Shown one piece after another: positions 1 through 64,000 of a stretch of 64,000 bases of DNA (position 1 is the first letter of the stretch; each line of letters opens with the position of its first letter). The notes under the pieces were generated by a model, which saw nothing but the letters and a program-made list of their open reading frames with translations, had not been told where the DNA came from and made no database searches. The stretch is from an uncultured Deferribacterales bacterium (GTDB lineage Bacteria; Chrysiogenota; Deferribacteres; Deferribacterales; Mucispirillaceae). The translations under genes were made by a program, and so were the position numbers. Location: positions 1 to 64,000 of the forward strand of contig CANTXF010000016.1 of assembly GCA_947853665.1 (NCBI GenBank), given 5' to 3'.

Positions 1-288
1 CACTCGATAGCGTGGGTGCAGAAGAACCACGGTCTTGAAAGCCGCTGGAACCGTATGGCTTGCGCCACGTGCCATAAGGAAGATTTCTGCACAGCGTGCC
101 ATGAGGAAGCAGTGCCCAGAAGCCACTCAAGAGCCGGGTTCGGAACTAACGGTTCCGCGGGCTTCCATTGCCAGACAAGTTGCCAGCTCCCTTACGGAAG
201 TTGGAAGAACACGCCTGCCAAAAACTGCATAGTGTGTCATAAGACAAGGCCCGTTCTTTCGACCGGAGCCCTTCATGCGATTAATTAA
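1..288 (+). CDS. Multiheme cytochrome c, C-terminal part
   Basis: The reading frame is open from the first base, so the gene begins upstream of the window and only the last 95 residues are seen. They hold three covalent heme motifs, CATCH, CTACH and CIVCH, with other histidines nearby that could act as distal ligands. A fourth cysteine pair, CQTSCQ, sits where another heme motif would be expected but has an extra residue and Gln in place of His. The spacing is typical of periplasmic multiheme electron carriers. The gene ends 19 bases before the molybdoenzyme gene, so it is probably the electron donor or acceptor of that enzyme. The exact family cannot be set from the tail alone. Confidence 0.85.
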   Translation, partial: HSIAWVQKNHGLESRWNRMACATCHKEDFCTACHEEAVPRSHSRAGFGTNGSAGFHCQTSCQLPYGSWKNTPAKNCIVCHKTRPVLSTGALHAIN

Positions 289-307
289 GGATTCAGGAGA
301 AATATTT

Positions 308-3300
308 ATGCCTAAAATTACAAGACGCGGATTATTACAGCTTGGCGCGGTGGTTTCGGCCGCCACGCTTGCCGGTTGTTCTAAAGATGACGACGCGGAT
401 TTTACACCGATTTCCGAGCAGAACGATCTGGTGTTCGATAAAGAAGCAAGGGTGGTATGCAGCAGCGGCGCTTTTAACTGCGGATCAAGATGCCATCATA
501 AAGTGCACGTAAAAAACGGCAGACTTATAGCCCTTACTTCTGCGGGAGACATAAAATACAGCGAATGCGCGGCTCTTGACGAAAATAACCCGGATGAATT
601 CGTTAAGGATACCCTTGCCACTATGGCGGAAGGAAAGCAGGTTCAATACAGGGCCTGCGCAAGAGGATATACTTATATCTCAAAAACATACCAGCCGGAC
701 AGACTTAAATATCCGCTTTTGAGGGACGAAACCCTGGGGCTTGAAAAAGGCGACGTTAGCGCTTTCCGCCGCGTTACCTGGGATAAAGCCATGGAGTTTG
801 CGGTAAACAGGGTAAAAGACTGTTTTGACAGGCAGGGAGCTTTGGGCTATATCCCGGGCTCCGGCAGACAGTGGATACATTTTAACCTTATGGGAGCTTT
901 TTATAAAAAATTTCCATGGGTATGGTTCAATAATAACGAGTCTACCGGCAATACGGACGGCGCAAAGTTCGATTCCATAGGAGGCACGTCCAAATCCAAC
1001 AACCGTACGGACAGGTTCAACTCCAAGTTCATACTTACCTGGGGTCAGGATAACAGCAGCACCACATTTTATCAGACTAACGCCTACTGGATGGAGACTA
1101 AGCTGCGGGAGGCCGGAACGCCTATCGTCGTCATATCTTCCACATACAGCGACGCGGCGGCGATGCTTGCCACCGGCACGGATGTAACTTTTAAAAGATG
1201 GCTTCCCGCAGATACCACGGCGGTTCTTTCTGGAGAGGGAAGGGCGGTATATCAGGAGCCTAGAGTGGACGACGATCTGCCTTATTACGAATACGATATT
1301 TCTTCCGGCGGAGCTACCGGAGAAGAGTATACGGTAAAAATCCCCGCGTGGGTTCCATGCCGCCCGGCTACCGACGGCGCTCTTATGACGGCTATGATGT
1401 ACGTGCTTTATAAGCGCGGCATGTACGATAAGAAATTTCTTGAAGATCAGTGCTTCGGGTTCTTTAAAAATCAGGAGATAATCAGCACCGCTCCCGAAAC
1501 ATGCCAGGCCGGTATGCCGGTGTGGGCTCCGAAAGAAGGCACAATAGGCGATACCGGAGACTTAATAGAATTCGGCAAACCTTTTACCGGTAAAAAAATG
1601 GTAGTTCCCGACGGTTATTCCTTTGAAGAACATCTGTTATCTCTCGAAAACACCACGGATAATGGCGGCTGGACCAATGCGGAAGATGGAGGAGACCTTT
1701 ACAGCGGTGTTCTTGGGTACGCCTCCCGCCTTACAGGCGTATCACGTGAGCTTATAGAAGCCATCGCCATAAAATACTTTGAAACCAGACCGTCGTTCCT
1801 TGAAGCAGGCGGCGGCCCGCAGAGGGCGTATAACGGCGTGGAATGGTGCTGGCTCTGCTTCTGCTTTGCCGCGATGTGCGGCCATACCAATAAAAGGGGA
1901 GGCGGCCCGGGCATGACCATGTACAGCACCCCGGACGAAATGGTATTTAACGACAAGTACAGCTCCGCATGGAATTCCGGTTCTTCCCGCGTTAATCCGT
2001 GGAGCGGAAAAACGATCGCCGTTAATCTTTCCGCTTTTTCCCATATGGCCCTTACCGGTACGGACTGGCGGTCGCCTGAACAGATGGCGCAGGATGTGGA
2101 ATTTGAAACCACAGGATACGCCGCGCCCGACGCGCTGAAGGAATATGGTTTGGTAAAGCCTGTAACCGATATTCTTTCCAGAGAAAAACCTGTTGAGTTG
2201 GAGTGTATAGTATGCGTCCATGCCAACTATGTGGTGTCTCAGGCCAACAGCAACAAATGGGTGGAGGCGTTAAAAAAGCTTAAAACACTTATCGTTGCCG
2301 ACTTACATATGACGCCTACGGCAAGGTATGCGGACGTGGTTTTTCCCATAGCCAGCAACTACGAAAGCGAATTTTTCGGAGACCCTTTTATATGGGGGCC
2401 TACGGCTAAATTTTATCATGCCAAGGCTATCGAGGTTATGTACGACTGCCGCACGGAGGCTTATTTCGAATCGGAGCTTTGGAGCAAAATAAACGACGCC
2501 ATAGGCGTTTCCAACGAGGAGGTTCCTCCGTCCTATGCGGAAACTGCCAGACCGTCGGGAGAACAGGGCTACGATACTAAAATCGCCCCATCTCCCTATT
2601 ATACGAAACTGGTAACGAGCGACGTTAAAACGCCCACATGGGAAGAACTTAAAGCTAAGGGCTTTTACGATCTTACAATACCTACCGATAAACCGATAGT
2701 CGGCATGAGGGATATAACCGTTCCCGGTTCCGTTGACCCTAAAACCGGAGAAGCTGTGGAAGAAGCAAGCAAAGTCGCCACTTCCACGGGGCGTATAAAT
2801 TTCTTTTCTCCATTTTGGTATCTGCGTATGCAGACTTACGCCGAGCAGGACTACCTTAAAAAAACTGCTGGGTTCCGCACGTCCACGGCAAAATATATCC
2901 CCAACAGGGAGGGTTATGAAAAATTCTTCCGCAACAGTGAAGCCGCGGATGATTACGACAAGAATTTAAAGAACTTTACCGGCTATAAGTCTCCCGTTAG
3001 CCAGAGAAATTATAAGCTCCTTTATCTTGCTAATAAGCCCCGTTTCAGAGCTCAGACGGTTCTTGACAACGTGGCTATGATGAAAGACCAGGTAAAGGGC
3101 CACGGCGTGCGTATGAACAGCGCGGATGCTGCGGAGCGCGGTATTAAGGACGGGGATTTGGTGTACGTTTATAACGACAGAGGCTGCATAAGGGTTCATG
3201 CGGAGGTTTCCCACAGGCTGCCTCCCGGCGTTGTGAGCGTGGAGCACGGCGTATGGTACCAGCCTTCTACGGACCCTGACGAGCAGGTAACGATATGGAT

Positions 3301-3472
3301 GTGCGAAAATAAGGATAATAAAACTTATACCCCGAAAAGGGTTCCCGTGGATGTAGGCGGCTGCGCAAATACTCTTACCGACGACTGCTTTACCCTAGAC
3401 CCTACTTTCTGCGTGCAGACTCTGGCCGCTCAGGGTGGGCCCTGTGAAATATCCAAATATAAACCGGAATAA
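308..3472 (+). CDS. Tat-exported molybdopterin oxidoreductase, catalytic subunit (DMSO reductase superfamily)
   Basis: Large catalytic subunit of 1054 residues expected to bind bis-MGD molybdenum (or tungsten) and one [4Fe-4S] cluster and to reduce a terminal electron acceptor in the periplasm. The start at 308 is chosen because an AGGAGA Shine-Dalgarno site lies 7 bases upstream; an earlier in-frame ATG at 275 overlaps the cytochrome gene. The N-terminus has a twin-arginine stretch (TRRGLLQLG) followed by a lipobox LAGC with Cys24, so it looks like a Tat lipoprotein. Cluster ligands appear to be Cys51, Cys58, Cys62 and Cys117; the NCGSRC segment resembles DmsA, but the first cysteine is displaced (C-x6-C-x3-C). 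A ferredoxin subunit and a TorD chaperone follow; no NrfD/DmsC membrane subunit is present. The substrate (DMSO, selenate, arsenate, polysulfide, tetrathionate or other) cannot be told from sequence. Confidence 0.88.
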   Translation: MPKITRRGLLQLGAVVSAATLAGCSKDDDADFTPISEQNDLVFDKEARVVCSSGAFNCGSRCHHKVHVKNGRLIALTSAGDIKYSECAALDENNPDEFVKDTLATMAEGKQVQYRACARGYTYISKTYQPDRLKYPLLRDETLGLEKGDVSAFRRVTWDKAMEFAVNRVKDCFDRQGALGYIPGSGRQWIHFNLMGAFYKKFPWVWFNNNESTGNTDGAKFDSIGGTSKSNNRTDRFNSKFILTWGQDNSSTTFYQTNAYWMETKLREAGTPIVVISSTYSDAAAMLATGTDVTFKRWLPADTTAVLSGEGRAVYQEPRVDDDLPYYEYDISSGGATGEEYTVKIPAWVPCRPATDGALMTAMMYVLYKRGMYDKKFLEDQCFGFFKNQEIISTAPETCQAGMPVWAPKEGTIGDTGDLIEFGKPFTGKKMVVPDGYSFEEHLLSLENTTDNGGWTNAEDGGDLYSGVLGYASRLTGVSRELIEAIAIKYFETRPSFLEAGGGPQRAYNGVEWCWLCFCFAAMCGHTNKRGGGPGMTMYSTPDEMVFNDKYSSAWNSGSSRVNPWSGKTIAVNLSAFSHMALTGTDWRSPEQMAQDVEFETTGYAAPDALKEYGLVKPVTDILSREKPVELECIVCVHANYVVSQANSNKWVEALKKLKTLIVADLHMTPTARYADVVFPIASNYESEFFGDPFIWGPTAKFYHAKAIEVMYDCRTEAYFESELWSKINDAIGVSNEEVPPSYAETARPSGEQGYDTKIAPSPYYTKLVTSDVKTPTWEELKAKGFYDLTIPTDKPIVGMRDITVPGSVDPKTGEAVEEASKVATSTGRINFFSPFWYLRMQTYAEQDYLKKTAGFRTSTAKYIPNREGYEKFFRNSEAADDYDKNLKNFTGYKSPVSQRNYKLLYLANKPRFRAQTVLDNVAMMKDQVKGHGVRMNSADAAERGIKDGDLVYVYNDRGCIRVHAEVSHRLPPGVVSVEHGVWYQPSTDPDEQVTIWMCENKDNKTYTPKRVPVDVGGCANTLTDDCFTLDPTFCVQTLAAQGGPCEISKYKPE

Positions 3473-3484
3473 TGGAGAATAATA

Positions 3485-4288
3485 ATGAGTCAATGGGGAT
3501 TTTATTTTAATCAGGACAGGTGCCTGGGCTGTCTGGTATGCAAAATGGCCTGCAAAAACTGGAATGAAAAACGCAGGGGAGACGCTCAGATTAACGGCAA
3601 GGACTATATAGCCGGAGACGAGGAGTATAAAAACCAGACCGACGGCGGAAAATACGGCGTAAGCGAAGGCTCCGCGGAAAATCCCGGTATTTATATGGCC
3701 TCCGACGGGGCTAATAATTACGGGGAATTCAGAAAATACTACATGAAGGAGGACTGGCGCCGTGTGGAAACCTATGAATACGGAGCCGTTACTCTTGACA
3801 GAGGCAACGTTTTTACTCCCGGAGTTGACAGGCGCTATATTTCCGTGTCGTGCAATCACTGCAGCGATCCGGTGTGCGTTAAGGTATGCCCGGTGGGAAA
3901 TATTTATAAAGACCCGGATACTGGCGCCGTCCTTACGGTAAGCTACGACGCGTGTATTTCCTGCGGCAAATGTAAAGACGCATGCCCGTGGGATGCTCCC
4001 CAGTTTTACGACGCGGATTTCGCCAGATATGCTCAGGACGACCCGAAACGTCCTAAAATGACCAAATGCACCCTATGCAGGGACCGCATATCCGAGGGTC
4101 TTAAGCCGGCATGCGTGGCCGCCTGCTGGAACAGGGCTCTCGACGCTGGCCCCATAGAGGAGCTGCGCCGCAAGTACGGCGATGGTGTAACGGATTCTCT
4201 GCCGGAATTTAAAAGCGGGGACACCCCAATGGGAAATACCGGGCCTAATATATTTTTCAAGGCTAAAACGGACAGGATAAGAAAATAG
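3485..4288 (+). CDS. Four-cluster ferredoxin subunit of the molybdoenzyme (DmsB/PhsB type)
   Basis: Electron-transfer subunit of 267 residues with four [4Fe-4S] cysteine groups: CLGCLVCKMAC near residue 13, CNHC...CVKVCP near 123, CISCGKCKDACP near 158, and CTLC...CVAAC near 195. This is the standard layout of DmsB, PhsB, NrfC and SrdB-like partners of periplasmic molybdoenzymes. It has no signal peptide, so it is presumably exported bound to the Tat-bearing catalytic subunit. About 75 residues between the first and second cysteine groups form a long insertion. A GGAG site stands before the ATG, 12 bases after the catalytic gene stop, so the two are co-translated. It would pass electrons between the cytochrome pool and the catalytic subunit. 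Confidence 0.9.
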   Translation: MSQWGFYFNQDRCLGCLVCKMACKNWNEKRRGDAQINGKDYIAGDEEYKNQTDGGKYGVSEGSAENPGIYMASDGANNYGEFRKYYMKEDWRRVETYEYGAVTLDRGNVFTPGVDRRYISVSCNHCSDPVCVKVCPVGNIYKDPDTGAVLTVSYDACISCGKCKDACPWDAPQFYDADFARYAQDDPKRPKMTKCTLCRDRISEGLKPACVAACWNRALDAGPIEELRRKYGDGVTDSLPEFKSGDTPMGNTGPNIFFKAKTDRIRK

Positions 4289-4289
4289 T

Positions 4290-4320
4290 TTAAAGGCCGG
4301 GCCGCAAGCCCGGCCTTTAA
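4290..4320 (+). other. Perfect 13-bp stem-loop between ferredoxin and chaperone genes
   Basis: Positions 4290-4302 pair exactly with 4308-4320 around a 5-base loop (CGCAA). The stem is GC-rich in the middle but is not followed by a T run, so it is a poor intrinsic terminator. It starts right after the ferredoxin stop codon and ends 12 bases before the chaperone ATG. An mRNA-stabilising or processing hairpin that lowers chaperone output relative to the enzyme subunits is the likeliest role; a partial terminator is possible. Confidence 0.6.
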
Positions 4321-4332
4321 CGGAGATACCCT

Positions 4333-5022
4333 ATGGAAGAATTTAAAAAATACCTGGTTTTGCGGGGCAGCATATACAGAATGTTTGCTCTCATATTTTA
4401 CAAGGAACCTGCGGAAAAGGATTTTGCCAGGCTGAAAAAATATCTGCCAGTTTTCGGAGAGTTGGCGCGCGGATACGAAAACGATGAAATTTCCGCCGGT
4501 ATAGCGTTTCTGGATGCTTTTTTCTCCGAATATGGCGAAGAGGAGGCGGTTTCTGTCTGCGGCAGGCATTTTACTGAAATTTTCCTCAGCACCGGGCTTT
4601 CGCTGGGCAAAAAGAGCGTGGTGCCTCAGGAATCCGTGTATCTTTCGCCGGAGCATTTGTCTATGCAGGAGCCGAGGGATCAGGTTCTTGAAGAATATTA
4701 TAAATGTGGCATAGGTAAAGAGAGCGGGTTTTCCGAGCCGGAGGATCATGTAAGCGCGGAACTTTATTTCTCCGCATGGCTCGGGGATAAACTCTCCGAC
4801 GAGCTTGGGAACGGAGACGGCTCGCAGGCGGAAAAAACCGGCGTACAGCTAATGGATTTTACGAAAAAGCACCTTATAAGGTGGGTTCCCGCCATGTGCT
4901 CGGATGTGGAGCGGATTTCTCCTGATAAATATTATAAAGGCGTTGCGTTAGTCGCCAGAGGTTTTCTGCGTACCGACGAGCATATATGCGGAGAAGCCGT
5001 CGGTTGTAAAAAGTCAGTTTAA
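4333..5022 (+). CDS. TorD/DmsD-family molybdoenzyme chaperone
   Basis: All-helical cytoplasmic protein of 229 residues, the usual size of TorD-family redox enzyme maturation proteins. These bind the Tat signal and the immature catalytic subunit, help cofactor insertion and prevent early export. The segment around residues 97-112 (VPQESVYLSPEHLSMQEP) matches the region before the family's E-P-x-D-H motif, here seen as SEPEDH near residue 136. It is the last gene of the molybdoenzyme set and is separated from the ferredoxin gene by a perfect stem-loop. Assignment rests on this motif pattern and on context; the exact subfamily is not certain. Confidence 0.85.
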   Translation: MEEFKKYLVLRGSIYRMFALIFYKEPAEKDFARLKKYLPVFGELARGYENDEISAGIAFLDAFFSEYGEEEAVSVCGRHFTEIFLSTGLSLGKKSVVPQESVYLSPEHLSMQEPRDQVLEEYYKCGIGKESGFSEPEDHVSAELYFSAWLGDKLSDELGNGDGSQAEKTGVQLMDFTKKHLIRWVPAMCSDVERISPDKYYKGVALVARGFLRTDEHICGEAVGCKKSV

Positions 5023-5035
5023 ATATTAAAAAGCT

Positions 5036-5080
5036 GCGGGGTATGCTGCCGGAGGCTCCGGCCGCATATCCCGTTTCCGC
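5036..5080 (+). terminator. Stem-loop terminator after the molybdoenzyme operon
   Basis: A two-part hairpin: an outer stem 5037-5046 with 5064-5073 (one G-T pair) and an inner perfect stem 5048-5053 with 5057-5062. A short T-rich stretch follows. It lies 14 bases after the TorD-like stop codon, where the operon should end. Confidence 0.6.
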
Positions 5081-5261
5081 CTTTATATCGGCAGCCCGCC
5101 GGATAACTTGGATTTCGGATTTTATCAAACGATTTTCGCTGTAATAAAACCTATTTTTTTAAATTTTTTCTTTACAAATTTTACAATCTTTTATTTTTCT
5201 TTAACTTACATTTCTAATATATTAATTAAATTAATAAAAACGATGGTTGGGGATAGGGTGT

Positions 5262-7262
5262 ATGATAAGAAATTCTATTCAGAATGTAAGCATCAAATCT
5301 AAAATTTCCCTTATGGTTCTTATTCCTGCTCTTGCGATAATAACTCTTTCTGCGTTTTTAATACGGGAAAATGTACAGGATATGGTAGAGAGCATTAAAT
5401 TAAGAACAATGATTGAAATATCAAAATCCGTATCTCTCGTCGTCCACGAATTGCAGAAGGAGAGAGGCAACAGCGCCGGTTTTATAGGTTCTCAGGGTCA
5501 GAAATTCAATAAGGAGCTTGCGGCTCAGCGAGAACTTACCGATATGAAAATTAAAGAATTCCTCGCCTTAATGTCCGCTCTTGATTTGTCGGATTTTGAC
5601 GGAACCTATGTAAATAACCTTAAAAAAGGAACGGAGGATTTGAACCGTATATCCCAAATACGTTCCGGAGTGGACGCTTTAAGCGGGGAAGAGGGAAACG
5701 CCATACCGTATTATACATCCACAATATCCAATCTTTTGGATACCGTTCTGATTGCTTCGACCCTCAGCACTTCCAATACGATTACAAGAGGTCTGATAAG
5801 CTACGTTAATTTTTTATACGCCAAGGAAATGGCCGGGCTTGAAAGGGCCACCGTCAACGGAGCCCTTACCTCCGGGAAATTTACCGACGCTACTTACGAC
5901 AGGTTCATCTCCCTCCTGACCCAGCAGGATGTGTTTCTTAAGCTTTTCAGAGCTACCGCCGGAGAGGATGAAATAGTTTCTTACAATATGGCCTCCGAGG
6001 ACGCTTCCTTCGCGGAGGTGGAGCGTATGCGCGGGATCGCCCGCTCGAAAGCGCGGGTAGGCGGGTTCGATATAGAGCCTACCTACTGGTTCGACACTAT
6101 TACGGAAAAGATAGACTCTCTTAAAACCGTTGAGGACGTAATCGCCGAGAATATTTCCGAAAAACTTGAAAGCGGCATATCCTCCGCCAAACGCAACCTT
6201 ACCCTGTTCCTGATTATTTCCGTAAGCGTGCTTCTGTTTACGATAATTTTCGGAACAGTTACGGCCAGAGATATAATAAAAAGGATAAATACGGTAAAAA
6301 ACAAGCTGAACGAAATCGCCAGCAACAAAAACCTGTGCGAAAAAATGGGGCTCGTTTCAAAGGACGAAATAGGCACGATAGGACGGTCCATAGACAGCTT
6401 CGTCGATTTTATACGCAAAGTAATGCTTGAAATACGCGGCCAGGGCAGGGAAAACGCCCGGATAGCGGACAATCTTGTTGATACTACGGTAATAGTTAAC
6501 GCGAGCCTTGAAAACAGCCAGAACGTGGCCAGGGCTAATATCAGCACCGGCAACGATATTAACCTGTTAATAGAGGAAAATATAAAAAATTCCCTGCAGA
6601 CCAGGGATTCCGCCGCCACCGCCGTGGACGAGCTGGGCAAACTGAGAGCAAGCATCGTTGACCTTACAGGAGAGGTTAAAGAGAAAAGCGACGCGGAAGC
6701 GGAAATATCGGAAGATATAAACGAGCTGGCCATGAATGCGGAAAACGTGAAAAAGGTTCTGATAGTAATCGGCGAAATTGCCGACCAAACCAATCTCCTG
6801 GCCCTGAACGCTGCCATAGAGGCCGCCAGAGCCGGGGAGCAGGGCAGAGGGTTCGCCGTAGTGGCCGACGAGGTGAGAAAACTGGCCGAAAAGACTCAGA
6901 ACTCCTTGGGCGAGATAAATAAAATTATAAATACCGTACTCACCGGGATAGGCGAGGCGGGAGAGAAAATAACCAGAAATTCGGCGGAGATAATCAGGCT
7001 GGCGGATACCGCAGAAACAGTCAAAAATGAAATAGAAAAGCTTGCGTCCAATATGCAGCAGGTTCTCGACGTGGCAGTAAGCTCCATGGAAAGCTCAAAA
7101 GATATAGGCGGCAAAGCCAGCCAGATGATAGAAGGCGGCCAAACCATAAACGTTTCCATAGCGGAAGTCGCGGAGAAAATGCACGATGTGCAGTCCTGGT
7201 CAGATTCCATAGACGCAGGCGCGGAAAGGCTGGATAATACTCTTTCCGGTTTTAAGCTATAA
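5262..7262 (+). CDS. Methyl-accepting chemotaxis protein with NIT-type nitrate/nitrite sensor domain
   Basis: Transmembrane chemoreceptor of 666 residues. A first membrane helix at about residues 13-33 is followed by an extracytoplasmic helical domain that begins with the [11 protein letters not shown] signature of NIT (nitrate- and nitrite-sensing) domains near residue 63. A second membrane helix lies at about 312-332, then a HAMP-like linker and a cytoplasmic signalling domain whose hairpin tip ([20 protein letters not shown]) is near residue 507. No C-terminal CheR pentapeptide is seen. The start at 5262 follows a GGGGATAGGG site; a TTG at 5247 in the same frame is less likely. No che genes are nearby. 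Its place beside the molybdoenzyme operon suggests it may sense that enzyme's oxyanion substrate, but this is inference. Confidence 0.9.
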
Positions 7263-7280
7263 GTATATCGATATAAAATG

Positions 7281-7313
7281 AAAGGCCGCCCATAAAATGG
7301 GCGGCCCTTTAAA
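7281..7313. terminator. Intrinsic terminator after the chemoreceptor gene
   Basis: Perfect 8-bp GC stem, 7284-7291 with 7299-7306, around the loop ATAAAAT, flanked by AAA and TTTAAAAA. It lies 18 bases past the chemoreceptor stop and just beyond the 3' end of the opposite-strand tRNA-Ser, so it may serve both. Confidence 0.8.
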
Positions 7314-7316
7314 AAG

Positions 7317-7405
7317 CGGAAAAGGTGGGATTCGAACCCACGGAGCAATCGCTTGCTCACACGATTTCGAGTCGTGCTCCTTCAACCGGACTCGGACACT
7401 TTTCC
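7317..7405 (-). tRNA. tRNA-Ser (anticodon CGA)
   Basis: Read on the minus strand this forms a full 89-base cloverleaf: acceptor arm GGAAAAG pairing with CTTTTCC (7399-7405 with 7318-7324), discriminator G, a T arm with GGTTCGAATCC, and a long class II variable arm. The anticodon stem CACGA/TCGTG encloses the loop CTCGAAA, giving CGA, which reads the serine codon UCG. The 3' CCA is not encoded. Confidence 0.95.
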
Positions 7406-7472
7406 TACCGGAATTGGCTTTATAGCTTAAAACCCGTCTTATGTCAATCCCATAAGCTTTTTCATAACGGCT

Positions 7473-8624
7473 TTACGGCGCCGTTCTTTTTTGCATAAGT
7501 TTTTTTAAATATACAGTGCATATTACTGCGAAAGCCACAATGATAAGGCTTGCCAGCGGCAGCTCGCGCATATCCATATTATGGGTGAGCATGACGCTGC
7601 CTAACCATGCTCCTAAAGCGTTTCCCAGATTGTAGGCGCTCTGGTTGAATGTGGACGCAAGATTGGGAGCCTGCCTGGCTCTGTCCACAACCAGTAGCTG
7701 CAGCATGGGGCTGACTGCGAAAGTTGCGATACTCCATACGAACATTACCGCCACCGCCGGCCCCGGATAAGGCATTGCAATGTAGAGAGCCAAAAGACAA
7801 AAACCTGTGGCGGTAAAAAAAACTATTATCGAATTTATCATCCGCCTGTCTCCGAATTTGCCTCCCAAAAGACTTCCTATCGTGAGCCCCACGCCGAAAA
7901 GCAGCAATACGAAAGTGACTGCGTGGGACGGTACTCCCGTAACGTCTTTAAGAATAGGAGCTATATATGTAAAAACGGTGAAAAGGCTCGCGTTGAGAAG
8001 CACCGAAAGCGCCAGTGGGATTAAGACGGTTTTATCCGCCATAGCCTTTATTTCGAGCAGAGGACTGCTTGACCTTAGCGGAATACCTGATGGAAGGGTT
8101 TTGCGCAGAACGGTAAAGGACAGTATACCTATCAGGGCCACGGCTATAAACGACGTTCTCCATCCGAAAAGCTGGCCTATGCCGGTTCCCAGGGGAACGC
8201 CCAGAACATTGGCCAACGTCGCTCCCATAAATACGTATGCTATGGCTTTGGCCCTGTTGTGCGGTTCCGAAAGGTCGGCTGCGACAACTGATGCTATGCC
8301 GAAAAATGTGCCGTGGCACATGGACGTAAAAAGCCTGGCCGCCATAAGGGTATTGTAAGAGGGAGCCAGAGAGCATAAAACGTTGCCTATGATAAAAATT
8401 ACAAGAAGGCCCAGCAATATGGTTTTACGCTTTACCCTGGAAGTGCTTACCGTAAGTATCGGGCCGCCTATGACAACGCCCATCGCGTAAGCCGTTACCA
8501 GAAGCCCGGCTTTCGATACGGGCACGTTAAGCGAGTCTGCGATTTCAGGCAGCAGTCCCATAATAACGAATTCGCTTGTGCATATTGCGAATGTGGATAG
8601 GGTGAGGGCAACTATATAATGCAT
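7473..8624 (-). CDS. MFS transporter, DHA1 drug/arabinose exporter type (AraJ/YdhP-like)
   Basis: Inner-membrane protein of 383 residues with about 12 hydrophobic segments, the usual length for this family. The start (MHYIVALTLSTFAICTSEFV) and the stretch LTVSTSRVKRKTILL between helices 2 and 3 match the DHA1 exporters related to AraJ, YdhP and chloramphenicol efflux proteins. These use the proton gradient to export small molecules; the substrate here is unknown. GGAG lies 9 bases before the ATG. The gene stands alone, divergent from the alpha-2-macroglobulin gene, and its promoter region carries two exact 10-base direct repeats that could bind a regulator. Confidence 0.85.
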   Translation of the reverse strand: MHYIVALTLSTFAICTSEFVIMGLLPEIADSLNVPVSKAGLLVTAYAMGVVIGGPILTVSTSRVKRKTILLGLLVIFIIGNVLCSLAPSYNTLMAARLFTSMCHGTFFGIASVVAADLSEPHNRAKAIAYVFMGATLANVLGVPLGTGIGQLFGWRTSFIAVALIGILSFTVLRKTLPSGIPLRSSSPLLEIKAMADKTVLIPLALSVLLNASLFTVFTYIAPILKDVTGVPSHAVTFVLLLFGVGLTIGSLLGGKFGDRRMINSIIVFFTATGFCLLALYIAMPYPGPAVAVMFVWSIATFAVSPMLQLLVVDRARQAPNLASTFNQSAYNLGNALGAWLGSVMLTHNMDMRELPLASLIIVAFAVICTVYLKKLMQKRTAP

Positions 8625-8641
8625 GGAATAATCTCCAAAAA

Positions 8642-8695
8642 GTATATATCAGCAATGCCGAAATGCGGTATATATCACATGGGGCCGTCAGTCAA
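8642..8695 (-). promoter_or_regulatory. Promoter with 10-bp direct repeats before the MFS gene
   Basis: On the minus strand a TTGACT -35 box (8690-8695) precedes TATATA (8669-8674, spacing 15, with a TG extension) or TATACC (8667-8672, spacing 17). The sequence GTATATATCA occurs exactly twice on the plus strand, at 8642-8651 and 8668-8677, 26 bases apart, over and downstream of the -10 region. This arrangement suggests a repressor site. Confidence 0.4.
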
Positions 8696-8736
8696 TAGGG
8701 TATTTGCGCCGTTTGTTTTCATATCGATAATCATAT

Positions 8737-8765
8737 TTGTAATTCGCTCGTTTAAATAGTATAAT
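8737..8765 (+). promoter_or_regulatory. Sigma-70 type promoter for the alpha-2-macroglobulin gene
   Basis: TTGTAA (8737-8742), a 17-base spacer and a perfect TATAAT (8760-8765), 29 bases before the ATG at 8795. Confidence 0.6.
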
Positions 8766-8794
8766 ATACGAATACGACAGATACGGAGGGCATT

Positions 8795-11700
8795 ATGCGC
8801 TTTATCAGGCCATTTTTGGGAGCGGCTTTTATATGTGTTGCCGTAATCCCAGTTTTCCTTTTCGGCTGTAAGGAAAAACCGGACGTTATAACCGCAAACG
8901 TTATGGCGCCGGAGCCGTTCAGCCTGGGTTATTACGACGAAGATGGCAACGGAACGTCTGCTGGGCCGTGGCTCCCTCCGCTGCGTATAGCTTTTGACGC
9001 CGGTTCCGTTTCTCCGGCGAATATAGACCTTATTGACAGCGTTATCGTTTCGGGAGCTTCAATACATCCGGAAATGCCCGGTAAATGGCGATGGGAAGGC
9101 GAATATAACATTTATTTCGAGCCTGAAACCGAATGGCCTGCCGGAACGGAATATACGGTAAAGCTGGCGCCGTCCGTTTTCAATAAAGAAGCGGCCGGGG
9201 GCAAAACCAGAACGTACAAATTTAAAACAGCGCCTCTCGAAGCCTATGTTATCGATTCAAAAATATCCCGCGCTCCCGGCGAGAGGCGCACGCCCAGATT
9301 TTCCGCCGGAATAGGGTTTAATTATAACGTAGACCCTGCCGTATTCGAACGGCACTCTAAGCTGACTCTCGACGGAGCTGACGTTTCCTGTTCCGTATCC
9401 TGGGACAATGCGACAAAGAGCGTTACGATTGTTTCCGAGCCGGTTCAGATAACCGACAGGGAGCAGAAGTTCCTTTTTGAAGCTTCCGGTTTCGTTTCCG
9501 CGGATTCGCCTTATAAATATACCGAAAAACTACGCGCGTCGGCCGTGGTGCCCGCATTAAGCTCCTTTTTTAACGTAAGAGGTATTTCCGCAGAAATAGT
9601 TAGAGACGGTAAAAACCAGCCTCAGCAGATAGTTACGGTTGAATTTTCCGCAGAGGCCTCGGAAAAAGACGTAAAGGACGCCCTGAGCGTAAAGCTGCTC
9701 CCGAAATATATATATGAGGACGGCACCCTTTCGGACACTCCACCGTATGGAAAGCCGGAGGCTTCCTCCCACAGGTGGACTTATGAAGACCTGGAAAAAT
9801 ATCCTTCTGCAGGTAAAACGTATGATTTTATTCCCGCTGCCGCGGACGGTTTGCCTGAAACCACGCATCCCTTCATAGTGGATATAGACGATGATAGCGA
9901 GCGCTATATGGCGGTTGCTGTAAAGCCGGGATTTATTTCTAAAGACGGGTTTCCTCTAAGCCGCGGAGTTACACAGATAGTAAGGGTGCCTAAATATCCT
10001 AAAGAAATATATATAATGAGCGACGGGGCGATCCTTCCCGTAAAAAATGATAATGTTATAACGGTGGCTTCCAGAGGCGTTAAAACCATATATACGGAGG
10101 TGGGCAAGGTCCTTGACTACCAGCTTCATAACGTTATAGGAGCTACTTACAGTGGCGGTCTTTCCGAGCCGGATTTCAGATACGACGGGATAGACGAATC
10201 GAATTTCATGTCCCTGTCATCCGGACGCGGCGATATTTCATATAAATCCAATAAGGACGTCAGCTATTCCTATATAGATTTGGGAAAATTCGCAAAAAAA
10301 TCCGGCCCGGGGCTTTATTACGTTTCAGTTGAAGGAGGCGGGAATAAAGTAAAGCGCCTTATTCTCGTAACGGACATGGGCATGATATTGAAAAAGAACG
10401 CCGACGGTTCCTCGTCGGTTTTCGTAATGTCCATATCTAAGGGAGAGCCCGTAAGGGGTGTTAGAGTAGAGGTTACGGGCAAAAACGGCCTTCCCGTTAT
10501 TTACGGCTATACGGACGGCGACGGTCTATTTTCCTTTGAAGATTTAAAATCTCTCCCCAGGGATAAAAAACCGGTGGCTGTTTCCGCCTACGCAGGCGGG
10601 GACGTTTCCTTTATACCTCTCGATAAATATTCAAGACAGGTTAATTACTCCAATTTCGATACGGGAGGCGTCTACGAAGGAGAATCCGCCGACGGTATGA
10701 ACGCGTATATCTTTACCGACAGAGGTATATACCGCCCCGGAGATACTGCCCGTATATCCGGAATAGTAAAACAGTCCGACTGGAGCTCCCTCGAAGGCGT
10801 TCCTGTGGAAGCGGTTATAAAGGACGGCGATGAAAACGACGTTCTGGTAAAAAGGTTCTCCCTGAACGGCGAAGGTATTTTCGAGTTCGATTTTAAAACG
10901 ATTAATACGACCAGAACCGGCGTTTACTCCGCGGAGCTTTATTCCTTAGACGGCAGAAGCAGGGACGGCATGATAGGCAGCGCCGTTTTTCGCGTGGACG
11001 AATTTGAGGCGGACACTATGCGGGTAAACGCCAGGATTAACGGAAAATCGGCGGACGGATGGCAGAAGCCGGAAAAAGTGTCCGGCATGGTTCGCGCGGA
11101 AAATATGTTCGGCACGCCTGCTCAGGGGCGCACAGTAAGATGGAGCGTTAACGTGGCTCCCGCCGGGTTTTATTTCAGCCGTTTCAAGGATTATTCTTTT
11201 ACAGACCCTAACGCCGGTGCGGAAGGCAGGGTAAACAGGCGCTTTAATATTGAAATACCGGACGGCGTTACGGACGAAAACGGAGAAGCAACGGCGGAAT
11301 TCGGTCTTGACGCTTTTGACGGAGGTACTTATTCCGTATCCGTTTTAGCCCAGGTATTCGAGCCGGGAAGCGGGGACGGGTCTGCGGCGTACGATTCCGC
11401 CATGATATCCCCTCTTGATATGATAGTCGGATACAAGGCCTATGGAAATCTCAGCTTTATACACAGAGGCTCCGACCAGAAGGTTAATTTTATAGCCGTG
11501 GATAAAGGCGCGTCGCCTATAAACGCCGACGGCCTTAAAATAAGAATTTTCAGCGTAAAATATGTTTCCAGCCTAGTAAAAGACGGTTCCGGCGGCTATT
11601 CATACCAATCCGTTAAAAAAACCGACATGATAAGCGAGGAACCTTTTTCCATATCCTCTTCCGGAACCGATTATTCCGTTCCTTCAAAAAACGCGGGGCA

Positions 11701-14416
11701 ATACGTCATCGAAATATCCGGAGACGGCAAGGCGCTTTGCAGAGTTCCGTTTTTTGTTTCGGGGGAATCCAACGTTGCCGGAGGGATAGATAAAAATGCC
11801 GAGCTTATACTCCGTCTTGATAAAAAACAGTATTCTCCCGGCGAAGATATTAAGATCAGCATCGTCGCCCCGTACACGGGGGCTGGGCTTATAACCGTTG
11901 AGCAGGACAGGGTTTACGCTTATAAGTGGTTTAAGGCCGATACTCCGTCCTCGGTGCAGACCATTACCCTGCCGGAAGGGCTGGAAGGCAGCGGATATAT
12001 TAACGTCTCTTTTATAAGGGGCTACGATTCAAGAGAAATTTTTGTAAACCCGCACAGCTACGCGGTAGTTCCGTTTTCCGTGAACCTTGATTCGAGGCGT
12101 ATAAACGTATCCGTTTCTGCTCCCGATAAGGCCGCTCCCGGGGACGAAATAAAAATATCTTACGAAGCGGACGGGGACGGAAAAATTATATTATACGGTG
12201 CTGACGAAGGTATTTTGCAGGCCGCCGGATACAAGCTGCCGGACCCGCTGGCGTTTTTCTTTAAAAAACGCGCCCTTGAAGTGGATACTTTTCAGACCGT
12301 TGATCTTATACTGCCGGATTACAGAATACTTATGGATTCCATGGCGCCAGGAGGAGGAGAGGCAGCGCTTGCGGCCGGTCTTAATCCTTTTGCCAGAAAA
12401 ACCGATAAACCGGCGGTTTTCTGGTCCGGGATAAAGAACGTTAAAAAAGGCGAAAAATACGAATATATATACAGAATACCTGATTATTTTAACGGTAATC
12501 TGAAAATAATGGCAGTGGCCGCTTCCGAGCATGCCGTAGGCTCCGGAACCTCCTCGGTTATTTCAAGGGCTCCGGTGGTCCTTATTCCCAACGCTCCTTT
12601 TGCCGCCGCTGCGGGAGACGCTTTCGACGTGTCCCTTGGTATATCCAATCTTATAGAAGGTTCGGGAGAGGATGCAGTTATAAAAATAACGGCGGAAACG
12701 TCCGAAAATCTTGAAACGGAAGGAAACGGCTCCGTTGAAATTTCCGTGCCGGAAGGCGCTGAACGTACCGTCAGTTTCAGGGTAAAGGTTCTGGACGATC
12801 CGGGAAAAGGCGAGATAAGGTTTAAGGCAGAAAACGCCGCTCTTGAAAAGCCTGTTGCGGCTTCCGCCACGCTTTCCGTAAGGCCGCCTGCAATTTTCTC
12901 GTCCAGGCTGGATATAGGCCGTTTCGACGGCGCTGACCATACCGTTTCCGGGATTTTCAGAAATATGTACAACCATTACGCCAGGCGGGTTTTTTCCGTA
13001 TCCTCCAATCCGCTGGCGGCTCTTGCCGGCGCGGAGGGATATCTGAAAGATTATCCGCACAAATGTACGGAACAGATAACCAGCGGTATTTTTCCCCTGA
13101 TATATCTTGCTTCCGGAAGCGACGGAGCTTACCTTACGTTTGATGAAGCGGCCAAAAGGATAAAAGAAGGCTTGGACGTTTTAAGGCCGCGCCAGACTGA
13201 CGGAGGCGGCTTTTCCCTGTGGCCGGACAGAAAAGGCGTGTCTCCTTATTCTACGGTTTATCTTATGCATATGCTTACGGATGCCAAAGAACGGGGTTTT
13301 TCGGTGCCTGGCGACATAACGGCCGGAGGGCTTAAATGGCTTGGCGAATACGCCGCCGGAGAGCCGGAGGGCCTGTGGGACGCCAGAGTAAAGGCCTACG
13401 CCGTTTACGTGATGGCCAGAAACGGAATTGTCGTTTCAAGATATATTGGAAGACTGGAGGAATATCTTAATTCGGTATATCCCAAAGATTGGAAAAAAGA
13501 CCTGATATCGGCATATCTCGGCGCTTCCTACATAATTATGCGGGAAAATGACAAAGGCCTGGCGTATATGAAATTTTTTGAGCCTGAGGGAGACGGGTTC
13601 GTTTTCTACAGGGATTATGACTCCAGCTCCGTGAGGAACGCCAATTACCTGTATCTTATAGCAAACCATGCCCCGGAAATGCTTCCCGAATATAAAAAAC
13701 TTGCGGAAGGTATGATAAAAAGCGTTTCGGAAGGAAACTACAATACGTTGTCCTCCTCCGCCTTTATCGTTGCTCTCGGGGCTGCCGGACAGGCCGCGGC
13801 TGACGACGAGGGCGTTTCTGTTTCCGCCGTTGGTAAAGACGGTGCGAAAGCCGGTTTGGAAATCAGATTTACTCCTTTCCCGACTGCCGATTTCGGCCCG
13901 GATACGGATAAGCTGGAAGTTTCCTTCCCCGGTAAAGCCTCCTCCGGTTATTTTTATTACGTTCTTCAGAGCGGTTTCGACAGGGTTTCGCCTCCAGCCG
14001 TTTCAAACGGCCTTGAGCTTACGAGGGAATATCTTGATAAAGACGGAGAAAAAATAACAAAAGCCGCTGTCGGAGACGAAATAACCGTCCGCATAAGGCT
14101 CAGGGCTTCAGGCGGAAACGGTTACGGTCTGACCGCCGTTACAGACCTTCTTCCCGGCGGTTTCGAAATAATACGGGAAAGCGTAAACGCCAGGGATCTG
14201 GAGTATTTTGACATTAGGGAGGACAGGGCTCTGTTTTATGTTCCTGCGTCCGGTAAATCCGCAGAGATAACTTATAAGGCGAAGCTGCTCTCGTCCGGCG
14301 ATTTTACCGTTCCACCCGCTTATGCAGAGGGTATGTACAACCGCTTATTGAACGCTAATACCGCTTCCGGCAGATTAATTGTCAATAGCGCCGGTACGAA
14401 CGCCGGGGATAAATGA
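8795..14416 (+). CDS. Alpha-2-macroglobulin family lipoprotein (YfhM type)
   Basis: Giant protein of 1873 residues. A lipoprotein signal with lipobox LFGC (Cys25) anchors it to a membrane. Many beta-sandwich MG domains follow; the FTDRGIYRPGD signature near residue 640 is typical of the macroglobulin MG domains. The thioester site is CTEQ at Cys1424-Gln1427 within YPHKCTEQ, so the protease-trapping covalent bond is likely intact; a helical thioester domain follows. In other bacteria such proteins trap attacking proteases in the periplasm and are encoded with PBP1C, which repairs the wall. That pairing is kept here: the next gene starts within this gene's stop codon (ATGA). An ACGGAGG site precedes the ATG. 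Confidence 0.93.
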   Translation: MRFIRPFLGAAFICVAVIPVFLFGCKEKPDVITANVMAPEPFSLGYYDEDGNGTSAGPWLPPLRIAFDAGSVSPANIDLIDSVIVSGASIHPEMPGKWRWEGEYNIYFEPETEWPAGTEYTVKLAPSVFNKEAAGGKTRTYKFKTAPLEAYVIDSKISRAPGERRTPRFSAGIGFNYNVDPAVFERHSKLTLDGADVSCSVSWDNATKSVTIVSEPVQITDREQKFLFEASGFVSADSPYKYTEKLRASAVVPALSSFFNVRGISAEIVRDGKNQPQQIVTVEFSAEASEKDVKDALSVKLLPKYIYEDGTLSDTPPYGKPEASSHRWTYEDLEKYPSAGKTYDFIPAAADGLPETTHPFIVDIDDDSERYMAVAVKPGFISKDGFPLSRGVTQIVRVPKYPKEIYIMSDGAILPVKNDNVITVASRGVKTIYTEVGKVLDYQLHNVIGATYSGGLSEPDFRYDGIDESNFMSLSSGRGDISYKSNKDVSYSYIDLGKFAKKSGPGLYYVSVEGGGNKVKRLILVTDMGMILKKNADGSSSVFVMSISKGEPVRGVRVEVTGKNGLPVIYGYTDGDGLFSFEDLKSLPRDKKPVAVSAYAGGDVSFIPLDKYSRQVNYSNFDTGGVYEGESADGMNAYIFTDRGIYRPGDTARISGIVKQSDWSSLEGVPVEAVIKDGDENDVLVKRFSLNGEGIFEFDFKTINTTRTGVYSAELYSLDGRSRDGMIGSAVFRVDEFEADTMRVNARINGKSADGWQKPEKVSGMVRAENMFGTPAQGRTVRWSVNVAPAGFYFSRFKDYSFTDPNAGAEGRVNRRFNIEIPDGVTDENGEATAEFGLDAFDGGTYSVSVLAQVFEPGSGDGSAAYDSAMISPLDMIVGYKAYGNLSFIHRGSDQKVNFIAVDKGASPINADGLKIRIFSVKYVSSLVKDGSGGYSYQSVKKTDMISEEPFSISSSGTDYSVPSKNAGQYVIEISGDGKALCRVPFFVSGESNVAGGIDKNAELILRLDKKQYSPGEDIKISIVAPYTGAGLITVEQDRVYAYKWFKADTPSSVQTITLPEGLEGSGYINVSFIRGYDSREIFVNPHSYAVVPFSVNLDSRRINVSVSAPDKAAPGDEIKISYEADGDGKIILYGADEGILQAAGYKLPDPLAFFFKKRALEVDTFQTVDLILPDYRILMDSMAPGGGEAALAAGLNPFARKTDKPAVFWSGIKNVKKGEKYEYIYRIPDYFNGNLKIMAVAASEHAVGSGTSSVISRAPVVLIPNAPFAAAAGDAFDVSLGISNLIEGSGEDAVIKITAETSENLETEGNGSVEISVPEGAERTVSFRVKVLDDPGKGEIRFKAENAALEKPVAASATLSVRPPAIFSSRLDIGRFDGADHTVSGIFRNMYNHYARRVFSVSSNPLAALAGAEGYLKDYPHKCTEQITSGIFPLIYLASGSDGAYLTFDEAAKRIKEGLDVLRPRQTDGGGFSLWPDRKGVSPYSTVYLMHMLTDAKERGFSVPGDITAGGLKWLGEYAAGEPEGLWDARVKAYAVYVMARNGIVVSRYIGRLEEYLNSVYPKDWKKDLISAYLGASYIIMRENDKGLAYMKFFEPEGDGFVFYRDYDSSSVRNANYLYLIANHAPEMLPEYKKLAEGMIKSVSEGNYNTLSSSAFIVALGAAGQAAADDEGVSVSAVGKDGAKAGLEIRFTPFPTADFGPDTDKLEVSFPGKASSGYFYYVLQSGFDRVSPPAVSNGLELTREYLDKDGEKITKAAVGDEITVRIRLRASGGNGYGLTAVTDLLPGGFEIIRESVNARDLEYFDIREDRALFYVPASGKSAEITYKAKLLSSGDFTVPPAYAEGMYNRLLNANTASGRLIVNSAGTNAGDK

Positions 14417-16749
14417 AAAAGCTGAAACCGGCCGCCGCACTATGCTCGTTTTTTCTGCTGGCGGCGGTTCTTTTTAAATCGGCGCCGTATTTTTTCCCCG
14501 GGCCGGCGCTGCTCGGGGGAACTGGCTTTTCCACGGCTGTTTACGACAGAAACGGCGTCCTTATGAGGCTTACCCTTGCGCCCGATTCCTCTTACAGAGC
14601 GTATGCTCCGTCCGGTATGATTTCTGAAAATCTTAAAAAAGCCACCGTCTTATATGAGGACAGGTGGTTTTACTATCATTTCGGTTTTAATCCGGTTTCT
14701 TTGCTGCGCGGAGCCGTTTCACTGGCGGCAGGCGATAAGAAGCCGGCCGGAGCGTCTACAATTACCATGCAGCTTGCGCGTATAAAATACGGTATAAATT
14801 CTAAAAGCGTGTTAGGGAAGCTGGAGCAGATACTGAAAGCCGTTTATCTGGAGATGAGATACAAAAAGGATGATATTCTTGAAGCTTATCTTAACCTTGC
14901 TCCTTACGGCCATAATATTGCGGGCGCGGAAGCCGCCTCTCTCATATACTTTAACAGCAGGGCTGAGAAGCTCTCCCTTGCGGAGGCTTTAAGCCTGGCC
15001 GTTATTCCTCAGAACCCTTCCGGGAGAACTCCCACAAAAGCCGCCGGTATGGAACGCATGGCGGAAGCAAGGTCCAGGCTTTTTGCCAAATGGGTGGAGA
15101 TATACCCGGAAGATTCCGGTTTCTCCGCCCTTTTTAATATGCCTTTGTCCGTACAATCTCCGTCGGACTTGCCTTATATGGCTCCCCACTTTACGGACAG
15201 GCTGCTGCTCTCCGGACTGAGGGGAAACGTCCGGTCTTCTCTGGATATGAAATATCAGGCGCTGCTCGAAAAAAGAACGGAGGCTTTTATTCGCCGGGGC
15301 AGAGCCAGTGGAATCAATAACGCCGCCGCTCTGCTTGTCGATTATAAAACTATGGAAATAAAAGCGTATGTTGGTTCGGCCGATTATTTTAACGAAGGGA
15401 TAAACGGCCAGGTCGACGGCGTTTCTTCAAAACGGTCTCCTGGAAGCGTTCTTAAACCGTTTATATACGCTTTGGCTGCGGAGCAGGGTATAATACACCC
15501 CAAATCCATGCTTAAGGACGCTCCGCGCCGGTTCGGCTCTTATTCTCCCGAAAACGCGGACAGAGGCTTTATGGGGCCTTTATTTGCTTCGGACGCTTTG
15601 GTTCATTCGAGGAATATACCGGCCATAGATTTATTAAACAGGCTGGAGAAGCCGTCTTTCTATGATTTCCTGAAAGAATCCGGGATAACCGGTTTAAAAA
15701 ACAGCGATTTTTACGGCTCCGCCCTTGCTGTTGGCGGTTTTGAAGTAACTATGCTTGAAACCGCAGAGCTTTACTGCGCACTTGCAGGACTAGGGGCCAG
15801 AAGAGGAATAAAATTTCTTAAAGACGGCGCCGCCGTGGAAAGGGGCAGAATATTGGGGCGGGAAGCATCTTTTCTTACCCTTGAAATGTTATCCGGCAAT
15901 CCGAGACCGCGCGGCGCGGAAACTGACGGCGCGGTATACTGGAAAACGGGCACTTCGTTCGCTTTTAAAGACGCATGGAGCGCCGGTATTTTCGGGGATT
16001 ACGTTCTTGTCGTATGGGTGGGAAATTTCGACGGAAAGGGAAACCCGGCCTTTACAGGCAGAGGCGCGGCGGCTCCGCTTTTTTTCAGCATCGTGTCCGG
16101 TCTGGCTTCCCTGGACGGCAGAGGGTTTCCGCGTATAATGCCGTCTCTTTCCATGAACGTTAAGCTTGTGGATATATGCTCGCCCACCGGAGATCTGCCT
16201 GGCAAGTTCTGCCCGCAGACGGAAAAAGGCTGGTTTATACCGGGAGTATCGCCTATTAAAGTATCCGATATATACAGGCAGATACCAATAGATAAGAAGA
16301 CCGGGCTCAGAGCGTGCAGGTATGATGAAAATACGTCATACCTGGCCGTTTATGAATTTTGGCCTACGGATATATATGACCTTTTCCTGAAGTCCGGCGT
16401 TCATAAGAGAAGGCCTCCGAGATATATGCCAGGATGCGATATAGACGATATTTCCTATTTTGGCTCCGCTCCGGTCTTTTCCATGCCTGCGGACGGCTCC
16501 GTCTATACTATAACCGCCGGTTCAGACAGGCCCGGCCTGATACCTTTTGCCGTTTCCGCAGACAGCGGGGCTAATAAAATATACTGGTTCGTAAACGGAA
16601 GGCTGGTTGGTTCCGGAAAACCTTCGGAAAAATTTTTCTGGCGAGCTAAGCCTGGCGTATTCCGTCTTACCGTTTCCGACGACGCGGGGCGTTCGTCTTC
16701 GGTAAATTTCAGCGTGGAGCTGGCGGCCGGAGCGGGAAGAGGCACGTAA
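14413..16749 (+). CDS. pbpC: Penicillin-binding protein 1C
   Basis: Bifunctional class A penicillin-binding protein of 778 residues, anchored by an N-terminal membrane helix (about 5-25). The glycosyltransferase (GT51) domain has the catalytic-Glu motif EDRWFYYHFG near residue 82 and GASTITMQLAR near 115. The transpeptidase domain has SxxK at Ser345-Lys348 (PGSVLKPF) and KTGT at 511. The C-terminal region after about residue 690 fits the BiPBP_C domain that marks PBP1C. It polymerises and perhaps cross-links peptidoglycan. Translational coupling to the alpha-2-macroglobulin gene by a 4-base overlap matches the known yfhM-pbpC pair. Confidence 0.93.
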   Translation: MKKLKPAAALCSFFLLAAVLFKSAPYFFPGPALLGGTGFSTAVYDRNGVLMRLTLAPDSSYRAYAPSGMISENLKKATVLYEDRWFYYHFGFNPVSLLRGAVSLAAGDKKPAGASTITMQLARIKYGINSKSVLGKLEQILKAVYLEMRYKKDDILEAYLNLAPYGHNIAGAEAASLIYFNSRAEKLSLAEALSLAVIPQNPSGRTPTKAAGMERMAEARSRLFAKWVEIYPEDSGFSALFNMPLSVQSPSDLPYMAPHFTDRLLLSGLRGNVRSSLDMKYQALLEKRTEAFIRRGRASGINNAAALLVDYKTMEIKAYVGSADYFNEGINGQVDGVSSKRSPGSVLKPFIYALAAEQGIIHPKSMLKDAPRRFGSYSPENADRGFMGPLFASDALVHSRNIPAIDLLNRLEKPSFYDFLKESGITGLKNSDFYGSALAVGGFEVTMLETAELYCALAGLGARRGIKFLKDGAAVERGRILGREASFLTLEMLSGNPRPRGAETDGAVYWKTGTSFAFKDAWSAGIFGDYVLVVWVGNFDGKGNPAFTGRGAAAPLFFSIVSGLASLDGRGFPRIMPSLSMNVKLVDICSPTGDLPGKFCPQTEKGWFIPGVSPIKVSDIYRQIPIDKKTGLRACRYDENTSYLAVYEFWPTDIYDLFLKSGVHKRRPPRYMPGCDIDDISYFGSAPVFSMPADGSVYTITAGSDRPGLIPFAVSADSGANKIYWFVNGRLVGSGKPSEKFFWRAKPGVFRLTVSDDAGRSSSVNFSVELAAGAGRGT

Positions 16750-16755
16750 AAATAA

Positions 16756-16785
16756 AAAAAGACGCCTGATGAAAAGCGTCTTTTT
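16756..16785. terminator. Terminator after pbpC
   Basis: 10-bp perfect stem, 16756-16765 (AAAAAGACGC) with 16776-16785 (GCGTCTTTTT), 10-base loop. It is 7 bases after the pbpC stop and 6 bases from the 3' end of the opposing tRNA-Arg, so it is likely bidirectional. Confidence 0.85.
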
Positions 16786-16790
16786 GAAAA

Positions 16791-16863
16791 CGGGCTATGC
16801 AGGATTCGAACCTGCGACACCTGGCTCCGGAGGCCAGTGCTCTATCCCCTGAGCTAATAACCC
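16791..16863 (-). tRNA. tRNA-Arg (anticodon CCG)
   Basis: A 73-base cloverleaf on the minus strand: acceptor GGGTTAT with ATAGCCC (one G-U pair), D arm with AGCTCAGGGGATAGAGC, anticodon stem CTGGC/GCCAG with loop CTCCGGA, and T arm CGCAGGTTCGAATCCTGCA. The anticodon CCG reads the arginine codon CGG. CCA is not encoded. Confidence 0.95.
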
Positions 16864-17018
16864 GAAACGGTGAGCTACATTATTTTATTATTACGTAAAT
16901 TTCAAGAGGTTTTATGACGGTACATGAAACTTGTTCCCGCCGGTTTGTTTCTGTTAAATAATCTTGACAAAGAATATAATAAGATTGTAGGTTGGCGGAC
17001 ATATATAAGGAGGCTGCA

Positions 17019-18038
17019 ATGGGAAAGCTGCAAAAAAAACCGGCGTATAACGTGGCGGTAGCCGGGGCTACCGGGGCGGTAGGCGACACGTTTTTAAAAA
17101 TACTGGAAGAAAGAAACTTTCCTATCGCTGAGCTTAAACTGCTTGCTTCCGCCAGGTCGGCCGGTAAAAAACTCAGATTTAGAGGAAAAGAGTACGTGGT
17201 CGAAGAGATGACTCACGATTCTTTCGGCGGGGTAGACATAGCTCTTTTCTCTGCCGGTGGTTCCAGGTCGCTGGAGTTTGCCCCGTCCGCTGTTAAGGCC
17301 GGAGCCGTAGTGATAGACAATTCCTCCGCGTTCAGGATGGAGAAAGACGTTCCTCTCGTTGTTCCGGAAGTTAATCCGGAGGACGCTTTCACACATAAAG
17401 GCATAATCGCAAATCCGAACTGCACCACTATTATTATGCTAGTTCCTCTTAAACCCCTGCACGATTACGCCGGCATAAAAAGGGTTATCGTGTCGTCGTA
17501 TCAATCTACTTCCGGAGCCGGAGCCATGGCCATGGAGGAGCTTAAAAGCCAGACTAAGGCATGGGTAAAGGGAGAGCCTATCAACGTTGAACATTTTGCC
17601 CATCAGATACTTTTTAACGTTATTCCCCATGTGGACAGTTTTACCGACAACTGGTACACCAAGGAAGAAATGAAAATGTATAACGAAACCAGAAAAATGC
17701 TTCATTCCGATACAATATCCGTCAGCGCTACCTGCGTAAGGGTGCCGGTGCTTACCGCCCATTCCGAGAGCGTTTTTATCGAAACTGAAAGGAAAATATC
17801 CAGAGAAAAAGCCATGGAGCTGCTTTCCTCCGCCCCGGGGGTAAAGCTTGCGGACGACCCCGGCAATAAAACCTATCCCATGCCTATAGATGCGGCCGGG
17901 CAGGATTTATGCTTAGTAGGGCGCATAAGGGAGGATATATCCTGCGATAACGGCCTTTCTTTCTGGGTAAGCGGCGACCAGCTGCGTAAGGGAGCCGCCA
18001 CCAACGCGGTACAAATCGCCGAATTGCTTATAAAATAA
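17019..18038 (+). CDS. asd: Aspartate-semialdehyde dehydrogenase
   Basis: Reduces aspartyl phosphate to aspartate semialdehyde with NADPH, the branch point to lysine, diaminopimelate, threonine and methionine. 339 residues, normal length. The dinucleotide motif GATGAVG lies at about residues 14-20 and the catalytic cysteine is Cys135 in NPNCTT. The ATG at 17019 is chosen because a perfect AGGAGG site lies upstream; an in-frame ATG-less extension begins at 16992 and lacks a ribosome site. It is transcribed alone, between a tRNA gene and an HU gene. Confidence 0.95.
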   Translation: MGKLQKKPAYNVAVAGATGAVGDTFLKILEERNFPIAELKLLASARSAGKKLRFRGKEYVVEEMTHDSFGGVDIALFSAGGSRSLEFAPSAVKAGAVVIDNSSAFRMEKDVPLVVPEVNPEDAFTHKGIIANPNCTTIIMLVPLKPLHDYAGIKRVIVSSYQSTSGAGAMAMEELKSQTKAWVKGEPINVEHFAHQILFNVIPHVDSFTDNWYTKEEMKMYNETRKMLHSDTISVSATCVRVPVLTAHSESVFIETERKISREKAMELLSSAPGVKLADDPGNKTYPMPIDAAGQDLCLVGRIREDISCDNGLSFWVSGDQLRKGAATNAVQIAELLIK

Positions 18039-18167
18039 CTTGCAATTATAATTTCCGACGATTATTATTTGCGGAGAAAAGTTTAAGCGGCTTATGTTTT
18101 TGGTTAAGATTTAATAATACGTGCCGATAAACTTGATTAAGACGTTATTTTCTGATATAGGATAATG

Positions 18168-18207
18168 TCGGAGGCGATTTTATGGAAATTGTCCGCCTCT
18201 GTGTCAG
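18168..18207. other. Inverted repeat downstream of asd
   Basis: GAGGCG near 18171 pairs with CGCCTC near 18193, with further partial AT pairing inside (ATTTT with AAATT). No T run follows. It could end asd transcription weakly or be a protein site. The rest of the 254 bases between asd and the HU gene shows only the promoter of the HU gene. Confidence 0.3.
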
Positions 18208-18236
18208 GATATAAATATCTATATAATGATATACTC

Positions 18237-18265
18237 TTGACTAATTATAAGGCAGTATGTATATT
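18237..18265 (+). promoter_or_regulatory. Sigma-70 promoter of the HU gene
   Basis: TTGACT (18237-18242), 17-base spacer, TATATT (18260-18265); 27 bases before the GTG start. Good match in both boxes and ideal spacing. Confidence 0.65.
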
Positions 18266-18292
18266 TAAAGCTCATTTTAGTGGAGGTTTTAC

Positions 18293-18562
18293 GTGAACAA
18301 GAAAGAACTGATCGACAGTATTTCGGAAAAGTCAGGATTGAAAAAAGTTGAAGCGGAAAAAGTCCTTTCGGCTTTTGAAAGCTCCGTGGTCGAAACTCTT
18401 AAAAAAGGCGAGAAAGTTACGCTTGTAGGCTTCGGTACTTTTACCGTTTCCGAGCGTAAGGAAAGAAAAGGCCGCAATCCTAAAACCGGAGAGCCTATGG
18501 TCATTCCGGCTAAAAAGACTCCTAAATTTGTTGTCGGTAAACTTTTTAAAGAGTCCATCTAG
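18293..18562 (+). CDS. HU family DNA-binding protein
   Basis: Small basic nucleoid protein of 89 residues that bends and compacts DNA as a dimer. It starts MNKKELIDSISEKSGL, and the beta-arm carries the family signature GFGTFTVSERKERKGRNP near residues 46-63. The start codon is GTG, preceded by TGGAGG 8 bases upstream. It is a single-gene unit with a clear promoter and terminator. HU and IHF subunits look alike at this level; HU is preferred from overall sequence. Confidence 0.93.
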   Translation: MNKKELIDSISEKSGLKKVEAEKVLSAFESSVVETLKKGEKVTLVGFGTFTVSERKERKGRNPKTGEPMVIPAKKTPKFVVGKLFKESI

Positions 18563-18593
18563 TTTTTCGCCCATCAGGGCGGAAATTATAGAG

Positions 18594-18622
18594 ATGCGCC
18601 GTTTCATGCGGCGCATTTTTCT
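18594..18622 (+). terminator. Terminator of the HU gene
   Basis: 8-bp perfect stem ATGCGCCG (18594-18601) with CGGCGCAT (18609-18616), followed by TTTTCTTTTT. A second small hairpin CGCCC/GGGCG lies just upstream near 18569-18582. Confidence 0.85.
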
Positions 18623-18711
18623 TTTTATATCATCATCTTTCAATTATAATATAATTTGACTTCATAATTTATGTTTGTTACCCTTAATACTGTTTTAGGG
18701 GGAATTTTCTT

Positions 18712-20010
18712 ATGATTTGGAATAACGAATTTGAAACTCTGCCCAGGGAAGCCCTTGAGGCCCTGCAGCTTAAAAGGCTTAAAAACGTGCTGGAAAGGGT
18801 TTATGAAACCGTTCCTTTTTATAAAAAGCGTTTTGACGAAGCGGGGGCGGACCCTTACGCCGTCAGAACGTTGGACGATCTTACCAATTTTCCTTTCACT
18901 TATAAAACCGACCTGCGTGATAATTATCCGTGCGGTCTTTTTACCGTTCCGCAGGACCAGGTGGTGCGCCTTCACGCTTCCAGCGGGACTACGGGTAAGC
19001 CGACAGTTGTTGGATACACCCAGAGGGATGTGGAAACGTGGTCCGAAGTTATGGCCAGATCCCTCACCGGAGCGGGTCTTGGCAAGCACGACGTGCTGCA
19101 GGTAGCTTTCGGATACGGTCTTTTTACCGGCGGTCTGGGAGCCCATTACGGCGGGGAGAAAATAGGCGCGTCCGTTATTCCCGCCTCGGGAGGAAATTCT
19201 AAACGTCAGATAATGCTTCTGAAAGACCTTAACGTAACAGGAATATGCTGCACGCCGTCATACGCCCTTAATCTTATGGATATAGCTGCGGAGCTGGGAG
19301 AGGATATAAGAGATTTTCCCATAAAGGTAGGCGTGTTCGGAGCCGAACCCTGGACCGACGAAATGCGCCGCACTGTGGAAGAGGGCTGGGGGATAGATGC
19401 GATAGATATTTACGGTCTTTCTGAAATCATCGGCCCGGGCGTATCCTGCGAATGTCTTGAGGCTAAACGAGGAATGCACATTAATGAGGACCATTTTCTT
19501 GTGGAGGTAATAGACCCTGTTACCGGCCGGGTGCTTCCCAAAGGAGAGGTGGGGGAATTGGTTTTTACCACCATAACGAAAGAAGCCATGCCCCTGATAC
19601 GCTACAGGACGAGAGACCTTAGCCGCCTGATAACGCAGCCGTGCAAGTGCGGCAGAACTTTTCACCGCATGGAAAAGGTTATGGGAAGAAGCGACGATAT
19701 GCTTATTATCCGCGGCGTAAACGTATTTCCTTCCCAGATCGAATCCGTGCTTGTCAGCCGAAAAGGCGTGCTTCCTCATTATATGCTTATTGTGGACCGT
19801 ATAGGAACTCTTGATACTCTTGAAGTCCATGTTGAAGTAGAGGGGGATTTCTTCTTCGACGAAGTCAGGAAACTTCAGGAGCTGGAAAAAACTCTGGAAA
19901 AGGATATAAAGGATATAATAGGCGTTACGGCTAAAATCAAGCTTGTGGAACCTAAATCCATAGCAAGGTTCGAAGGCAAGGCTCAGCGCGTAATAGATAA
20001 AAGAAAATGA
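18712..20010 (+). CDS. paaK: Phenylacetate-CoA ligase family protein (first copy)
   Basis: ATP-dependent aryl-acid CoA ligase of 432 residues, the family length. The adenylate-forming signature [16 protein letters not shown] lies at about residues 88-103; the C-terminal hinge region has [20 protein letters not shown] near 324. It would activate phenylacetate or indoleacetate made from aromatic amino acids. Homologues in anaerobes often sit with an ACT-domain gene and with indolepyruvate:ferredoxin oxidoreductase; the ACT gene follows here after 13 bases but the oxidoreductase is not in the window. The upstream region is AT-rich with overlapping TATAAT sequences and no clear -35 box. The second copy at 20494 has the same length and layout. 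Confidence 0.92.
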
Positions 20011-20023
20011 CACGGAGGAAAAT

Positions 20024-20455
20024 ATGAAAATACGTCAGGTATCCGTATTCATTGAAAACAAATCGGGCAGGCTCAGCGACGTGGTGGAGTTCCTCGGCGA
20101 AAACGGTATAAATATCCGCGCGCTTTCTTTGGCTGATACCTCCGATTTCGGCATACTCAGGCTTATAGTAAACGAACCTGAAAAAGCGTATAAGCTGCTT
20201 AGGGAAAAGGATTTTACCGTAGGCGCCACAGACGTTGTGGCCGTAGCCGTGCCGGATGTTCCGGGCGGACTTGCCTCCGTTTTGGGCCTTTTAAAGAAGA
20301 ACGACATAAGCGTGGAATATATGTATGCGTATGTTGAACATTCTGCCGGATACGCCGTTATGATATTCCGCTTTGAGGATACGGATAAAACCCTGGAACT
20401 GCTCCAGAAGGAAGGGGTCAAGCTTCTGAGCGGAGACGTTATCTATTCCGAATAA
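20024..20455 (+). CDS. Double ACT-domain protein
   Basis: 143 residues forming two ACT domains in tandem (about 3-70 and 72-140), with no catalytic domain. The first begins [20 protein letters not shown] and the second [17 protein letters not shown], both with the glycine-turn typical of amino-acid-binding ACT folds. Stand-alone double ACT proteins of this kind are commonly encoded with PaaK ligases and may sense aromatic amino acids or regulate the ligases. It lies between two paaK genes in the same orientation with short gaps, so it is in their operon. Confidence 0.85.
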
Positions 20456-20493
20456 GGCAGCTTTTTATACAAAAACGAGGGGAGGAGGGGTAA

Positions 20494-21792
20494 GTGTTCT
20501 GGCAGAAAGAATTTGAGACCATGCGGCTCGAAGATATGCGCAGGCTGCAGCTTGAAAGGCTTAAAAACACCGTTGAAAACGCATACGAAAGCGTGCCGTG
20601 CTATAAAAGGAAATTTGAAGAGCTTAAAGTTTCCCCTTCCGACATAAAAACTCTCGACGATATAAAAAAACTGCCGTTTACAACGAAAGCCGATTTAAGG
20701 GACGGCTATCCGTACGGTATGTTCGCGGTGCCTCTCAATAAGGTTGTCCGTATACATTCTTCCAGCGGAACCACAGGAAAGCCTACTGTAGTGGGATATA
20801 CGAGAAACGACATGGAGCTGTGGAAAAACATGGTGGCCCGTATCCTTACTATGGGCGGCCTTACGGGCGACGATATAATACAGATATCCTTTACTTACGG
20901 CCTTTTTACGGGAGGCTTCGGCCTGCATTACGGCGCGGAGCATGTGGGGGCCGCCGTGATACCTGTTTCAAGCGGGAATACGGCCCGCCAGCTGCTCATT
21001 ATGAAAGATTACGGCACTACAGCTCTTGTTGCCACGCCTTCTTATGCGCTTCATATTGCGGAGCTTATGGAAGAACAGGGGCTTACCAAAAACGATATAA
21101 GCCTTAAATACGGCTTTTTCGGAAGCGAACCCTGGGGCGAAGCCGTAAGGGCGGATATAGAAGGCAAACTCGGCCTTAAAGCCACAGATAATTACGGGCT
21201 GTCGGAAGTTATGGGCCCCGGCATATCTGGAGAATGCCTTGAGCAGAACGGTATGCACTTGAACGAAGACGTGTATTATCCGGAAATAATAGACCCTGAT
21301 ACTCTTGAAGTGCTGCCTGAAGGAGAAGAGGGCGAGCTGGTGCTTACTACCCTTGGCAGGGAGACCATGCCGATGATACGATACCGCACGAGGGATATTA
21401 CGCGTCTTTACAGAGAAAAATGTCCGTGCGGCAGAACTCTTATCAAAATGGAAAAGCCAAAAGGCCGCACCGACGATATGTTTATCGTAAACGGGGTTAA
21501 TATATATCCGTCGCAGGTTGAAGAAGCTTTGGGGAAATTTGAGAACATTACACCTCATTATATGATATATCTGAAAAAGAAAGGCGCTCTGGACGTTATG
21601 GAGCTTCATATAGAGACTAACGACAGCATATTTTTCGATGAAATGAAAAAACAGAAGGTTTTTCTTGATAACCTTACCGATAAGCTCGCTTCCGTTCTGC
21701 AGACCAAGCCTAAGGTTCTCCTCGTAATGCCGAAATCGATAGAAAGGTTTACGGGTAAGGCAAAGAGGGTGGTGGATGAGCGCCTTATGTGA
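20494..21792 (+). CDS. paaK: Phenylacetate-CoA ligase family protein (second copy)
   Basis: Paralogue of the ligase at 18712, also 432 residues, with [16 protein letters not shown] near residues 88-103 and GRTDDMFIVNGVNIYPSQVE near 324. Zinc-type cysteines CPCGRT are kept in both copies (CKCGRT in the first). The GTG start at 20494 follows a very strong GGGGAGGAGGGG site. Two copies around an ACT protein suggest division of labour between related acids, for example phenylacetate and indoleacetate or their hydroxylated forms; the sequence does not tell which. The last 17 bases overlap the HD hydrolase gene. Confidence 0.92.
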   Translation: MFWQKEFETMRLEDMRRLQLERLKNTVENAYESVPCYKRKFEELKVSPSDIKTLDDIKKLPFTTKADLRDGYPYGMFAVPLNKVVRIHSSSGTTGKPTVVGYTRNDMELWKNMVARILTMGGLTGDDIIQISFTYGLFTGGFGLHYGAEHVGAAVIPVSSGNTARQLLIMKDYGTTALVATPSYALHIAELMEEQGLTKNDISLKYGFFGSEPWGEAVRADIEGKLGLKATDNYGLSEVMGPGISGECLEQNGMHLNEDVYYPEIIDPDTLEVLPEGEEGELVLTTLGRETMPMIRYRTRDITRLYREKCPCGRTLIKMEKPKGRTDDMFIVNGVNIYPSQVEEALGKFENITPHYMIYLKKKGALDVMELHIETNDSIFFDEMKKQKVFLDNLTDKLASVLQTKPKVLLVMPKSIERFTGKAKRVVDERLM

Positions 21793-22330
21793 AAATATGG
21801 CGAAGTTTTTCTTCGAGGCCGGAATGCTCTCCCGCTTTAAGAGGAGCGGTTTTGATTTTCTAGGAACGGGAAACCAGAATATAGCTTCTCATGTTTTCAG
21901 GACGGCCGTTATTGGATACTTTATGGCGTCCGGCGACTGCGAAGCGGATCCTGCCAAAACCGCGTTGTTATGCCTGTTTCACGATTTGCCGGAAACCCGC
22001 ACGGGAGATATTAACGCGTATCAGAAAAAATACGTGGAAAAGGACGAGAAAAGAGCCGCCTCGGATATGTTCCGTAATTTGCCGGATTCGGATAAATGCG
22101 TGTCCTTTCTGGAAGAATTTAATAGCGGAACGTCTAAAGAAGCCGTTATTGCCAGAGACGCGGACGTTCTGGAGCTGATTTTCACCCTTAAAGAAGAATT
22201 GGATAACGGCAACGAACAGGCTTCCTTGTGGATGCGAGGAGCTGTCAGCCGTTTAAAGACTGAAAAAGCCGTGAAACTTGCGGAGAAAGCTATGTCCATG
22301 AAATCTTACGACTGGTGGCATGAAAAATAA
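21776..22330 (+). CDS. HD-domain hydrolase (YfbR/HDDC2-like nucleotidase type)
   Basis: 184 residues with the metal-binding HD set: His39 in ASHVFRTA, His69-Asp70 in FHDLPETRTGD, and Asp near 128 in ARDADVLEL. This pattern, with PETRTGDIN after the HD pair, is that of small HD phosphohydrolases related to the 5'-deoxynucleotidase YfbR and HDDC2. It would remove phosphate from nucleotides, but the true substrate is unknown. It starts inside the end of the second paaK gene (17-base overlap), so it is translationally coupled although no metabolic link is evident. Confidence 0.8.
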   Translation: MSALCENMAKFFFEAGMLSRFKRSGFDFLGTGNQNIASHVFRTAVIGYFMASGDCEADPAKTALLCLFHDLPETRTGDINAYQKKYVEKDEKRAASDMFRNLPDSDKCVSFLEEFNSGTSKEAVIARDADVLELIFTLKEELDNGNEQASLWMRGAVSRLKTEKAVKLAEKAMSMKSYDWWHEK

Positions 22331-22349
22331 AAAGGACAGTCTTTAAATA

Positions 22350-22375
22350 AAAAGCCGGGAAAATACCCGGCTTTT
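22350..22375. terminator. Bidirectional terminator between HD hydrolase and rubredoxin genes
   Basis: Perfect 10-bp stem AAAAGCCGGG (22350-22359) with CCCGGCTTTT (22366-22375), loop AAAATA. It lies between two convergent genes, 19 bases after one stop and 6 bases after the other. Confidence 0.9.
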
Positions 22376-22381
22376 AAAATA

Positions 22382-22540
22382 CTATTCGTATGGTTCGAAA
22401 GCTTCTTTCGGAGCTCCGCATTCCGGGCAGACCCAATCTGCCGGCAGATCCTCGAAAGATGTTCCCGGCTCTATTCCGTTGTCCGGGTCTCCTTTAGCCG
22501 GATCGTATATCCATCCGCACACGTTGCATATATATTTCAT
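22382..22540 (-). CDS. Rubredoxin
   Basis: Small iron protein of 52 residues with the two CxxC knuckles Cys5-Cys8 (CNVCGW) and Cys38-Cys41 (CPECGA) that hold one iron. It carries single electrons, in anaerobes often to oxygen- or peroxide-detoxifying reductases. The start is set at the ATG after a perfect AGGAGG site (plus-strand 22544-22549 region); a longer frame reaching 22597 is not needed. It is the last gene of a minus-strand unit after the DHH phosphoesterase. Confidence 0.96.
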
Positions 22541-22565
22541 AAGTCCTCCTTTTATATATGACGAA

Positions 22566-23555
22566 TCATATATTTTTTTCTTCGGTATTTTTAACACCCA
22601 TACGCATTAAAAGACGCGTTTTAAGCAGCCCTACGACCTGCTCGTAGGTCTTTTTTCTGAGCGGAACCTGGCCCCCGGCGGATTTCATATGCCCGCCTCC
22701 GTATCCTATCCCTTTTACAATAGATATCGCTATGTGTCCAACGGATTTTTTTGACGTTTTATATCTTAGCGAAAAGAAGCACGTGTCTTCTATTTTTCCT
22801 ACTACGAAGGTACACTTTATATCTCTCATTCTCAGAAGAAAATCCGACATTTCGGCTATCAGGTCGGCGTTGCGGACTTCGCCCAGATCGCAGAGAAGAA
22901 CTGTATCTATTATAACGGACTGCTCGATGGCTTTTTTGATATTTTTAAAATAATAGCGGGGCAGGTCTGGAGTTTCTATTTTTGTGAGCTTGCCGGGCGA
23001 CACATAGGGATATACGTAGCTTATCATATCCATATCCGCCTGGGTATTGCCCCGGCCTGTGCCGAAAGTGTCCGTTTTGATACCGTAGTACAGGGCCGTG
23101 GCCGTATTGGTATCCGGTATTATATTAAGCGTTTTATAATATTCGGCCACAATGGTAGAGGTGCTGCCGTAATGAACCCTTATATCCTGAAATGCCGAGC
23201 AGCTTGAAGCCGCCCTGATGTTGTGATGGTCTATTATCGCGTCCGGCCTGCGCTCCTTAACGTCGTAAACGTTTCCGGCACCGGGCTGGGTGTCTACTAC
23301 TATCAGATAATCATAGCGGGCAACGTTCAGCTTGGACATAAGATGCATATCTATTTTGCACAGCTTTACCATTTCCCTGTTTTCCGCCCGGCCGATTATG
23401 CCCATATAGGCTATGGTGACACGTTTTTTCAGCGTGACGTTTAAAAGGTTTTTTAATGCGAAAGCCGCGGCTATCGTATCCGGATCGGGGTTATTGTGGG
23501 TTTGTATCAAAACCTTCCGTTTTGACTTAACCGCTTCCAAAAGTTTATTGATCAT
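22566..23555 (-). CDS. DHH-family phosphoesterase (NrnA-like)
   Basis: 329 residues with an N-terminal DHH domain: HNNPDPDT at about 20-27, VVDTQPG near 88 and the name-giving DHH motif in IIDHHNIR near 110. The C-terminal DHHA1 domain ends with the glycine-rich [14 protein letters not shown] near 290. Members hydrolyse short oligoribonucleotides, pAp or cyclic dinucleotides. The domain order matches NrnA or related RecJ-like phosphoesterases; which substrate is used cannot be decided. It overlaps the upstream secreted-protein gene by 11 bases and precedes rubredoxin. Confidence 0.85.
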
Positions 23556-24633
23556 TGCCGCTTTCTGTTTCCTGGACTGGAATTTCAGGCACGGAAAAAT
23601 CCAGGATAATGCCTTCCCCGTCCGTGGAATAGGTAAAATTCATATCGTCGGAAGTAACGGTCTTTAGCTTTTCCTCCAGCTCTTTTTCTGTAAAGTAGCT
23701 TTCAATCTGAAATACTATCTCTTTCCCGGAAAACGACACTGCCCTGTATTGAGAAATAAAGCCGCGCTGTTTCAATGCCGATATGAAGTTATTTGTACCA
23801 ACCATATTTTTAAAGTTAATCGCCTTAATTTTATACGAATTAAGCTGTTTATTCTGTTCCGGTATCTGTATAAGATTGGTTCTGGCGTAATCCACCGTGG
23901 CGACCACCGCCTTTCTCATTGCGTCGGATACGCACTGCTTTTCGTTAAATTTAAGCGAGCTGGTTTCTATTTTCAGCGTTCTGGATTGGCCGTCCCTTGA
24001 AAGAATATCCGTAGTGGTGGTAAGCTCGCAGCTGTTATCCGGGTCCGACAGGTTATCGAACGAGGGTTTGAAGCTGAATTTAAATAAATATCTGCTGTAT
24101 ACGTTTTTAAACTGCTTAGACACCTGGGAATTGCTTCCCATATCTGAAACGCCATACAGGAAGTTCCTCTGCTCGTTTGTGGAAAAATTTTTGGAAGTGA
24201 GGGCCCTGTCTATTATTACGGCCTGCTCGTCGTCCGAAAGGATTTTGGAAGATATTCCGTCAAAAACGAACACCGCCGTGTTTACGGGGTTGTTTATAAA
24301 TATTCCCGCGTCCTGAAGCGCCACGTTATCCAGATCCGCGGCTATGCGTATTCTTACGGTATATCCGGATACGCTTCTCGATAATATTTTATAGCTTTTT
24401 ACGAATTTTACATATTCCGGAGATATATCCGGCGTTTTTGAACCGCCGGACATGTTCGATTTGTAATATGCCCGCACCGCTCCTATTATCGCGTTATCGA
24501 GGGCGTTTTTATATGCGGAGCGCATATCGCCTCTCTCTATTACCGCGCTTCCCGAGCTTTGTATCACTTCCGCTTCGGATGCGAACGCTGATAACAATAA
24601 CGCGGCCGTAAATATCGCTGCTTTTTTTAAAAT
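23545..24633 (-). CDS. Exported protein of unknown function with FlgT/Lpp20-like N-terminal pattern; apparent ATT start
   Basis: About 362 residues if translation begins at the ATT codon at 24631-24633. No ATG or GTG exists in frame upstream; a TTG at 24597 would cut the signal peptide in half. From the ATT the N-terminus reads as a normal signal peptide: two lysines, a hydrophobic core (AAIFTAALLLSAFA) and a cleavage region SEA. AGGCGG lies 6 bases before the ATT, and a good promoter puts the transcript start only about 20-25 bases upstream. The mature N-terminus (GSAVIERGDMRSAYKNALDN) resembles the domain seen in FlgT and Lpp20-like surface proteins. The C-terminal part is unassigned. It shares a unit with the DHH phosphoesterase. 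Confidence 0.7.
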   Translation of the reverse strand: MLKKAAIFTAALLLSAFASEAEVIQSSGSAVIERGDMRSAYKNALDNAIIGAVRAYYKSNMSGGSKTPDISPEYVKFVKSYKILSRSVSGYTVRIRIAADLDNVALQDAGIFINNPVNTAVFVFDGISSKILSDDEQAVIIDRALTSKNFSTNEQRNFLYGVSDMGSNSQVSKQFKNVYSRYLFKFSFKPSFDNLSDPDNSCELTTTTDILSRDGQSRTLKIETSSLKFNEKQCVSDAMRKAVVATVDYARTNLIQIPEQNKQLNSYKIKAINFKNMVGTNNFISALKQRGFISQYRAVSFSGKEIVFQIESYFTEKELEEKLKTVTSDDMNFTYSTDGEGIILDFSVPEIPVQETESGNDQ

Positions 24634-24663
24634 AACCCACCGCCTGATGATAAAATGCCTTTT

Positions 24664-24691
24664 ATTATATCCTAACAGTTTATTTTTGCAA
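24664..24691 (-). promoter_or_regulatory. Sigma-70 promoter before the ATT-start gene
   Basis: On the minus strand: TTGCAA (24686-24691), 16-base spacer, perfect TATAAT (24664-24669). Transcription should start near 24657, leaving a leader of about 24 bases before the ATT at 24633. Confidence 0.6.
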
Positions 24692-24696
24692 TACCG

Positions 24697-26874
24697 CTAA
24701 TTAACGAGACTTTCGTCGTTGGATTTTTTGAACTGAATACGGCTTCCGCCTATGCCGCGAAGCCCGAAATTAACGTAGAACGTTATTTCTTTGCGTTTAT
24801 ATTTTCCGTCGCGCATATTGACGTCGTAGGATTGTGTCTCTACTTCAAACCCAAGGCTCCAGCATTCGGCGAAATAGGTGAGGGACGCACCCTGTTCGAA
24901 CGGAACCAGGTTTTTAAAGCTCAAATCCGGATTATATCCCTGCCACTTATTGTATCCTTCAAGCAGAAAGCGCCAGAAAGAGACGGATGCTCCAACCTTT
25001 GCGCTTGTATTGTAGCTGCCCGAGGATATTCTTGTGTCGAAAGTATATTCGCCGGTCAACGTAATTCCTTTGAAGGGCTTTATATTTAACGTGTCGCTGA
25101 AATACTGGAATCTGCGTTCGTTTTCCGCCAGCTCGCCGGAGTGTTTATAGGTGGTTTTAAAGGTATTCGAAAAATATGAGGAATAGGAGGTAAGCAGCTC
25201 AGCTTCAAGAGGCATTACGTGCTCCTGCCGCAGCATATCGTATCCCTGGTCCAGAGTAAGCTTTACAAGCCAGTTTTTTCCTTTTAAAAAGTTTATGATT
25301 TCATAGGAAATTGAGCCGTAGTAGGGCACGCGGTCGTTTTCGATATAATCCGGCAAACCGTTTTGGTCCAGCTTGGGCGAATATTTCATTTCAAGTACGT
25401 TTTGTATGCCGTGACGGAAAAAGCCGAAGTCCTTATATATTTCCCGCAGCGCCAGCGTCGCTCCCGCCGCTCCGGAATAACGTTCCGCAGATTTTGAGTT
25501 TATGAACCTTACGTGCCCGAAATCGGGGCTGGAATAACCGGAGGAATTAAAATCTTTGCTGCTGTTTTCCCACCTGGTATAACGGATTGACGCATACGGA
25601 GTAAATACGAACGCTTTAAAATCTATCGGGACGTATAGAGTAGCCGCCGCGTCGAAACGGTTATACTGCCATTTATCGGTGTATTGGCTGTTTTGTGGGG
25701 AATATGAATAGCGGTTGTAGCCTACTCTGTCGAAAGAGAGGTTATAGTCCGCTATGACGAACGGTATATCGGTTACGACCTTGCTTATGCTTACGGACGG
25801 AGCTCTCTCCACCCTTGTTTCCGCATAACCGGCTTCTCCCGTATTGTCTCTGAATTCATAATCGTTTCTGTAATAAACGGACATATCCGCGAATTTCGAA
25901 TAATATTTTATTCTTGCTCCTTCAAAAAACATATTGTCTTTATTATTGCGGTTGAAGTCGGATATGCCGAAATCTCCGTAATCCCTCATGTACAGATAAT
26001 CGGAGGCATGATCCGCGTCCAGGGTTATTTCAAGATCTTTTATCGGATAATATTTGTTGTTGAGCACGGCTCTCCAGCGCACGTTCTCGTCGGACTCCGA
26101 AGCGGCGTCGTCTATTCGTGAAAACGCTCCGTAAAAAGAATTATCGGACGATTCCGCGTATCTGACCTCGGCCATTTCCTGTAAGCCTCTTTTTGAAAAC
26201 CAGTTCAGCCCGACAGTAGCGTCGAAATCTATATCAGGAGCCCAGTAAAACTGAAGCCCCACAAAAGCCCCTTTATCCGTTTCGAAGCCTACTTTGGGAA
26301 ACAGAAAGCCTGTCTGCCTTTCCGTGGATACCGGATATATCAGTTTCGGCGCGTACAGAAGCGGGGTGTTTAAAATATCCGCCGTGGCGTGGCTGGCGTT
26401 CATATACCCGCCTATCTCCATTTCTCCGTAATACATGGATACGGACCAATCCGGAACATCCCCGGAGCAGGTGGATATACGCGCGTCCTGCACAGTGAAG
26501 GTGGTGGCCCCGGTACGCTCCATGCTTTTGGCGCATATATAATTAAAAGGCGCCAGGAAACCTTTTATATCAGAAGCTTTGCCGCTTTCCGTTTTTACGT
26601 TGTAATTTATTTCCCCTGCTTCTATTTCCTGAGTGGGGCTTTTTATTTTTACGTTGCCTTTAGCGTGCACTTCTTCGGTATCGATATTATACGTTATATC
26701 GTCGGCGTTAAATACTATATCCTTTACTTTTAAAATTACGTCGCCTTTGGCGTTATAGGTAGAGTTATCAAGCCTGGATACCTGATCCGCCTCAAGGGTA
26801 TATGTTTCCTGAGCAAAGCACGGAGCCGTCCAGTATAATATTATAAGCAGAAAGGCGCCCGACAGCCTGAACAT
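24697..26874 (-). CDS. lptD: LPS assembly outer-membrane protein LptD
   Basis: Outer-membrane beta-barrel that inserts lipopolysaccharide into the outer leaflet. 725 residues from the ATG at 26874, which gives a clean signal peptide ending PCFAQ; a GTG at 26913 in the same frame would add 13 charged residues. An OstA/LptA-like jelly-roll domain (TLEADQVSRLDNSTYNAKGDV, EVHAKGNVKI) precedes a C-terminal barrel rich in alternating aromatic strands. Cysteines in the N-terminal part (ICAKSM, STCSGD) and one near the C-terminus (ECWSLGF) could form the disulfides known in LptD. The start codon overlaps the folC stop (TAATG). Confidence 0.9.
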   Translation of the reverse strand: MFRLSGAFLLIILYWTAPCFAQETYTLEADQVSRLDNSTYNAKGDVILKVKDIVFNADDITYNIDTEEVHAKGNVKIKSPTQEIEAGEINYNVKTESGKASDIKGFLAPFNYICAKSMERTGATTFTVQDARISTCSGDVPDWSVSMYYGEMEIGGYMNASHATADILNTPLLYAPKLIYPVSTERQTGFLFPKVGFETDKGAFVGLQFYWAPDIDFDATVGLNWFSKRGLQEMAEVRYAESSDNSFYGAFSRIDDAASESDENVRWRAVLNNKYYPIKDLEITLDADHASDYLYMRDYGDFGISDFNRNNKDNMFFEGARIKYYSKFADMSVYYRNDYEFRDNTGEAGYAETRVERAPSVSISKVVTDIPFVIADYNLSFDRVGYNRYSYSPQNSQYTDKWQYNRFDAAATLYVPIDFKAFVFTPYASIRYTRWENSSKDFNSSGYSSPDFGHVRFINSKSAERYSGAAGATLALREIYKDFGFFRHGIQNVLEMKYSPKLDQNGLPDYIENDRVPYYGSISYEIINFLKGKNWLVKLTLDQGYDMLRQEHVMPLEAELLTSYSSYFSNTFKTTYKHSGELAENERRFQYFSDTLNIKPFKGITLTGEYTFDTRISSGSYNTSAKVGASVSFWRFLLEGYNKWQGYNPDLSFKNLVPFEQGASLTYFAECWSLGFEVETQSYDVNMRDGKYKRKEITFYVNFGLRGIGGSRIQFKKSNDESLVN

Positions 26875-28016
26875 TACTTGGCACCGGATATAAGTTTTTT
26901 TATTTCTCCGCACAGATAAAAGGAACCTGTAACCAGTATATCGCCGCCGTTTGCGTTTTTTTGAGCTTCTTTAAGGGCCGCAGCCGGATTTTCTATAAAC
27001 GGGCAGGGGACCGAGGCCGCTTCCGCAGTCGAAATGCTTCTCGGATTTCCCGGAACGGATGTAAGAATCAGGCGGCCGCTTATTTTTGAAAGCAGGCTGA
27101 AAGTCTTGCGCAAATCCCTTTCTTTCGTCCCGGTAAAAATTACGGCCCCGGCCGCCCCGGCCGCTCCCGATTTTATCAAAGCCATAATACCGGCGGGGTT
27201 ATGAGAACCGTCCAATATTATATTCCCGTGTCTTTCAAGGCGGCACGGCGGAAGCTTAAGACCGGGGATATCCTCTATGGTTTTTCCCGCCGCGTAATCC
27301 GCCACGGCTTTAGCCGACGAGTAGTTTTCCGAATACGGGAAGGCATAGTTTCCGGAAGCAAACGAGGAGGCCGCTGCTTCCGTAATATTGTTTTTAAGCC
27401 TGGATTTTATATATTCCTTTATAAAATCTCTGTTGGGCCCTAAAAAAACCTTCGAACTCTCTCTTATTATACCGAGTTTTTCATCCGTGATTTTATATAT
27501 GCAGCGCCCGAGTATATCGGCGTGGTCCTGAGACACGGAAGTTATAAGGCATATCTTATCGTTTAAAACATTAGTGTTTGTAGCGTCAAAACGGCCTCCG
27601 AGACCGGTTTCGAGAATTGTAACGTCCGGAGTTTTTTCAGAAAACCACATAAGGGCGATAAAAAAGATGCCTTCGAAATAGGAAAGGCCCCTTTTGTTTA
27701 TTATTTGGTAATATTCTTTAAAAAGCCTGTCGAAATCTTCAGAGGGTATGTTTTTCAAGCCGAAGGCAAGGCGTTCCTTAACGTCCGAAATATGCGGGGA
27801 CGTAAAAAGGGCCGTTTGTAAACCGTTTTTTTCGAGCATCTGGGATAGAAAGAGCGATGAGGAACCCTTGCCGTTCGTACCGGCTATATGCACGACGCGG
27901 CCTATTCTATCCGGCAGAAATCCCGCGTCGTCCAACGCGCCGTCTATTCTTGAAAGTGTCAGTTCAAGATTTTTAAATTCCCATTTATCTTTATAATATA
28001 TCTCAAAAAGACTCAA
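26874..28016 (-). CDS. folC: Folylpolyglutamate synthase/dihydrofolate synthase
   Basis: Mur-ligase family enzyme of 380 residues that adds glutamate to dihydropteroate or folates with ATP. The P-loop HIAGTNGKGSSS is near residues 47-58, the family segment LFTSPH near 75, and ILETGLGGRFDATN near 135. The gene begins with TTG at 28016 after AGGTTGG; no ATG or GTG is available nearby. It is somewhat shorter than enteric FolC (about 420 residues). It overlaps lptD by one base, so the two are co-translated. Whether it has both activities cannot be told. Confidence 0.9.
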   Translation of the reverse strand: MSLFEIYYKDKWEFKNLELTLSRIDGALDDAGFLPDRIGRVVHIAGTNGKGSSSLFLSQMLEKNGLQTALFTSPHISDVKERLAFGLKNIPSEDFDRLFKEYYQIINKRGLSYFEGIFFIALMWFSEKTPDVTILETGLGGRFDATNTNVLNDKICLITSVSQDHADILGRCIYKITDEKLGIIRESSKVFLGPNRDFIKEYIKSRLKNNITEAAASSFASGNYAFPYSENYSSAKAVADYAAGKTIEDIPGLKLPPCRLERHGNIILDGSHNPAGIMALIKSGAAGAAGAVIFTGTKERDLRKTFSLLSKISGRLILTSVPGNPRSISTAEAASVPCPFIENPAAALKEAQKNANGGDILVTGSFYLCGEIKKLISGAK

Positions 28017-28081
28017 AGTCCAACCTGCGGCTAATTTAAATTAACTGTACTTATACCGTAAAAACGAAAGCCTTTGCAACA

Positions 28082-28660
28082 TTATAAATCATGGATATAT
28101 TTTATACCCATGAGTTCGAGATTCTTTATGCAAAGTACCAGAAGCCGCGCCGTATGGGCGGCGTCGAAAAGGGCTCTGTGACGGCTTCCTCCGTGCACGT
28201 CGGCCCGGATATTCAGCAGCTCTATCATGCTGTCAAGGTTATACCGTTTAAAATGCGGATATGCCTTCTTCGCCATTTTTACAGTATCCAGCACGCCGAG
28301 AAACGGCGGCCTTATTCCTGATTCCTTGAACGCGCGCTCTATAAAACCCATATCGAATCTGGCGTTATGCGCCACAAGGACGGTATTTTTTGTAAACTCC
28401 GCAAAATCCGGAATCACGTTTGCGATTACCGGCTTATCGGCGACCATATCGTCGGAAATGCCGTGGATTCTGTAGCAGTCGTAGCTTATGGGGCATTGCG
28501 GGTTGATAAGCTGCGAAAAAGTATCGTCCATATCTATTACAAGCTCCGGTTTTACTTTTACGGCGGCTATTTCAAGGAGACGGGCATATTTCGGAGACAT
28601 TCCTGTGGTTTCCGTGTCCACCACGGTAAATGTAAGTTGATTCAGAGGTTTATCAAGCAT
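28082..28660 (-). CDS. DnaQ-like 3'-5' exonuclease
   Basis: DEDDh exonuclease of 192 residues. Exo I motif VVDTETTG at about 13-20, Exo II HNARFDMGF near 98, Exo III HRALFDAAHTA near 158 carry the acidic metal ligands and the catalytic histidine. Such proteins act as the polymerase III epsilon proofreading subunit or as stand-alone exonucleases; the short length and lack of a clear clamp-binding tail do not settle this. It starts within the end of rsmA and lies 65 bases before folC. Confidence 0.88.
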   Translation of the reverse strand: MLDKPLNQLTFTVVDTETTGMSPKYARLLEIAAVKVKPELVIDMDDTFSQLINPQCPISYDCYRIHGISDDMVADKPVIANVIPDFAEFTKNTVLVAHNARFDMGFIERAFKESGIRPPFLGVLDTVKMAKKAYPHFKRYNLDSMIELLNIRADVHGGSRHRALFDAAHTARLLVLCIKNLELMGIKYIHDL

Positions 28661-29462
28661 TTAAATTCCTGAACAGTTTTATGAACCTTTCCGGAGAAAG
28701 CTCCTCCGCTCTTGTTTTTAAAGTTAAATTAGAACTTAAGAGAATATCATCTATATTTTTTATATCTCTAAGGTTATTTTTAAGTGTTTTTCTTTTCTGA
28801 ACGAAAGCCTTTCTTAAAAAGGCAAAGAAATCTTTTTCCTCATTTTCCGGGAGTAGCCGTGCGCTTTTAGGCGTGAATTTAAGCACGGTTGACATTACTC
28901 CCGCATTGGGCCAGAAATTTCCTCCCCCGATGTCCCTTATCTTTTCTATTTCAAAAAGGTAGGAAGCGAATACTGATACTGACGAGTATATTTTCGAATT
29001 CGGTTTGGCCGCTATCCTGTCGGCTACCTCTTTCTGGAACATAAACACCATAGTTTTTATTTCGGCTCCCGATAAAGCGGCCCGTTCGAATAGTTTTACG
29101 GACAGATTATAGGGGAGGTTGCCGGCGAATATTACCGGTTTGCCGGGGAAGAAATCGGCAAAGCGCGCGGTAAGAGCGTCTTCGTTTATAATGGACAGAT
29201 TACGGTAATAAAAAAGATACCTGCCGAGAAACTCGGCCAAATCCGCGTCTATTTCCACGGCTTTAACGTTTGCGCCTGTTTCCGCGAACAGCTGAGTGAG
29301 CACTCCGCATCCCGGCCCTATCTCTATTACGTTTTCTCCGGAGGATGCTCCGGAGGCCGCTACTATTTCATTGAGAATATGCCCGTTAGTCAGAAAATGC
29401 TGGCCGAGGGCCTTTTTAGTGAAACGGGCCTCTTTTTTAAAGGCGTCCAGAAGATTTATCAT
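28653..29462 (-). CDS. rsmA: 16S rRNA dimethyladenosine transferase (KsgA)
   Basis: SAM-dependent enzyme of 269 residues that dimethylates two adjacent adenosines near the 3' end of 16S rRNA during small-subunit assembly. Motifs: KKALGQHFLTN near 17-27, the SAM-binding EIGPGCGVLTQ near 47, acidic VEIDADL near 70, and the catalytic NLPYNLS near 115. It overlaps pdxA by 26 bases upstream and the exonuclease gene by 8 bases downstream, keeping the common pdxA-rsmA pairing. Confidence 0.95.
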   Translation of the reverse strand: MINLLDAFKKEARFTKKALGQHFLTNGHILNEIVAASGASSGENVIEIGPGCGVLTQLFAETGANVKAVEIDADLAEFLGRYLFYYRNLSIINEDALTARFADFFPGKPVIFAGNLPYNLSVKLFERAALSGAEIKTMVFMFQKEVADRIAAKPNSKIYSSVSVFASYLFEIEKIRDIGGGNFWPNAGVMSTVLKFTPKSARLLPENEEKDFFAFLRKAFVQKRKTLKNNLRDIKNIDDILLSSNLTLKTRAEELSPERFIKLFRNLNA

Positions 29463-30399
29463 ATTTTACCATTTTATCCGCGGTTATTACGGCCTTTTCC
29501 AGGCTGGAAAATGATGCCGTTCCTTTTCCGGCAATATCGAAAGCCGTTCCGTGATCTACGGAGGTTCTTATAAAGGGCAGATTCAGCGTAATGTTTACCG
29601 CTTCGCCGAAAGAGTCCATTTTTACGGCAATCATCCCCTGATCGTGATACATTGCTATTATAAAATCCCAGCCTTTTGCTCCGGTAAATACAGTATCTGC
29701 CGGAAAAGGCCCGCTCACGTCTATTCCGGCGGCTTTTGCCTTTTCTATGGCCGGGGTTATAAGAGTGATTTCCTCTGTTCCTATAGCGCCTTCGTCTCCT
29801 GCGTGGGGATTCAGGGCGCATACCGCTATCCTGGGCTTTGCCCTGCCGAAATATCTTCCGGCCCTGTGGGCGTTTTCCGCTGCGGTGAGTATTTTTTCTT
29901 CCGTAAGTTCGTAGGGCACCCGGCTTATGGGACAGTGGGTGGTGGCCATTATAGTTTTTACCCGGTTTCCCGCAAGCAGCATGGATACCCGCGGCGTTCC
30001 CGCAAGGTATGCCAGGTATTCCGTATGGCCTCGGAAATCAAAACCGGCGTCTTTTACCGATTTCTTATTTATCGGGCAGGTCACTACCGCGTCGAATTCG
30101 CCGCGCATGGCTCCTTCGGCCGCGCGCCGTATGTAATCCATAGACGCTTTGCCGCATATGGGGCTGTGCCTGCCCCAGGCAAAATCGAAATATTCTCCCT
30201 TTTCCGGCTCCGTTATTTTTAAACCCGGAGGAACCGGGGTTTTTAAAATATCCGAGAAGGTTTTTTTTATGATAAATTCATGCCCTACGATTGTCATATC
30301 AAAGGAGGCAGCCCGTCCAGATGCGATAAATTTGCAGAGTATTTCATACCCTATGCCGGCCGGATCTCCGGCTGTTAAGGCCAGTTTTGGTTTGTTCAT
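29437..30399 (-). CDS. pdxA: 4-hydroxythreonine-4-phosphate dehydrogenase
   Basis: NAD-dependent enzyme of the deoxyxylulose-5-phosphate dependent pyridoxal phosphate pathway. 320 residues from the ATG at 30399 (MNKPKLALTAGDPAGIGYE), which matches the usual N-terminus; an ATG at 30441 would add 14 residues, and neither has a strong ribosome site. Metal-binding histidines are in FRGHTEYLA, NPHAGDEG and YHDQGMIAVK. It is the first gene of the minus-strand unit that continues with rsmA. No clear promoter is seen in the divergent gap to the dehydrogenase gene. Confidence 0.92.
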   Translation of the reverse strand: MNKPKLALTAGDPAGIGYEILCKFIASGRAASFDMTIVGHEFIIKKTFSDILKTPVPPGLKITEPEKGEYFDFAWGRHSPICGKASMDYIRRAAEGAMRGEFDAVVTCPINKKSVKDAGFDFRGHTEYLAYLAGTPRVSMLLAGNRVKTIMATTHCPISRVPYELTEEKILTAAENAHRAGRYFGRAKPRIAVCALNPHAGDEGAIGTEEITLITPAIEKAKAAGIDVSGPFPADTVFTGAKGWDFIIAMYHDQGMIAVKMDSFGEAVNITLNLPFIRTSVDHGTAFDIAGKGTASFSSLEKAVITADKMVKYDKSSGRL

Positions 30400-30494
30400 G
30401 GACTTTTTCTGACACGGCGGTGAGGATTTGTCAATATCCATATGCGTCTGCGGTTCTTAAAATTTATTTTATGCTGTAAATCCTCCCGCCGTTA

Positions 30495-30503
30495 TGATAC
30501 AAT
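30495..30503 (+). promoter_or_regulatory. Extended -10 promoter element before the FAD/Fe-S dehydrogenase
   Basis: TGATACAAT at 30495-30503, a TG-extended -10 box, 33 bases before the ATG. The -35 region (CTGTAA at 30474) is weak. The same nine bases occur before the AhbD-like gene. Confidence 0.4.
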
Positions 30504-30535
30504 AAAAAGATATGATTTAGCGATATGGGGCTTAT

Positions 30536-33373
30536 ATGGTAAAAATCACGGAAAATATATTCGATGAATTAAAAAACAGGATAGAAGGGGAACTGTATAC
30601 CGACAAGCTGCGCCGTTATATGCTTTCCACCGACGGGAGCATATTCCGGGTGGAGCCTGCCTGCGTTGTATACCCGAAATCCTCAAAAGACGTGGCCGAG
30701 ATATGCCGGTTCGCTTCCGAAAGGAAGTTTTCCGTTCATTCCAGGGGCGCAGGCTCCGGACTCTGCGGAGCGTCTATAGGCCGCGGGATAGTCATTGATT
30801 TTTCAAAATACATGAACAGGCTTTTGTCTTTTGAAAAAAAGCCGGACGGAGAGGCTTTCTTTATATGCGAGCCGGGATATAAGTACGGCGAGCTGGAAAA
30901 GACGCTTGCAGGCTCCGGGCTTTTCTGGCCGCCATCCCCTTCCAGCGGAGAATACGCTTCTTTCGGAGGTATGTACGGCACTAACGCTGGAGGAGCTTAT
31001 TCCGTTAAATACGGCAACGTTGCCGATTATATAGTTGACGCGGAGATAGTCCTCTGGGACGGCACCGTTACCACTCTTTCCGAAATAGAGGGGACGGACC
31101 CTGATAAATTGCCGGCCGCCTTTAAAAGCCTTTATCTTCTTGTCGATAAAAATAAGGAAAAAATAAAATCCGCTTATCCTCCCATCGCGTGCAATGTGTG
31201 CGGTTACGAGGCCAGGGGGGCTTCCGACGGGGGTCGTCTCCGCCTGCATAAGCTGCTGGGCGGTTCGGAGGGAACTTTATGCGTCGTAACGAAGCTTACC
31301 TTCAGGGTTATTCGTAAAAAGCCATTCGACAGTCTGGTAGTAGCCTATTTTAATGATAAAACTTCTTCGGCCAGAGCCGCTCAGATAGCTTTAAAGTACG
31401 ATCCGGCAGGTATTGAGATTATGGATAGGTCCCTTCTGGAGCTGGCGGTGGAGGAGGAACCGGATTTGGGCGGCAGGATACCGGCCGGCATAGACAACGC
31501 CTTGTTGATAGAATTCGACGGCGAAACTAAAGAAGAAGTGGCCGGATATGCCGACGACACCGTAAAAAAAATAACCTCGGAGCTTCTTACCCAGAACGTA
31601 TATATGGCGGTAAGCGAAGAAGAGAAATCAAGTTTCTGGGCTGTAAGGAAAGCCGCCGTGCCCATACTTTACCGGCTTAAGGGCAAAAAGAAAATTCTGG
31701 CGCTTGTGGAAGACGCGGCGGTTCCTACGGAAAGGCTGACGGAGTATTTCGACGGTTTGTATAAAATATTCGGCAAGCACGGCGTAAGGTTCGTTTCTTA
31801 CGGCCATATAGCAAAGGGCCTCCTGCACAACAGACCGCTGCTGGATATGAAAGACCCTTACGATATAGAGCTTTTAAAAACCCTTGCCGACGAAGTGTTT
31901 GCCCTTGTAAGGAGCCTTGACGGAACTATATCCGGCGAACATGGGGACGGAAGGCTCAGAAGCTGCTATATTCCGAGACAATATAATAATATCTACGATA
32001 TTTTTCTTCAGATAAAATCCATAATGGACCCTGAAAATATCTTTAACCCTGAAATCAAAACTACGAACGACCCTGCCCAGATGACGAAGCATCTGCGTTA
32101 CGGGTCTGATTACGGGGCGTACGATTCCGGCAGAAAAATGCTTATATGGAACGAGGATTTTGTTGCCGAAGCGGAAAAATGCCACGGCTGTTCTAAATGC
32201 ACTACGGTTACCGACGCCACGAGGATGTGCCCGATATATAAAAGCACCAGAGACGAGTCGGCCGCTCCCAAAGCGAAAGCCAACGTCCTTAGGGCTCTTT
32301 TAAGCAGCGCCGTAGATTCTCAGGCTATGTATACGGAGGCGTTCCAGGCCGTAATGAATAAGTGCGTCAATTGCGGCAGCTGTTCCATTGAGTGCCCGTC
32401 CAGGGTAAATATTCCCAAACTGGCTCTGGAAGCCAAAGCCCGATACGCGGAAAAATTCGGCGTTCCCATAGACGCTAAGCTTGTTACGAAATTCGAGCTT
32501 GCCGGCAGAACCGTAAGGAAGTTTTCCGGCGCGATTTCCCTTGCCATGAAGCCTAAATTCATGCGCAAGATATCGGAGGCCTTTACGGGGCTTGCAGCAG
32601 AAAGGGAATTTGTGCGTTTCTCGTCCAAATCTCTTTACGAAAGAGTAGGAAAAACGGAAGGACAGGGCGAAAAAACCGTAATGTATTTCGCCGGATGTTA
32701 CGCTTCATACATAAAGCCGGAGATAGGAGAAAGCGCGGTAAGGGTTCTAAAAAAGCTGGGCTTTAAAGTAATAATACCGGAGCAGCATTGCTGCGGTATT
32801 CCGCATCTTTCCAAAGGGCTTGCGTCCGGAGCGAGAAAGCAGATAGCGAAAAACGTAAAAAGCTGGGGAAAATTGATAGACAGCGTGGATTATATCGTTA
32901 CAGCCTGTTCCTCCTGCGCCCTGTCTCTGACTAAGGAATGGGGATACTGCCAAAATGACGAAACGATACAAAAGATAGCGGCTAAAACCGTCTATATATC
33001 CGACCTTGTACTTCCGCTCATTAACGGGGACTATTTGAGGCGCCAGGAAGTGCCTTTGGCTTACCATTGTCCGTGCCACATGAAATTGCTGAAAAACCCT
33101 TCTTCATCCTTTAACCTTATGCGGTCCATGCCGGGAGTGGAAGTTGAGGACCTTAAAAGCTCATGCTGCGGTATGGCTGGAAGCTGGGGCATATCCGCCA
33201 AGAATTATGATTTGTCCGTAAAAATAGGCACAGGAATGGTTAAAAAACTCATCGATTCGAAAGCCCATATAGGGGTTACGGATTGTCCCACATGCGCCAT
33301 GCAGATGGAGCATCTGGGGAATAAACCGATACTGCATCCGGTTGAGGTGCTTGACAGATGCTTAAAAGATTAA
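30536..33373 (+). CDS. FAD-linked and Fe-S dehydrogenase (GlcD-GlcF fusion, D-lactate dehydrogenase type)
   Basis: 945 residues. The N-terminal half is a PCMH-type FAD oxidase: GAGSGLCGASIGRG near 70, PSSGEYASFGGMYGTNAGG near 141, and SGEHGDGRLRS near 465. Two [4Fe-4S] motifs follow, CHGCSKC...CP near 548 and CVNCGSCSIECP near 614, then two CCG domains (CCGIPHLSKG near 747, CCGMAGSWG near 878). This is the layout of single-chain glycolate oxidase or D-lactate dehydrogenases that oxidise 2-hydroxyacids and pass electrons to quinone or cytochrome c. Substrate is inferred only from the family. A GGGG site precedes the ATG. The last 16 bases overlap the next gene. Confidence 0.88.
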   Translation: MVKITENIFDELKNRIEGELYTDKLRRYMLSTDGSIFRVEPACVVYPKSSKDVAEICRFASERKFSVHSRGAGSGLCGASIGRGIVIDFSKYMNRLLSFEKKPDGEAFFICEPGYKYGELEKTLAGSGLFWPPSPSSGEYASFGGMYGTNAGGAYSVKYGNVADYIVDAEIVLWDGTVTTLSEIEGTDPDKLPAAFKSLYLLVDKNKEKIKSAYPPIACNVCGYEARGASDGGRLRLHKLLGGSEGTLCVVTKLTFRVIRKKPFDSLVVAYFNDKTSSARAAQIALKYDPAGIEIMDRSLLELAVEEEPDLGGRIPAGIDNALLIEFDGETKEEVAGYADDTVKKITSELLTQNVYMAVSEEEKSSFWAVRKAAVPILYRLKGKKKILALVEDAAVPTERLTEYFDGLYKIFGKHGVRFVSYGHIAKGLLHNRPLLDMKDPYDIELLKTLADEVFALVRSLDGTISGEHGDGRLRSCYIPRQYNNIYDIFLQIKSIMDPENIFNPEIKTTNDPAQMTKHLRYGSDYGAYDSGRKMLIWNEDFVAEAEKCHGCSKCTTVTDATRMCPIYKSTRDESAAPKAKANVLRALLSSAVDSQAMYTEAFQAVMNKCVNCGSCSIECPSRVNIPKLALEAKARYAEKFGVPIDAKLVTKFELAGRTVRKFSGAISLAMKPKFMRKISEAFTGLAAEREFVRFSSKSLYERVGKTEGQGEKTVMYFAGCYASYIKPEIGESAVRVLKKLGFKVIIPEQHCCGIPHLSKGLASGARKQIAKNVKSWGKLIDSVDYIVTACSSCALSLTKEWGYCQNDETIQKIAAKTVYISDLVLPLINGDYLRRQEVPLAYHCPCHMKLLKNPSSSFNLMRSMPGVEVEDLKSSCCGMAGSWGISAKNYDLSVKIGTGMVKKLIDSKAHIGVTDCPTCAMQMEHLGNKPILHPVEVLDRCLKD

Positions 33374-34617
33374 CTGCGGCGCTTTTTCTGATCATAGCCC
33401 CGGTATACGCCTTTTCTGCGGACAAAGCCGCGCAGAAGGAAACGGAGGCCGGTTTCGACGAAGACTACTTTGTAGGGCTGAAAGCCTTTGACGACGGGTT
33501 TTACGACGCGGCGCAAGCCAGCCTGCTTGATTTTCTGAGCCGCGACGGTAAATCTTCCAGGGCGGGTTTTGCCACCTATCTTCTTTATCAGATATATATG
33601 TTTGATAAAGACTTTAAAAATGCGCAGCAAGCTATTGATAGACTTGATAATTTTAAAGATGAACGTTTCGACGCAAAAAAAATGGAAGCCGATAAAATGT
33701 ATGTGGCGGCCAAAATAAACTGCCAGGACGCGGAAAAGATGCTCCTGTCTTCCATTAACGACGTGTGGTTCCGCGTATATCTGGATTCCGGCTGCACCGT
33801 TACGGACGCCGTGGTAAAACACGGGACAAGACCTGAATTTTCATCCGATACGTTATACCGTTTAATGGATAAATCGCGGGAAGATAAAAAACAAATGGCC
33901 CTTATTTATTCCGGCCTTTCCGATAAAAAGAGAACGGAAAAGGTAAATAACTATTTCGGCCGTTATTTCGCTTCTCAGAATATGATGCAGGAGTTCTGGG
34001 AGCTTTATAAAGGATATAAGGATTCCGATATGGTTTCAATAGCGTTGGATTACGTGTGGAATCAGAACGATTATCCCAAATACGTCAATCTGTTCGGCAG
34101 CGACGTTAAAAAGGAGTATAAGCTCCAAAAGGCGGCTTACTGCCGCATGATAGAGGCAAGCAATAAAATAGGCGGCGGGTTCGACTGCGGCGTAGTGGAC
34201 GGCTGTCTGGGAAAAGACAGCCCCGATTATGTAAAAACCAAGCTTGCCTGCTATATGAAAAACGAAGATAAAGACGGAATAAACGTTTTTATGAAGGATG
34301 TTTCCAAAAAAGAAGCGGAAGGATTATGCGAATACGCAAGATATATGATAGGCAAGAACCTTTACTCCGCGGGCTTTCTGGGTAAATTTTCCGGATGTGC
34401 CGATAAAGGCTCTATGTATGAGGCGCTTTATAAAGCAAACGACCCTGACGGCATAATAAACCTTGCCGGCAAAAGCGGCGGGCAGATGGATTTGGCTTAT
34501 CTTGCCGCGGCTTATTCGATGGCGGGTAAGGAAGACGAGGCCAGGGCCGCTTTTTCAAAGATTACGGAACCTCAATTCATTGAAATGGTAAAAGCAAGGA
34601 CGGGGCTTTCTAAATGA
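33358..34617 (+). CDS. Exported TPR-like protein of unknown function
   Basis: 419 residues with a cleavable signal peptide (MLKRLTAALFLIIAPVYAFSA). The mature part is helical, with repeated patterns such as GLKAFDDGFYDAAQASLLDFL and YLLYQIYMFDKDFKNAQQAI that fit tetratricopeptide or Sel1-like repeats; several cysteines occur in the C-terminal half. It lies in the periplasm or is tethered there. No enzyme motif is seen and I do not recognise the family. It begins inside the end of the dehydrogenase gene behind GAGGTG, and its stop overlaps the next gene (ATGA), so all three are coupled. Confidence 0.75.
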   Translation: MLKRLTAALFLIIAPVYAFSADKAAQKETEAGFDEDYFVGLKAFDDGFYDAAQASLLDFLSRDGKSSRAGFATYLLYQIYMFDKDFKNAQQAIDRLDNFKDERFDAKKMEADKMYVAAKINCQDAEKMLLSSINDVWFRVYLDSGCTVTDAVVKHGTRPEFSSDTLYRLMDKSREDKKQMALIYSGLSDKKRTEKVNNYFGRYFASQNMMQEFWELYKGYKDSDMVSIALDYVWNQNDYPKYVNLFGSDVKKEYKLQKAAYCRMIEASNKIGGGFDCGVVDGCLGKDSPDYVKTKLACYMKNEDKDGINVFMKDVSKKEAEGLCEYARYMIGKNLYSAGFLGKFSGCADKGSMYEALYKANDPDGIINLAGKSGGQMDLAYLAAAYSMAGKEDEARAAFSKITEPQFIEMVKARTGLSK

Positions 34618-35336
34618 AGAAGCTTATCGTTTTGCCCGTTATATTGGCCGCGATAGCGGCTGTCTGGACGTTTAAATATATAAACGGCCGGGACTATAAG
34701 CTTTATGACGAAGCTAAGGAGCTTGAGGCCCAAGGCGATATTTACGGCGCTCACGATAAAATATCGGAAGCTCTTAAATTAAACCCTAAAAACAGAAAGG
34801 TAATATCCTATAAAACAGAGCTTTACTTTCTCGTGAAAAACGATTCCGCCCTTAAAGAGGCGCGCAGTGGTAAAGAGGACGCTGAAAAGGCCATGGAGAA
34901 AGGCGATTACGCTTTAGCGGCAAAAAGACTGGACGAAGCTCTGGCCGCCGTGGATAACGTTTCCTCCCTTTACGAGGGTTACAGTGAAGCGGAAGAACTT
35001 CAGAAAGAGCTTATAAAGGACGTGGACAGGGTCTTGCGCGAAGCTCCCGAAAAATATTATCTGAAAGGGCTTGAGCTATACGGCCGAGGGGAATATGAGC
35101 GGGCCTACAATATGCTCGGCTATATTTCCGCGCCTTCTCCTAAAATTATAAAGCTTATGGATGAAATAGCCTATAAAATAGGCTGCGACAAATATGACGC
35201 GGCGGAGGTCAATCCGGGCGACGGCTATGCCGTAAGAGAATCCATAAGCTGGCTTGATAAGGTAAGCGCTTCGTCTCCGGATCATATAGACGCGAAAGCC
35301 CGTATAAGCAGGCTTAAAAACTATTTGAAAAACTAA
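34614..35336 (+). CDS. Membrane-anchored TPR protein of unknown function
   Basis: 240 residues. One N-terminal hydrophobic segment (about 4-20, VLPVILAAIAAVWTF) without a clear cleavage site should anchor it in the inner membrane with the rest in the periplasm. Repeat-like helices follow: YDEAKELEAQGDIYGAHDKI, MEKGDYALAAKRLDEAL and LELYGRGEYERAYNML are typical TPR helix pairs. Coupled by a 4-base overlap to the preceding exported repeat protein, and 16 bases before hldE. The pair may scaffold an envelope process such as lipopolysaccharide core assembly; that is inference from position only. Confidence 0.75.
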   Translation: MKKLIVLPVILAAIAAVWTFKYINGRDYKLYDEAKELEAQGDIYGAHDKISEALKLNPKNRKVISYKTELYFLVKNDSALKEARSGKEDAEKAMEKGDYALAAKRLDEALAAVDNVSSLYEGYSEAEELQKELIKDVDRVLREAPEKYYLKGLELYGRGEYERAYNMLGYISAPSPKIIKLMDEIAYKIGCDKYDAAEVNPGDGYAVRESISWLDKVSASSPDHIDAKARISRLKNYLKN

Positions 35337-35352
35337 CGCCGCGGAAGGTGAT

Positions 35353-36771
35353 ATGAAAAGCATGGATTTTTCAAAAGCTCGAGTTTTCGTTATAGGCGAT
35401 ATAATGCTAGACAGATATTATTACGGCGGCGTTTCAAGAATATCGCCGGAGGCTCCTGTGCCGGTCGTCGCCGTGGAATCCGATATTTTCACTTTGGGCG
35501 GAGCGGGGAACGTTGCCAACAATATCGCTGGCCTTAAGGCGGAATGCCGCATCTTCGCTTCCGCCGCCGGCGACAGCTCCGGAAGAAAGCTGCGCAGCCT
35601 GCTTGACGGTATAAATACTCAATATTTCTTTATCGATACGGGCGCTCCCACCACTACGAAGCTGCGCATAGTCGGAGAGAAGCAGCAGATAGTGCGGGTG
35701 GATTTTGAGGAGATAAGGCCCGTATCCCCGTCGTCCGCCGATTCTTTTAAAAATGAAATATCCAAATATGCGGACGAATGTAACTGCGTGGTTATTTCCG
35801 ACTACGGAAAAGGAATATGCACGCCTGAAATATGCGGTTTTACGATATCTGAGGCTAAAAAGGCGGGAAAGCCCGTAATAGTAGACCCGAAAGGCGGGGA
35901 TTGGTCCAAATACCGCGGAGCCACTGTCGTTACCCCTAATGTTAAAGAACTTGGCGAGGTGGCTGGCGCGCATATAAAAAATAACGATTATGACGTAGTT
36001 TTCGCCGGCCGCGGCATAAGGGAAAAATATTCCATAGAGTATCTTGTCGTAACCCGTTCCGAAAAGGGCATAACGATAATATCCGGAAACGGTTATAAAC
36101 ATATACCGACTAAAGCAAGGGAGGTTTTCGACGTATCCGGAGCCGGAGACACGGTAGTGGCTACGATGGCTGCAGCTCTCGGCGCCGGTTTCGGTATCGA
36201 AGACGCCGTAGAAACGGCAAATGCCGCGGCCGGGATAGTAGTCGGCAAAATAGGCACGGCTCCGATAAACGCCGACGAGTTGGGGTTCGCGGTCAACTGC
36301 TTGGTCCATTCCAAGCTTGTTTCGCCGTCCAAAATCGGTATGATAGCTGAAAACGAACGCCGCAAAGGCAAAAAGATAGTGTTTACGAACGGATGTTTCG
36401 ATATTCTTCACAGGGGGCATGTAACTTATCTCAAAAAAGCCGCCGCCATGGGGGACCTCCTTATCGTGGGCCTTAACAGCGACGCTTCCGTCAGGCGGCT
36501 TAAAGGCGGCGGGAGGCCCGTAAACAATGAGGCCGACAGAGCAGAAGTCCTTTCCGCCCTAGAATCGGTGGATTATGTGGCAGTCTTTGACGAAGATACT
36601 CCTTTGGAGCTTGTTAAGGCGGTCAAACCGGATATTCTGGCAAAAGGGGGAGATTATAATGCATGCGACGTTGTTGGGAGAGAATACGCCAAAAGGGTTT
36701 CCATAATAGATTTTGTGGACGGCTATTCCACCACAGGCACGATAAATAAACTTAACGGAGGCAATATATGA
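35353..36771 (+). CDS. hldE: Bifunctional heptose 7-phosphate kinase/heptose 1-phosphate adenylyltransferase
   Basis: 472-residue fusion, the usual HldE length. The N-terminal PfkB-type kinase (about 1-315) has GGAGNVANNIAG near 50 and the catalytic GAGDTVVA near 264. The C-terminal nucleotidyltransferase has GCFDILHRGHVTYL near 346 and adenylates heptose 1-phosphate. It makes ADP-heptose for the lipopolysaccharide inner core. A GGAAGGTG site precedes the ATG. The stop overlaps the hldD start (ATATATGA). Confidence 0.95.
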   Translation: MKSMDFSKARVFVIGDIMLDRYYYGGVSRISPEAPVPVVAVESDIFTLGGAGNVANNIAGLKAECRIFASAAGDSSGRKLRSLLDGINTQYFFIDTGAPTTTKLRIVGEKQQIVRVDFEEIRPVSPSSADSFKNEISKYADECNCVVISDYGKGICTPEICGFTISEAKKAGKPVIVDPKGGDWSKYRGATVVTPNVKELGEVAGAHIKNNDYDVVFAGRGIREKYSIEYLVVTRSEKGITIISGNGYKHIPTKAREVFDVSGAGDTVVATMAAALGAGFGIEDAVETANAAAGIVVGKIGTAPINADELGFAVNCLVHSKLVSPSKIGMIAENERRKGKKIVFTNGCFDILHRGHVTYLKKAAAMGDLLIVGLNSDASVRRLKGGGRPVNNEADRAEVLSALESVDYVAVFDEDTPLELVKAVKPDILAKGGDYNACDVVGREYAKRVSIIDFVDGYSTTGTINKLNGGNI

Positions 36772-37709
36772 TACTGGTAACCGGAGGCGCCGGTTTTATC
36801 GGTTCCAACATAGTTCGCGGGCTAAACGATATGGGCGTTGCGGATATAGTTATTACCGACGATCTTTCAAACGGCGATAAACACAGAAACCTTAATCGTC
36901 TCAACTTTAGGGATTATATAGACAAAGCCGATTTCGACGCAGATTCGTTTTTCAGCGGAAACGCCGTTGAAGCTGTGTTTCATCAGGGAGCGTGCTCCAG
37001 CACTACGGAAAGCGACGGCCGCTATATGATGAAAAATAATTATGAATATTCAAAAAATATTCTTCACGCCTGTATAAAACATAACGCGAGATTTTTATAC
37101 GCGTCCAGCGCTTCCGTGTACGGCGGAGGAGAGCGCGGCTTCAGGGAAATATCCGAATGCGAATACCCGCTGAACGTCTACGCTTTTTCCAAGTATCAGT
37201 TCGACAGGTATCTTACGGCTATGATGCCGTCTCTTAAAATACAGACCGTCGGTCTGCGGTATTTTAACGTTTACGGCCCCCAGGAAAATCATAAGGGCAA
37301 AATGGCGTCGGTGGCCTTCCATATGTTCAATCAGATAAAAAACGGAGAAAAAATGAAGCTTTTTGAAGGAAGCGAAAATTTTAAGCGTGATTTTATCCAT
37401 GTGGACGACGTCGTTTCCGTCAATTTGTTTTTTTACGAAAATAAGCGTCTTTCCGGTATATATAACTGCGGCACCGGCAAAGCAGAAAGCTTCTGCCGAA
37501 TAGCGGACGCTCTTTCTGAAATGTATCCCGAAGCGTCGGCGGCCTCAATACCTTTTCCGGAAAGTCTTAAAGGCAAATATCAGGCTTTTACGCAGGCCGA
37601 TATCTCTAAATTAAGGGAAGCCGGATATACCAAAGAGTTTATGTCTCTTTCCGATGGAACGAAAAAATACGCGAAAATCCTCGAAACAAGCGGGGGCTAT
37701 CTGCTTTGA
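36768..37709 (+). CDS. hldD: ADP-L-glycero-D-manno-heptose 6-epimerase
   Basis: Short-chain dehydrogenase of 313 residues that inverts C6 of ADP-heptose, the last step before transfer to the core. N-terminal NAD(P) motif GGAGFIGSN at 6-14; catalytic SSASVYGGG and YAFSKYQFD (YxxxK) near 112-145, as in HldD, and the family segment KRDFIHVDDV near 206. Overlaps hldE by 4 bases and the glycosyltransferase by 4 bases. Confidence 0.95.
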   Translation: MILVTGGAGFIGSNIVRGLNDMGVADIVITDDLSNGDKHRNLNRLNFRDYIDKADFDADSFFSGNAVEAVFHQGACSSTTESDGRYMMKNNYEYSKNILHACIKHNARFLYASSASVYGGGERGFREISECEYPLNVYAFSKYQFDRYLTAMMPSLKIQTVGLRYFNVYGPQENHKGKMASVAFHMFNQIKNGEKMKLFEGSENFKRDFIHVDDVVSVNLFFYENKRLSGIYNCGTGKAESFCRIADALSEMYPEASAASIPFPESLKGKYQAFTQADISKLREAGYTKEFMSLSDGTKKYAKILETSGGYLL

Positions 37710-38803
37710 AGAAAAAGGAGCGTTCCTTTTCCAAAAAAATAGATACGTATGCAGGGATTCCTCTTTTATTCGCTTTAAGCGGCCTTTGGCCCGGAAGAAG
37801 CGGAAAACCGCCCAGACATATATCCAGGGCGGCTTTTATACGTATGGAATCTTCAAGGGATACGGTTTTAACGGAAGCCGCCGCCAGGGCGTTTAAGGAA
37901 CGCTATCCGGAATCTGAGCTGGTTTATTTTACGGGAAAGGACAATTACGGAGCCGCTTCCCTTATAGCTTCCGTCGATAAAGTTATAGAGATATATCCGG
38001 AAAGCATACGCAAAAGCGTAAACACGGTCAAGGCGTCCGGCTTTTTCGATTTGTGGGTCGATTTCGGCCCCTGGTCCAGGTTCGAATCCATAATGACCTT
38101 TTTTGCCGGAGCAGGATATAAAATAGGCTTCCGCACAGATGGAGAGTTCCGTCACTTCGCTTACGACGCCGTGGCGGACCTTGTTCCGAAAAGGCATCTA
38201 TGCGATAACATCGCTTCCCTTATGAGCCTTGCCGGCATAAAAATATGTTCAGGGCCGCATTTTGCCGCTCCTGCTCCGGCAGAGAAAAATCTTGTTATTT
38301 TCAATATGTTTCCTGACAGGCCAGAACACGGCGCCCGCAGATGGGGGGAGGAAAACTGGAAATACCTGCTTTCAAGGCTGTCTAAAAAAGGATACAGGAT
38401 AGCACTTACCGGAAATAAGCCTGATTCTGAGGAGGCCGATAAATTTACGGAAAGTCTGGGCAGCGATTTCGATGTCGACTATCTTGTCGGCCGTCTCGAA
38501 GGAAAGGAGTTGCTGGAAACTCTTTCAAAAGCCTCTCTCGTAATATCGGTTGATTCATGGATACTTTATATCGCGGCGGCTATGAATGTGCCGGTTCTTG
38601 GGCTGTACGGCCCTACGTCGCCTGAAATGTACGCGCCTGTCGGAAGCCGCGCCGGTTTTATAAAAAGCGGCGCCGTATGCTGCGGATGCCAGAATATTTA
38701 CGGCGAGGAGGCGTGCCGCATCAATGAACCTGTGTGCATGGATTCGATAGACCGGGGCCTTGCGGAGCAGGAGGCTTTCAATATACTGGAAGGGCGTTTA
38801 TGA
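37706..38803 (+). CDS. Glycosyltransferase family 9 (heptosyltransferase-like)
   Basis: 365 residues with the GT-B fold expected of family 9. The C-terminal donor site has SVDSWILYIAAAMNVPVLGLYGPTSPEMYAPVG near 273-306, matching the family's D-S-x-x-x-H/x-x-A-A region, although the common histidine is Tyr here. It probably transfers heptose or a related sugar to the lipopolysaccharide core, in keeping with hldE and hldD directly upstream. The start codon is TTG at 37706, overlapping the hldD stop, with GGGGG 9 bases before. A C-terminal cysteine group (CCGCQNIYGEEAC) is unusual. Confidence 0.85.
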   Translation: MKKKERSFSKKIDTYAGIPLLFALSGLWPGRSGKPPRHISRAAFIRMESSRDTVLTEAAARAFKERYPESELVYFTGKDNYGAASLIASVDKVIEIYPESIRKSVNTVKASGFFDLWVDFGPWSRFESIMTFFAGAGYKIGFRTDGEFRHFAYDAVADLVPKRHLCDNIASLMSLAGIKICSGPHFAAPAPAEKNLVIFNMFPDRPEHGARRWGEENWKYLLSRLSKKGYRIALTGNKPDSEEADKFTESLGSDFDVDYLVGRLEGKELLETLSKASLVISVDSWILYIAAAMNVPVLGLYGPTSPEMYAPVGSRAGFIKSGAVCCGCQNIYGEEACRINEPVCMDSIDRGLAEQEAFNILEGRL

Positions 38804-40245
38804 AAGTTTTTACCATGTCCAATTACAGAAGCCTTTCCTATTCGGTTATTCTGGCGGTTTCCGATACGTCCGCTTACGTTGCGGCGGTATTGCTGGCGTA
38901 TTTTACCCGTATATGCTCCCAAAGGCTGTTTGATATCGTCGATCTTCAGTTTTCTATATATCATTTTGCTTTCCGGCTTATCTGGATATACCTGCTGTAT
39001 ATGGTTATAATTGCCTCTCAGGGCCTTTATACGAGCCGCAGCCCCTTCTGGAAAGAATCCAGGTCTTTGGTAAAGGCCGTTACCATAGTGTTTACTCTTG
39101 CTTTTGCCACCGTGTCTTTTTTTAAGCTCTCCTCCAGCGTATCAAGACTTATGCTAGTTTTCATATGGGGCTATTCCATATTTTTTGTTATTACTTTCAG
39201 ATATATACTGAAAGAAAAGCTCTTTTGCCGCCGCTTTTTCACCAAAAACGCCGTAATCGTGGGAGATCCGGAAGAAGCGGAACGGCTTGCGGCAAGCTTC
39301 GATAAGGAGCATCCTCTGGGATTTAACGTTGTGGGGATAGTTACCGTTGACGATCATCCCAGAGGCAAGATAAAGCATTATAAAGTTCTGGGCGGCATAA
39401 AAAGGGTTAGGGATATACTTGTTACTTACGACGTAAGCGTAGCCGTTTTTCTTCCCAGCGCCGCCAGATACGAGAATATTTCCGAAATAATCGGCAGCTT
39501 GCAGCTTATGCTTTCGCAGATAGTAGTGGTTCCCGGGTTGGGCGGCCTTGCCTTTTCCAACGCGGAAATAAATCAGACGCTGGATACTCAGCTGTCGTAT
39601 TTTCAGATAAACAATAACCTGAAATCCTTTTTTAACAGGTCCGTGAAAAGAACCGTGGACATAGTTCTGTGCGTGATTTCCCTGCCGGTTCTGCTTATTG
39701 TTACGTTCATTATTGGGTCGATAATCAAGGCCACGTCTAAAGGCCCTGTTTTTTACTCCCATAAGCGGGTGGGAAGAAACGGCCGTATAATAGGCATTCT
39801 TAAATTCCGCTCTATGTACCGCGACGCGGATAAGCGACTTCAGGAAATATTGGCGCGCGACCCGGAAAAGCAGCGGGAATGGAAAACCTCTTACAAGCTG
39901 AAGGACGATCCGAGGATAACTCCCATAGGCAAATTTTTAAGAAAAACATCCCTTGACGAACTGCCGCAGGTGTTTAACGTTATTACGGGGGATATGAGCC
40001 TGATAGGCCCGCGTCCGGTGGTGCCTTACGAGCTTGAGACATATTATAAGGATTACGCTTCTTATTATCTCATGGTAAGGCCTGGCATAACGGGTCTGTG
40101 GCAGGTAAGCGGAAGAAGCGATACGGGTTACGATTTCAGGGTGGCCAGAGATACGTGGTATGTCCTTAACTGGTCTCCGTGGCTGGATATAGTAATACTT
40201 TTAAAAACCCCTATGGCCGTATTCAGGCAGGACGGTGCATATTAA
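38800..40245 (+). CDS. Polyprenyl-phosphate sugar-1-phosphate transferase (WbaP/WcaJ family)
   Basis: 481 residues that start O-antigen or capsule repeat synthesis by moving a sugar-1-phosphate to undecaprenyl phosphate. Several N-terminal membrane helices (about 10-120), a Rossmann-like cytosolic part with NAVIVGDPEEAERLA near 150, then a membrane segment near 285-310 and the catalytic domain with KFRSMYRDAD, RKTSLDELPQVFNVI and MSLIGPRPV. The start at 38800 overlaps the preceding stop (ATGA); an in-frame ATG at 38734 lies inside the other gene and is not favoured. The transferred sugar is unknown. Confidence 0.9.
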   Translation: MKVFTMSNYRSLSYSVILAVSDTSAYVAAVLLAYFTRICSQRLFDIVDLQFSIYHFAFRLIWIYLLYMVIIASQGLYTSRSPFWKESRSLVKAVTIVFTLAFATVSFFKLSSSVSRLMLVFIWGYSIFFVITFRYILKEKLFCRRFFTKNAVIVGDPEEAERLAASFDKEHPLGFNVVGIVTVDDHPRGKIKHYKVLGGIKRVRDILVTYDVSVAVFLPSAARYENISEIIGSLQLMLSQIVVVPGLGGLAFSNAEINQTLDTQLSYFQINNNLKSFFNRSVKRTVDIVLCVISLPVLLIVTFIIGSIIKATSKGPVFYSHKRVGRNGRIIGILKFRSMYRDADKRLQEILARDPEKQREWKTSYKLKDDPRITPIGKFLRKTSLDELPQVFNVITGDMSLIGPRPVVPYELETYYKDYASYYLMVRPGITGLWQVSGRSDTGYDFRVARDTWYVLNWSPWLDIVILLKTPMAVFRQDGAY

Positions 40246-40247
40246 CC

Positions 40248-41555
40248 ATGCGTACTAAAACTTATTTCATACAAACTTTCGGCTGCGCCATGAACGAATA
40301 CGATTCGGAACGTATGGCAGCAGCTGCGGAAAGCAGAGGCTTTATTCCGTGCGAGGCCGCCTCCTGCGCCGATCTGATAATCTATAACACGTGCAGCGTT
40401 AGGGAAAAGCCGCAGACAAAAATTTCAAGCTATCTCGGCCGGGCGCGCATATATAAGGAAAAAAATCCTGATATTATAGTGGGTATAACCGGGTGCGTGG
40501 CTCAGCAGGAAGGAGAAGCGCTTTTGAAGCGGTTTAAAACCGTGAATTTTGTTGCCGGAACCGACGCTGTTTCCAGAATGGGAGATATTATCGATAAAGC
40601 CCTTTCCGGAATCCGTTTCGCCGATACCGGCGAAACGTCGGGGGTTTTTTCCATAGGCGAATTCAGCCGCAGGCCTTCCGTTACCGCCGGAGTTACGGTA
40701 ATGAAGGGCTGTGAAAATTTCTGCAGCTACTGCATAGTGCCGTTTGTCCGCGGAAAAGAGCTTTCAAGAAAGCCGGATGAAATACTTAAAGAGGTTGAGC
40801 GTCTGGCCGATACGGGCGTCAGGGAAATCTGCTTTCTCGGGCAGAACGTCAACTCCTACGGCAGAGATCTTTCCTGCGAAACGGATTTTTCCGATCTGCT
40901 TAAAATGGCCGACAGGATACCCTCGATAAACCGCATACGCTTTATGACTTCCCATCCTAAAGATTTTTCGGAAAAAATGATACGTACCATAGCGGAATGC
41001 GAAAAGGTCTGCAGATATATCCATCTTCCTCTCCAGTCCGGCTCCGACAGGATACTTAAAGCGATGAACAGGAAATATACTTTGAAAGAATATATGGACA
41101 AGCTGGATTTAGCCAGAAAAATAATGCCCGACGCAGGGTTTTCCTCCGATTTTATCACGGGCTTTCCGGGAGAGACGGAAGATGATTTTAACGATACCCT
41201 TAAAGCCGTAGAATATGCGGAATACGAGCATATATTTGCGTTCAATTATTCGCCAAGGCCCGGAACCGCCGCGGAGCAAATGGGCGACACTGTGCCGGAT
41301 GAAGTTAAAAACGAGCGTCTTACCAGGCTGTTCGAGCTTCACGGGCGGATTTCGGACGCCAGACTGCCTGAGTTTGTGGGAACCGAAACCGAAGTTCTCG
41401 TAACAGGTAGAAAAGACGCCGGGGTATTTACCGGTTGTAATACCTGCGGCAGAAATGTAAACTTTATATCCGATACCGATATGGAGCCCGGAGAGCTTGC
41501 CCGCGTAAAAATAACGGAAGCAAGGCGCGGCGGTTTTTCCGGCGTACTTGTATAA
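40248..41555 (+). CDS. miaB: tRNA-2-methylthio-N6-isopentenyladenosine synthase
   Basis: Radical SAM methylthiotransferase of 435 residues acting on A37 of tRNAs that read U-starting codons. The N-terminal domain has cysteines in FGCAMNEYDSE, NTCSVREK and GITGCVAQQEG for the auxiliary cluster; the radical SAM motif CENFCSYC is near residue 152; a C-terminal TRAM domain completes it. The pattern fits MiaB rather than RimO or MtaB. The ATG at 40248 is two bases after the sugar transferase stop; a longer frame from 40179 overlaps that gene. Confidence 0.93.
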   Translation: MRTKTYFIQTFGCAMNEYDSERMAAAAESRGFIPCEAASCADLIIYNTCSVREKPQTKISSYLGRARIYKEKNPDIIVGITGCVAQQEGEALLKRFKTVNFVAGTDAVSRMGDIIDKALSGIRFADTGETSGVFSIGEFSRRPSVTAGVTVMKGCENFCSYCIVPFVRGKELSRKPDEILKEVERLADTGVREICFLGQNVNSYGRDLSCETDFSDLLKMADRIPSINRIRFMTSHPKDFSEKMIRTIAECEKVCRYIHLPLQSGSDRILKAMNRKYTLKEYMDKLDLARKIMPDAGFSSDFITGFPGETEDDFNDTLKAVEYAEYEHIFAFNYSPRPGTAAEQMGDTVPDEVKNERLTRLFELHGRISDARLPEFVGTETEVLVTGRKDAGVFTGCNTCGRNVNFISDTDMEPGELARVKITEARRGGFSGVLV

Positions 41556-41579
41556 CGGGCACGGGGAGGGGGAAAGGCG

Positions 41580-41996
41580 ATGCTGATAAAATTATCCGTA
41601 AAACATGTTGTAAGAGAGCCCGTATCGTCCAGATATATGATGATACTTCAGTCCGGGGATGAAGATAAACATTATCTTAAAATAAACGTGGGCGACAGGG
41701 AGGGCGAGGCGGTTGACCACTGGCTGAAATCCATAACGCCTCCCAGGCCTATGACTTACGATATGATTTCCTCCATAATAAATCTTTCCGACGGCGTAAA
41801 CGTTTCGCGCGTTATAATAGACAGATGCGACGAATGCGGAGTATTTTACGCCAAGCTGGTGCTTTCCGTAAACGGCATGGAAAAGGAAATAGACTGCCGT
41901 CCATCCGATGCGGTTGCGGTCGGGGTCAGGCTCAACGCTCCCATATTCGCCGACGTATGTATTATGGACAAATACGGCATACGCTGTTCGAAATAA
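41580..41996 (+). CDS. DUF151 bifunctional-nuclease-like protein
   Basis: 138 residues of the BFN/DUF151 fold, seen from LKINVGDREGEAV, PRPMTYDMISSII and the C-terminal DCRPSDAVAVGVRLNAPIF. A plant member has RNase and DNase activity; bacterial roles are poorly known. A strong GGGGAGGGGGAAAGG site precedes the ATG. It follows miaB by 24 bases. Confidence 0.9.
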   Translation: MLIKLSVKHVVREPVSSRYMMILQSGDEDKHYLKINVGDREGEAVDHWLKSITPPRPMTYDMISSIINLSDGVNVSRVIIDRCDECGVFYAKLVLSVNGMEKEIDCRPSDAVAVGVRLNAPIFADVCIMDKYGIRCSK

Positions 41997-42034
41997 CGGC
42001 GGCGCGTGCATAATGTAAGATACGGAGTTTATAT

Positions 42035-42613
42035 ATGATAAGAGAAAGAAGTTTTACCGGCATATGGGCTGGCCTTGCGGCGGCACTGCTTGCCGTGTCG
42101 GCGTTCGTTCGTATTCCTATGTATCCCGTTCCGCTTACGATGCAGATATTTATCGTTTTTCTTATTCCTCTTGTTTTTGGTCCGAAAATAGCTTTTTACG
42201 GCACCGCCGCCTATATCGTAATGGGGCTGGCCGGTCTGCCCGTGTTTGCCGGGGGAGGGGGTATAGGTTATGTGCTTATGCCGTCCTTCGGTTATCTTAT
42301 CGGCTATCTGGCTTCAGCCGTTCCGGCAGGTCTGATATGTTCCAGGATAAACAGGCTTTGGGGATTTATTATGGCCGGCGTGGTTTCTCTTGTTATAATT
42401 TACGCTTGCGGCGTACTATGGCTGTATATTAATATAAATTTTATACAGGGAAAGGAAATGCTTTTTTCTACCGCCTTTAAAACTGGCGTGCTTGCGTTTA
42501 TTCTGCCGGATGCGGTCAAACTGGCCGGAGCGATTGCCGTAGCGCCGGTTTTGTCGAAGTTTTTCCGTTCCGTAAGAAGCAGGGCGGCGGGCGGCTGTCC
42601 CAATAACGTTTAA
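42035..42613 (+). CDS. bioY: Biotin transporter BioY
   Basis: Membrane substrate-binding component of biotin uptake, 192 residues with about six helices. FVRIPMYPVPLTMQIFIV near 27-45 and GLPVFAGGGGIGYVLMPSFGYLIG near 70-93 are BioY hallmarks. No BioM or BioN energising subunits are adjacent, so it works alone or with shared ECF parts elsewhere. ACGGAG precedes the ATG. No BirA-type operator is visible in the 38 bases upstream. Confidence 0.93.
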   Translation: MIRERSFTGIWAGLAAALLAVSAFVRIPMYPVPLTMQIFIVFLIPLVFGPKIAFYGTAAYIVMGLAGLPVFAGGGGIGYVLMPSFGYLIGYLASAVPAGLICSRINRLWGFIMAGVVSLVIIYACGVLWLYININFIQGKEMLFSTAFKTGVLAFILPDAVKLAGAIAVAPVLSKFFRSVRSRAAGGCPNNV

Positions 42614-42637
42614 TTATTATATCAGCGGAGTCTTACT

Positions 42638-44194
42638 ATGCTTAAATATAACAATCTCGGCCAGATGCTTACAGTACAGGCGCAGAAATGGAAAAATAAA
42701 CCCCATATATATTTTAATAAGGATGTTTACACGTACGCGCAGGTGGAAGAAGAAGCCAATAAAGGCGCCAGGGTTCTTAAAAGTCTGGGAGTAAAGAAAG
42801 GCGACCGGGTGGCAATCCTTATGGAAAATTGCCCGCAGTATATAATAGCCCTCTTTATGATATTTAAAACGGGCGCCGCGGCGGTTCCGGTAAATAATAT
42901 GCTTAAGGATTCGGAAATAGCTTATATTCTGAACGACTGCGAGGCAAAAATAGTCTTTACGTCGGAAAAGTTCGCCGATATGACAGACTATCTGAGAGAT
43001 AACGTTAAAAGCATTGAAAATATAATATCCTGGGGAAATGCGTCGTTTGACGCCATAGATATTAAAAATGCCGGTGCAAGAGTTTCGGGAGCCCCTCTTG
43101 AATACGATTTCGGCACGGACGATCTCGTGTTCCTAGTTTACACCTCCGGCACCACCGGACATCCTAAAGGAGCCATGCTTTCCCACGGCAACCTTCTTTC
43201 CGACGCCAAATCCATAGACGATTATTTTCACTGGGACCCTAAAAACAAGTTTCTGCTGTTTCTGCCCATATTTCATTCCTATACGCTGATGACGTCGGTA
43301 TTTTATTCGACATACCTCGGATGCGGAATCGTAATGCTGGAATCGGTGATGGAGCTTAAAACCAAAAAGTTCAGGGATATACTTCTTTTTAAGCGTCCGA
43401 GGATAATGCTGGGGGTTCCTCAGGTGTATCAGGCTCTTATAAAGGCTCCTATGCCGAAGTGGTTTATAAAGCTGCTTTATCCGATAAAGGTTCATATTTC
43501 CGGCGGTGCGCCTCTTGCGGAAGAAACTCTTGAGGAATTCAGAAATAAATTCGGAGTTCCCATTCTGGAGGGCTACGGCCTTTCAGAAGCGTCGCCCGTG
43601 GTTTCCTTCAACACCTTCGAGCGGCAGAAGGCAGGCACCGTGGGCAAGCCCTTGCCCGGAATAGAGGCGAAAATCGTAGACGGCGAGGATAGGGAAGTTC
43701 CTATGGGAGAGGTGGGAGAGCTTATAATAAAAGGCGGCAACGTCATGAAGGGGTACTGGAAAATGCCCAAAGCCACCGACGATGCCATTAAAAACGGATG
43801 GCTTTTTACCGGAGATTTCGCCCGCATAGACGAGGACGATTACATCACGATAGTAGACCGTAAAAAGGACCTTATAATCACTAAAGGCATGAACGTTTAT
43901 CCGAGGGAAGTAGAGGATGTTATAAAACAGCTTCCGGGCATAGACGCGGTGGCGGTTATAGGCGTTCCGCTTTCCGGCAGGGATGAAATGATACTTGCCT
44001 ATGTAAAACCGGCGGAAGGCTCGGACGTTACCGTAAAATCAATTAAAGACCACCTTAAAGCGTCCATAGCGTCCTATAAAAATCCTAAACACATATATAT
44101 AGTGGACGACATGCCTCTTACCGCAACCGGCAAGGTTTTAAAGCGCAGGCTTAAAGAGATGGTTTTAAACGGCGAATTTAAAGTGGATAAATAA
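42638..44194 (+). CDS. Acyl-CoA synthetase (long-chain fatty acid ligase type)
   Basis: AMP-binding enzyme of 518 residues. A1-type P-loop YTSGTTGHPKGAMLSH near 168-183, the acyl-site motif EGYGLSEASPV near 311, TGDFARIDEDDY near 392 and the C-terminal lysine in PLTATGKVLKR near 497. It activates fatty acids for breakdown or lipid synthesis; chain length is not evident. It ends at a strong terminator, closing the long plus-strand run from the dehydrogenase. Confidence 0.9.
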   Translation: MLKYNNLGQMLTVQAQKWKNKPHIYFNKDVYTYAQVEEEANKGARVLKSLGVKKGDRVAILMENCPQYIIALFMIFKTGAAAVPVNNMLKDSEIAYILNDCEAKIVFTSEKFADMTDYLRDNVKSIENIISWGNASFDAIDIKNAGARVSGAPLEYDFGTDDLVFLVYTSGTTGHPKGAMLSHGNLLSDAKSIDDYFHWDPKNKFLLFLPIFHSYTLMTSVFYSTYLGCGIVMLESVMELKTKKFRDILLFKRPRIMLGVPQVYQALIKAPMPKWFIKLLYPIKVHISGGAPLAEETLEEFRNKFGVPILEGYGLSEASPVVSFNTFERQKAGTVGKPLPGIEAKIVDGEDREVPMGEVGELIIKGGNVMKGYWKMPKATDDAIKNGWLFTGDFARIDEDDYITIVDRKKDLIITKGMNVYPREVEDVIKQLPGIDAVAVIGVPLSGRDEMILAYVKPAEGSDVTVKSIKDHLKASIASYKNPKHIYIVDDMPLTATGKVLKRRLKEMVLNGEFKVDK

Positions 44195-44208
44195 CTTTTG
44201 ATCTCTGG

Positions 44209-44240
44209 GAACCGCCTTTTACCGGCGGTTCTTCTTTTTC
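44209..44240 (+). terminator. Terminator after the acyl-CoA synthetase gene
   Basis: 8-bp perfect stem GAACCGCC (44209-44216) with GGCGGTTC (44224-44231), loop TTTTACC, followed by TTCTTTTTC. Confidence 0.85.
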
Positions 44241-44485
44241 ATGGCTTAGGACGCTCTTTATTTAAGCTGCGGTTCTGTGCCGCTTATTAGCTTCAGCGGC
44301 TGTATCCTTATATGGAATAAAGTGAAAATTATTGCGGACGTTTACTGTGCCGCGGCTTGCCGCGTAAACGGATAATCTTCCGGTATGGTATTCGCAGAGC
44401 CCGGGGCAAAGGCGGAAGCAGCTGGTTTGCTTCGTCCTCCTGACGATAAAAAGATATTCGCCTTAATTTTTATTGGGGTATTTTG
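44241..44485 (+). other. Structured leader region upstream of the Tsx-like gene
   Basis: About 245 bases without an open frame. Three stem-loops are visible: GCCGCT/AGCGGC (44279-44284 with 44294-44299); a two-part stem CGTTTA/TAAACG (44339-44344 with 44365-44370) enclosing CGCGG/CCGCG (44351-44355 with 44360-44364); and GAAGC/GCTTC (near 44415-44432). I do not recognise a known riboswitch. The region may hold the promoter and a regulatory leader or a small RNA. Confidence 0.35.
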
Positions 44486-45304
44486 ATGAAAAAAGTTCTT
44501 TTAGCGGTTCTGCTGGCCGTTATAGCCGTATCCAACGCGCAGGCTGCGGGGAAGAATCGCGATTTTTCCACATTGGGTGCCAGCATAAAATATTCTTACT
44601 CCAAGCCTGACGGCTGGGGGCCTAAATATAAAGACACTTATCTTGAAGCGGACGGCGTTCATCGATACGGGCCTCTTGATCTTTACTGGTATATAGACTA
44701 TTCCAACCTTTTCAGAACTCCTAAATTAAGCGATAAATTTTATTCCAGCCCGGATTATATGTACGGTGAGATAAATCCGAGAATATCGGTAGACTGGCTT
44801 TCCGGAGCGGATTTGGGATTTTTGTTTTTTAAAGAGTGGTTCCTTGCTTATAATTTTGAATTCGACAATGAAAAAGGAAACGGCAAAGGTATGCTCAGAC
44901 ATTATCTAGGCATAGGCACCGATTTCGACTTACCGCTTTTCGATTATGCCAAAGCGAATATTTACGCCCGTTATATACAAAAAAACTACGGCCGCAGCGA
45001 AAACCGGTGGGACGGGTATATGCTTAATATGTCCTACGGAATGACCATACATAAATTTAAAATAGGGATAAGCCTTGGATATTCCGGCTGGCTGAAATGG
45101 GTATTCGGCGCGGGAACGGGCGGGGATTCTCCGGATAATCGGACTACCGATTCCGTACAGTGGAACAATACTTTCGACATATCCTACGGCGGTTTTTCCA
45201 TTCTTTATACGTATCAGGTAAACGTAAACTATTCGGAAGTACGGCAGAACTCGTCCGGCGTTCACAACCAGGCCGTAGGCATAAAATATTCCTTAACTTT
45301 CTGA
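44486..45304 (+). CDS. Tsx/OmpK-family outer-membrane channel
   Basis: 272 residues with a signal peptide ending AQAA. The mature protein alternates aromatic and polar residues in short strands, and YSKPDGWGPKYKDTYLEADGVHRYGPLDLYWYIDY plus MYGEINPRIS (given here in parts: GPLDLYWYIDY, YGEINPRIS) match the nucleoside-specific channel family Tsx/OmpK, which forms a 12-strand barrel. It probably lets nucleosides or similar small solutes cross the outer membrane. ATG at 44486 after GGGG is preferred to the TTG three bases earlier. It is a single gene behind a long leader. Confidence 0.82.
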   Translation: MKKVLLAVLLAVIAVSNAQAAGKNRDFSTLGASIKYSYSKPDGWGPKYKDTYLEADGVHRYGPLDLYWYIDYSNLFRTPKLSDKFYSSPDYMYGEINPRISVDWLSGADLGFLFFKEWFLAYNFEFDNEKGNGKGMLRHYLGIGTDFDLPLFDYAKANIYARYIQKNYGRSENRWDGYMLNMSYGMTIHKFKIGISLGYSGWLKWVFGAGTGGDSPDNRTTDSVQWNNTFDISYGGFSILYTYQVNVNYSEVRQNSSGVHNQAVGIKYSLTF

Positions 45305-45386
45305 CGGTAAAAAACGTAAAGACCTCTGTATTTTTTCGGCGTATTATGTATAATATCATAATATATTTGGGATTTCAGGGTAAATA

Positions 45387-45821
45387 ATGGCAAAATTTCT
45401 TTTTTTCGTATTGGTTTCGTTTTTTTCTTCTTCAGCCGCGGCTTCCGGGATGACATTTGCGGAGGATACTATTACCGTAGGCGGATGCGAGCTTAATGTT
45501 CTGGTAGCGAAAACCGCGGAACAAAAGGCAAGCGGTATGCTGGGTTTTACGGACGATTCATTTCCGGCCGAAGGCATGATCTTTATAGGCTCTGTTCCTC
45601 AAAAGCAGTATTATCATACAGTCGGAATGAAAATGAATATACGGATAATGGGAGTGGATACTGTAGGCATTAAAAAGTACCGGGTTAACGGAGGGGCCGT
45701 ATACGCTCCCGAAGGCATACGCTCCATAACCGTTTTCGGGGATTCCGTTTTTGAGGTTCCGGAAAAGCTTTATCAAAGCGAATTGAAAGATTGCCTTTTT
45801 AAGGACGGAAAAAGGAGATGA
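45387..45821 (+). CDS. DUF192 family exported protein
   Basis: 144 residues with a signal peptide (cleavage near AAAS/AAASG). The body has the DUF192 pattern: AEQKASGMLGFTDDSFPAEGMIF and MKMNIRIMGVD, a small beta-barrel. Function is unknown in bacteria. It overlaps the next gene by 4 bases (ATGA). A TATAAT at about 45351 may be its -10 box, but no good -35 is seen. Confidence 0.85.
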   Translation: MAKFLFFVLVSFFSSSAAASGMTFAEDTITVGGCELNVLVAKTAEQKASGMLGFTDDSFPAEGMIFIGSVPQKQYYHTVGMKMNIRIMGVDTVGIKKYRVNGGAVYAPEGIRSITVFGDSVFEVPEKLYQSELKDCLFKDGKRR

Positions 45822-46558
45822 AGAATTCTTTCCTCTATGCTAATGGGCTTCCTGATGATACGCTGGCCTTTACATCCACCAGGCTGGGCGGTTTCAGCTT
45901 GGGAGCTTACGCATCTTTAAACGCGGGCATATTTACGGACGACGATAAAATAAACGTATTAAAAAATATAGAATATATAAAATCCCGCCATAATATAGGC
46001 ATGCTGTCCCTTTTAAGGCAGGCGCACGGCAACAGGGTAATCGAAGTTTCCCGCGATAATTTTTCCGAAACCTATTTATCCGAAGGGGACGGCCTTTTTA
46101 CCGGAGAAATCGGCCTTGCCCTTGGAATTTTTACGGCGGACTGTTTTCCCGTGCTCCTTGCGGGGAAAAGCAATATCGCCGCTCTCCATTGCGGCTGGCG
46201 CAGTCTTAATTCCGGTATTATCGAGAATTCCATAGAGCTTTTTGTCAAAAAGGGGGATTTTCCTCTTTACGCCTATGCGGGGCCTGGGATATGCCCCGAT
46301 TGCTACGAAATTAAAAGCGATATGCTGGACGAGCTTGACGGGCGTTACGACCCTGAAAGCGCCGTTATACGCGAAAAGGGCGGAGTATACCATCTTGATT
46401 TAAGAAAGCTTGTTGAAAATGTTTTAAAAATCAATAAAATAGGCAACAGCCGGTTCGCTGCCGAAACTACCTGCTGTTCGGATATGTTCTACTCTCACCG
46501 AAGGGATTCCGGAATTACGGGCAGAATGCTTTCCGTTATAGAGAGGCGCTTAAAATGA
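45818..46558 (+). CDS. YfiH/PgeF family laccase-domain protein
   Basis: 246 residues of the multicopper-like fold now linked to purine nucleoside phosphorylase activity and to peptidoglycan editing. Metal-binding motifs: RQAHGNRVIEV near 68, TADCFPVLLAG near 107, ALHCGWRSL near 125 and GPGICPDCYE near 152. It ends with SHRRDSGITGRMLSVI, typical of the family. Coupled to DUF192 upstream and to the YggS-like gene downstream by 4-base overlaps. Confidence 0.92.
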   Translation: MKNSFLYANGLPDDTLAFTSTRLGGFSLGAYASLNAGIFTDDDKINVLKNIEYIKSRHNIGMLSLLRQAHGNRVIEVSRDNFSETYLSEGDGLFTGEIGLALGIFTADCFPVLLAGKSNIAALHCGWRSLNSGIIENSIELFVKKGDFPLYAYAGPGICPDCYEIKSDMLDELDGRYDPESAVIREKGGVYHLDLRKLVENVLKINKIGNSRFAAETTCCSDMFYSHRRDSGITGRMLSVIERRLK

Positions 46559-47241
46559 GCGTTGCGGAAAATTACCGCCGTACGGCGGAAGACGTAGAAC
46601 GTATCGCCCTCAAATACGGCAGGAAGCCCGATGAAATTTCGATATTGGCGGTTTCCAAAACTCACCCGGCGGATAAAATGCTGGAAGCCGCCTCCTGCGG
46701 CGTAAGGCTTTTCGGGGAAAGCAGAGTACAGGAGGCGCTGCCTAAAATCGAAATCGTAAAAGCGGCCTATCCGGACGCCATATTTCATTTTATAGGCAAG
46801 ATCCAGACGAATAAGGCGAAAAAGCTGGTGGAATATTTTTCCCTTATACATTCCGTGGACAGTCTCCGCGCGGCGGAAGCCTTAAACGGCGCCGCTGAAG
46901 CCTGCGGAAAAATCCAGGATATACTTATACAGCTTAACCTTGCGAGGGAGCCGCAGAAAGGCGGCGTTTATTACGAGGGCCTTGAAGAGCTGATATGTTT
47001 TATTAAAAAAACGCATAATCTGAAACTGCGCGGATTTATGCTAATCCCCCCGTTTGAGAACGAGCCGGAATATAACAGAGCATATTTTAAAAGCGCGGGA
47101 GAAATTTATAAAAAATTTAAAAAAGACGGGAATTTTAATATCGATATTCTGTCAATGGGTATGAGCGGCGATTATGAGACGGCTATTTCGGAAGGTTCCA
47201 CCATGGTGCGCATAGGTACGATGATTTTTGGCTCCAGATAG
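46555..47241 (+). CDS. YggS/PLPBP family pyridoxal phosphate-binding protein
   Basis: 228 residues forming a single alanine-racemase-like barrel with Lys35 (AVSKTHP) as the PLP-linking residue, plus HFIGKIQTNKAK near 80 and SMGMSGDYETAI near 200. Members maintain PLP and amino-acid balance and have no known catalysis. The yfiH-yggS-yggT neighbourhood is conserved in many bacteria. Confidence 0.94.
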   Translation: MSVAENYRRTAEDVERIALKYGRKPDEISILAVSKTHPADKMLEAASCGVRLFGESRVQEALPKIEIVKAAYPDAIFHFIGKIQTNKAKKLVEYFSLIHSVDSLRAAEALNGAAEACGKIQDILIQLNLAREPQKGGVYYEGLEELICFIKKTHNLKLRGFMLIPPFENEPEYNRAYFKSAGEIYKKFKKDGNFNIDILSMGMSGDYETAISEGSTMVRIGTMIFGSR

Positions 47242-47258
47242 TGGAAAACGGAGTTATT

Positions 47259-48077
47259 ATGACAATATTATTCTTTATCATTAAGGCTTATATCATTCTT
47301 TTAATGTTCAGGTATGTCGCTACGAGACAGGAATTGACGTTTAATCCGATAGGTAAAACCGTGGCCATGCTGACAGACCCGGCATTCAGGAAATTTAAGG
47401 TCGCCAAAGAGCAGACCGACCGCTTTATCCCCATGCTTATTCTTGCCGGAGTTATTATCGCCGCTTTGATAAACATGCTTTTTACCAGGTCCAATCCTGT
47501 GCAGGCCATCCTTGCCACGGTAATGAATTTTCTTCTTTTTTTTATGATGTTTTTTGTGGTCTCGGTCCTTTTGGGAAGTCTAGTAAATAAACCCGCCATG
47601 AGTTCTTACGTAATGTATTTTTTCCGCCTGGGCGTTCCGTGGGTAAAGCTTACGAGAACTTTTATTCCCATAACCAGCGGTAAAATAATATACCCCGCCG
47701 TAGCGGTTATCTTTCTGCTTTACGTTTGCTTCAATTTCATAATAATGACCGGATTGCAGGCTTTTTCTGGCGGAATAAACGCCGTAAACCCGGTATATTC
47801 CCTGTTATTCTCGGTAAAATCGGGGCTTCTGGGCCTTACGGGGTTACTTTATTATCTTTGCTGGCTGGTAGTGGCAAGGGCTCTTATGTCCTGGGTTTCT
47901 CCCGACGTCCGCAATCCGTTGGTGCAGCTTATATATACGCTGACCGAACCTGTGCTTGCTCCTTTCCGCCGTATCATACCGTCCGTCGGCATATTCGACC
48001 TTTCGGCTTTTGCGGCGATCCTCACGCTCAGCCTTGGGGCGTCCGTTTTAGAGAGGCTTATTGTTTCCGTTTTTTGA
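47259..48077 (+). CDS. YggT family membrane protein, tandem YGGT domains
   Basis: 272 residues with two copies of the YGGT membrane unit (first half about 5-130, second about 145-265). The signature RALMSWVSPDVRNPLVQLIYTLTEPVLAPFRR is seen in parts near 210-240. Function is uncertain; links to osmotic response and cell division exist. The ATG at 47259 follows ACGGAG; a GTG-like frame from 47241 is less likely. Confidence 0.88.
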   Translation: MTILFFIIKAYIILLMFRYVATRQELTFNPIGKTVAMLTDPAFRKFKVAKEQTDRFIPMLILAGVIIAALINMLFTRSNPVQAILATVMNFLLFFMMFFVVSVLLGSLVNKPAMSSYVMYFFRLGVPWVKLTRTFIPITSGKIIYPAVAVIFLLYVCFNFIIMTGLQAFSGGINAVNPVYSLLFSVKSGLLGLTGLLYYLCWLVVARALMSWVSPDVRNPLVQLIYTLTEPVLAPFRRIIPSVGIFDLSAFAAILTLSLGASVLERLIVSVF

Positions 48078-48100
48078 TTATTCATTTTCAGAGGTAAATA

Positions 48101-49072
48101 ATGACTGTATTCAGACTCCTTTACGGCACAGCCATAGCGGCCGTATTTATATTTTTCAGAGATACCATAGGCATAGACATATACCACGCTCTCATATATT
48201 CCGCCGTAGTGATTTTGGGCATTATTCTTGTGGACCTTATGGCGGGCGGGGTAAGAAATTTTAAATTTCTTTCCGCGTTTCTTTCCGCGTGCCTTTTTTT
48301 GATTCTCGGTTTCATCGTGACTCAGTCTTTCCGCTCCGTATTCGCTAATGAAGCCGTTCGTCTGGTATGTCTTTTCATGTTTATTTATATAGGTATTCTG
48401 ATAGGTTATAAAAATTACAGACTTGTAGAAAATCTGTTTACAAAAATAAACCTGAAAGTCTCAAAGCCTAAACTGACCGCTATGCCCAAGCTTGTGGACA
48501 CCTCCACTCTTATAGACGGCAGGATAGCCAACATTGTGGAAGCGGATTTTATGGAGGGTTCTCTCGTTATCCCGGTGTTTATTCTCAAGGAACTTCAGAA
48601 CGTGGCAGACTCCCACGATCACCTCCGCAGGCAGAAGGGCAGGAGAGGACTGAATGTCCTTAAACGTCTTCAGGAGCAAAAGGGCATTCATGTGGAAATA
48701 GACAATACCAATTTCGACGACATCGGCACAGTGGACGAAAAACTCGTGGCTATGGCGAAAAAAGTCGGCGCAGTAATCATGACTACCGACTTTAACTTGA
48801 TGAAAGTTGCTGAGATTCAGAATATAAAAGTACTCAATCTTAATAACCTTGCCATTGCCCTGCGCCAGACCATACTTCCAGGGGAAGAGCTTACGATTAC
48901 CGTGGCTAAAGAGGGCAAAGACCCTTCGCAGGGCGTGGGCTACCTTGACGACGGCACTATGGTGGTGGTGGAACAGGGACGCAAAAATATCGGAGATAAA
49001 CTTAAGGTCGAAGTTACAAGCCTTTTGCAGACTGAATCTGGCAGGATAATTTTCAGCCGGGTAAAAGCGTGA
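48101..49072 (+). CDS. Membrane PIN-TRAM domain protein (YacL family)
   Basis: 323 residues. Four N-terminal membrane helices (to about 115), then a PIN nuclease domain with acidic residues in LVDTSTLIDGR near 129, DHLRRQKGRRGL near 170 and MTTDFNL near 227, then a C-terminal TRAM domain (LPGEELTITVAKEG onward). The architecture is that of YacL-like proteins often located before ispD, as here. It may be an RNase at the membrane. Its stop overlaps the ispD GTG start. Confidence 0.92.
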   Translation: MTVFRLLYGTAIAAVFIFFRDTIGIDIYHALIYSAVVILGIILVDLMAGGVRNFKFLSAFLSACLFLILGFIVTQSFRSVFANEAVRLVCLFMFIYIGILIGYKNYRLVENLFTKINLKVSKPKLTAMPKLVDTSTLIDGRIANIVEADFMEGSLVIPVFILKELQNVADSHDHLRRQKGRRGLNVLKRLQEQKGIHVEIDNTNFDDIGTVDEKLVAMAKKVGAVIMTTDFNLMKVAEIQNIKVLNLNNLAIALRQTILPGEELTITVAKEGKDPSQGVGYLDDGTMVVVEQGRKNIGDKLKVEVTSLLQTESGRIIFSRVKA

Positions 49073-49749
49073 CTGTCGCTCTGGTCATACCGGCAGCGGG
49101 GGTTGGAGAGCGTTTTTCAAAAGAGATAAAAAAACAGTTTTATCTGATAGACGGTAAACCCGTTTTATACTTTACTTTGAAAAAAATGCTTTCTCTGTAT
49201 AAATTTGACGAAGTTATACTTGGGATAAACGACGGCGATAAAGAGCTTGTGCATGGCATAATAAGCCTCTTACATGCGTACGTTCCATTTAAAACTGCTT
49301 CAGGAGGAGACACAAGGGCACGCACGGTAATGAACTGTTTGGAAGCTGCGTCGTCAGAGCTTGTGCTCGTTCACGACGCGGTGCGGCCCTTTGTGGACGA
49401 ACGCACCGTGGCGGATGTTATCGCGAAAGCCTGGGAATTTGACGGGGCGATACCGGCTGTCAAGATTCGGGACACTGTAAAAAGAGCGGAAAATGGTATC
49501 ATAGCGGAAACAGTAGACAGGGAAGGGCTTTATCTTGCCCATACTCCTCAGGGATTTAAGCGCAATATATTAAAAGAAGCCATGAACGCCGCTTTTAACG
49601 GCGGCTTTTCCGTTACGGACGAAGCTTCCGCCATGGAGCTTTTCGGAAAATCTGTGTATATAGTGCCATCCGCTCCTGATAATATAAAAATTACCTATAC
49701 AGAAGACATACAAACGGTTAATATGCTGAAAAGTAAATATTTTGGTTAA
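49069..49749 (+). CDS. ispD: 2-C-methyl-D-erythritol 4-phosphate cytidylyltransferase
   Basis: 226-residue enzyme of the MEP isoprenoid pathway that joins CTP to methylerythritol phosphate. CTP loop PAAGVGERF near 8-16, HDAVRPFVD near 103 and the C-terminal NIKITYTEDI near 204. It is a single-domain IspD, with no fused IspF and no ispF after it. The start is GTG, overlapping the previous stop by 4 bases. Confidence 0.94.
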   Translation: MTVALVIPAAGVGERFSKEIKKQFYLIDGKPVLYFTLKKMLSLYKFDEVILGINDGDKELVHGIISLLHAYVPFKTASGGDTRARTVMNCLEAASSELVLVHDAVRPFVDERTVADVIAKAWEFDGAIPAVKIRDTVKRAENGIIAETVDREGLYLAHTPQGFKRNILKEAMNAAFNGGFSVTDEASAMELFGKSVYIVPSAPDNIKITYTEDIQTVNMLKSKYFG

Positions 49750-49775
49750 ATGCCCGTAAGGGTTTAGGGAGATTT

Positions 49776-50417
49776 ATGGATTTTTTCGGAGGAGACTTTA
49801 ACGGAGCGGTAAGGCAGATTGCCCTATCCATCGTTCCTTTTCTGCTGGCGGCCACCGTACATGAATTTATGCACGGCTATGTGGCCTATAAACTGGGGGA
49901 TCCCACGGCTTACAGAGCGGGGCGGCTTACTTTAAACCCCATAGCCCATATAGACCCGATAGGTCTTTTATGCCTTGTATTTACAAGAACTTTCGGCTGG
50001 GCTAAGCCTGTTCCCGTAAATTTTTATCTTCTGCGCCATAAATACGGCATGGCCATGGTGTCCATAGCCGGGCCTCTCTCTAATCTGGTTCTTGCTGTTA
50101 TCTCCGTTATGGCCCTGCATCTGTTCGCTTTGCTTGTGGATAACGTAAGACTTCCGGAAGCGATAGTGTCTCCCGTGGGAATGATGATCTTTTATTCTAT
50201 CGGTATAAACGTGGCCCTTTTCGTATTTAATCTGCTTCCTATCCTTCCTTTGGACGGAGGCCGTATAATATATAATTTTCTTCCAGAAAATCTTGCGGAT
50301 AAATATGCCGTTACCGAAAAATACGGTTTTTTTATAGTGCTGGCTTTGGTTCTTACCGGCGCCGTAAGATATGTGATACTTCCGCCGATGAATTTAATAT
50401 ATTCTTTAATCATGTAA
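49776..50417 (+). CDS. Site-2 protease family (M50) membrane metalloprotease
   Basis: 213 residues with about five membrane helices. Zinc site HEFMH at 29-33 and the second motif LPLDGGRI near 153, with DPTAYRAGRLTLNPIAHIDPIG near 47-68 as in compact S2P enzymes. It may cleave membrane-embedded regulators; the substrate is unknown. It lies between ispD and trpS, a neighbourhood common in many phyla. A GGGAG site precedes the ATG. Confidence 0.93.
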   Translation: MDFFGGDFNGAVRQIALSIVPFLLAATVHEFMHGYVAYKLGDPTAYRAGRLTLNPIAHIDPIGLLCLVFTRTFGWAKPVPVNFYLLRHKYGMAMVSIAGPLSNLVLAVISVMALHLFALLVDNVRLPEAIVSPVGMMIFYSIGINVALFVFNLLPILPLDGGRIIYNFLPENLADKYAVTEKYGFFIVLALVLTGAVRYVILPPMNLIYSLIM

Positions 50418-50428
50418 GAGGCAAATTT

Positions 50429-51412
50429 ATGAAAAAACGTGTTTACAGCGCCATGAGGCCCACCGGAGAACTGCATATCGGGCACTATTTTGGAGCTATT
50501 CAGAACTGGGTCCGGTTACAGAACGAATACGAATGTTTCTTCGCCGTGGCCGATTGGCACGCGCTTACTACCTCTTATGAGAATCCGGAAAATATTAAAT
50601 CCATGCGCAGGCAGATGATTCTGAACTGGCTGAGCGTAGGTATGGACCCCGATAAATGCACGATATTTACCCAATCGCATAATCTTTATACCGCCGAGCT
50701 TTATTTGCTTCTTGGTATGATTTCTCCCGTATCGTGGCTTGAAAGATGCCCTACCTATAAGGAAATGATACAGGCGCTTTCCGGCAGAGATATCGCAAAT
50801 TACGGATTTCTCGGGTATCCGGTGCTGATGACTGCAGATATTATAATGTACCGGACAAATTACGTGCCGGTCGGCGCCGACCAGATACCCCATATAGAAA
50901 TGGCGAGGGAAATCGTCAGAAGGTTTGCCAATCTTTACGGTGAAAGTATTTTTACCGAACCGGAAGCGATGCTTACGGAAGTTCCTAAACTGTCCGGGCT
51001 GGACGGAAGAAAAATGAGCAAAAGCTACAACAACTCCATTATGTTGTCGGAGGATTTTGCGTCCGTCGAAAAAAAGCTGAAAACCATGATAACCGACCCT
51101 CAGCGCAAACGGAGAACAGACCCGGGCAATCCGGACGTGTGCCCCGTGTTTGAATATCATAAAGTATTTTCAACGGAGCAAGAGAGGGATTATATTGTAA
51201 AAGGCTGCCGCAGCGCATCTATCGGCTGTATAGAATGTAAATCCATACTTATACGGCACATGGAGGAGTTTTTGACTCCCATACATGAAAAAAGAAAGAA
51301 ATTCGAAGCGGAAATAAAAGACGTGGACGAATTTCTGGCTCCGTATCAGAAACGGGCGAACGACGAAGCCGCAGGCGTTATGGAAAAGGTGAGACGGGCC
51401 GTAAAAATATGA
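50429..51412 (+). CDS. trpS: Tryptophan-tRNA ligase
   Basis: Class I aminoacyl-tRNA synthetase of 327 residues. The HIGH motif is in PTGELHIGHYFGA near 12-24 and the KMSKS motif in GRKMSKSYNN near 195. A cysteine group near 250-270 (GCRSASIGCIEC) is seen in many TrpS proteins. Overlaps scpA by 4 bases. Confidence 0.97.
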   Translation: MKKRVYSAMRPTGELHIGHYFGAIQNWVRLQNEYECFFAVADWHALTTSYENPENIKSMRRQMILNWLSVGMDPDKCTIFTQSHNLYTAELYLLLGMISPVSWLERCPTYKEMIQALSGRDIANYGFLGYPVLMTADIIMYRTNYVPVGADQIPHIEMAREIVRRFANLYGESIFTEPEAMLTEVPKLSGLDGRKMSKSYNNSIMLSEDFASVEKKLKTMITDPQRKRRTDPGNPDVCPVFEYHKVFSTEQERDYIVKGCRSASIGCIECKSILIRHMEEFLTPIHEKRKKFEAEIKDVDEFLAPYQKRANDEAAGVMEKVRRAVKI

Positions 51413-52137
51413 ACGAGCTTCTCGATATAAAGATACAGGATTACGAAGGCCCTTTGGACCTTCTTATCCATCTCGTATATAAAAACGAGATGAATATATT
51501 CGACGTATCCATATCGGAAATAACAAGCCAGTTTATCGCCGAAATCAAAAATATGAGGGATATGGATATAGAAGTAGCCGCGGAATTCATAAACATGGCG
51601 TCTTATCTTGTGTATCTTAAATCCCGCATGCTGTTGCCAAGAGACGCTTCGGACGGGGAGGAAGCGGACCCGGAGGAAGCAAAATTCAGATTTAACCAGC
51701 TTTTGATAGAATATTCTTTTTATAAAGATATGGCCGCGGAACTTAAAAAAAGGGAGGGAGCGGAGTCCAGGTTCTTGGCCCGTACCGATTCGATAGTGAT
51801 CTTAAAGGAGGATTTTTACACCGAGGACGCTTATAAGCTGGCTTCGGCCTTTTTTTCCGTAAACGGGGAAAAGAAAAATAAGGCTATGGTCGTAAAAAAT
51901 TCCAAAATAGCTACGGAGGAAATAGCCAACAGAGTAAGGGCTTTTGTCCTTTCGCGTGATAAAACCCTCTGGAGCGAAATATATGCCGGATGCGCGGAGA
52001 AAATAGATTCCTGCGTATCTTTCGGCGCTGTTCTGGAACTGGTGAAAAGCAAGAAAATCAAAGCATTTCAGGAAGGTAACTTTATGGAAATACTGCTTAC
52101 TCTTTTAAAAGAGAGGGGCGCGGAACGGTATGCCTGA
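51409..52137 (+). CDS. scpA: Segregation and condensation protein A
   Basis: Kleisin subunit of the SMC condensin complex, 242 residues. The N-terminus has YEGPLDLLIHLVYKNEMNIFDV and the helical SMC-neck binding region ends EFINMASYLVYLKSRMLLP. It bridges SMC heads to organise the chromosome. It starts in the trpS stop and overlaps scpB by 8 bases. Confidence 0.95.
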   Translation: MNELLDIKIQDYEGPLDLLIHLVYKNEMNIFDVSISEITSQFIAEIKNMRDMDIEVAAEFINMASYLVYLKSRMLLPRDASDGEEADPEEAKFRFNQLLIEYSFYKDMAAELKKREGAESRFLARTDSIVILKEDFYTEDAYKLASAFFSVNGEKKNKAMVVKNSKIATEEIANRVRAFVLSRDKTLWSEIYAGCAEKIDSCVSFGAVLELVKSKKIKAFQEGNFMEILLTLLKERGAERYA

Positions 52138-52963
52138 CGATAAGAAAAAATCCGGAGACGGGACCGACAAAGCCGATATAGTTGAGCTTACCGATGCATT
52201 CCTTTCACTTATGGACGAATTCGAGGAAGATAAAAGGAGGCGTCAGGAGGAAAAAAGCAAATCGGAAAGCCCGGTAAGAGATATCCTTGCCGACCTTACC
52301 GCTCCTTACGACGCCGATAAAATAGATGCGGACGGCGGCGAGCTGGACGAGGAAGCCCTAAGCAGAAAATTTGACGCCGGTGAATCAGAGCGGGAGGAAA
52401 TTCCTGAAAACCCCTTTGAAGGCGAAAAGCAGGAAAACCTTTCAGAAAATAAAGAAAAACGCATATTCTACGCGTCTCTTTACCTTTCCGGCAAGCCTGT
52501 GGAGCTTGCCACCTTCAGAAAGATGCTCGACCCTATCAATCTGGAAAACCGCTTGCTGAACTATGCCGAAGAATTTAACAAATTGAGAGTGGGGGTGCGT
52601 ATACGCATGGTTTCCGGCGGATATCAGCTTGTTACCGATTCCGACGTTACGGGATTTCTCGAAAAATATTTCGGCGAGAGGACGGAATCCCTTTCAAGGG
52701 CGTCTCTTGAGACGGCGGCCATAATAGCTTACAGGCAGCCGGTAACTAAAGCCGAGGTAGAGGAAATGCGGGAAGTGAATTCCTCCGGCACTATGAAATA
52801 TCTTCTCGATAAAAACCTGATAAAGGTTGTGGGACGCAAACAGGTTCCCGGAAAGCCTCTGCTTTACGCCACGACAAAATATTTTCTTGAATATTTCGGG
52901 CTTAACGATATATCCGAGCTTCCGACCTTCAGAGAATGGCAGGAGCTTAAACAAAACCAATGA
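52130..52963 (+). CDS. scpB: Segregation and condensation protein B with long N-terminal extension
   Basis: 277 residues; the winged-helix ScpB core starts only near residue 105 (RIFYASLYLSGKPVELATF) and includes SLETAAIIAYRQPVTKAEVEEMR near 187 (quoted in parts) and GRKQVPGKPLLYATT near 240. The first 100 or so residues are very acidic and look disordered, an unusual extension for ScpB, which is normally near 180-200 residues. ScpB dimers bind the ScpA kleisin. The rlu gene starts in its stop codon. Confidence 0.92.
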   Translation: MPDDKKKSGDGTDKADIVELTDAFLSLMDEFEEDKRRRQEEKSKSESPVRDILADLTAPYDADKIDADGGELDEEALSRKFDAGESEREEIPENPFEGEKQENLSENKEKRIFYASLYLSGKPVELATFRKMLDPINLENRLLNYAEEFNKLRVGVRIRMVSGGYQLVTDSDVTGFLEKYFGERTESLSRASLETAAIIAYRQPVTKAEVEEMREVNSSGTMKYLLDKNLIKVVGRKQVPGKPLLYATTKYFLEYFGLNDISELPTFREWQELKQNQ

Positions 52964-53676
52964 AAAGACTTACGCGTATTAATAAATATATAGCTTCCTC
53001 AAGCCTGTATTCCAGGAGGGAAGCGGACAGGATGATAGCGGAAGGCCGTGTTTCGGTCAACGGAGAGCCGGTTGCGGAACAGGGGCTGAAAATCGACGAA
53101 AATAACGACGCGGTTTTTATCGACGGAGTTCCCATATATTCCGGCAGGCCGGAAATATTCAAGTTTTACAAACCCAGGGGAGTGCTTACGGCTTACGGCG
53201 ACGGAAGGGGAAAGGATACTTTGGAAAAGTTTTCATTGTTTGCAAAGCGTAAGCTGCCGTATTCCGGACGGCTTGATTACGAAAGCGAGGGGCTTCTTCT
53301 TTTCAGTAACGACGGAGAGCTGATACAGCGTATGCAAAGGCCGGAACATAAAGTTGAGAAGGAATATCTCGTTACGGTGGACAGGATGCTTTCCGCAGAA
53401 GAGATAAAGGAGTTTTCAGGCGGGCTGGAAACGGCTAAAGGCACTTTTTTGCCGTGCGGCATAGTAAAAAGCGGAAACCGCAGTTACAGAGTTACGATAA
53501 AGGAAGGCAAAAAACGCCAGATAAGAAATATGTTCGGCTATTTCGGTTCTACGGTGCAGCGTCTCGAAAGAATACGCATAGGCCCGGTGGCTATCGGAGA
53601 TTTAAAGCCGGGAGAACATAAAAGCCTTACGGAAAAAGAAATAAAGGAGCTATATAAATGTACAGGGTTAAAATAA
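52960..53676 (+). CDS. rRNA pseudouridine synthase, RsuA/RluB family
   Basis: 238 residues: an N-terminal S4 RNA-binding domain (RINKYIASSSLYSRREADRM) and a catalytic domain with the aspartate in GRLDYESEGLLLF near 105, plus RQIRNMFGYFG near 186. Family members modify 23S (RluB) or 16S (RsuA) rRNA; the neighbourhood with scpAB favours RluB. Overlaps scpB by 4 bases and queD by 19 bases. Confidence 0.9.
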   Translation: MKRLTRINKYIASSSLYSRREADRMIAEGRVSVNGEPVAEQGLKIDENNDAVFIDGVPIYSGRPEIFKFYKPRGVLTAYGDGRGKDTLEKFSLFAKRKLPYSGRLDYESEGLLLFSNDGELIQRMQRPEHKVEKEYLVTVDRMLSAEEIKEFSGGLETAKGTFLPCGIVKSGNRSYRVTIKEGKKRQIRNMFGYFGSTVQRLERIRIGPVAIGDLKPGEHKSLTEKEIKELYKCTGLK

Positions 53677-54017
53677 GGACTAATTTTTCATCCGCTCATA
53701 ATCTGAGAGAATACAAAGGAAACTGCGAGAATCTGCACGGCCATAACTGGAAGGTGGAAGCCTACCTTAAAAGCGAAACGCTGGACCGTCTGGGAATGGT
53801 GGAGGATTTCAGGGAGTTCAAAAGGAATATGCGCGCTATAATGGAGGATCTGGACCATAAATATATTAATGAAATTGAATATTTTAAAACGGTTAATCCT
53901 ACCAGCGAAAATATCGCCCGTTATATATTCATGCGCCTTGAAGCAGTCTACGGCAAAAAGACCGACAGAGTTATAGTCTGGGAAAACGACGATTCGGCGG
54001 CGGAATACTGCGAGTAG
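53658..54017 (+). CDS. queD: 6-carboxytetrahydropterin synthase (QueD family)
   Basis: 119-residue enzyme of the 6-pyruvoyltetrahydropterin synthase fold. Zinc ligands His14, His27 and His29 (SSAHNL, ENLHGHNW), catalytic Cys23, and MVEDFREFK near 51. It makes carboxytetrahydropterin for queuosine or other deazapurines. No queC, queE or folE lies nearby. An AAGGAG site lies inside the end of the pseudouridine synthase gene. Confidence 0.93.
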   Translation: MYRVKIRTNFSSAHNLREYKGNCENLHGHNWKVEAYLKSETLDRLGMVEDFREFKRNMRAIMEDLDHKYINEIEYFKTVNPTSENIARYIFMRLEAVYGKKTDRVIVWENDDSAAEYCE

Positions 54018-54075
54018 GCGCCGTGAACCGGGAAATTTCCGGCGGAAAGAAGGTTTTTAATAAAGAAGGCCGCAG

Positions 54076-54477
54076 ATGACAGCGGCCCTTGTTTCTCTGG
54101 CAGTTTCCGGGTTTTTATCGTCCACCGTGCTTCCCGGGAGCTCAGAGGCGGCGTTCCTCGCGTTCTTGCTCTATTATCCGGAATATTCGGCCGCAGCCCT
54201 TGTTGCAGTTACAATCGCGAATACTGCCGGGAGCATGACTTCTTTCTTAATGACAAGGTTTATTCCCCATAAAAAACCGTCGGGGAAAGCGTTGAATATG
54301 GTAAGCCGCTTTGGAACTCCGCTTTTGTTTTTTTCATTTGCCCCGATAGCGGGGGATATGCTGCCGTTGGCTGCCGGCTGGCTTAAACTTCCTATATTGA
54401 AATCCGTATTTTTCATAATGCTGGGAAAGCTGGCCAGATACTGCGCCGTTGGGTGGATGGCTTTTAAAATCAGTTAA
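54076..54477 (+). CDS. YqaA/DedA-like membrane protein
   Basis: 133 residues with four hydrophobic segments. SSTVLPGSSEAAF near 16-28 and the C-terminal LAAGWLKLPILKSVFFIMLGK match the small YqaA branch of the DedA (SNARE-associated, VTT-domain) proteins, possibly lipid scramblases or transporters. It ends 9 bases from the converging sigma factor gene; no terminator is visible between them. Confidence 0.85.
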   Translation: MTAALVSLAVSGFLSSTVLPGSSEAAFLAFLLYYPEYSAAALVAVTIANTAGSMTSFLMTRFIPHKKPSGKALNMVSRFGTPLLFFSFAPIAGDMLPLAAGWLKLPILKSVFFIMLGKLARYCAVGWMAFKIS

Positions 54478-54486
54478 GAAAGTCGT

Positions 54487-55410
54487 TCAGACGCTTTTTA
54501 AGGGCTTTTTTTTTAATTTTTCCATGGCTCTGGCTTCTATCTGCCTTACCCTTTCCCGAGAAATATTCATTTCTTCTCCTATTTCTTCGAGGGTTTTAGG
54601 TTCCCCTCCGTCAAGGCCGAAACGCTGCATTATTATTGTCGCCTCGCGTTCGTTCAGGTCGGATACTATTTCGTCCATTGACGCTTTAAGCGTTTTTCGT
54701 ATTATTTCTTCTTCTGCGTCGGGGTAGGAGGATTCAAGAGCGTCTATAAAAAACCTGTCGTCGCTTTCTCCGATAGGGGAGTCCAGCGATAATTCGTTGC
54801 GCGAAGCTCTCGTTATATCAGTTATATCGGTTTCGGATATTCCCGTCGCCTGGGAAATTTCCTCTACGGTGGGCTGGCGTTTCAGATTTTTAACAAGTTT
54901 TTCTGAGGCGGAATTTATACGGTAAAGTATATTGGCCTGTTTTACAGGCAGCCTTACCGAACCGGTCTGCTCCGTAAGCCCCTGTATTATCGCCTGGCGT
55001 ATCCACCATACCGCGTATGTGATAAATTTTACGCCTTTATCAGGGTCGTATCTTTTGGCAGCTTCAAGAAGCCCTATATTTCCCTGATTGATAAGATCGG
55101 CAAGCGGGATGCCGGTGTTTCTGTATTTATTAGCTATGGATACCACGAATCTGAGATTGGCCAGTATAAGTTTTTTAAGCGCTTCTCCGTCACCTTTGCG
55201 TATACGGCGACCAAGCTCTCGTTCTTCTTCCATGGAGTAGGGCTTATATTCGGATATGTTTTTAAAATAAAGCTGTATAGAATCTCCGGACGTATTTTCG
55301 TTCCCAAGCAGGCGGAGTTCTTCTATATTTTCCAGCTCGTCGGCCGGTTCGTTCAAACCTTCCAGAGCGTCGTTATCGTTTTCAAAATCGCCGCCGGTAT
55401 TTTCCGTCAT
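54487..55410 (-). CDS. RNA polymerase sigma-70 family factor (group 1/2 type, short)
   Basis: 307 residues. Region 1.2 (DSIQLYFKNISEYKPYSMEEE near 43-63), region 2 with LANLRFVVSIANKYRNTG and the -10 recognition KFITYAVWWIRQAI, region 3 (PTVEEISQATGI) and region 4 with GLDGGEPKTLEEIGEEMNIS and RERVRQIEARAMEKLKK. It is too short for a housekeeping RpoD and lacks region 1.1, so it is most like RpoS/SigB-type alternative factors that still recognise sigma-70 promoters. It follows the clpB terminator by 24 bases on the same strand, so its link with heat shock may be only partial read-through. Confidence 0.92.
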   Translation of the reverse strand: MTENTGGDFENDNDALEGLNEPADELENIEELRLLGNENTSGDSIQLYFKNISEYKPYSMEEERELGRRIRKGDGEALKKLILANLRFVVSIANKYRNTGIPLADLINQGNIGLLEAAKRYDPDKGVKFITYAVWWIRQAIIQGLTEQTGSVRLPVKQANILYRINSASEKLVKNLKRQPTVEEISQATGISETDITDITRASRNELSLDSPIGESDDRFFIDALESSYPDAEEEIIRKTLKASMDEIVSDLNEREATIIMQRFGLDGGEPKTLEEIGEEMNISRERVRQIEARAMEKLKKKPLKSV

Positions 55411-55433
55411 AACATCCGCCTGGTTCCGGTTTA

Positions 55434-55460
55434 AAAAGGGGCGGAATTTCCGCCCCTTTT
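55434..55460 (-). terminator. Terminator after clpB
   Basis: Perfect 11-bp stem, 55434-55444 with 55450-55460, loop of 5 bases; on the minus strand it is followed by TTTTTAAA. It lies 7 bases past the clpB stop and 24 bases before the sigma factor start. Confidence 0.85.
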
Positions 55461-55466
55461 GCCGAA

Positions 55467-58073
55467 TTATTTTTCGCTTATATTGATTTTACCATTTTTG
55501 AACGATATTTCAATAGCAGAATTGGGCTTTGTTTTCCCGCTTATTATACTCTCCGCCACAGGATTCTCTATCATACGCTGTATGGCCCGTTTCATCGGGC
55601 GCGCGCCGAAGCTGGGGTCGAACCCGCTTTCCACTATGGCGTCAAGGGCGGATTCGTCAAATTCCGCTTTTACCGGTATATCCTCAAGGCGTCTGGCAAA
55701 GCCTTTGAGCAGCAGCTGCGCCACGTGCCGCAGATCTTCTCCTGAAAGGGGATGAAATACTATTATATCGTCCACCCGGTTGATAAATTCAGGCTTAAAG
55801 TATTTCGACAGCTCCGCCAGGGCGGTTTTATTTATTTTTTCATATTTTTCCTCCATTGTGTCATTCGTCGCAAATTCTTCCATTATCTGCTGAGACGCTA
55901 TATTGGAGGTCATTATTATCACTGTATTTTTGAAGCTTACCACACGGCCTTTCGAATCCGTAAGTCTTCCGTCGTCGAGAAGCTGGAGCAGAAGATTGAA
56001 TACATCAGGATGAGCTTTTTCGATTTCATCCAGAAGTATTACTGAATAAGGGCGCCGCCTTACTTTTTCGGTAAGCTGGCCGCCTTCCTCGTAGCCTACG
56101 TATCCCGGAGGCGCGCCTATAAGTTTAGCCACGGCGTGCTTTTCCATATATTCGCTCATATCTATTCTGATAAGGGCGTCTTCCGTATCGAAAAGGAATT
56201 CGGCAAGAGCTTTGGCAAGCTCGGTTTTTCCGACCCCCGTAGGCCCGAGAAAAATAAAAGAGCCCATGGGCCTGCGCGGGTCGTTAAGGCCGGCTCTGCT
56301 CCGGCGCACGGCCTCGCTGACCGCTTTTATAGCCACATCCTGGCCGATTACCCTTTTATGAAGCCAGTCTTCCATTTTAAGAAGTTTGTCCGCCTCTTCT
56401 TCAAGCAGCTTCGTAACTGGCACTCCTGTCCAGCGGGAAACGACCTCGGCCACGTCTTCCTCGTCCACTTCCTCTTTAAGCATGGGCTTTCCGTGCTGTA
56501 TGGTTTTCATTTTTTCGCTTATTTCGGAGGACCTTTTTTCCAGTTCCACAAGACGGCCGTATTTAAGCTCGCTGGCTTTTGCAAAATCGCCTCTTCGTTC
56601 GGCGGCTTCCATATCGAGCTTCGTCTTTTCTATTTCCTCTTTTAAGGACCTGGCTTCCCCGATAACGTCCTTTTCGCTTTTCCATTGGGCGGATAGGGCG
56701 GCTGTGCGCTCCTTCAGCTCTCCTATTTCCTTTTCGACGTTTTCGCAGCGGGCTTTCGACGCCGGGTCCGATTCTTTCTTCAGGGCCTGGCGTTCTATTT
56801 CGAGCTGCCTGTGCCTGCGTTCCAGCTCGTCCAGCTCCGCAGGCATACTGTCTATTTCCATACGAAGCCTTGCGGTCGCTTCGTCTATAAGGTCTATGGC
56901 TTTATCCGGCATAAATCTGTCCGATATGTATTTATTCGCCAAATGAGCCGCGGCTACGAGGGCCGCGTCCTTTATACGCACCCCGTGATGTATTTCGTAT
57001 CGTTCCTTAAGGCCGCGCAGTATGGATACGGTATCCTCTACCGAAGGTTCCTTCACATATACCGGCTGAAAGCGCCTTTCCAGGGCGGCGTCCTTTTCTA
57101 TATACTTTTTATATTCGTCCAGAGTAGTGGCGCCTATGCAGTGAAGCTCTCCCCTGGCAAGGGATGGTTTCAATATATTTGCCGCATCCATAGCGCCTTC
57201 CGTCGCTCCTGCTCCTACAAGCGTATGTATTTCATCTATAAAAAGTATTATTTCTCCTTCACTTTCTTTTATTTCTTTAAGAATAGCTTTAAGTCTGTCC
57301 TCGAATTCTCCCCTGTATTTAGTGCCGGCGATAAGCGAACCCATATCAAGAACCGACACGGTTTTATTCTTAAGGCTTTCCGGTACGTCTCCCTTGACTA
57401 TGCGCTGCGCCAGCCCTTCGGCTATGGCGGTTTTTCCTACGCCCGGTTCGCCTATGAGAACCGGGTTGTTTTTGGTTCTTCTGGAAAGGACATGGATAAC
57501 GCGCCTTATTTCCTCGTCCCTGCCTATTACAGGGTCCAGCTTGCCGTTTCTGGCCGAGGCGGTAAGGTCTATCGTATATTTTTCAAGGGTGTTCATTTTT
57601 TCTTCCGGATTCTGGTCCGTTACCCGCTGGGAGCCTCTAAGCTCCTCCATAGCCTTTTGCACCGCCTTAAGCTCGATTCCTGCCGAAGTAAATATCTTGC
57701 GCAGGGAATAATCGGCCTTATCCACGACGCCCATAAAAATATGTTCCGTGGACACATACTCGTCTTTCATTTTTTTGGCGGTTTCAAAAGCGTAATCCAG
57801 AGCCTTGTTTGCGTCCGGGGAAAGCACCGGCTGCTGGCTCGCTCCGGAAACTTTCGGAAGAGAGTTCAGTATTTCGTTAACTTCTGAAAGCACCTTATCT
57901 GGATTTGCGCCTATTTTCTGCATAAGAGGGCGCACAAGCCCCTCCTGCTGGCTGAGAAGGGCGGCCAGCAGGTGTTCCGGCTGTATCATCTGGTTAGAAA
58001 GCCTGTCTGCCACCTGCACTGTTTCCTGCAGGGCCTCCTGGGCTTTTATCGTCATCTTGTTGTAATTTATCAT
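55467..58073 (-). CDS. clpB: ATP-dependent disaggregase ClpB
   Basis: Hsp100 chaperone of 868 residues that threads aggregated proteins together with DnaK. Clp N-domain repeats (about 1-145), first AAA+ module with Walker [14 protein letters not shown] near 204 and [20 protein letters not shown], the M coiled coil (about 405-530), second AAA+ module with [14 protein letters not shown] near 607, and the C-terminal domain. AGGAGA precedes the ATG. It is the last gene of the hsp20-dnaJ-hspR-clpB unit, 25 bases after hspR. Confidence 0.97.
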
Positions 58074-58098
58074 ACGGGTATTCTCCTTAAATAAAAGC

Positions 58099-58464
58099 TT
58101 ACTGCTCGCGCTCTATCTTGATTTTAGTTACCGAACAGTTTTTCTGATCCGTTTTTAAAGCTATTTCCTCGCCGTATTTACTTTTGATGTGTTCTCCTAT
58201 ATTGTTAAGCTGCCTGTTGAGGGCGTCTATCTGTTCACGCATCTGCATTATTATTTCCACCCCGGCCAGGTTTACTCCCATTTCCTTGGTAAGCAGCGTT
58301 ATATAACGCAGGCGCTCCACGTCTTCCTCCGAATAAAGCCGCGTGTTGCCTTCAGTTCTGGAAGGCACTATAAGCCCCATGCGTTCGTATTGGCGAAGGG
58401 TCTGGGGATGAAGCCCCAGAAGTTCCGCTACGATGCTTATCACATATAAAGGTTTATGCTTCAT
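58099..58464 (-). CDS. hspR: MerR-family heat-shock repressor HspR
   Basis: 121 residues. The MerR-type helix-turn-helix has [20 protein letters not shown] at about 13-32 and a wing with [14 protein letters not shown], followed by a helical dimer region. HspR represses chaperone genes by binding HAIR inverted repeats, with DnaK as co-repressor in known cases. A HAIR-like site lies at the operon promoter, so autorepression is likely. It sits between dnaJ and clpB, as in Actinobacteria and some other phyla. Confidence 0.93.
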
Positions 58465-58489
58465 TCCGCTGCCGCCGGTCGTTTATTCG

Positions 58490-59596
58490 CTATATCCGGC
58501 CTTTGGCCAGAAGGTCGCTTCTGTCTGGACGCCGGGTGCCGTCCATGATTTCCTGGAGCTTTTTCCTTTCTTCTTCCGTAACGGCTTTGGGAATTATTAC
58601 TTTAGCTATAACGTAAAGATCGCCCTTTGCGTCTTTTTTCAGAACGGGCATTCCTTTGCCTTTCAGTCTGAATTTCTGGCCGTTCTGCGTGCCCGGCGGG
58701 ATATTGAGGGAAACGTCCCCGTAAGGGGTTGGAACGGTTATTTTTGCTCCGAGAGCGGCTTCGAATATATCTATCGGAACGTTAACGCTCAAATCCGCCC
58801 CGTTGCGTTCGTAAACGGGGTGGGAGGCTACTTCCGTTATTATATAGAGATCGCCGTCGGGGCCGCTGCCTGAGCTCGCGTTGCCTTTTCCGGCAAGCCG
58901 TATTTTGGAACCGCTCCCCACGCCCGCAGGTATGCTTACCTTTATTCGTTCGCTAGTGGAAACAAAACCGGACGTGCCGCAGGTTTTGCAGGCTTCGGTA
59001 TATTTTTCCCCGGTTCCGCCGCACGCTTCGCACGAAGTCTGGAAAAAACCGCGGCTGTTTTTGGATACGCCGGAACCTCCGCATTCCGTACACACGCTCT
59101 TTTTGCCGCCGGTTCCTCCGCAGGAAGGGCATTTTACCGTGCGGTTAACGTTTATTTCATAGCTGGAGCCTTTTACCGCGTCGGCAAACGGTATGCGTAT
59201 GGAATAAGTTATATCTTCTCCCTTTCTGCTGGAAGAAGCCGTCCTTCTTCTCCTGCCACCTCCCAGATTCCCGAAAATATCCCCGAACAGGTCCTCGAAA
59301 GAAGTGCCGCCGAAGTTAAAATTGCGCATATCCTCGTAGTTCATGTTCTGGAAATTGTACCCGTGGCCGCTGTTCGTAAAGGCGTCGTGACCTACGGAAT
59401 CGTATTCTTTTCTTTTTTCCGGGTCGGAAAGCACGGCGTAAGCCTCGGAAAGTTCCTTGAATTTATTTTCTGCGTCCTTGTCGCCCGGGTTTACGTCAGG
59501 GTGGTATTTTCTTGCCAGCTTACGGTAATTCTTTTTAATTTCGTCCGCCGTGGCGGATTTTGTAGTTTCCAGTATTTCATAGTAATCTTTTGCCAT
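58490..59596 (-). CDS. dnaJ: DnaJ/Hsp40 chaperone
   Basis: 368 residues. J domain with HPD at 32-34, a short glycine/phenylalanine region (GHGYNFQNMNYEDM...FGGTSFEDLFGDIFG in parts), four CxxCxGxG zinc repeats near 143-200 (CPSCGGTG, CTECGGSG, CEACGGTG and the slightly odd CKTCGTSG), and the C-terminal peptide-binding domains. It stimulates DnaK and hands over unfolded clients. DnaK and GrpE are not in the window. Second gene of the heat-shock unit. Confidence 0.95.
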   Translation of the reverse strand: MAKDYYEILETTKSATADEIKKNYRKLARKYHPDVNPGDKDAENKFKELSEAYAVLSDPEKRKEYDSVGHDAFTNSGHGYNFQNMNYEDMRNFNFGGTSFEDLFGDIFGNLGGGRRRRTASSSRKGEDITYSIRIPFADAVKGSSYEINVNRTVKCPSCGGTGGKKSVCTECGGSGVSKNSRGFFQTSCEACGGTGEKYTEACKTCGTSGFVSTSERIKVSIPAGVGSGSKIRLAGKGNASSGSGPDGDLYIITEVASHPVYERNGADLSVNVPIDIFEAALGAKITVPTPYGDVSLNIPPGTQNGQKFRLKGKGMPVLKKDAKGDLYVIAKVIIPKAVTEEERKKLQEIMDGTRRPDRSDLLAKGRI

Positions 59597-59629
59597 TAAA
59601 AAAGCCTCGCGGTTTTATATGCTTCTGCC

Positions 59630-60055
59630 TTATTCCTTTTCCACCTTTATAACCCTGGGAGAGTTTTCGGATTTTTTCTTCAGGGTTATTTTAAGGACGC
59701 CGTCTTTCAGCGACGCTTTCACATTTGTCTGATCGACGGCCGCCGGTATCGCGAAGGACCTGCTGAAACGGCCGTAGGAACGTTCCAGGCGGTAATAATT
59801 GTCCGATTGCTTGTCTACCGGGAAGTTTTTTTCACCTTTCATGGTAAGCACGCCTTCAGCGACCTGTATATCCATGCTGTCTTCCGAGACTCCGGGAATT
59901 TCCGCTACGATTATTATTTCCTCGTTATTTTCCAATATATCAACGGCGGGAGACCAGTCTCCTCCCGAGGTTCTGAAGGATTCGTCGAAAATTTTATTCA
60001 TTTTCTCCTGCATTGAAAGCAGGTCGCGCACAGGGTTCCATCTGACTATCGCCAT
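59630..60055 (-). CDS. Small heat-shock protein, Hsp20/alpha-crystallin family
   Basis: 141 residues. N-terminal MAIVRWNPVRDLLSMQEKMN leads into an alpha-crystallin beta-sandwich with GVSEDSMDIQVAEGVLTMKG and the late signature LKDGVLKITLKKK. It holds unfolding proteins in an ATP-free manner for ClpB and DnaK to refold. It is the first gene of the heat-shock operon; AAGGAGC precedes the ATG. Confidence 0.95.
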   Translation of the reverse strand: MAIVRWNPVRDLLSMQEKMNKIFDESFRTSGGDWSPAVDILENNEEIIIVAEIPGVSEDSMDIQVAEGVLTMKGEKNFPVDKQSDNYYRLERSYGRFSRSFAIPAAVDQTNVKASLKDGVLKITLKKKSENSPRVIKVEKE

Positions 60056-60093
60056 ATCCTTGCTCCTTATATCAGTATTATTAGTCTGATAAA

Positions 60094-60122
60094 AATATAT
60101 GATTTGAGTCTTATTGTGTCAA
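60094..60122 (-). promoter_or_regulatory. Sigma-70 promoter of the heat-shock operon
   Basis: On the minus strand: perfect TTGACA (60117-60122), 17-base spacer, TATATT (60094-60099). Transcription should start near 60087, about 32 bases before the hsp20 ATG. Confidence 0.75.
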
Positions 60123-60123
60123 G
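60103..60123 (-). promoter_or_regulatory. HAIR-like HspR operator
   Basis: On the minus strand CTTGACA, 7 bases, ACTCAAA. The known HAIR consensus is CTTGAGT-N7-ACTCAAG; the half-sites match at 5 and 6 of 7 positions with the exact spacer. It spans the -35 box and most of the spacer of the operon promoter, so bound HspR would block RNA polymerase. Confidence 0.7.
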
Positions 60124-60159
60124 TTTTTTGTTTGCATTTATATCATATAATAAATTAAG

Positions 60160-60192
60160 ATGACACGAACGATAAAAATGTTATTATGTCAT
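60160..60192 (+). promoter_or_regulatory. Promoter and inverted repeat before the TonB-like gene
   Basis: ATGACA (60160-60165), 16-base spacer, TATTAT (60182-60187): each box one base from consensus. ATGACA and TGTCAT (60187-60192) form a 6-bp inverted repeat around the promoter, which could be an operator. Confidence 0.45.
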
Positions 60193-60239
60193 TAATAATT
60201 ATAGCCGCGTCTGGGGCTTTTTACGGATAAATAACCTTT

Positions 60240-61133
60240 ATGCAGTCGAAATGGCTTTTTCCGGCGGCGATCGCCGTATCGCTGCTTATACATTTATGCT
60301 TTTTGCTGTTTTTGCATCTTTCTCCTGATCAGGAAAAGGATAAAAACGCCGAAGACGAACCGGTTGAGGTTTCTCTTATTCCGAAAGAAAAGCCTCCTGT
60401 TCCGGAACCCGTCCCGCGGTCGGAACGGGCTGTACCCATACCGGAGCCGCCTGAAACCGACCCCGAAGAAACCACTCTCGAACACGACCTTCCCGGAGGC
60501 AGAACAAAAGGCGAGGATAAGCCGAAGGAAACGCCTAAACCGGCTCCCAGGCCAACTCCAAAACCTGTTCCCGCTCCTAAGCCGGTTCCGGGTACGGCAG
60601 GAAAACCTGCCCCAAAGCCTGCCGAACCTGCCGTTGAGGAGCCGAAATTCGGCTCGGAAGAAACCTTGCCCGTAAAAGAGCCGGAAATAACGAGGGAACC
60701 GGAATCTGAACGGGACGTGAGCGGTCTCTTTAACACCAGGGATATTACGGACAGGATAGCAAACTCAAAGCCTGAGCTGCCTAAAGGAGAAGATACGGCG
60801 TCATACAACGCTTTCGAGCAGAAATACGCTTCTTATTTCGGCAAATTCAGAAGGCGCATTTATCAGTTATGGCAGTATCCGCGCAACGCGGCCATGAGAG
60901 GAGAAAGCGGCGTAGTAGGCGTTACTTTTTCCATATTGAAGGACGGTTCCGTGGTAAATATAAAAATGACGCGTTCCAGCGGATATCCGGAGCTTGACAG
61001 GGAAGTGATGCGGGTCCTCAAAAATGTGGGCAAAATACCGCTTCCCAGTTCCTATGAGCTTGATCAGCTCAATGTGGACGAAGCAAGTTTCATATATACG
61101 ATCGGCGGCGGTTACGGAAGATACATAGAATAG
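60240..61133 (+). CDS. TonB-family energy-transducing protein
   Basis: 297 residues. An N-terminal membrane helix (about 7-27) is followed by a long periplasmic proline-rich linker (about 45-145, PKPVPAPKPVP-type repeats) and a C-terminal TonB domain with YQLWQYPRNAAMRGESGVVGVTF near 205 (in parts), SSGYPELDREVMRVLKN and a final hydrophobic strand. Such proteins couple the proton gradient to outer-membrane receptors, or act like TolA. No exbB, exbD or receptor gene is near, so its partners are elsewhere. No strong ribosome site is seen before the ATG. Confidence 0.85.
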   Translation: MQSKWLFPAAIAVSLLIHLCFLLFLHLSPDQEKDKNAEDEPVEVSLIPKEKPPVPEPVPRSERAVPIPEPPETDPEETTLEHDLPGGRTKGEDKPKETPKPAPRPTPKPVPAPKPVPGTAGKPAPKPAEPAVEEPKFGSEETLPVKEPEITREPESERDVSGLFNTRDITDRIANSKPELPKGEDTASYNAFEQKYASYFGKFRRRIYQLWQYPRNAAMRGESGVVGVTFSILKDGSVVNIKMTRSSGYPELDREVMRVLKNVGKIPLPSSYELDQLNVDEASFIYTIGGGYGRYIE

Positions 61134-61190
61134 TTACGCTTCCGCCCGATTAACGGGAATAAATTTATCCTTTTAATGTTTAATAAATTT

Positions 61191-61199
61191 TGATACAAT
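61191..61199 (+). promoter_or_regulatory. Extended -10 element before the AhbD-like gene
   Basis: TGATACAAT at 61191-61199, a TG-extended -10 box, 30 bases before the ATG; the -35 region (TTTTAA) is weak. Confidence 0.4.
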
Positions 61200-61229
61200 A
61201 ATAAAATAGATTTTTATTGGGGAATAGGG

Positions 61230-62294
61230 ATGGAAACTAAACAGTGGGAACTTAAATGGATGGCGTGGGAGCTTACGGAAGCCTGTAATCTGCGCTGCGT
61301 TCATTGCCGTTCGTCTTCGGAAATAGACGCTCCGGAAGGAAAATTTACCTTTGAAAAATCAAAAGCCTTTTTGGACGGAGTCGCCTCCTTCGCTTCTCCC
61401 GTAATAGTCCTTTCCGGCGGCGAGCCTTTAATGAGAAAGGATATTTTTGATATAGCCAGGTATGGCACGGATAAAGGGCTGCGTATGGCTATGGCCACAA
61501 ACGGGCTTCTCGTTACGGACGAAATATGCGAAAAAATAAAATCTTCCGGGATACGGATCGTATCCATGAGCCTGGACGGCCCCAACGCGGCGGTACACGA
61601 CGATTTCAGGGGCGCCGAGGGAGCCTTCGACGGTATGGTAAGAGCGGCGGCTCTTTTCAATAAGCACGGTATCAAATTTATAGTAAATTCTTCTTTTACC
61701 AAGCGAAACCAGCCGTATATAGCAGAAACCTATAAAAAAGCGAAAGAGCTGGGCGCTCACGCCTGGTATATGTTCCTCATAGTGCCTACGGGCCGTGGCG
61801 AGGAAATAATGGCGGAGCTGGTTTCCAAGGAAGACTACGAAGACATCCTTAACTGGCATTACGAAATGGAAAGGAACGAGGACGGCATCCTCGTAAGACC
61901 CACTTGCGCACCACAATACTACCGTATTTGGCATGAAAAAAGCAAAGCGGACGGAAAGAGCCAGGAGCGCCGCTCGCTTTCTTTTTCCACGGGAGGGGGC
62001 AAAGGGTGTATCGCCGGTCAGACCATATGTTTCGTAAACGCCATGGGAGATGTTCTTCCATGCTCATATTTTCCGGAACCCGCCGGCAACGTGTTTGAAA
62101 AACCCCTTAAAGAAATATGGGAAAATTCGGAGCTTTTTTCCGAGCTGAGGGATTTTAAAAAATACGAGGGCAAGTGCGGCGTATGCAGATTTATAAAAGT
62201 ATGCGGAGGATGCAGGGCGCGGGCTTACGCCGTAACAGGCTCCCATCTGGCCGAGGAGCCTTTCTGCGATTACAGGCCGGCAGGCGCCAGATAG
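61230..62294 (+). CDS. ahbD: AhbD-like radical SAM heme synthase
   Basis: 354 residues. Radical SAM motif Cys19-Cys23-Cys26 (CNLRCVHC), SAM-binding [10 protein letters not shown] near 64, and a SPASM-type C-terminal cysteine set ([38 protein letters not shown]). The segments TCAPQYYRI and CGGCRARAY closely resemble AhbD, which decarboxylates iron-coproporphyrin III to heme b in the siroheme-derived pathway of anaerobes. NirJ and AhbC are related alternatives. It would supply heme for the multiheme cytochromes. GGGGAATAGGG precedes the ATG. Confidence 0.75.
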
Positions 62295-62361
62295 CCGAAC
62301 CTACAATCTTAAATAAAAGCAGTAAAATAAAGGAAAAAATCTCTTAAAGAGGTGTGCTGCC

Positions 62362-63921
62362 ATGTCGGAATTTGAAAACAGAATAAGAGACAAAAGTCTT
62401 TTATCCAGAATTACCACCGCTGACAAACTTATTCCCTTATTCGCTTCCACCGAAAAACGCAGGCTTAATCTGGGCTGGTCAGGATTTACGCCGGTAGGTT
62501 ATCCGAAAGTCATACCTGCGGCGCTGGCGGATCATGTGGAAAAAAACAATCTTCAGGGTAAATGGCGTTTTAATCTTTTTATAGGCGCCTCCATAGATGC
62601 GGAAATAGAAGACCGCTGGGCCAGCCTTCAGATGATAGACAGGCGCTGGCCATATCAAACGGGAAAAGCTGTAAACAAAGCTATAAATAAAGGCGAGATA
62701 CGTATGGGGGACAAGCATCTTTCGATGTTTGCCCAGGATCTTTTCAACGGATTTTACACTATGGAGGAGGGAGGCGGCCTGGACGTGGCCATTGTGGAAG
62801 CTTCCGCCATAGACGAGAACGGAAATATAATTCCGGCCGGTTCTGTCGGAGCCGCTCCTGAAATAATAGCTATCGCGGATAAGATAATAGTTGAGATAAA
62901 TACCGCCATACCGTCTTTTGAGGGTATGCACGATATATGGTTAAGCGACGCTCCGCCTTATAAAAAAATAATCCCGATAACAGACGTGCGCCAGAGGATA
63001 GGCACGCCGTTTATTCCTACCGATAAAAATAAAATAGTAGGTATAGTGGAATCCGCCATTCCGGATAACGGCAGAGCCGTTCGCGGAAGCGATGCCGTTT
63101 CGGACGCGATCGCGGCCAATATAATAGATTTTTTCAGCCATGAGGTTAAATCCGGCAGACTGCCGAAAAATCTGCTGCCTCTCCAATCCGGAGTAGGCTC
63201 CATCGCAAACGCCGTGGTTATGGGGCTTACCAATTCTCCCTTTGAAAACCTTACCGTTTACAGTGAGGTTCTTCAGGACGGGTTCCTGCCTTTTCTCGAT
63301 TCGGGTAAATGCAGGTTTATAAACGCCACCTCGGTATCTCTTTCGAACGAAGGGTTCGAGCACTGGTGGAAAAATTACGACAAATACAGAGAATCCGTGC
63401 TTCTGCGTCCCATGCAGATATCTAATAATCCGGAAATTATAAGGCGTCTCGGAGTTATAGCCATGAACACTCCGGTAGAGGTGGACATATACGCTCACGC
63501 CAATTCGACTCTGGTAGGAGGGGTAAGAATGCTTAACGGCATAGGCGGCTCCGGCGATTTCTGCCGGGCGGCGTATCTTTCCATAATGCACGCTCCGTCC
63601 GTAAGAGCCGGTAAAACCGACGAGCTTGGCATATCGTCCATAGTTCCCAAAGTTCCTCATGTGGACCATACGGAACACGATCTTGACGTCGTCGTTACCG
63701 AGCAGGGGCTTGCGGATCTCAGGGGCCTGTGCCCCAAAGACAGGGCGTTTAAAATAATAGATAAATGCGCGCATCCTGCCTACAGAGACTATCTTAGGGA
63801 TTATCTTGAACGCGCTTCAGAAAAAACCAAAAACGCCCACGAGCCGCAGATATTGTCTGAATGTTATAAAATGCATATAAGCCTGGAAGAAACAGGAACC
63901 ATGCGTTTTTGGGAACATTAG
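62362..63921 (+). CDS. Acetate CoA-transferase/acetyl-CoA hydrolase (AarC/Cat1 family)
   Basis: 519 residues, family length. The catalytic glutamate is Glu302 in TVYSEVLQDG, and the CoA-site region has GGVRMLNGIGGSGDF near 390 and VVVTEQGLADLRG near 447. Members move CoA between succinyl-CoA and acetate, linking acetate activation or overflow to the citric acid cycle in anaerobes; some hydrolyse acetyl-CoA. AGAGGTG precedes the ATG. It lies 67 bases after the AhbD-like gene and may share its transcript, though no functional link is evident. Confidence 0.9.
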   Translation: MSEFENRIRDKSLLSRITTADKLIPLFASTEKRRLNLGWSGFTPVGYPKVIPAALADHVEKNNLQGKWRFNLFIGASIDAEIEDRWASLQMIDRRWPYQTGKAVNKAINKGEIRMGDKHLSMFAQDLFNGFYTMEEGGGLDVAIVEASAIDENGNIIPAGSVGAAPEIIAIADKIIVEINTAIPSFEGMHDIWLSDAPPYKKIIPITDVRQRIGTPFIPTDKNKIVGIVESAIPDNGRAVRGSDAVSDAIAANIIDFFSHEVKSGRLPKNLLPLQSGVGSIANAVVMGLTNSPFENLTVYSEVLQDGFLPFLDSGKCRFINATSVSLSNEGFEHWWKNYDKYRESVLLRPMQISNNPEIIRRLGVIAMNTPVEVDIYAHANSTLVGGVRMLNGIGGSGDFCRAAYLSIMHAPSVRAGKTDELGISSIVPKVPHVDHTEHDLDVVVTEQGLADLRGLCPKDRAFKIIDKCAHPAYRDYLRDYLERASEKTKNAHEPQILSECYKMHISLEETGTMRFWEH

Positions 63922-63944
63922 TCAAAATAGGCTTTTTAGCGAAC

Positions 63945-63972
63945 GGGAGGGAAAGCCCTCCCTTTTATTTTG
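63945..63972 (+). terminator. Terminator after the CoA-transferase gene
   Basis: 7-bp perfect stem GGGAGGG (63945-63951) with CCCTCCC (63956-63962), loop AAAG, followed by TTTTATTTTG. Confidence 0.85.
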
Positions 63973-64000
63973 TGAAAAAAACTGCTATTTCATCGAGACG

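Follow-up and report, generated by a model that had tools for sequence, protein, structure and literature searches.

The closest described counterpart of the locus analysed here is the extracellular DMSO/iodate reductase of Shewanella oneidensis, DmsEFABGH. Its operon (PMC11302344, PMC9048795, PMC3223724) combines a Tat-exported lipoprotein Mo subunit and a DmsB-like subunit with a TorD-like chaperone (DmsG), an outer-membrane protein and a multihaem cytochrome, and has no DmsC. The same papers describe both DmsA and ArrA of Shewanella as Tat lipoproteins (PMC3223724) and have DmsAB, with DmsEF, facing outward from the outer membrane (PMC9048795). A second point of comparison is the E. coli DmsABC/YnfEFGH type. 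A third comes from Mucispirillum schaedleri, of the same bacterial family as the present source, in which an uncharacterised reductase (AYGZv1_260003/4), described as sharing 32-36% identity with DMSO, tetrathionate and TMAO reductases, is increased during inflammation (Loy et al. 2017, PMC5285517); the likeness is one of family and description, and the available portion of that paper mentions no anchor, barrel or poly-G tract.

These components of the Shewanella operon have counterparts at our locus or, for the outer-membrane protein, at related loci, the lipoprotein character being represented by a lipobox motif.

Organisation of the operon

The window is a 64,000-nucleotide stretch of an uncultured Deferribacterales genome (contig CANTXF010000016.1, here C16). 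On re-reading, the genes and coordinates assigned earlier from the bare sequence (catalytic subunit, ferredoxin subunit and TorD-like chaperone, 308-5022) proved right, and the multihaem cytochrome gene reported directly upstream is indeed there, its 3' end at 288 leaving a gap of 19 bases before the catalytic subunit gene. The features are:

1-288, + strand: secreted penta/hexahaem cytochrome, 3' part (95 codons, three CXXCH in the part present)
308-3472, + strand: DMSO-reductase-family catalytic subunit (MoA, DmsA-like), 1054 aa
308-379, + strand: MoA Tat signal (TRRGLL) running into the lipobox LAGC, Cys24 codon at 377-379, as read from the sequence
3485-4288, + strand: DmsB-like four-cluster ferredoxin subunit (MoB), 267 aa, 16 Cys, without a signal peptide of its own
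4292-4318, + strand: perfect 11-bp inverted repeat with loop CGCAA between the MoB and TorD genes, as read from the sequence
4333-5022, + strand: TorD/DmsD-type maturation chaperone, 229 aa (PF02613)

By the same reading, an AGGAG stands 5' of the ATG at 308 that starts MoA; another ATG of the same frame lies at 275, inside the cytochrome gene. The cytochrome gene is cut by the contig end (base 1 of C16 is base 1 of the window), and the remaining stub aligns with full copies at L031:3830-4333 and G000:C32 (five CXXCH, Sec-type signal).

Family placement of the catalytic subunit

MoA belongs to the DMSO reductase (MopB) superfamily (PF00384, 90.7 bits; PF01568, 68.4 bits; both over their cut-offs). 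Its best NCBIfam model is DmsA/YnfE (TIGR02166, 228.1 bits, far under the cut-off of 777.7), and that of MoB is the DmsB type of DmsABC/YnfEFGH (158 bits). Besides these models, the E. coli enzymes of DmsA/YnfE type share with MoA the aligned positions of a CGSRC in the FS0 region and of a serine at the ligand position, Ser212, which is probably the Mo ligand. In contrast to them, the window system has a lipobox and no membrane subunit, and MoA is only 24% identical to E. coli DmsA (757 aligned positions).

In a tree of 54 sequences with references from E. coli only, the window clade stood apart from the DmsA/YnfE/YnfF group (clade support 1.0), its attachment being weak (0.15). The sequence-only reading had proposed that such a tree also include SrdA, SerA, ArrA, PsrA and TtrA; for these families NCBIfam scores, where a model exists, take the place of the tree. 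The oxyanion substrate suggested at the same time found no support: ArrA (55.1 bits, curated cut-off 1600), DMSO type II including SerA (140.5 bits, 984.75) and TtrA (32.5 bits, 1750) all score far under DmsA/YnfE, none near its cut-off. As part of the overall explanation developed below, and with the same slight preference, we regard MoA as a respiratory molybdoenzyme whose branch, from the Deferribacterota, lies close to the DmsA/YnfE group without belonging to it. Against a plasmid collection, the best 15 matches to MoA were distant (22-24% identical). Structure predictions for the barrel described below (from its L031 copy) and for MoA (from two sequences) reached mean pLDDT values of 28 and 29, too low to be of use.

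A lipobox and no membrane partner

The N-terminus of MoA, MPKITRRGLLQLGAVVSAATLAGC, contains the Tat motif followed by LAGC with Cys24. The claim that a twin-arginine signal runs straight into a lipobox thus describes what is present, and the arrangement is conserved: both elements occur in 45 of the 53 MoA homologues whose RR motif can be recognised (46 with one FPGC outside the pattern; where loci overlap, the same gene is counted in more than one row) and in all seven members of the closest clade, in which the linker behind the lipobox varies. MoA would accordingly be a candidate for lipidation at Cys24. It is very improbable that Cys24 is instead unlipidated and MoA cleaved elsewhere and soluble in the periplasm like TorA: several homologues have Tyr, Phe, Gln or Asn at position -2, which is odd for a lipobox, and 3 of the 14 members of the wider clade have lost the Cys, yet the window lipobox is canonical and its Cys is retained throughout the closest clade (7/7) while the surroundings drift. 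A surface-export signal behind the lipobox, CSKDD, was picked out by eye and dropped, since other lipoproteins of the same genome start alike and the MoA motif is of CGG type outside the Mucispirillum family.

No membrane-anchor gene was found in the window operon. Genome-wide, DmsC (PF04976) is absent and the single NrfD (PF03916) adjoins a hydrogenase-2-type large subunit gene, which bears out the reported lack of a DmsC/NrfD partner and speaks against a membrane subunit encoded elsewhere in the genome. The departure from textbook DMSO reductase that had been seen in this holds as regards DmsC but is not new in kind, Shewanella DmsA already being described as a Tat lipoprotein. Lipidation together with an electron-giving cytochrome is supported here, and is known in kind from Shewanella DmsA with DmsE/DmsF; it is the type of partner that differs. 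The genome also carries TatC, the type II secretin GspD (score above cut-off) and a NapC/NrfH-like protein (eight CXXCH, one TM).

A conserved barrel-cytochrome cassette

Because the window begins at contig base 1, the region upstream of MoA, where the sequence-only reading had proposed to look for a membrane subunit, was read in relatives; there, a barrel-cytochrome cassette lies before or after MoA-MoB-TorD. In all 39 distinct full-length cases, drawn from across the phylum, an outer-membrane barrel of ~480 aa is followed by the cytochrome, and 35 of these 39 cassettes have MoA/MoB/TorD molybdoenzyme genes within three genes. The barrel of the window operon lies outside the assembly, presumably beyond the contig end together with the 5' part of the cytochrome gene. 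Nine other contig ends carry cytochrome stubs that share 86-92% DNA identity with the window stub, and still others carry 5' stubs of the barrel gene: the cassette is the repeat at which the assembly broke.

The cassette differs from its Shewanella counterpart in being multi-copy, before or after MoA-MoB-TorD, and in both of its proteins. The cytochrome has 5-6 CXXCH haem motifs in 150-180 aa, not 10, and none of 18 members matched the DmsE model at E 0.1. The barrel had no Pfam, NCBIfam or PDB family match, and MtrB/PioB-type (DmsF) models matched none of 21 members; the barrel was rejected as an MtrB/DmsF homologue. The plasmid collection gave no match to it.

Gene neighbourhoods support the cassette cytochrome as a probable redox partner of MoA, and for the window MoA this would be the cassette at the contig end. 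We consider it unlikely that the cytochrome at 1-288 merely closes the operon before and plays no part in the work of MoA. Such an arrangement is seen with the 73%-identical orthologue (L031/L097, G041), where the homologous cytochrome closes another MoA operon (MoA-MoB-TorD-barrel-cytochrome), radical-SAM and MocR-type genes stand between it and MoA, and, in G041, a barrel start belonging to the orthologue itself follows TorD (G041:C15:60742-60816). The 19-base gap in the window is, however, too short for a regulator, and the order barrel-cytochrome-MoA, as at the window start, recurs in >6 genomes (G018, G023, G017, G024, G027 and G000:C32 among others). One cassette may also serve both neighbouring operons.

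Proposed route of electrons

The explanation that we favour, at slightly better than even confidence, is a Cys24-lipidated MoA on the outer membrane that receives electrons via the barrel-cytochrome cassette. MoA would fold with its cofactor in the cytoplasm, assisted by TorD, and be exported by Tat, carrying across the inner membrane MoB, a probable hitchhiker; signal peptidase II would then cleave MoA and Cys24 be lipidated. Because the barrel always precedes the cytochrome, the outer membrane is the likely site of MoA, most likely at its outer face. Quinol-pool electrons would leave via the separately encoded NapC/NrfH-like cytochrome, reach the barrel-associated penta/hexahaem cytochrome and pass through the four MoB clusters and FS0 to the active site. 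The lipid would thus take the place of a DmsC-type anchor and the cassette that of DmsC in electron delivery. We infer this site, the physical contact and the direction of electron flow; the conduit role rests on analogy, since neither the MtrB/PioB models nor that of DmsE recognise the barrel or the cytochrome. The earlier idea of a lipidated enzyme exchanging electrons with the cytochrome fares well in its lipobox in place of an anchor and in the constant pairing beside molybdoenzymes, but it had missed the barrel.

Possible, though clearly short of even confidence, is that MoA faces the periplasm (on the inner membrane or the inner leaflet of the outer membrane), with the cytochrome a shuttle from the NapC/NrfH-like quinol dehydrogenase and the barrel a mere substrate-entry pore. 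The encoded NapC/NrfH-like protein, the small size of the cytochrome beside decahaem DmsE and a barrel without similarity to MtrB-type proteins would all suit this; the invariable pairing of barrel and cytochrome points to a joint complex more than to a lone pore, and the genome encodes a T2SS-type secretin that could deliver proteins to the surface. With an outer-membrane MoA, a gut-associated phylum would join Shewanella in having molybdoenzyme respiration attached to that membrane, and the smaller cytochrome and unrelated barrel raise the question of how few haems suffice for such an enzyme.

Poly-G tracts in sister enzymes

Directly after the lipobox, 29 of the 50 Tat-lipobox MoA copies examined in the Mucispirillum family carry 8-10 G's. 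Copies out of frame yet with an intact mature frame number 18 among these 29 and none among the 21 tract-free ones, and orthologous copies differ in state; the window MoA lacks a tract and reads in frame. The pattern resembles phase variation acting on respiratory reductases and is probably the most novel part of this analysis. Tentatively, and a little short of even confidence, we propose that gut bacteria of the Mucispirillum type possess some twenty exchangeable lipid-anchored molybdoenzymes on near-identical cassettes, a phase-variable set of terminal reductases in which poly-G slippage turns individual enzymes on or off, with the window enzyme a switchless member. If true, phase variation would act on respiratory enzymes, a clonal population would bet on many electron acceptors simultaneously, and such bet-hedging in the gut would become directly testable. 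Among the matches listed in our literature search (bioRxiv uncovered, subscription papers few), none was on phase variation in Mucispirillum or of molybdopterin respiratory reductases, and the main text of a Campylobacter phase-variable gene catalogue (PMC6321876) has no match to molybd, respirat or cytochrome. Selenocysteine, considered for several MoA paralogues apparently split after ~65 codons, was rejected: the DNA has a frame change at the poly-G and no in-frame TGA.

A predicted Tat lipoprotein in a genome without DmsC

The window begins at the end of contig C16 of the host genome (G000:C16:1-64000). Among named relatives the closest is CALUWI010000015 (locus L031), a Mucispirillum MAG with 72% identity in the best segment, which places the host in the Mucispirillum family of the Deferribacterota. 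The first genes are:

1-288: multihaem cytochrome, 3' end of gene (stop 19 bases 5' of ATG 308)
308-3472: MoA, catalytic subunit of the DMSO-reductase family
3485-4288: MoB, four-cluster ferredoxin subunit
4333-5022: TorD-type chaperone

The gaps are short (12 bases for MoA/MoB, 44 for MoB/TorD), and the second contains a perfect 11-bp inverted repeat (4292-4318, AAAGGCCGGGC-CGCAA-GCCCGGCCTTT), a hairpin that may be an attenuator or an mRNA-stability element. Window MoA reads MPKITRRGLLQLGAVVSAATLAGC, a Tat motif then LAGC, as the sequence-only reading had it when it described a twin-arginine signal running straight into a lipobox (Cys24). An RR motif was recognisable in 53 homologues, of which 45 carry a lipobox by pattern (46 including one FPGC; some rows are the same gene on overlapping loci). 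It is present in 7/7 members of the closest clade and 11/14 of the wider clade, where one host protein and two proteins of genome G048 lack it. PF00384 identifies 26 host proteins (28 matches), and 18 of the 22 that were read have both Tat motif and lipobox. The lipid anchor as such has precedent, since PMC3223724 describes Tat export of lipoproteins in Shewanella that are the Mo subunits of its DMSO and arsenate reductases; the abstract of that paper gives the +2 sorting rule as invalid in the genus, so we draw nothing from Ser at +2 of window MoA.

That reading had also found no DmsC/NrfD membrane partner in the operon. Genome-wide, DmsC was absent from the host in a search whose control recovers DmsC in E. 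coli, and the sole NrfD adjoins a hydrogenase-2-type large subunit. A candidate quinol dehydrogenase is a protein on contig C21 with eight CXXCH, one TM, a PF03264 match above cut-off and a weak NrfH match. The host also encodes a multihaem cytochrome cluster including a 28-CXXCH protein (L137:4675-12815).

The best NCBIfam model for window MoA is DmsA/YnfE (228 bits vs a cut-off of 778). Next come further S/N-oxide models and type II models, with PhsA far lower (85.8 bits). In a tree of 54 sequences, the window clade (support 1.0) stands apart from DmsA/YnfE and TorA/BisC, its attachment being weakly supported. In DmsA the Ser of the GDYS motif is the Mo ligand; window MoA has Ser212 (NNES) in this column, a putative ligand, and every clade member likewise has Ser. 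At the position where DmsA has its first FS0 Cys, the residue is not conserved in window MoA (458-493, FS0 iron-sulphur cluster region). From the DmsA-like active-site positions, the plainest guess would be an S-/N-oxide-like acceptor. The oxyanion suggested earlier found no specific support, ArrA (55.1 bits) and TtrA (32.5 bits) scoring far below DmsA/YnfE. In the window clade, a Cys, a His or a Trp stands three residues before the DmsA first-FS0-Cys position; other MoA paralogues have HNCGG in the FS0 region.

A barrel-cytochrome cassette accompanies the reductases

In L031, a 512-aa gene precedes a homologue of the window cytochrome, and its product begins with a signal peptide and has a C-terminus of outer-membrane type (both judged by eye). 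Of 50 genomes from the phylum, 27 contain this putative barrel, and the cytochrome directly follows all 39 distinct full-length barrels in the fetched regions. MoA, MoB or TorD lies at most three genes from the barrel in 35 of these 39, a non-random sample because regions were chosen by MoA or barrel matches; the other four are in G039, G030, G048 and G016, the last three close to a contig end. The order is MoA-MoB-TorD-barrel-cytochrome or barrel-cytochrome-MoA-MoB, in tandem in places (four sets in G018). Neither Pfam nor NCBIfam has a credible family for the barrel (21 sequences), and its profile gave no credible match in the PDB, so that we infer its identity as an outer-membrane barrel; a general barrel model matched 2 of the 21, weakly. 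The cytochromes (18 sequences, 5-6 CXXCH) did not match the DmsE model.

We lean towards the window enzyme being an outer-membrane reductase, which the barrel-cytochrome cassette would supply. A periplasmic version, which would place the enzyme on the other side of the membrane and give the barrel another role, seems to us a possible but lesser candidate. In the host, a 12-CXXCH protein with MtrC/MtrF-like domains adjoins a barrel-cytochrome-MoA operon (L036:2930-5740).

The host has a single full cassette copy, on C32. Cytochrome 3' stubs occupy contig ends, C16 among them, with barrel 5' stubs at other ends, and nine cytochrome stubs share 86-92% DNA identity with the window stub over the shared part. 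Judging from these stubs, the assembly broke inside the cassette repeat at the window start, so a barrel upstream of the window operon, outside the assembly, is predicted rather than seen. In G041, a genome with three barrels at 100% and one at 99% protein identity to the L031 query, these near-identical copies lie at four places (C15, C10, C1, C25) beside differing reductases, a pattern we read as gene conversion or recent cassette spread.

Poly-G runs probably switch related reductases

Many MoA paralogues of the Mucispirillum family have a run of 8-10 G's 33-44 nt 3' of the lipobox Cys codon. We compared 50 MoA copies that combine a Tat motif and a lipobox with at least 350 codons of mature frame. 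This linker run is present in 29 of them, 11 in frame and 18 out of frame with an intact mature frame; the 21 without it are all in frame, and in two of these a run lies within or upstream of the signal region. The linker run is associated with the out-of-frame state (Fisher p = 2.4e-6) and the in-frame share, 11/29, is not distinguishable from one third (p = 0.69), both values being only indicative as copies share descent.

Loci of poly-G MoA copies by frame
Out of frame: L041, L043-L047, L097@4723, L099, L100, L102, L104, L105, L131, L145, L148, L149, L151, L156
In frame: L035, L037-L040, L098, L103, L146, L147, L157, L160

Orthologues occur in both states. G038:C139 (G10) is in frame, and its orthologues G041:C1, G044:C79 and G039:c (76-86% identity) carry G9 and are out of frame; in a second set, G039:b (G9) is in frame, whereas neither G044:C33 (G8) nor G047:C151 (G9) is. 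The G039 genome is one contig, and this argues against metagenomic artefact as the sole cause. The probable explanation, as far as sequence can tell, is phase variation of respiratory molybdoenzymes; transcriptional slippage at the G run is a possible alternative. The window has no G/C run of at least 7, so its enzyme is not switched by poly-G.

Across 312 kb of the host, picked round MoA genes, we observed 0, 0, 18 and 1 G/C runs of length 7, 8, 9 and 10, against ~40, 11, 3 and 1 expected from base-to-base frequencies, a model that overestimates runs in this genome. G9 has 69 matches (64 distinct runs) in the whole host genome, 0 to 55 in other Mucispirillum-family members and mostly <10 in other families, with exceptions including G030, G032, G004 and G005. 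Near close relatives of window MoA, MocR/GntR-type regulators (L031:7485, L032:12593, L033:5147) have nine-G/C runs in or beside the frame, that of L032 being broken in pieces. B12-binding/radical-SAM-type genes lie beside wider-clade MoA operons in several genera (L031:4654-6351, L112:11840-15923, L114:8943-14142, L119:2403-6508).
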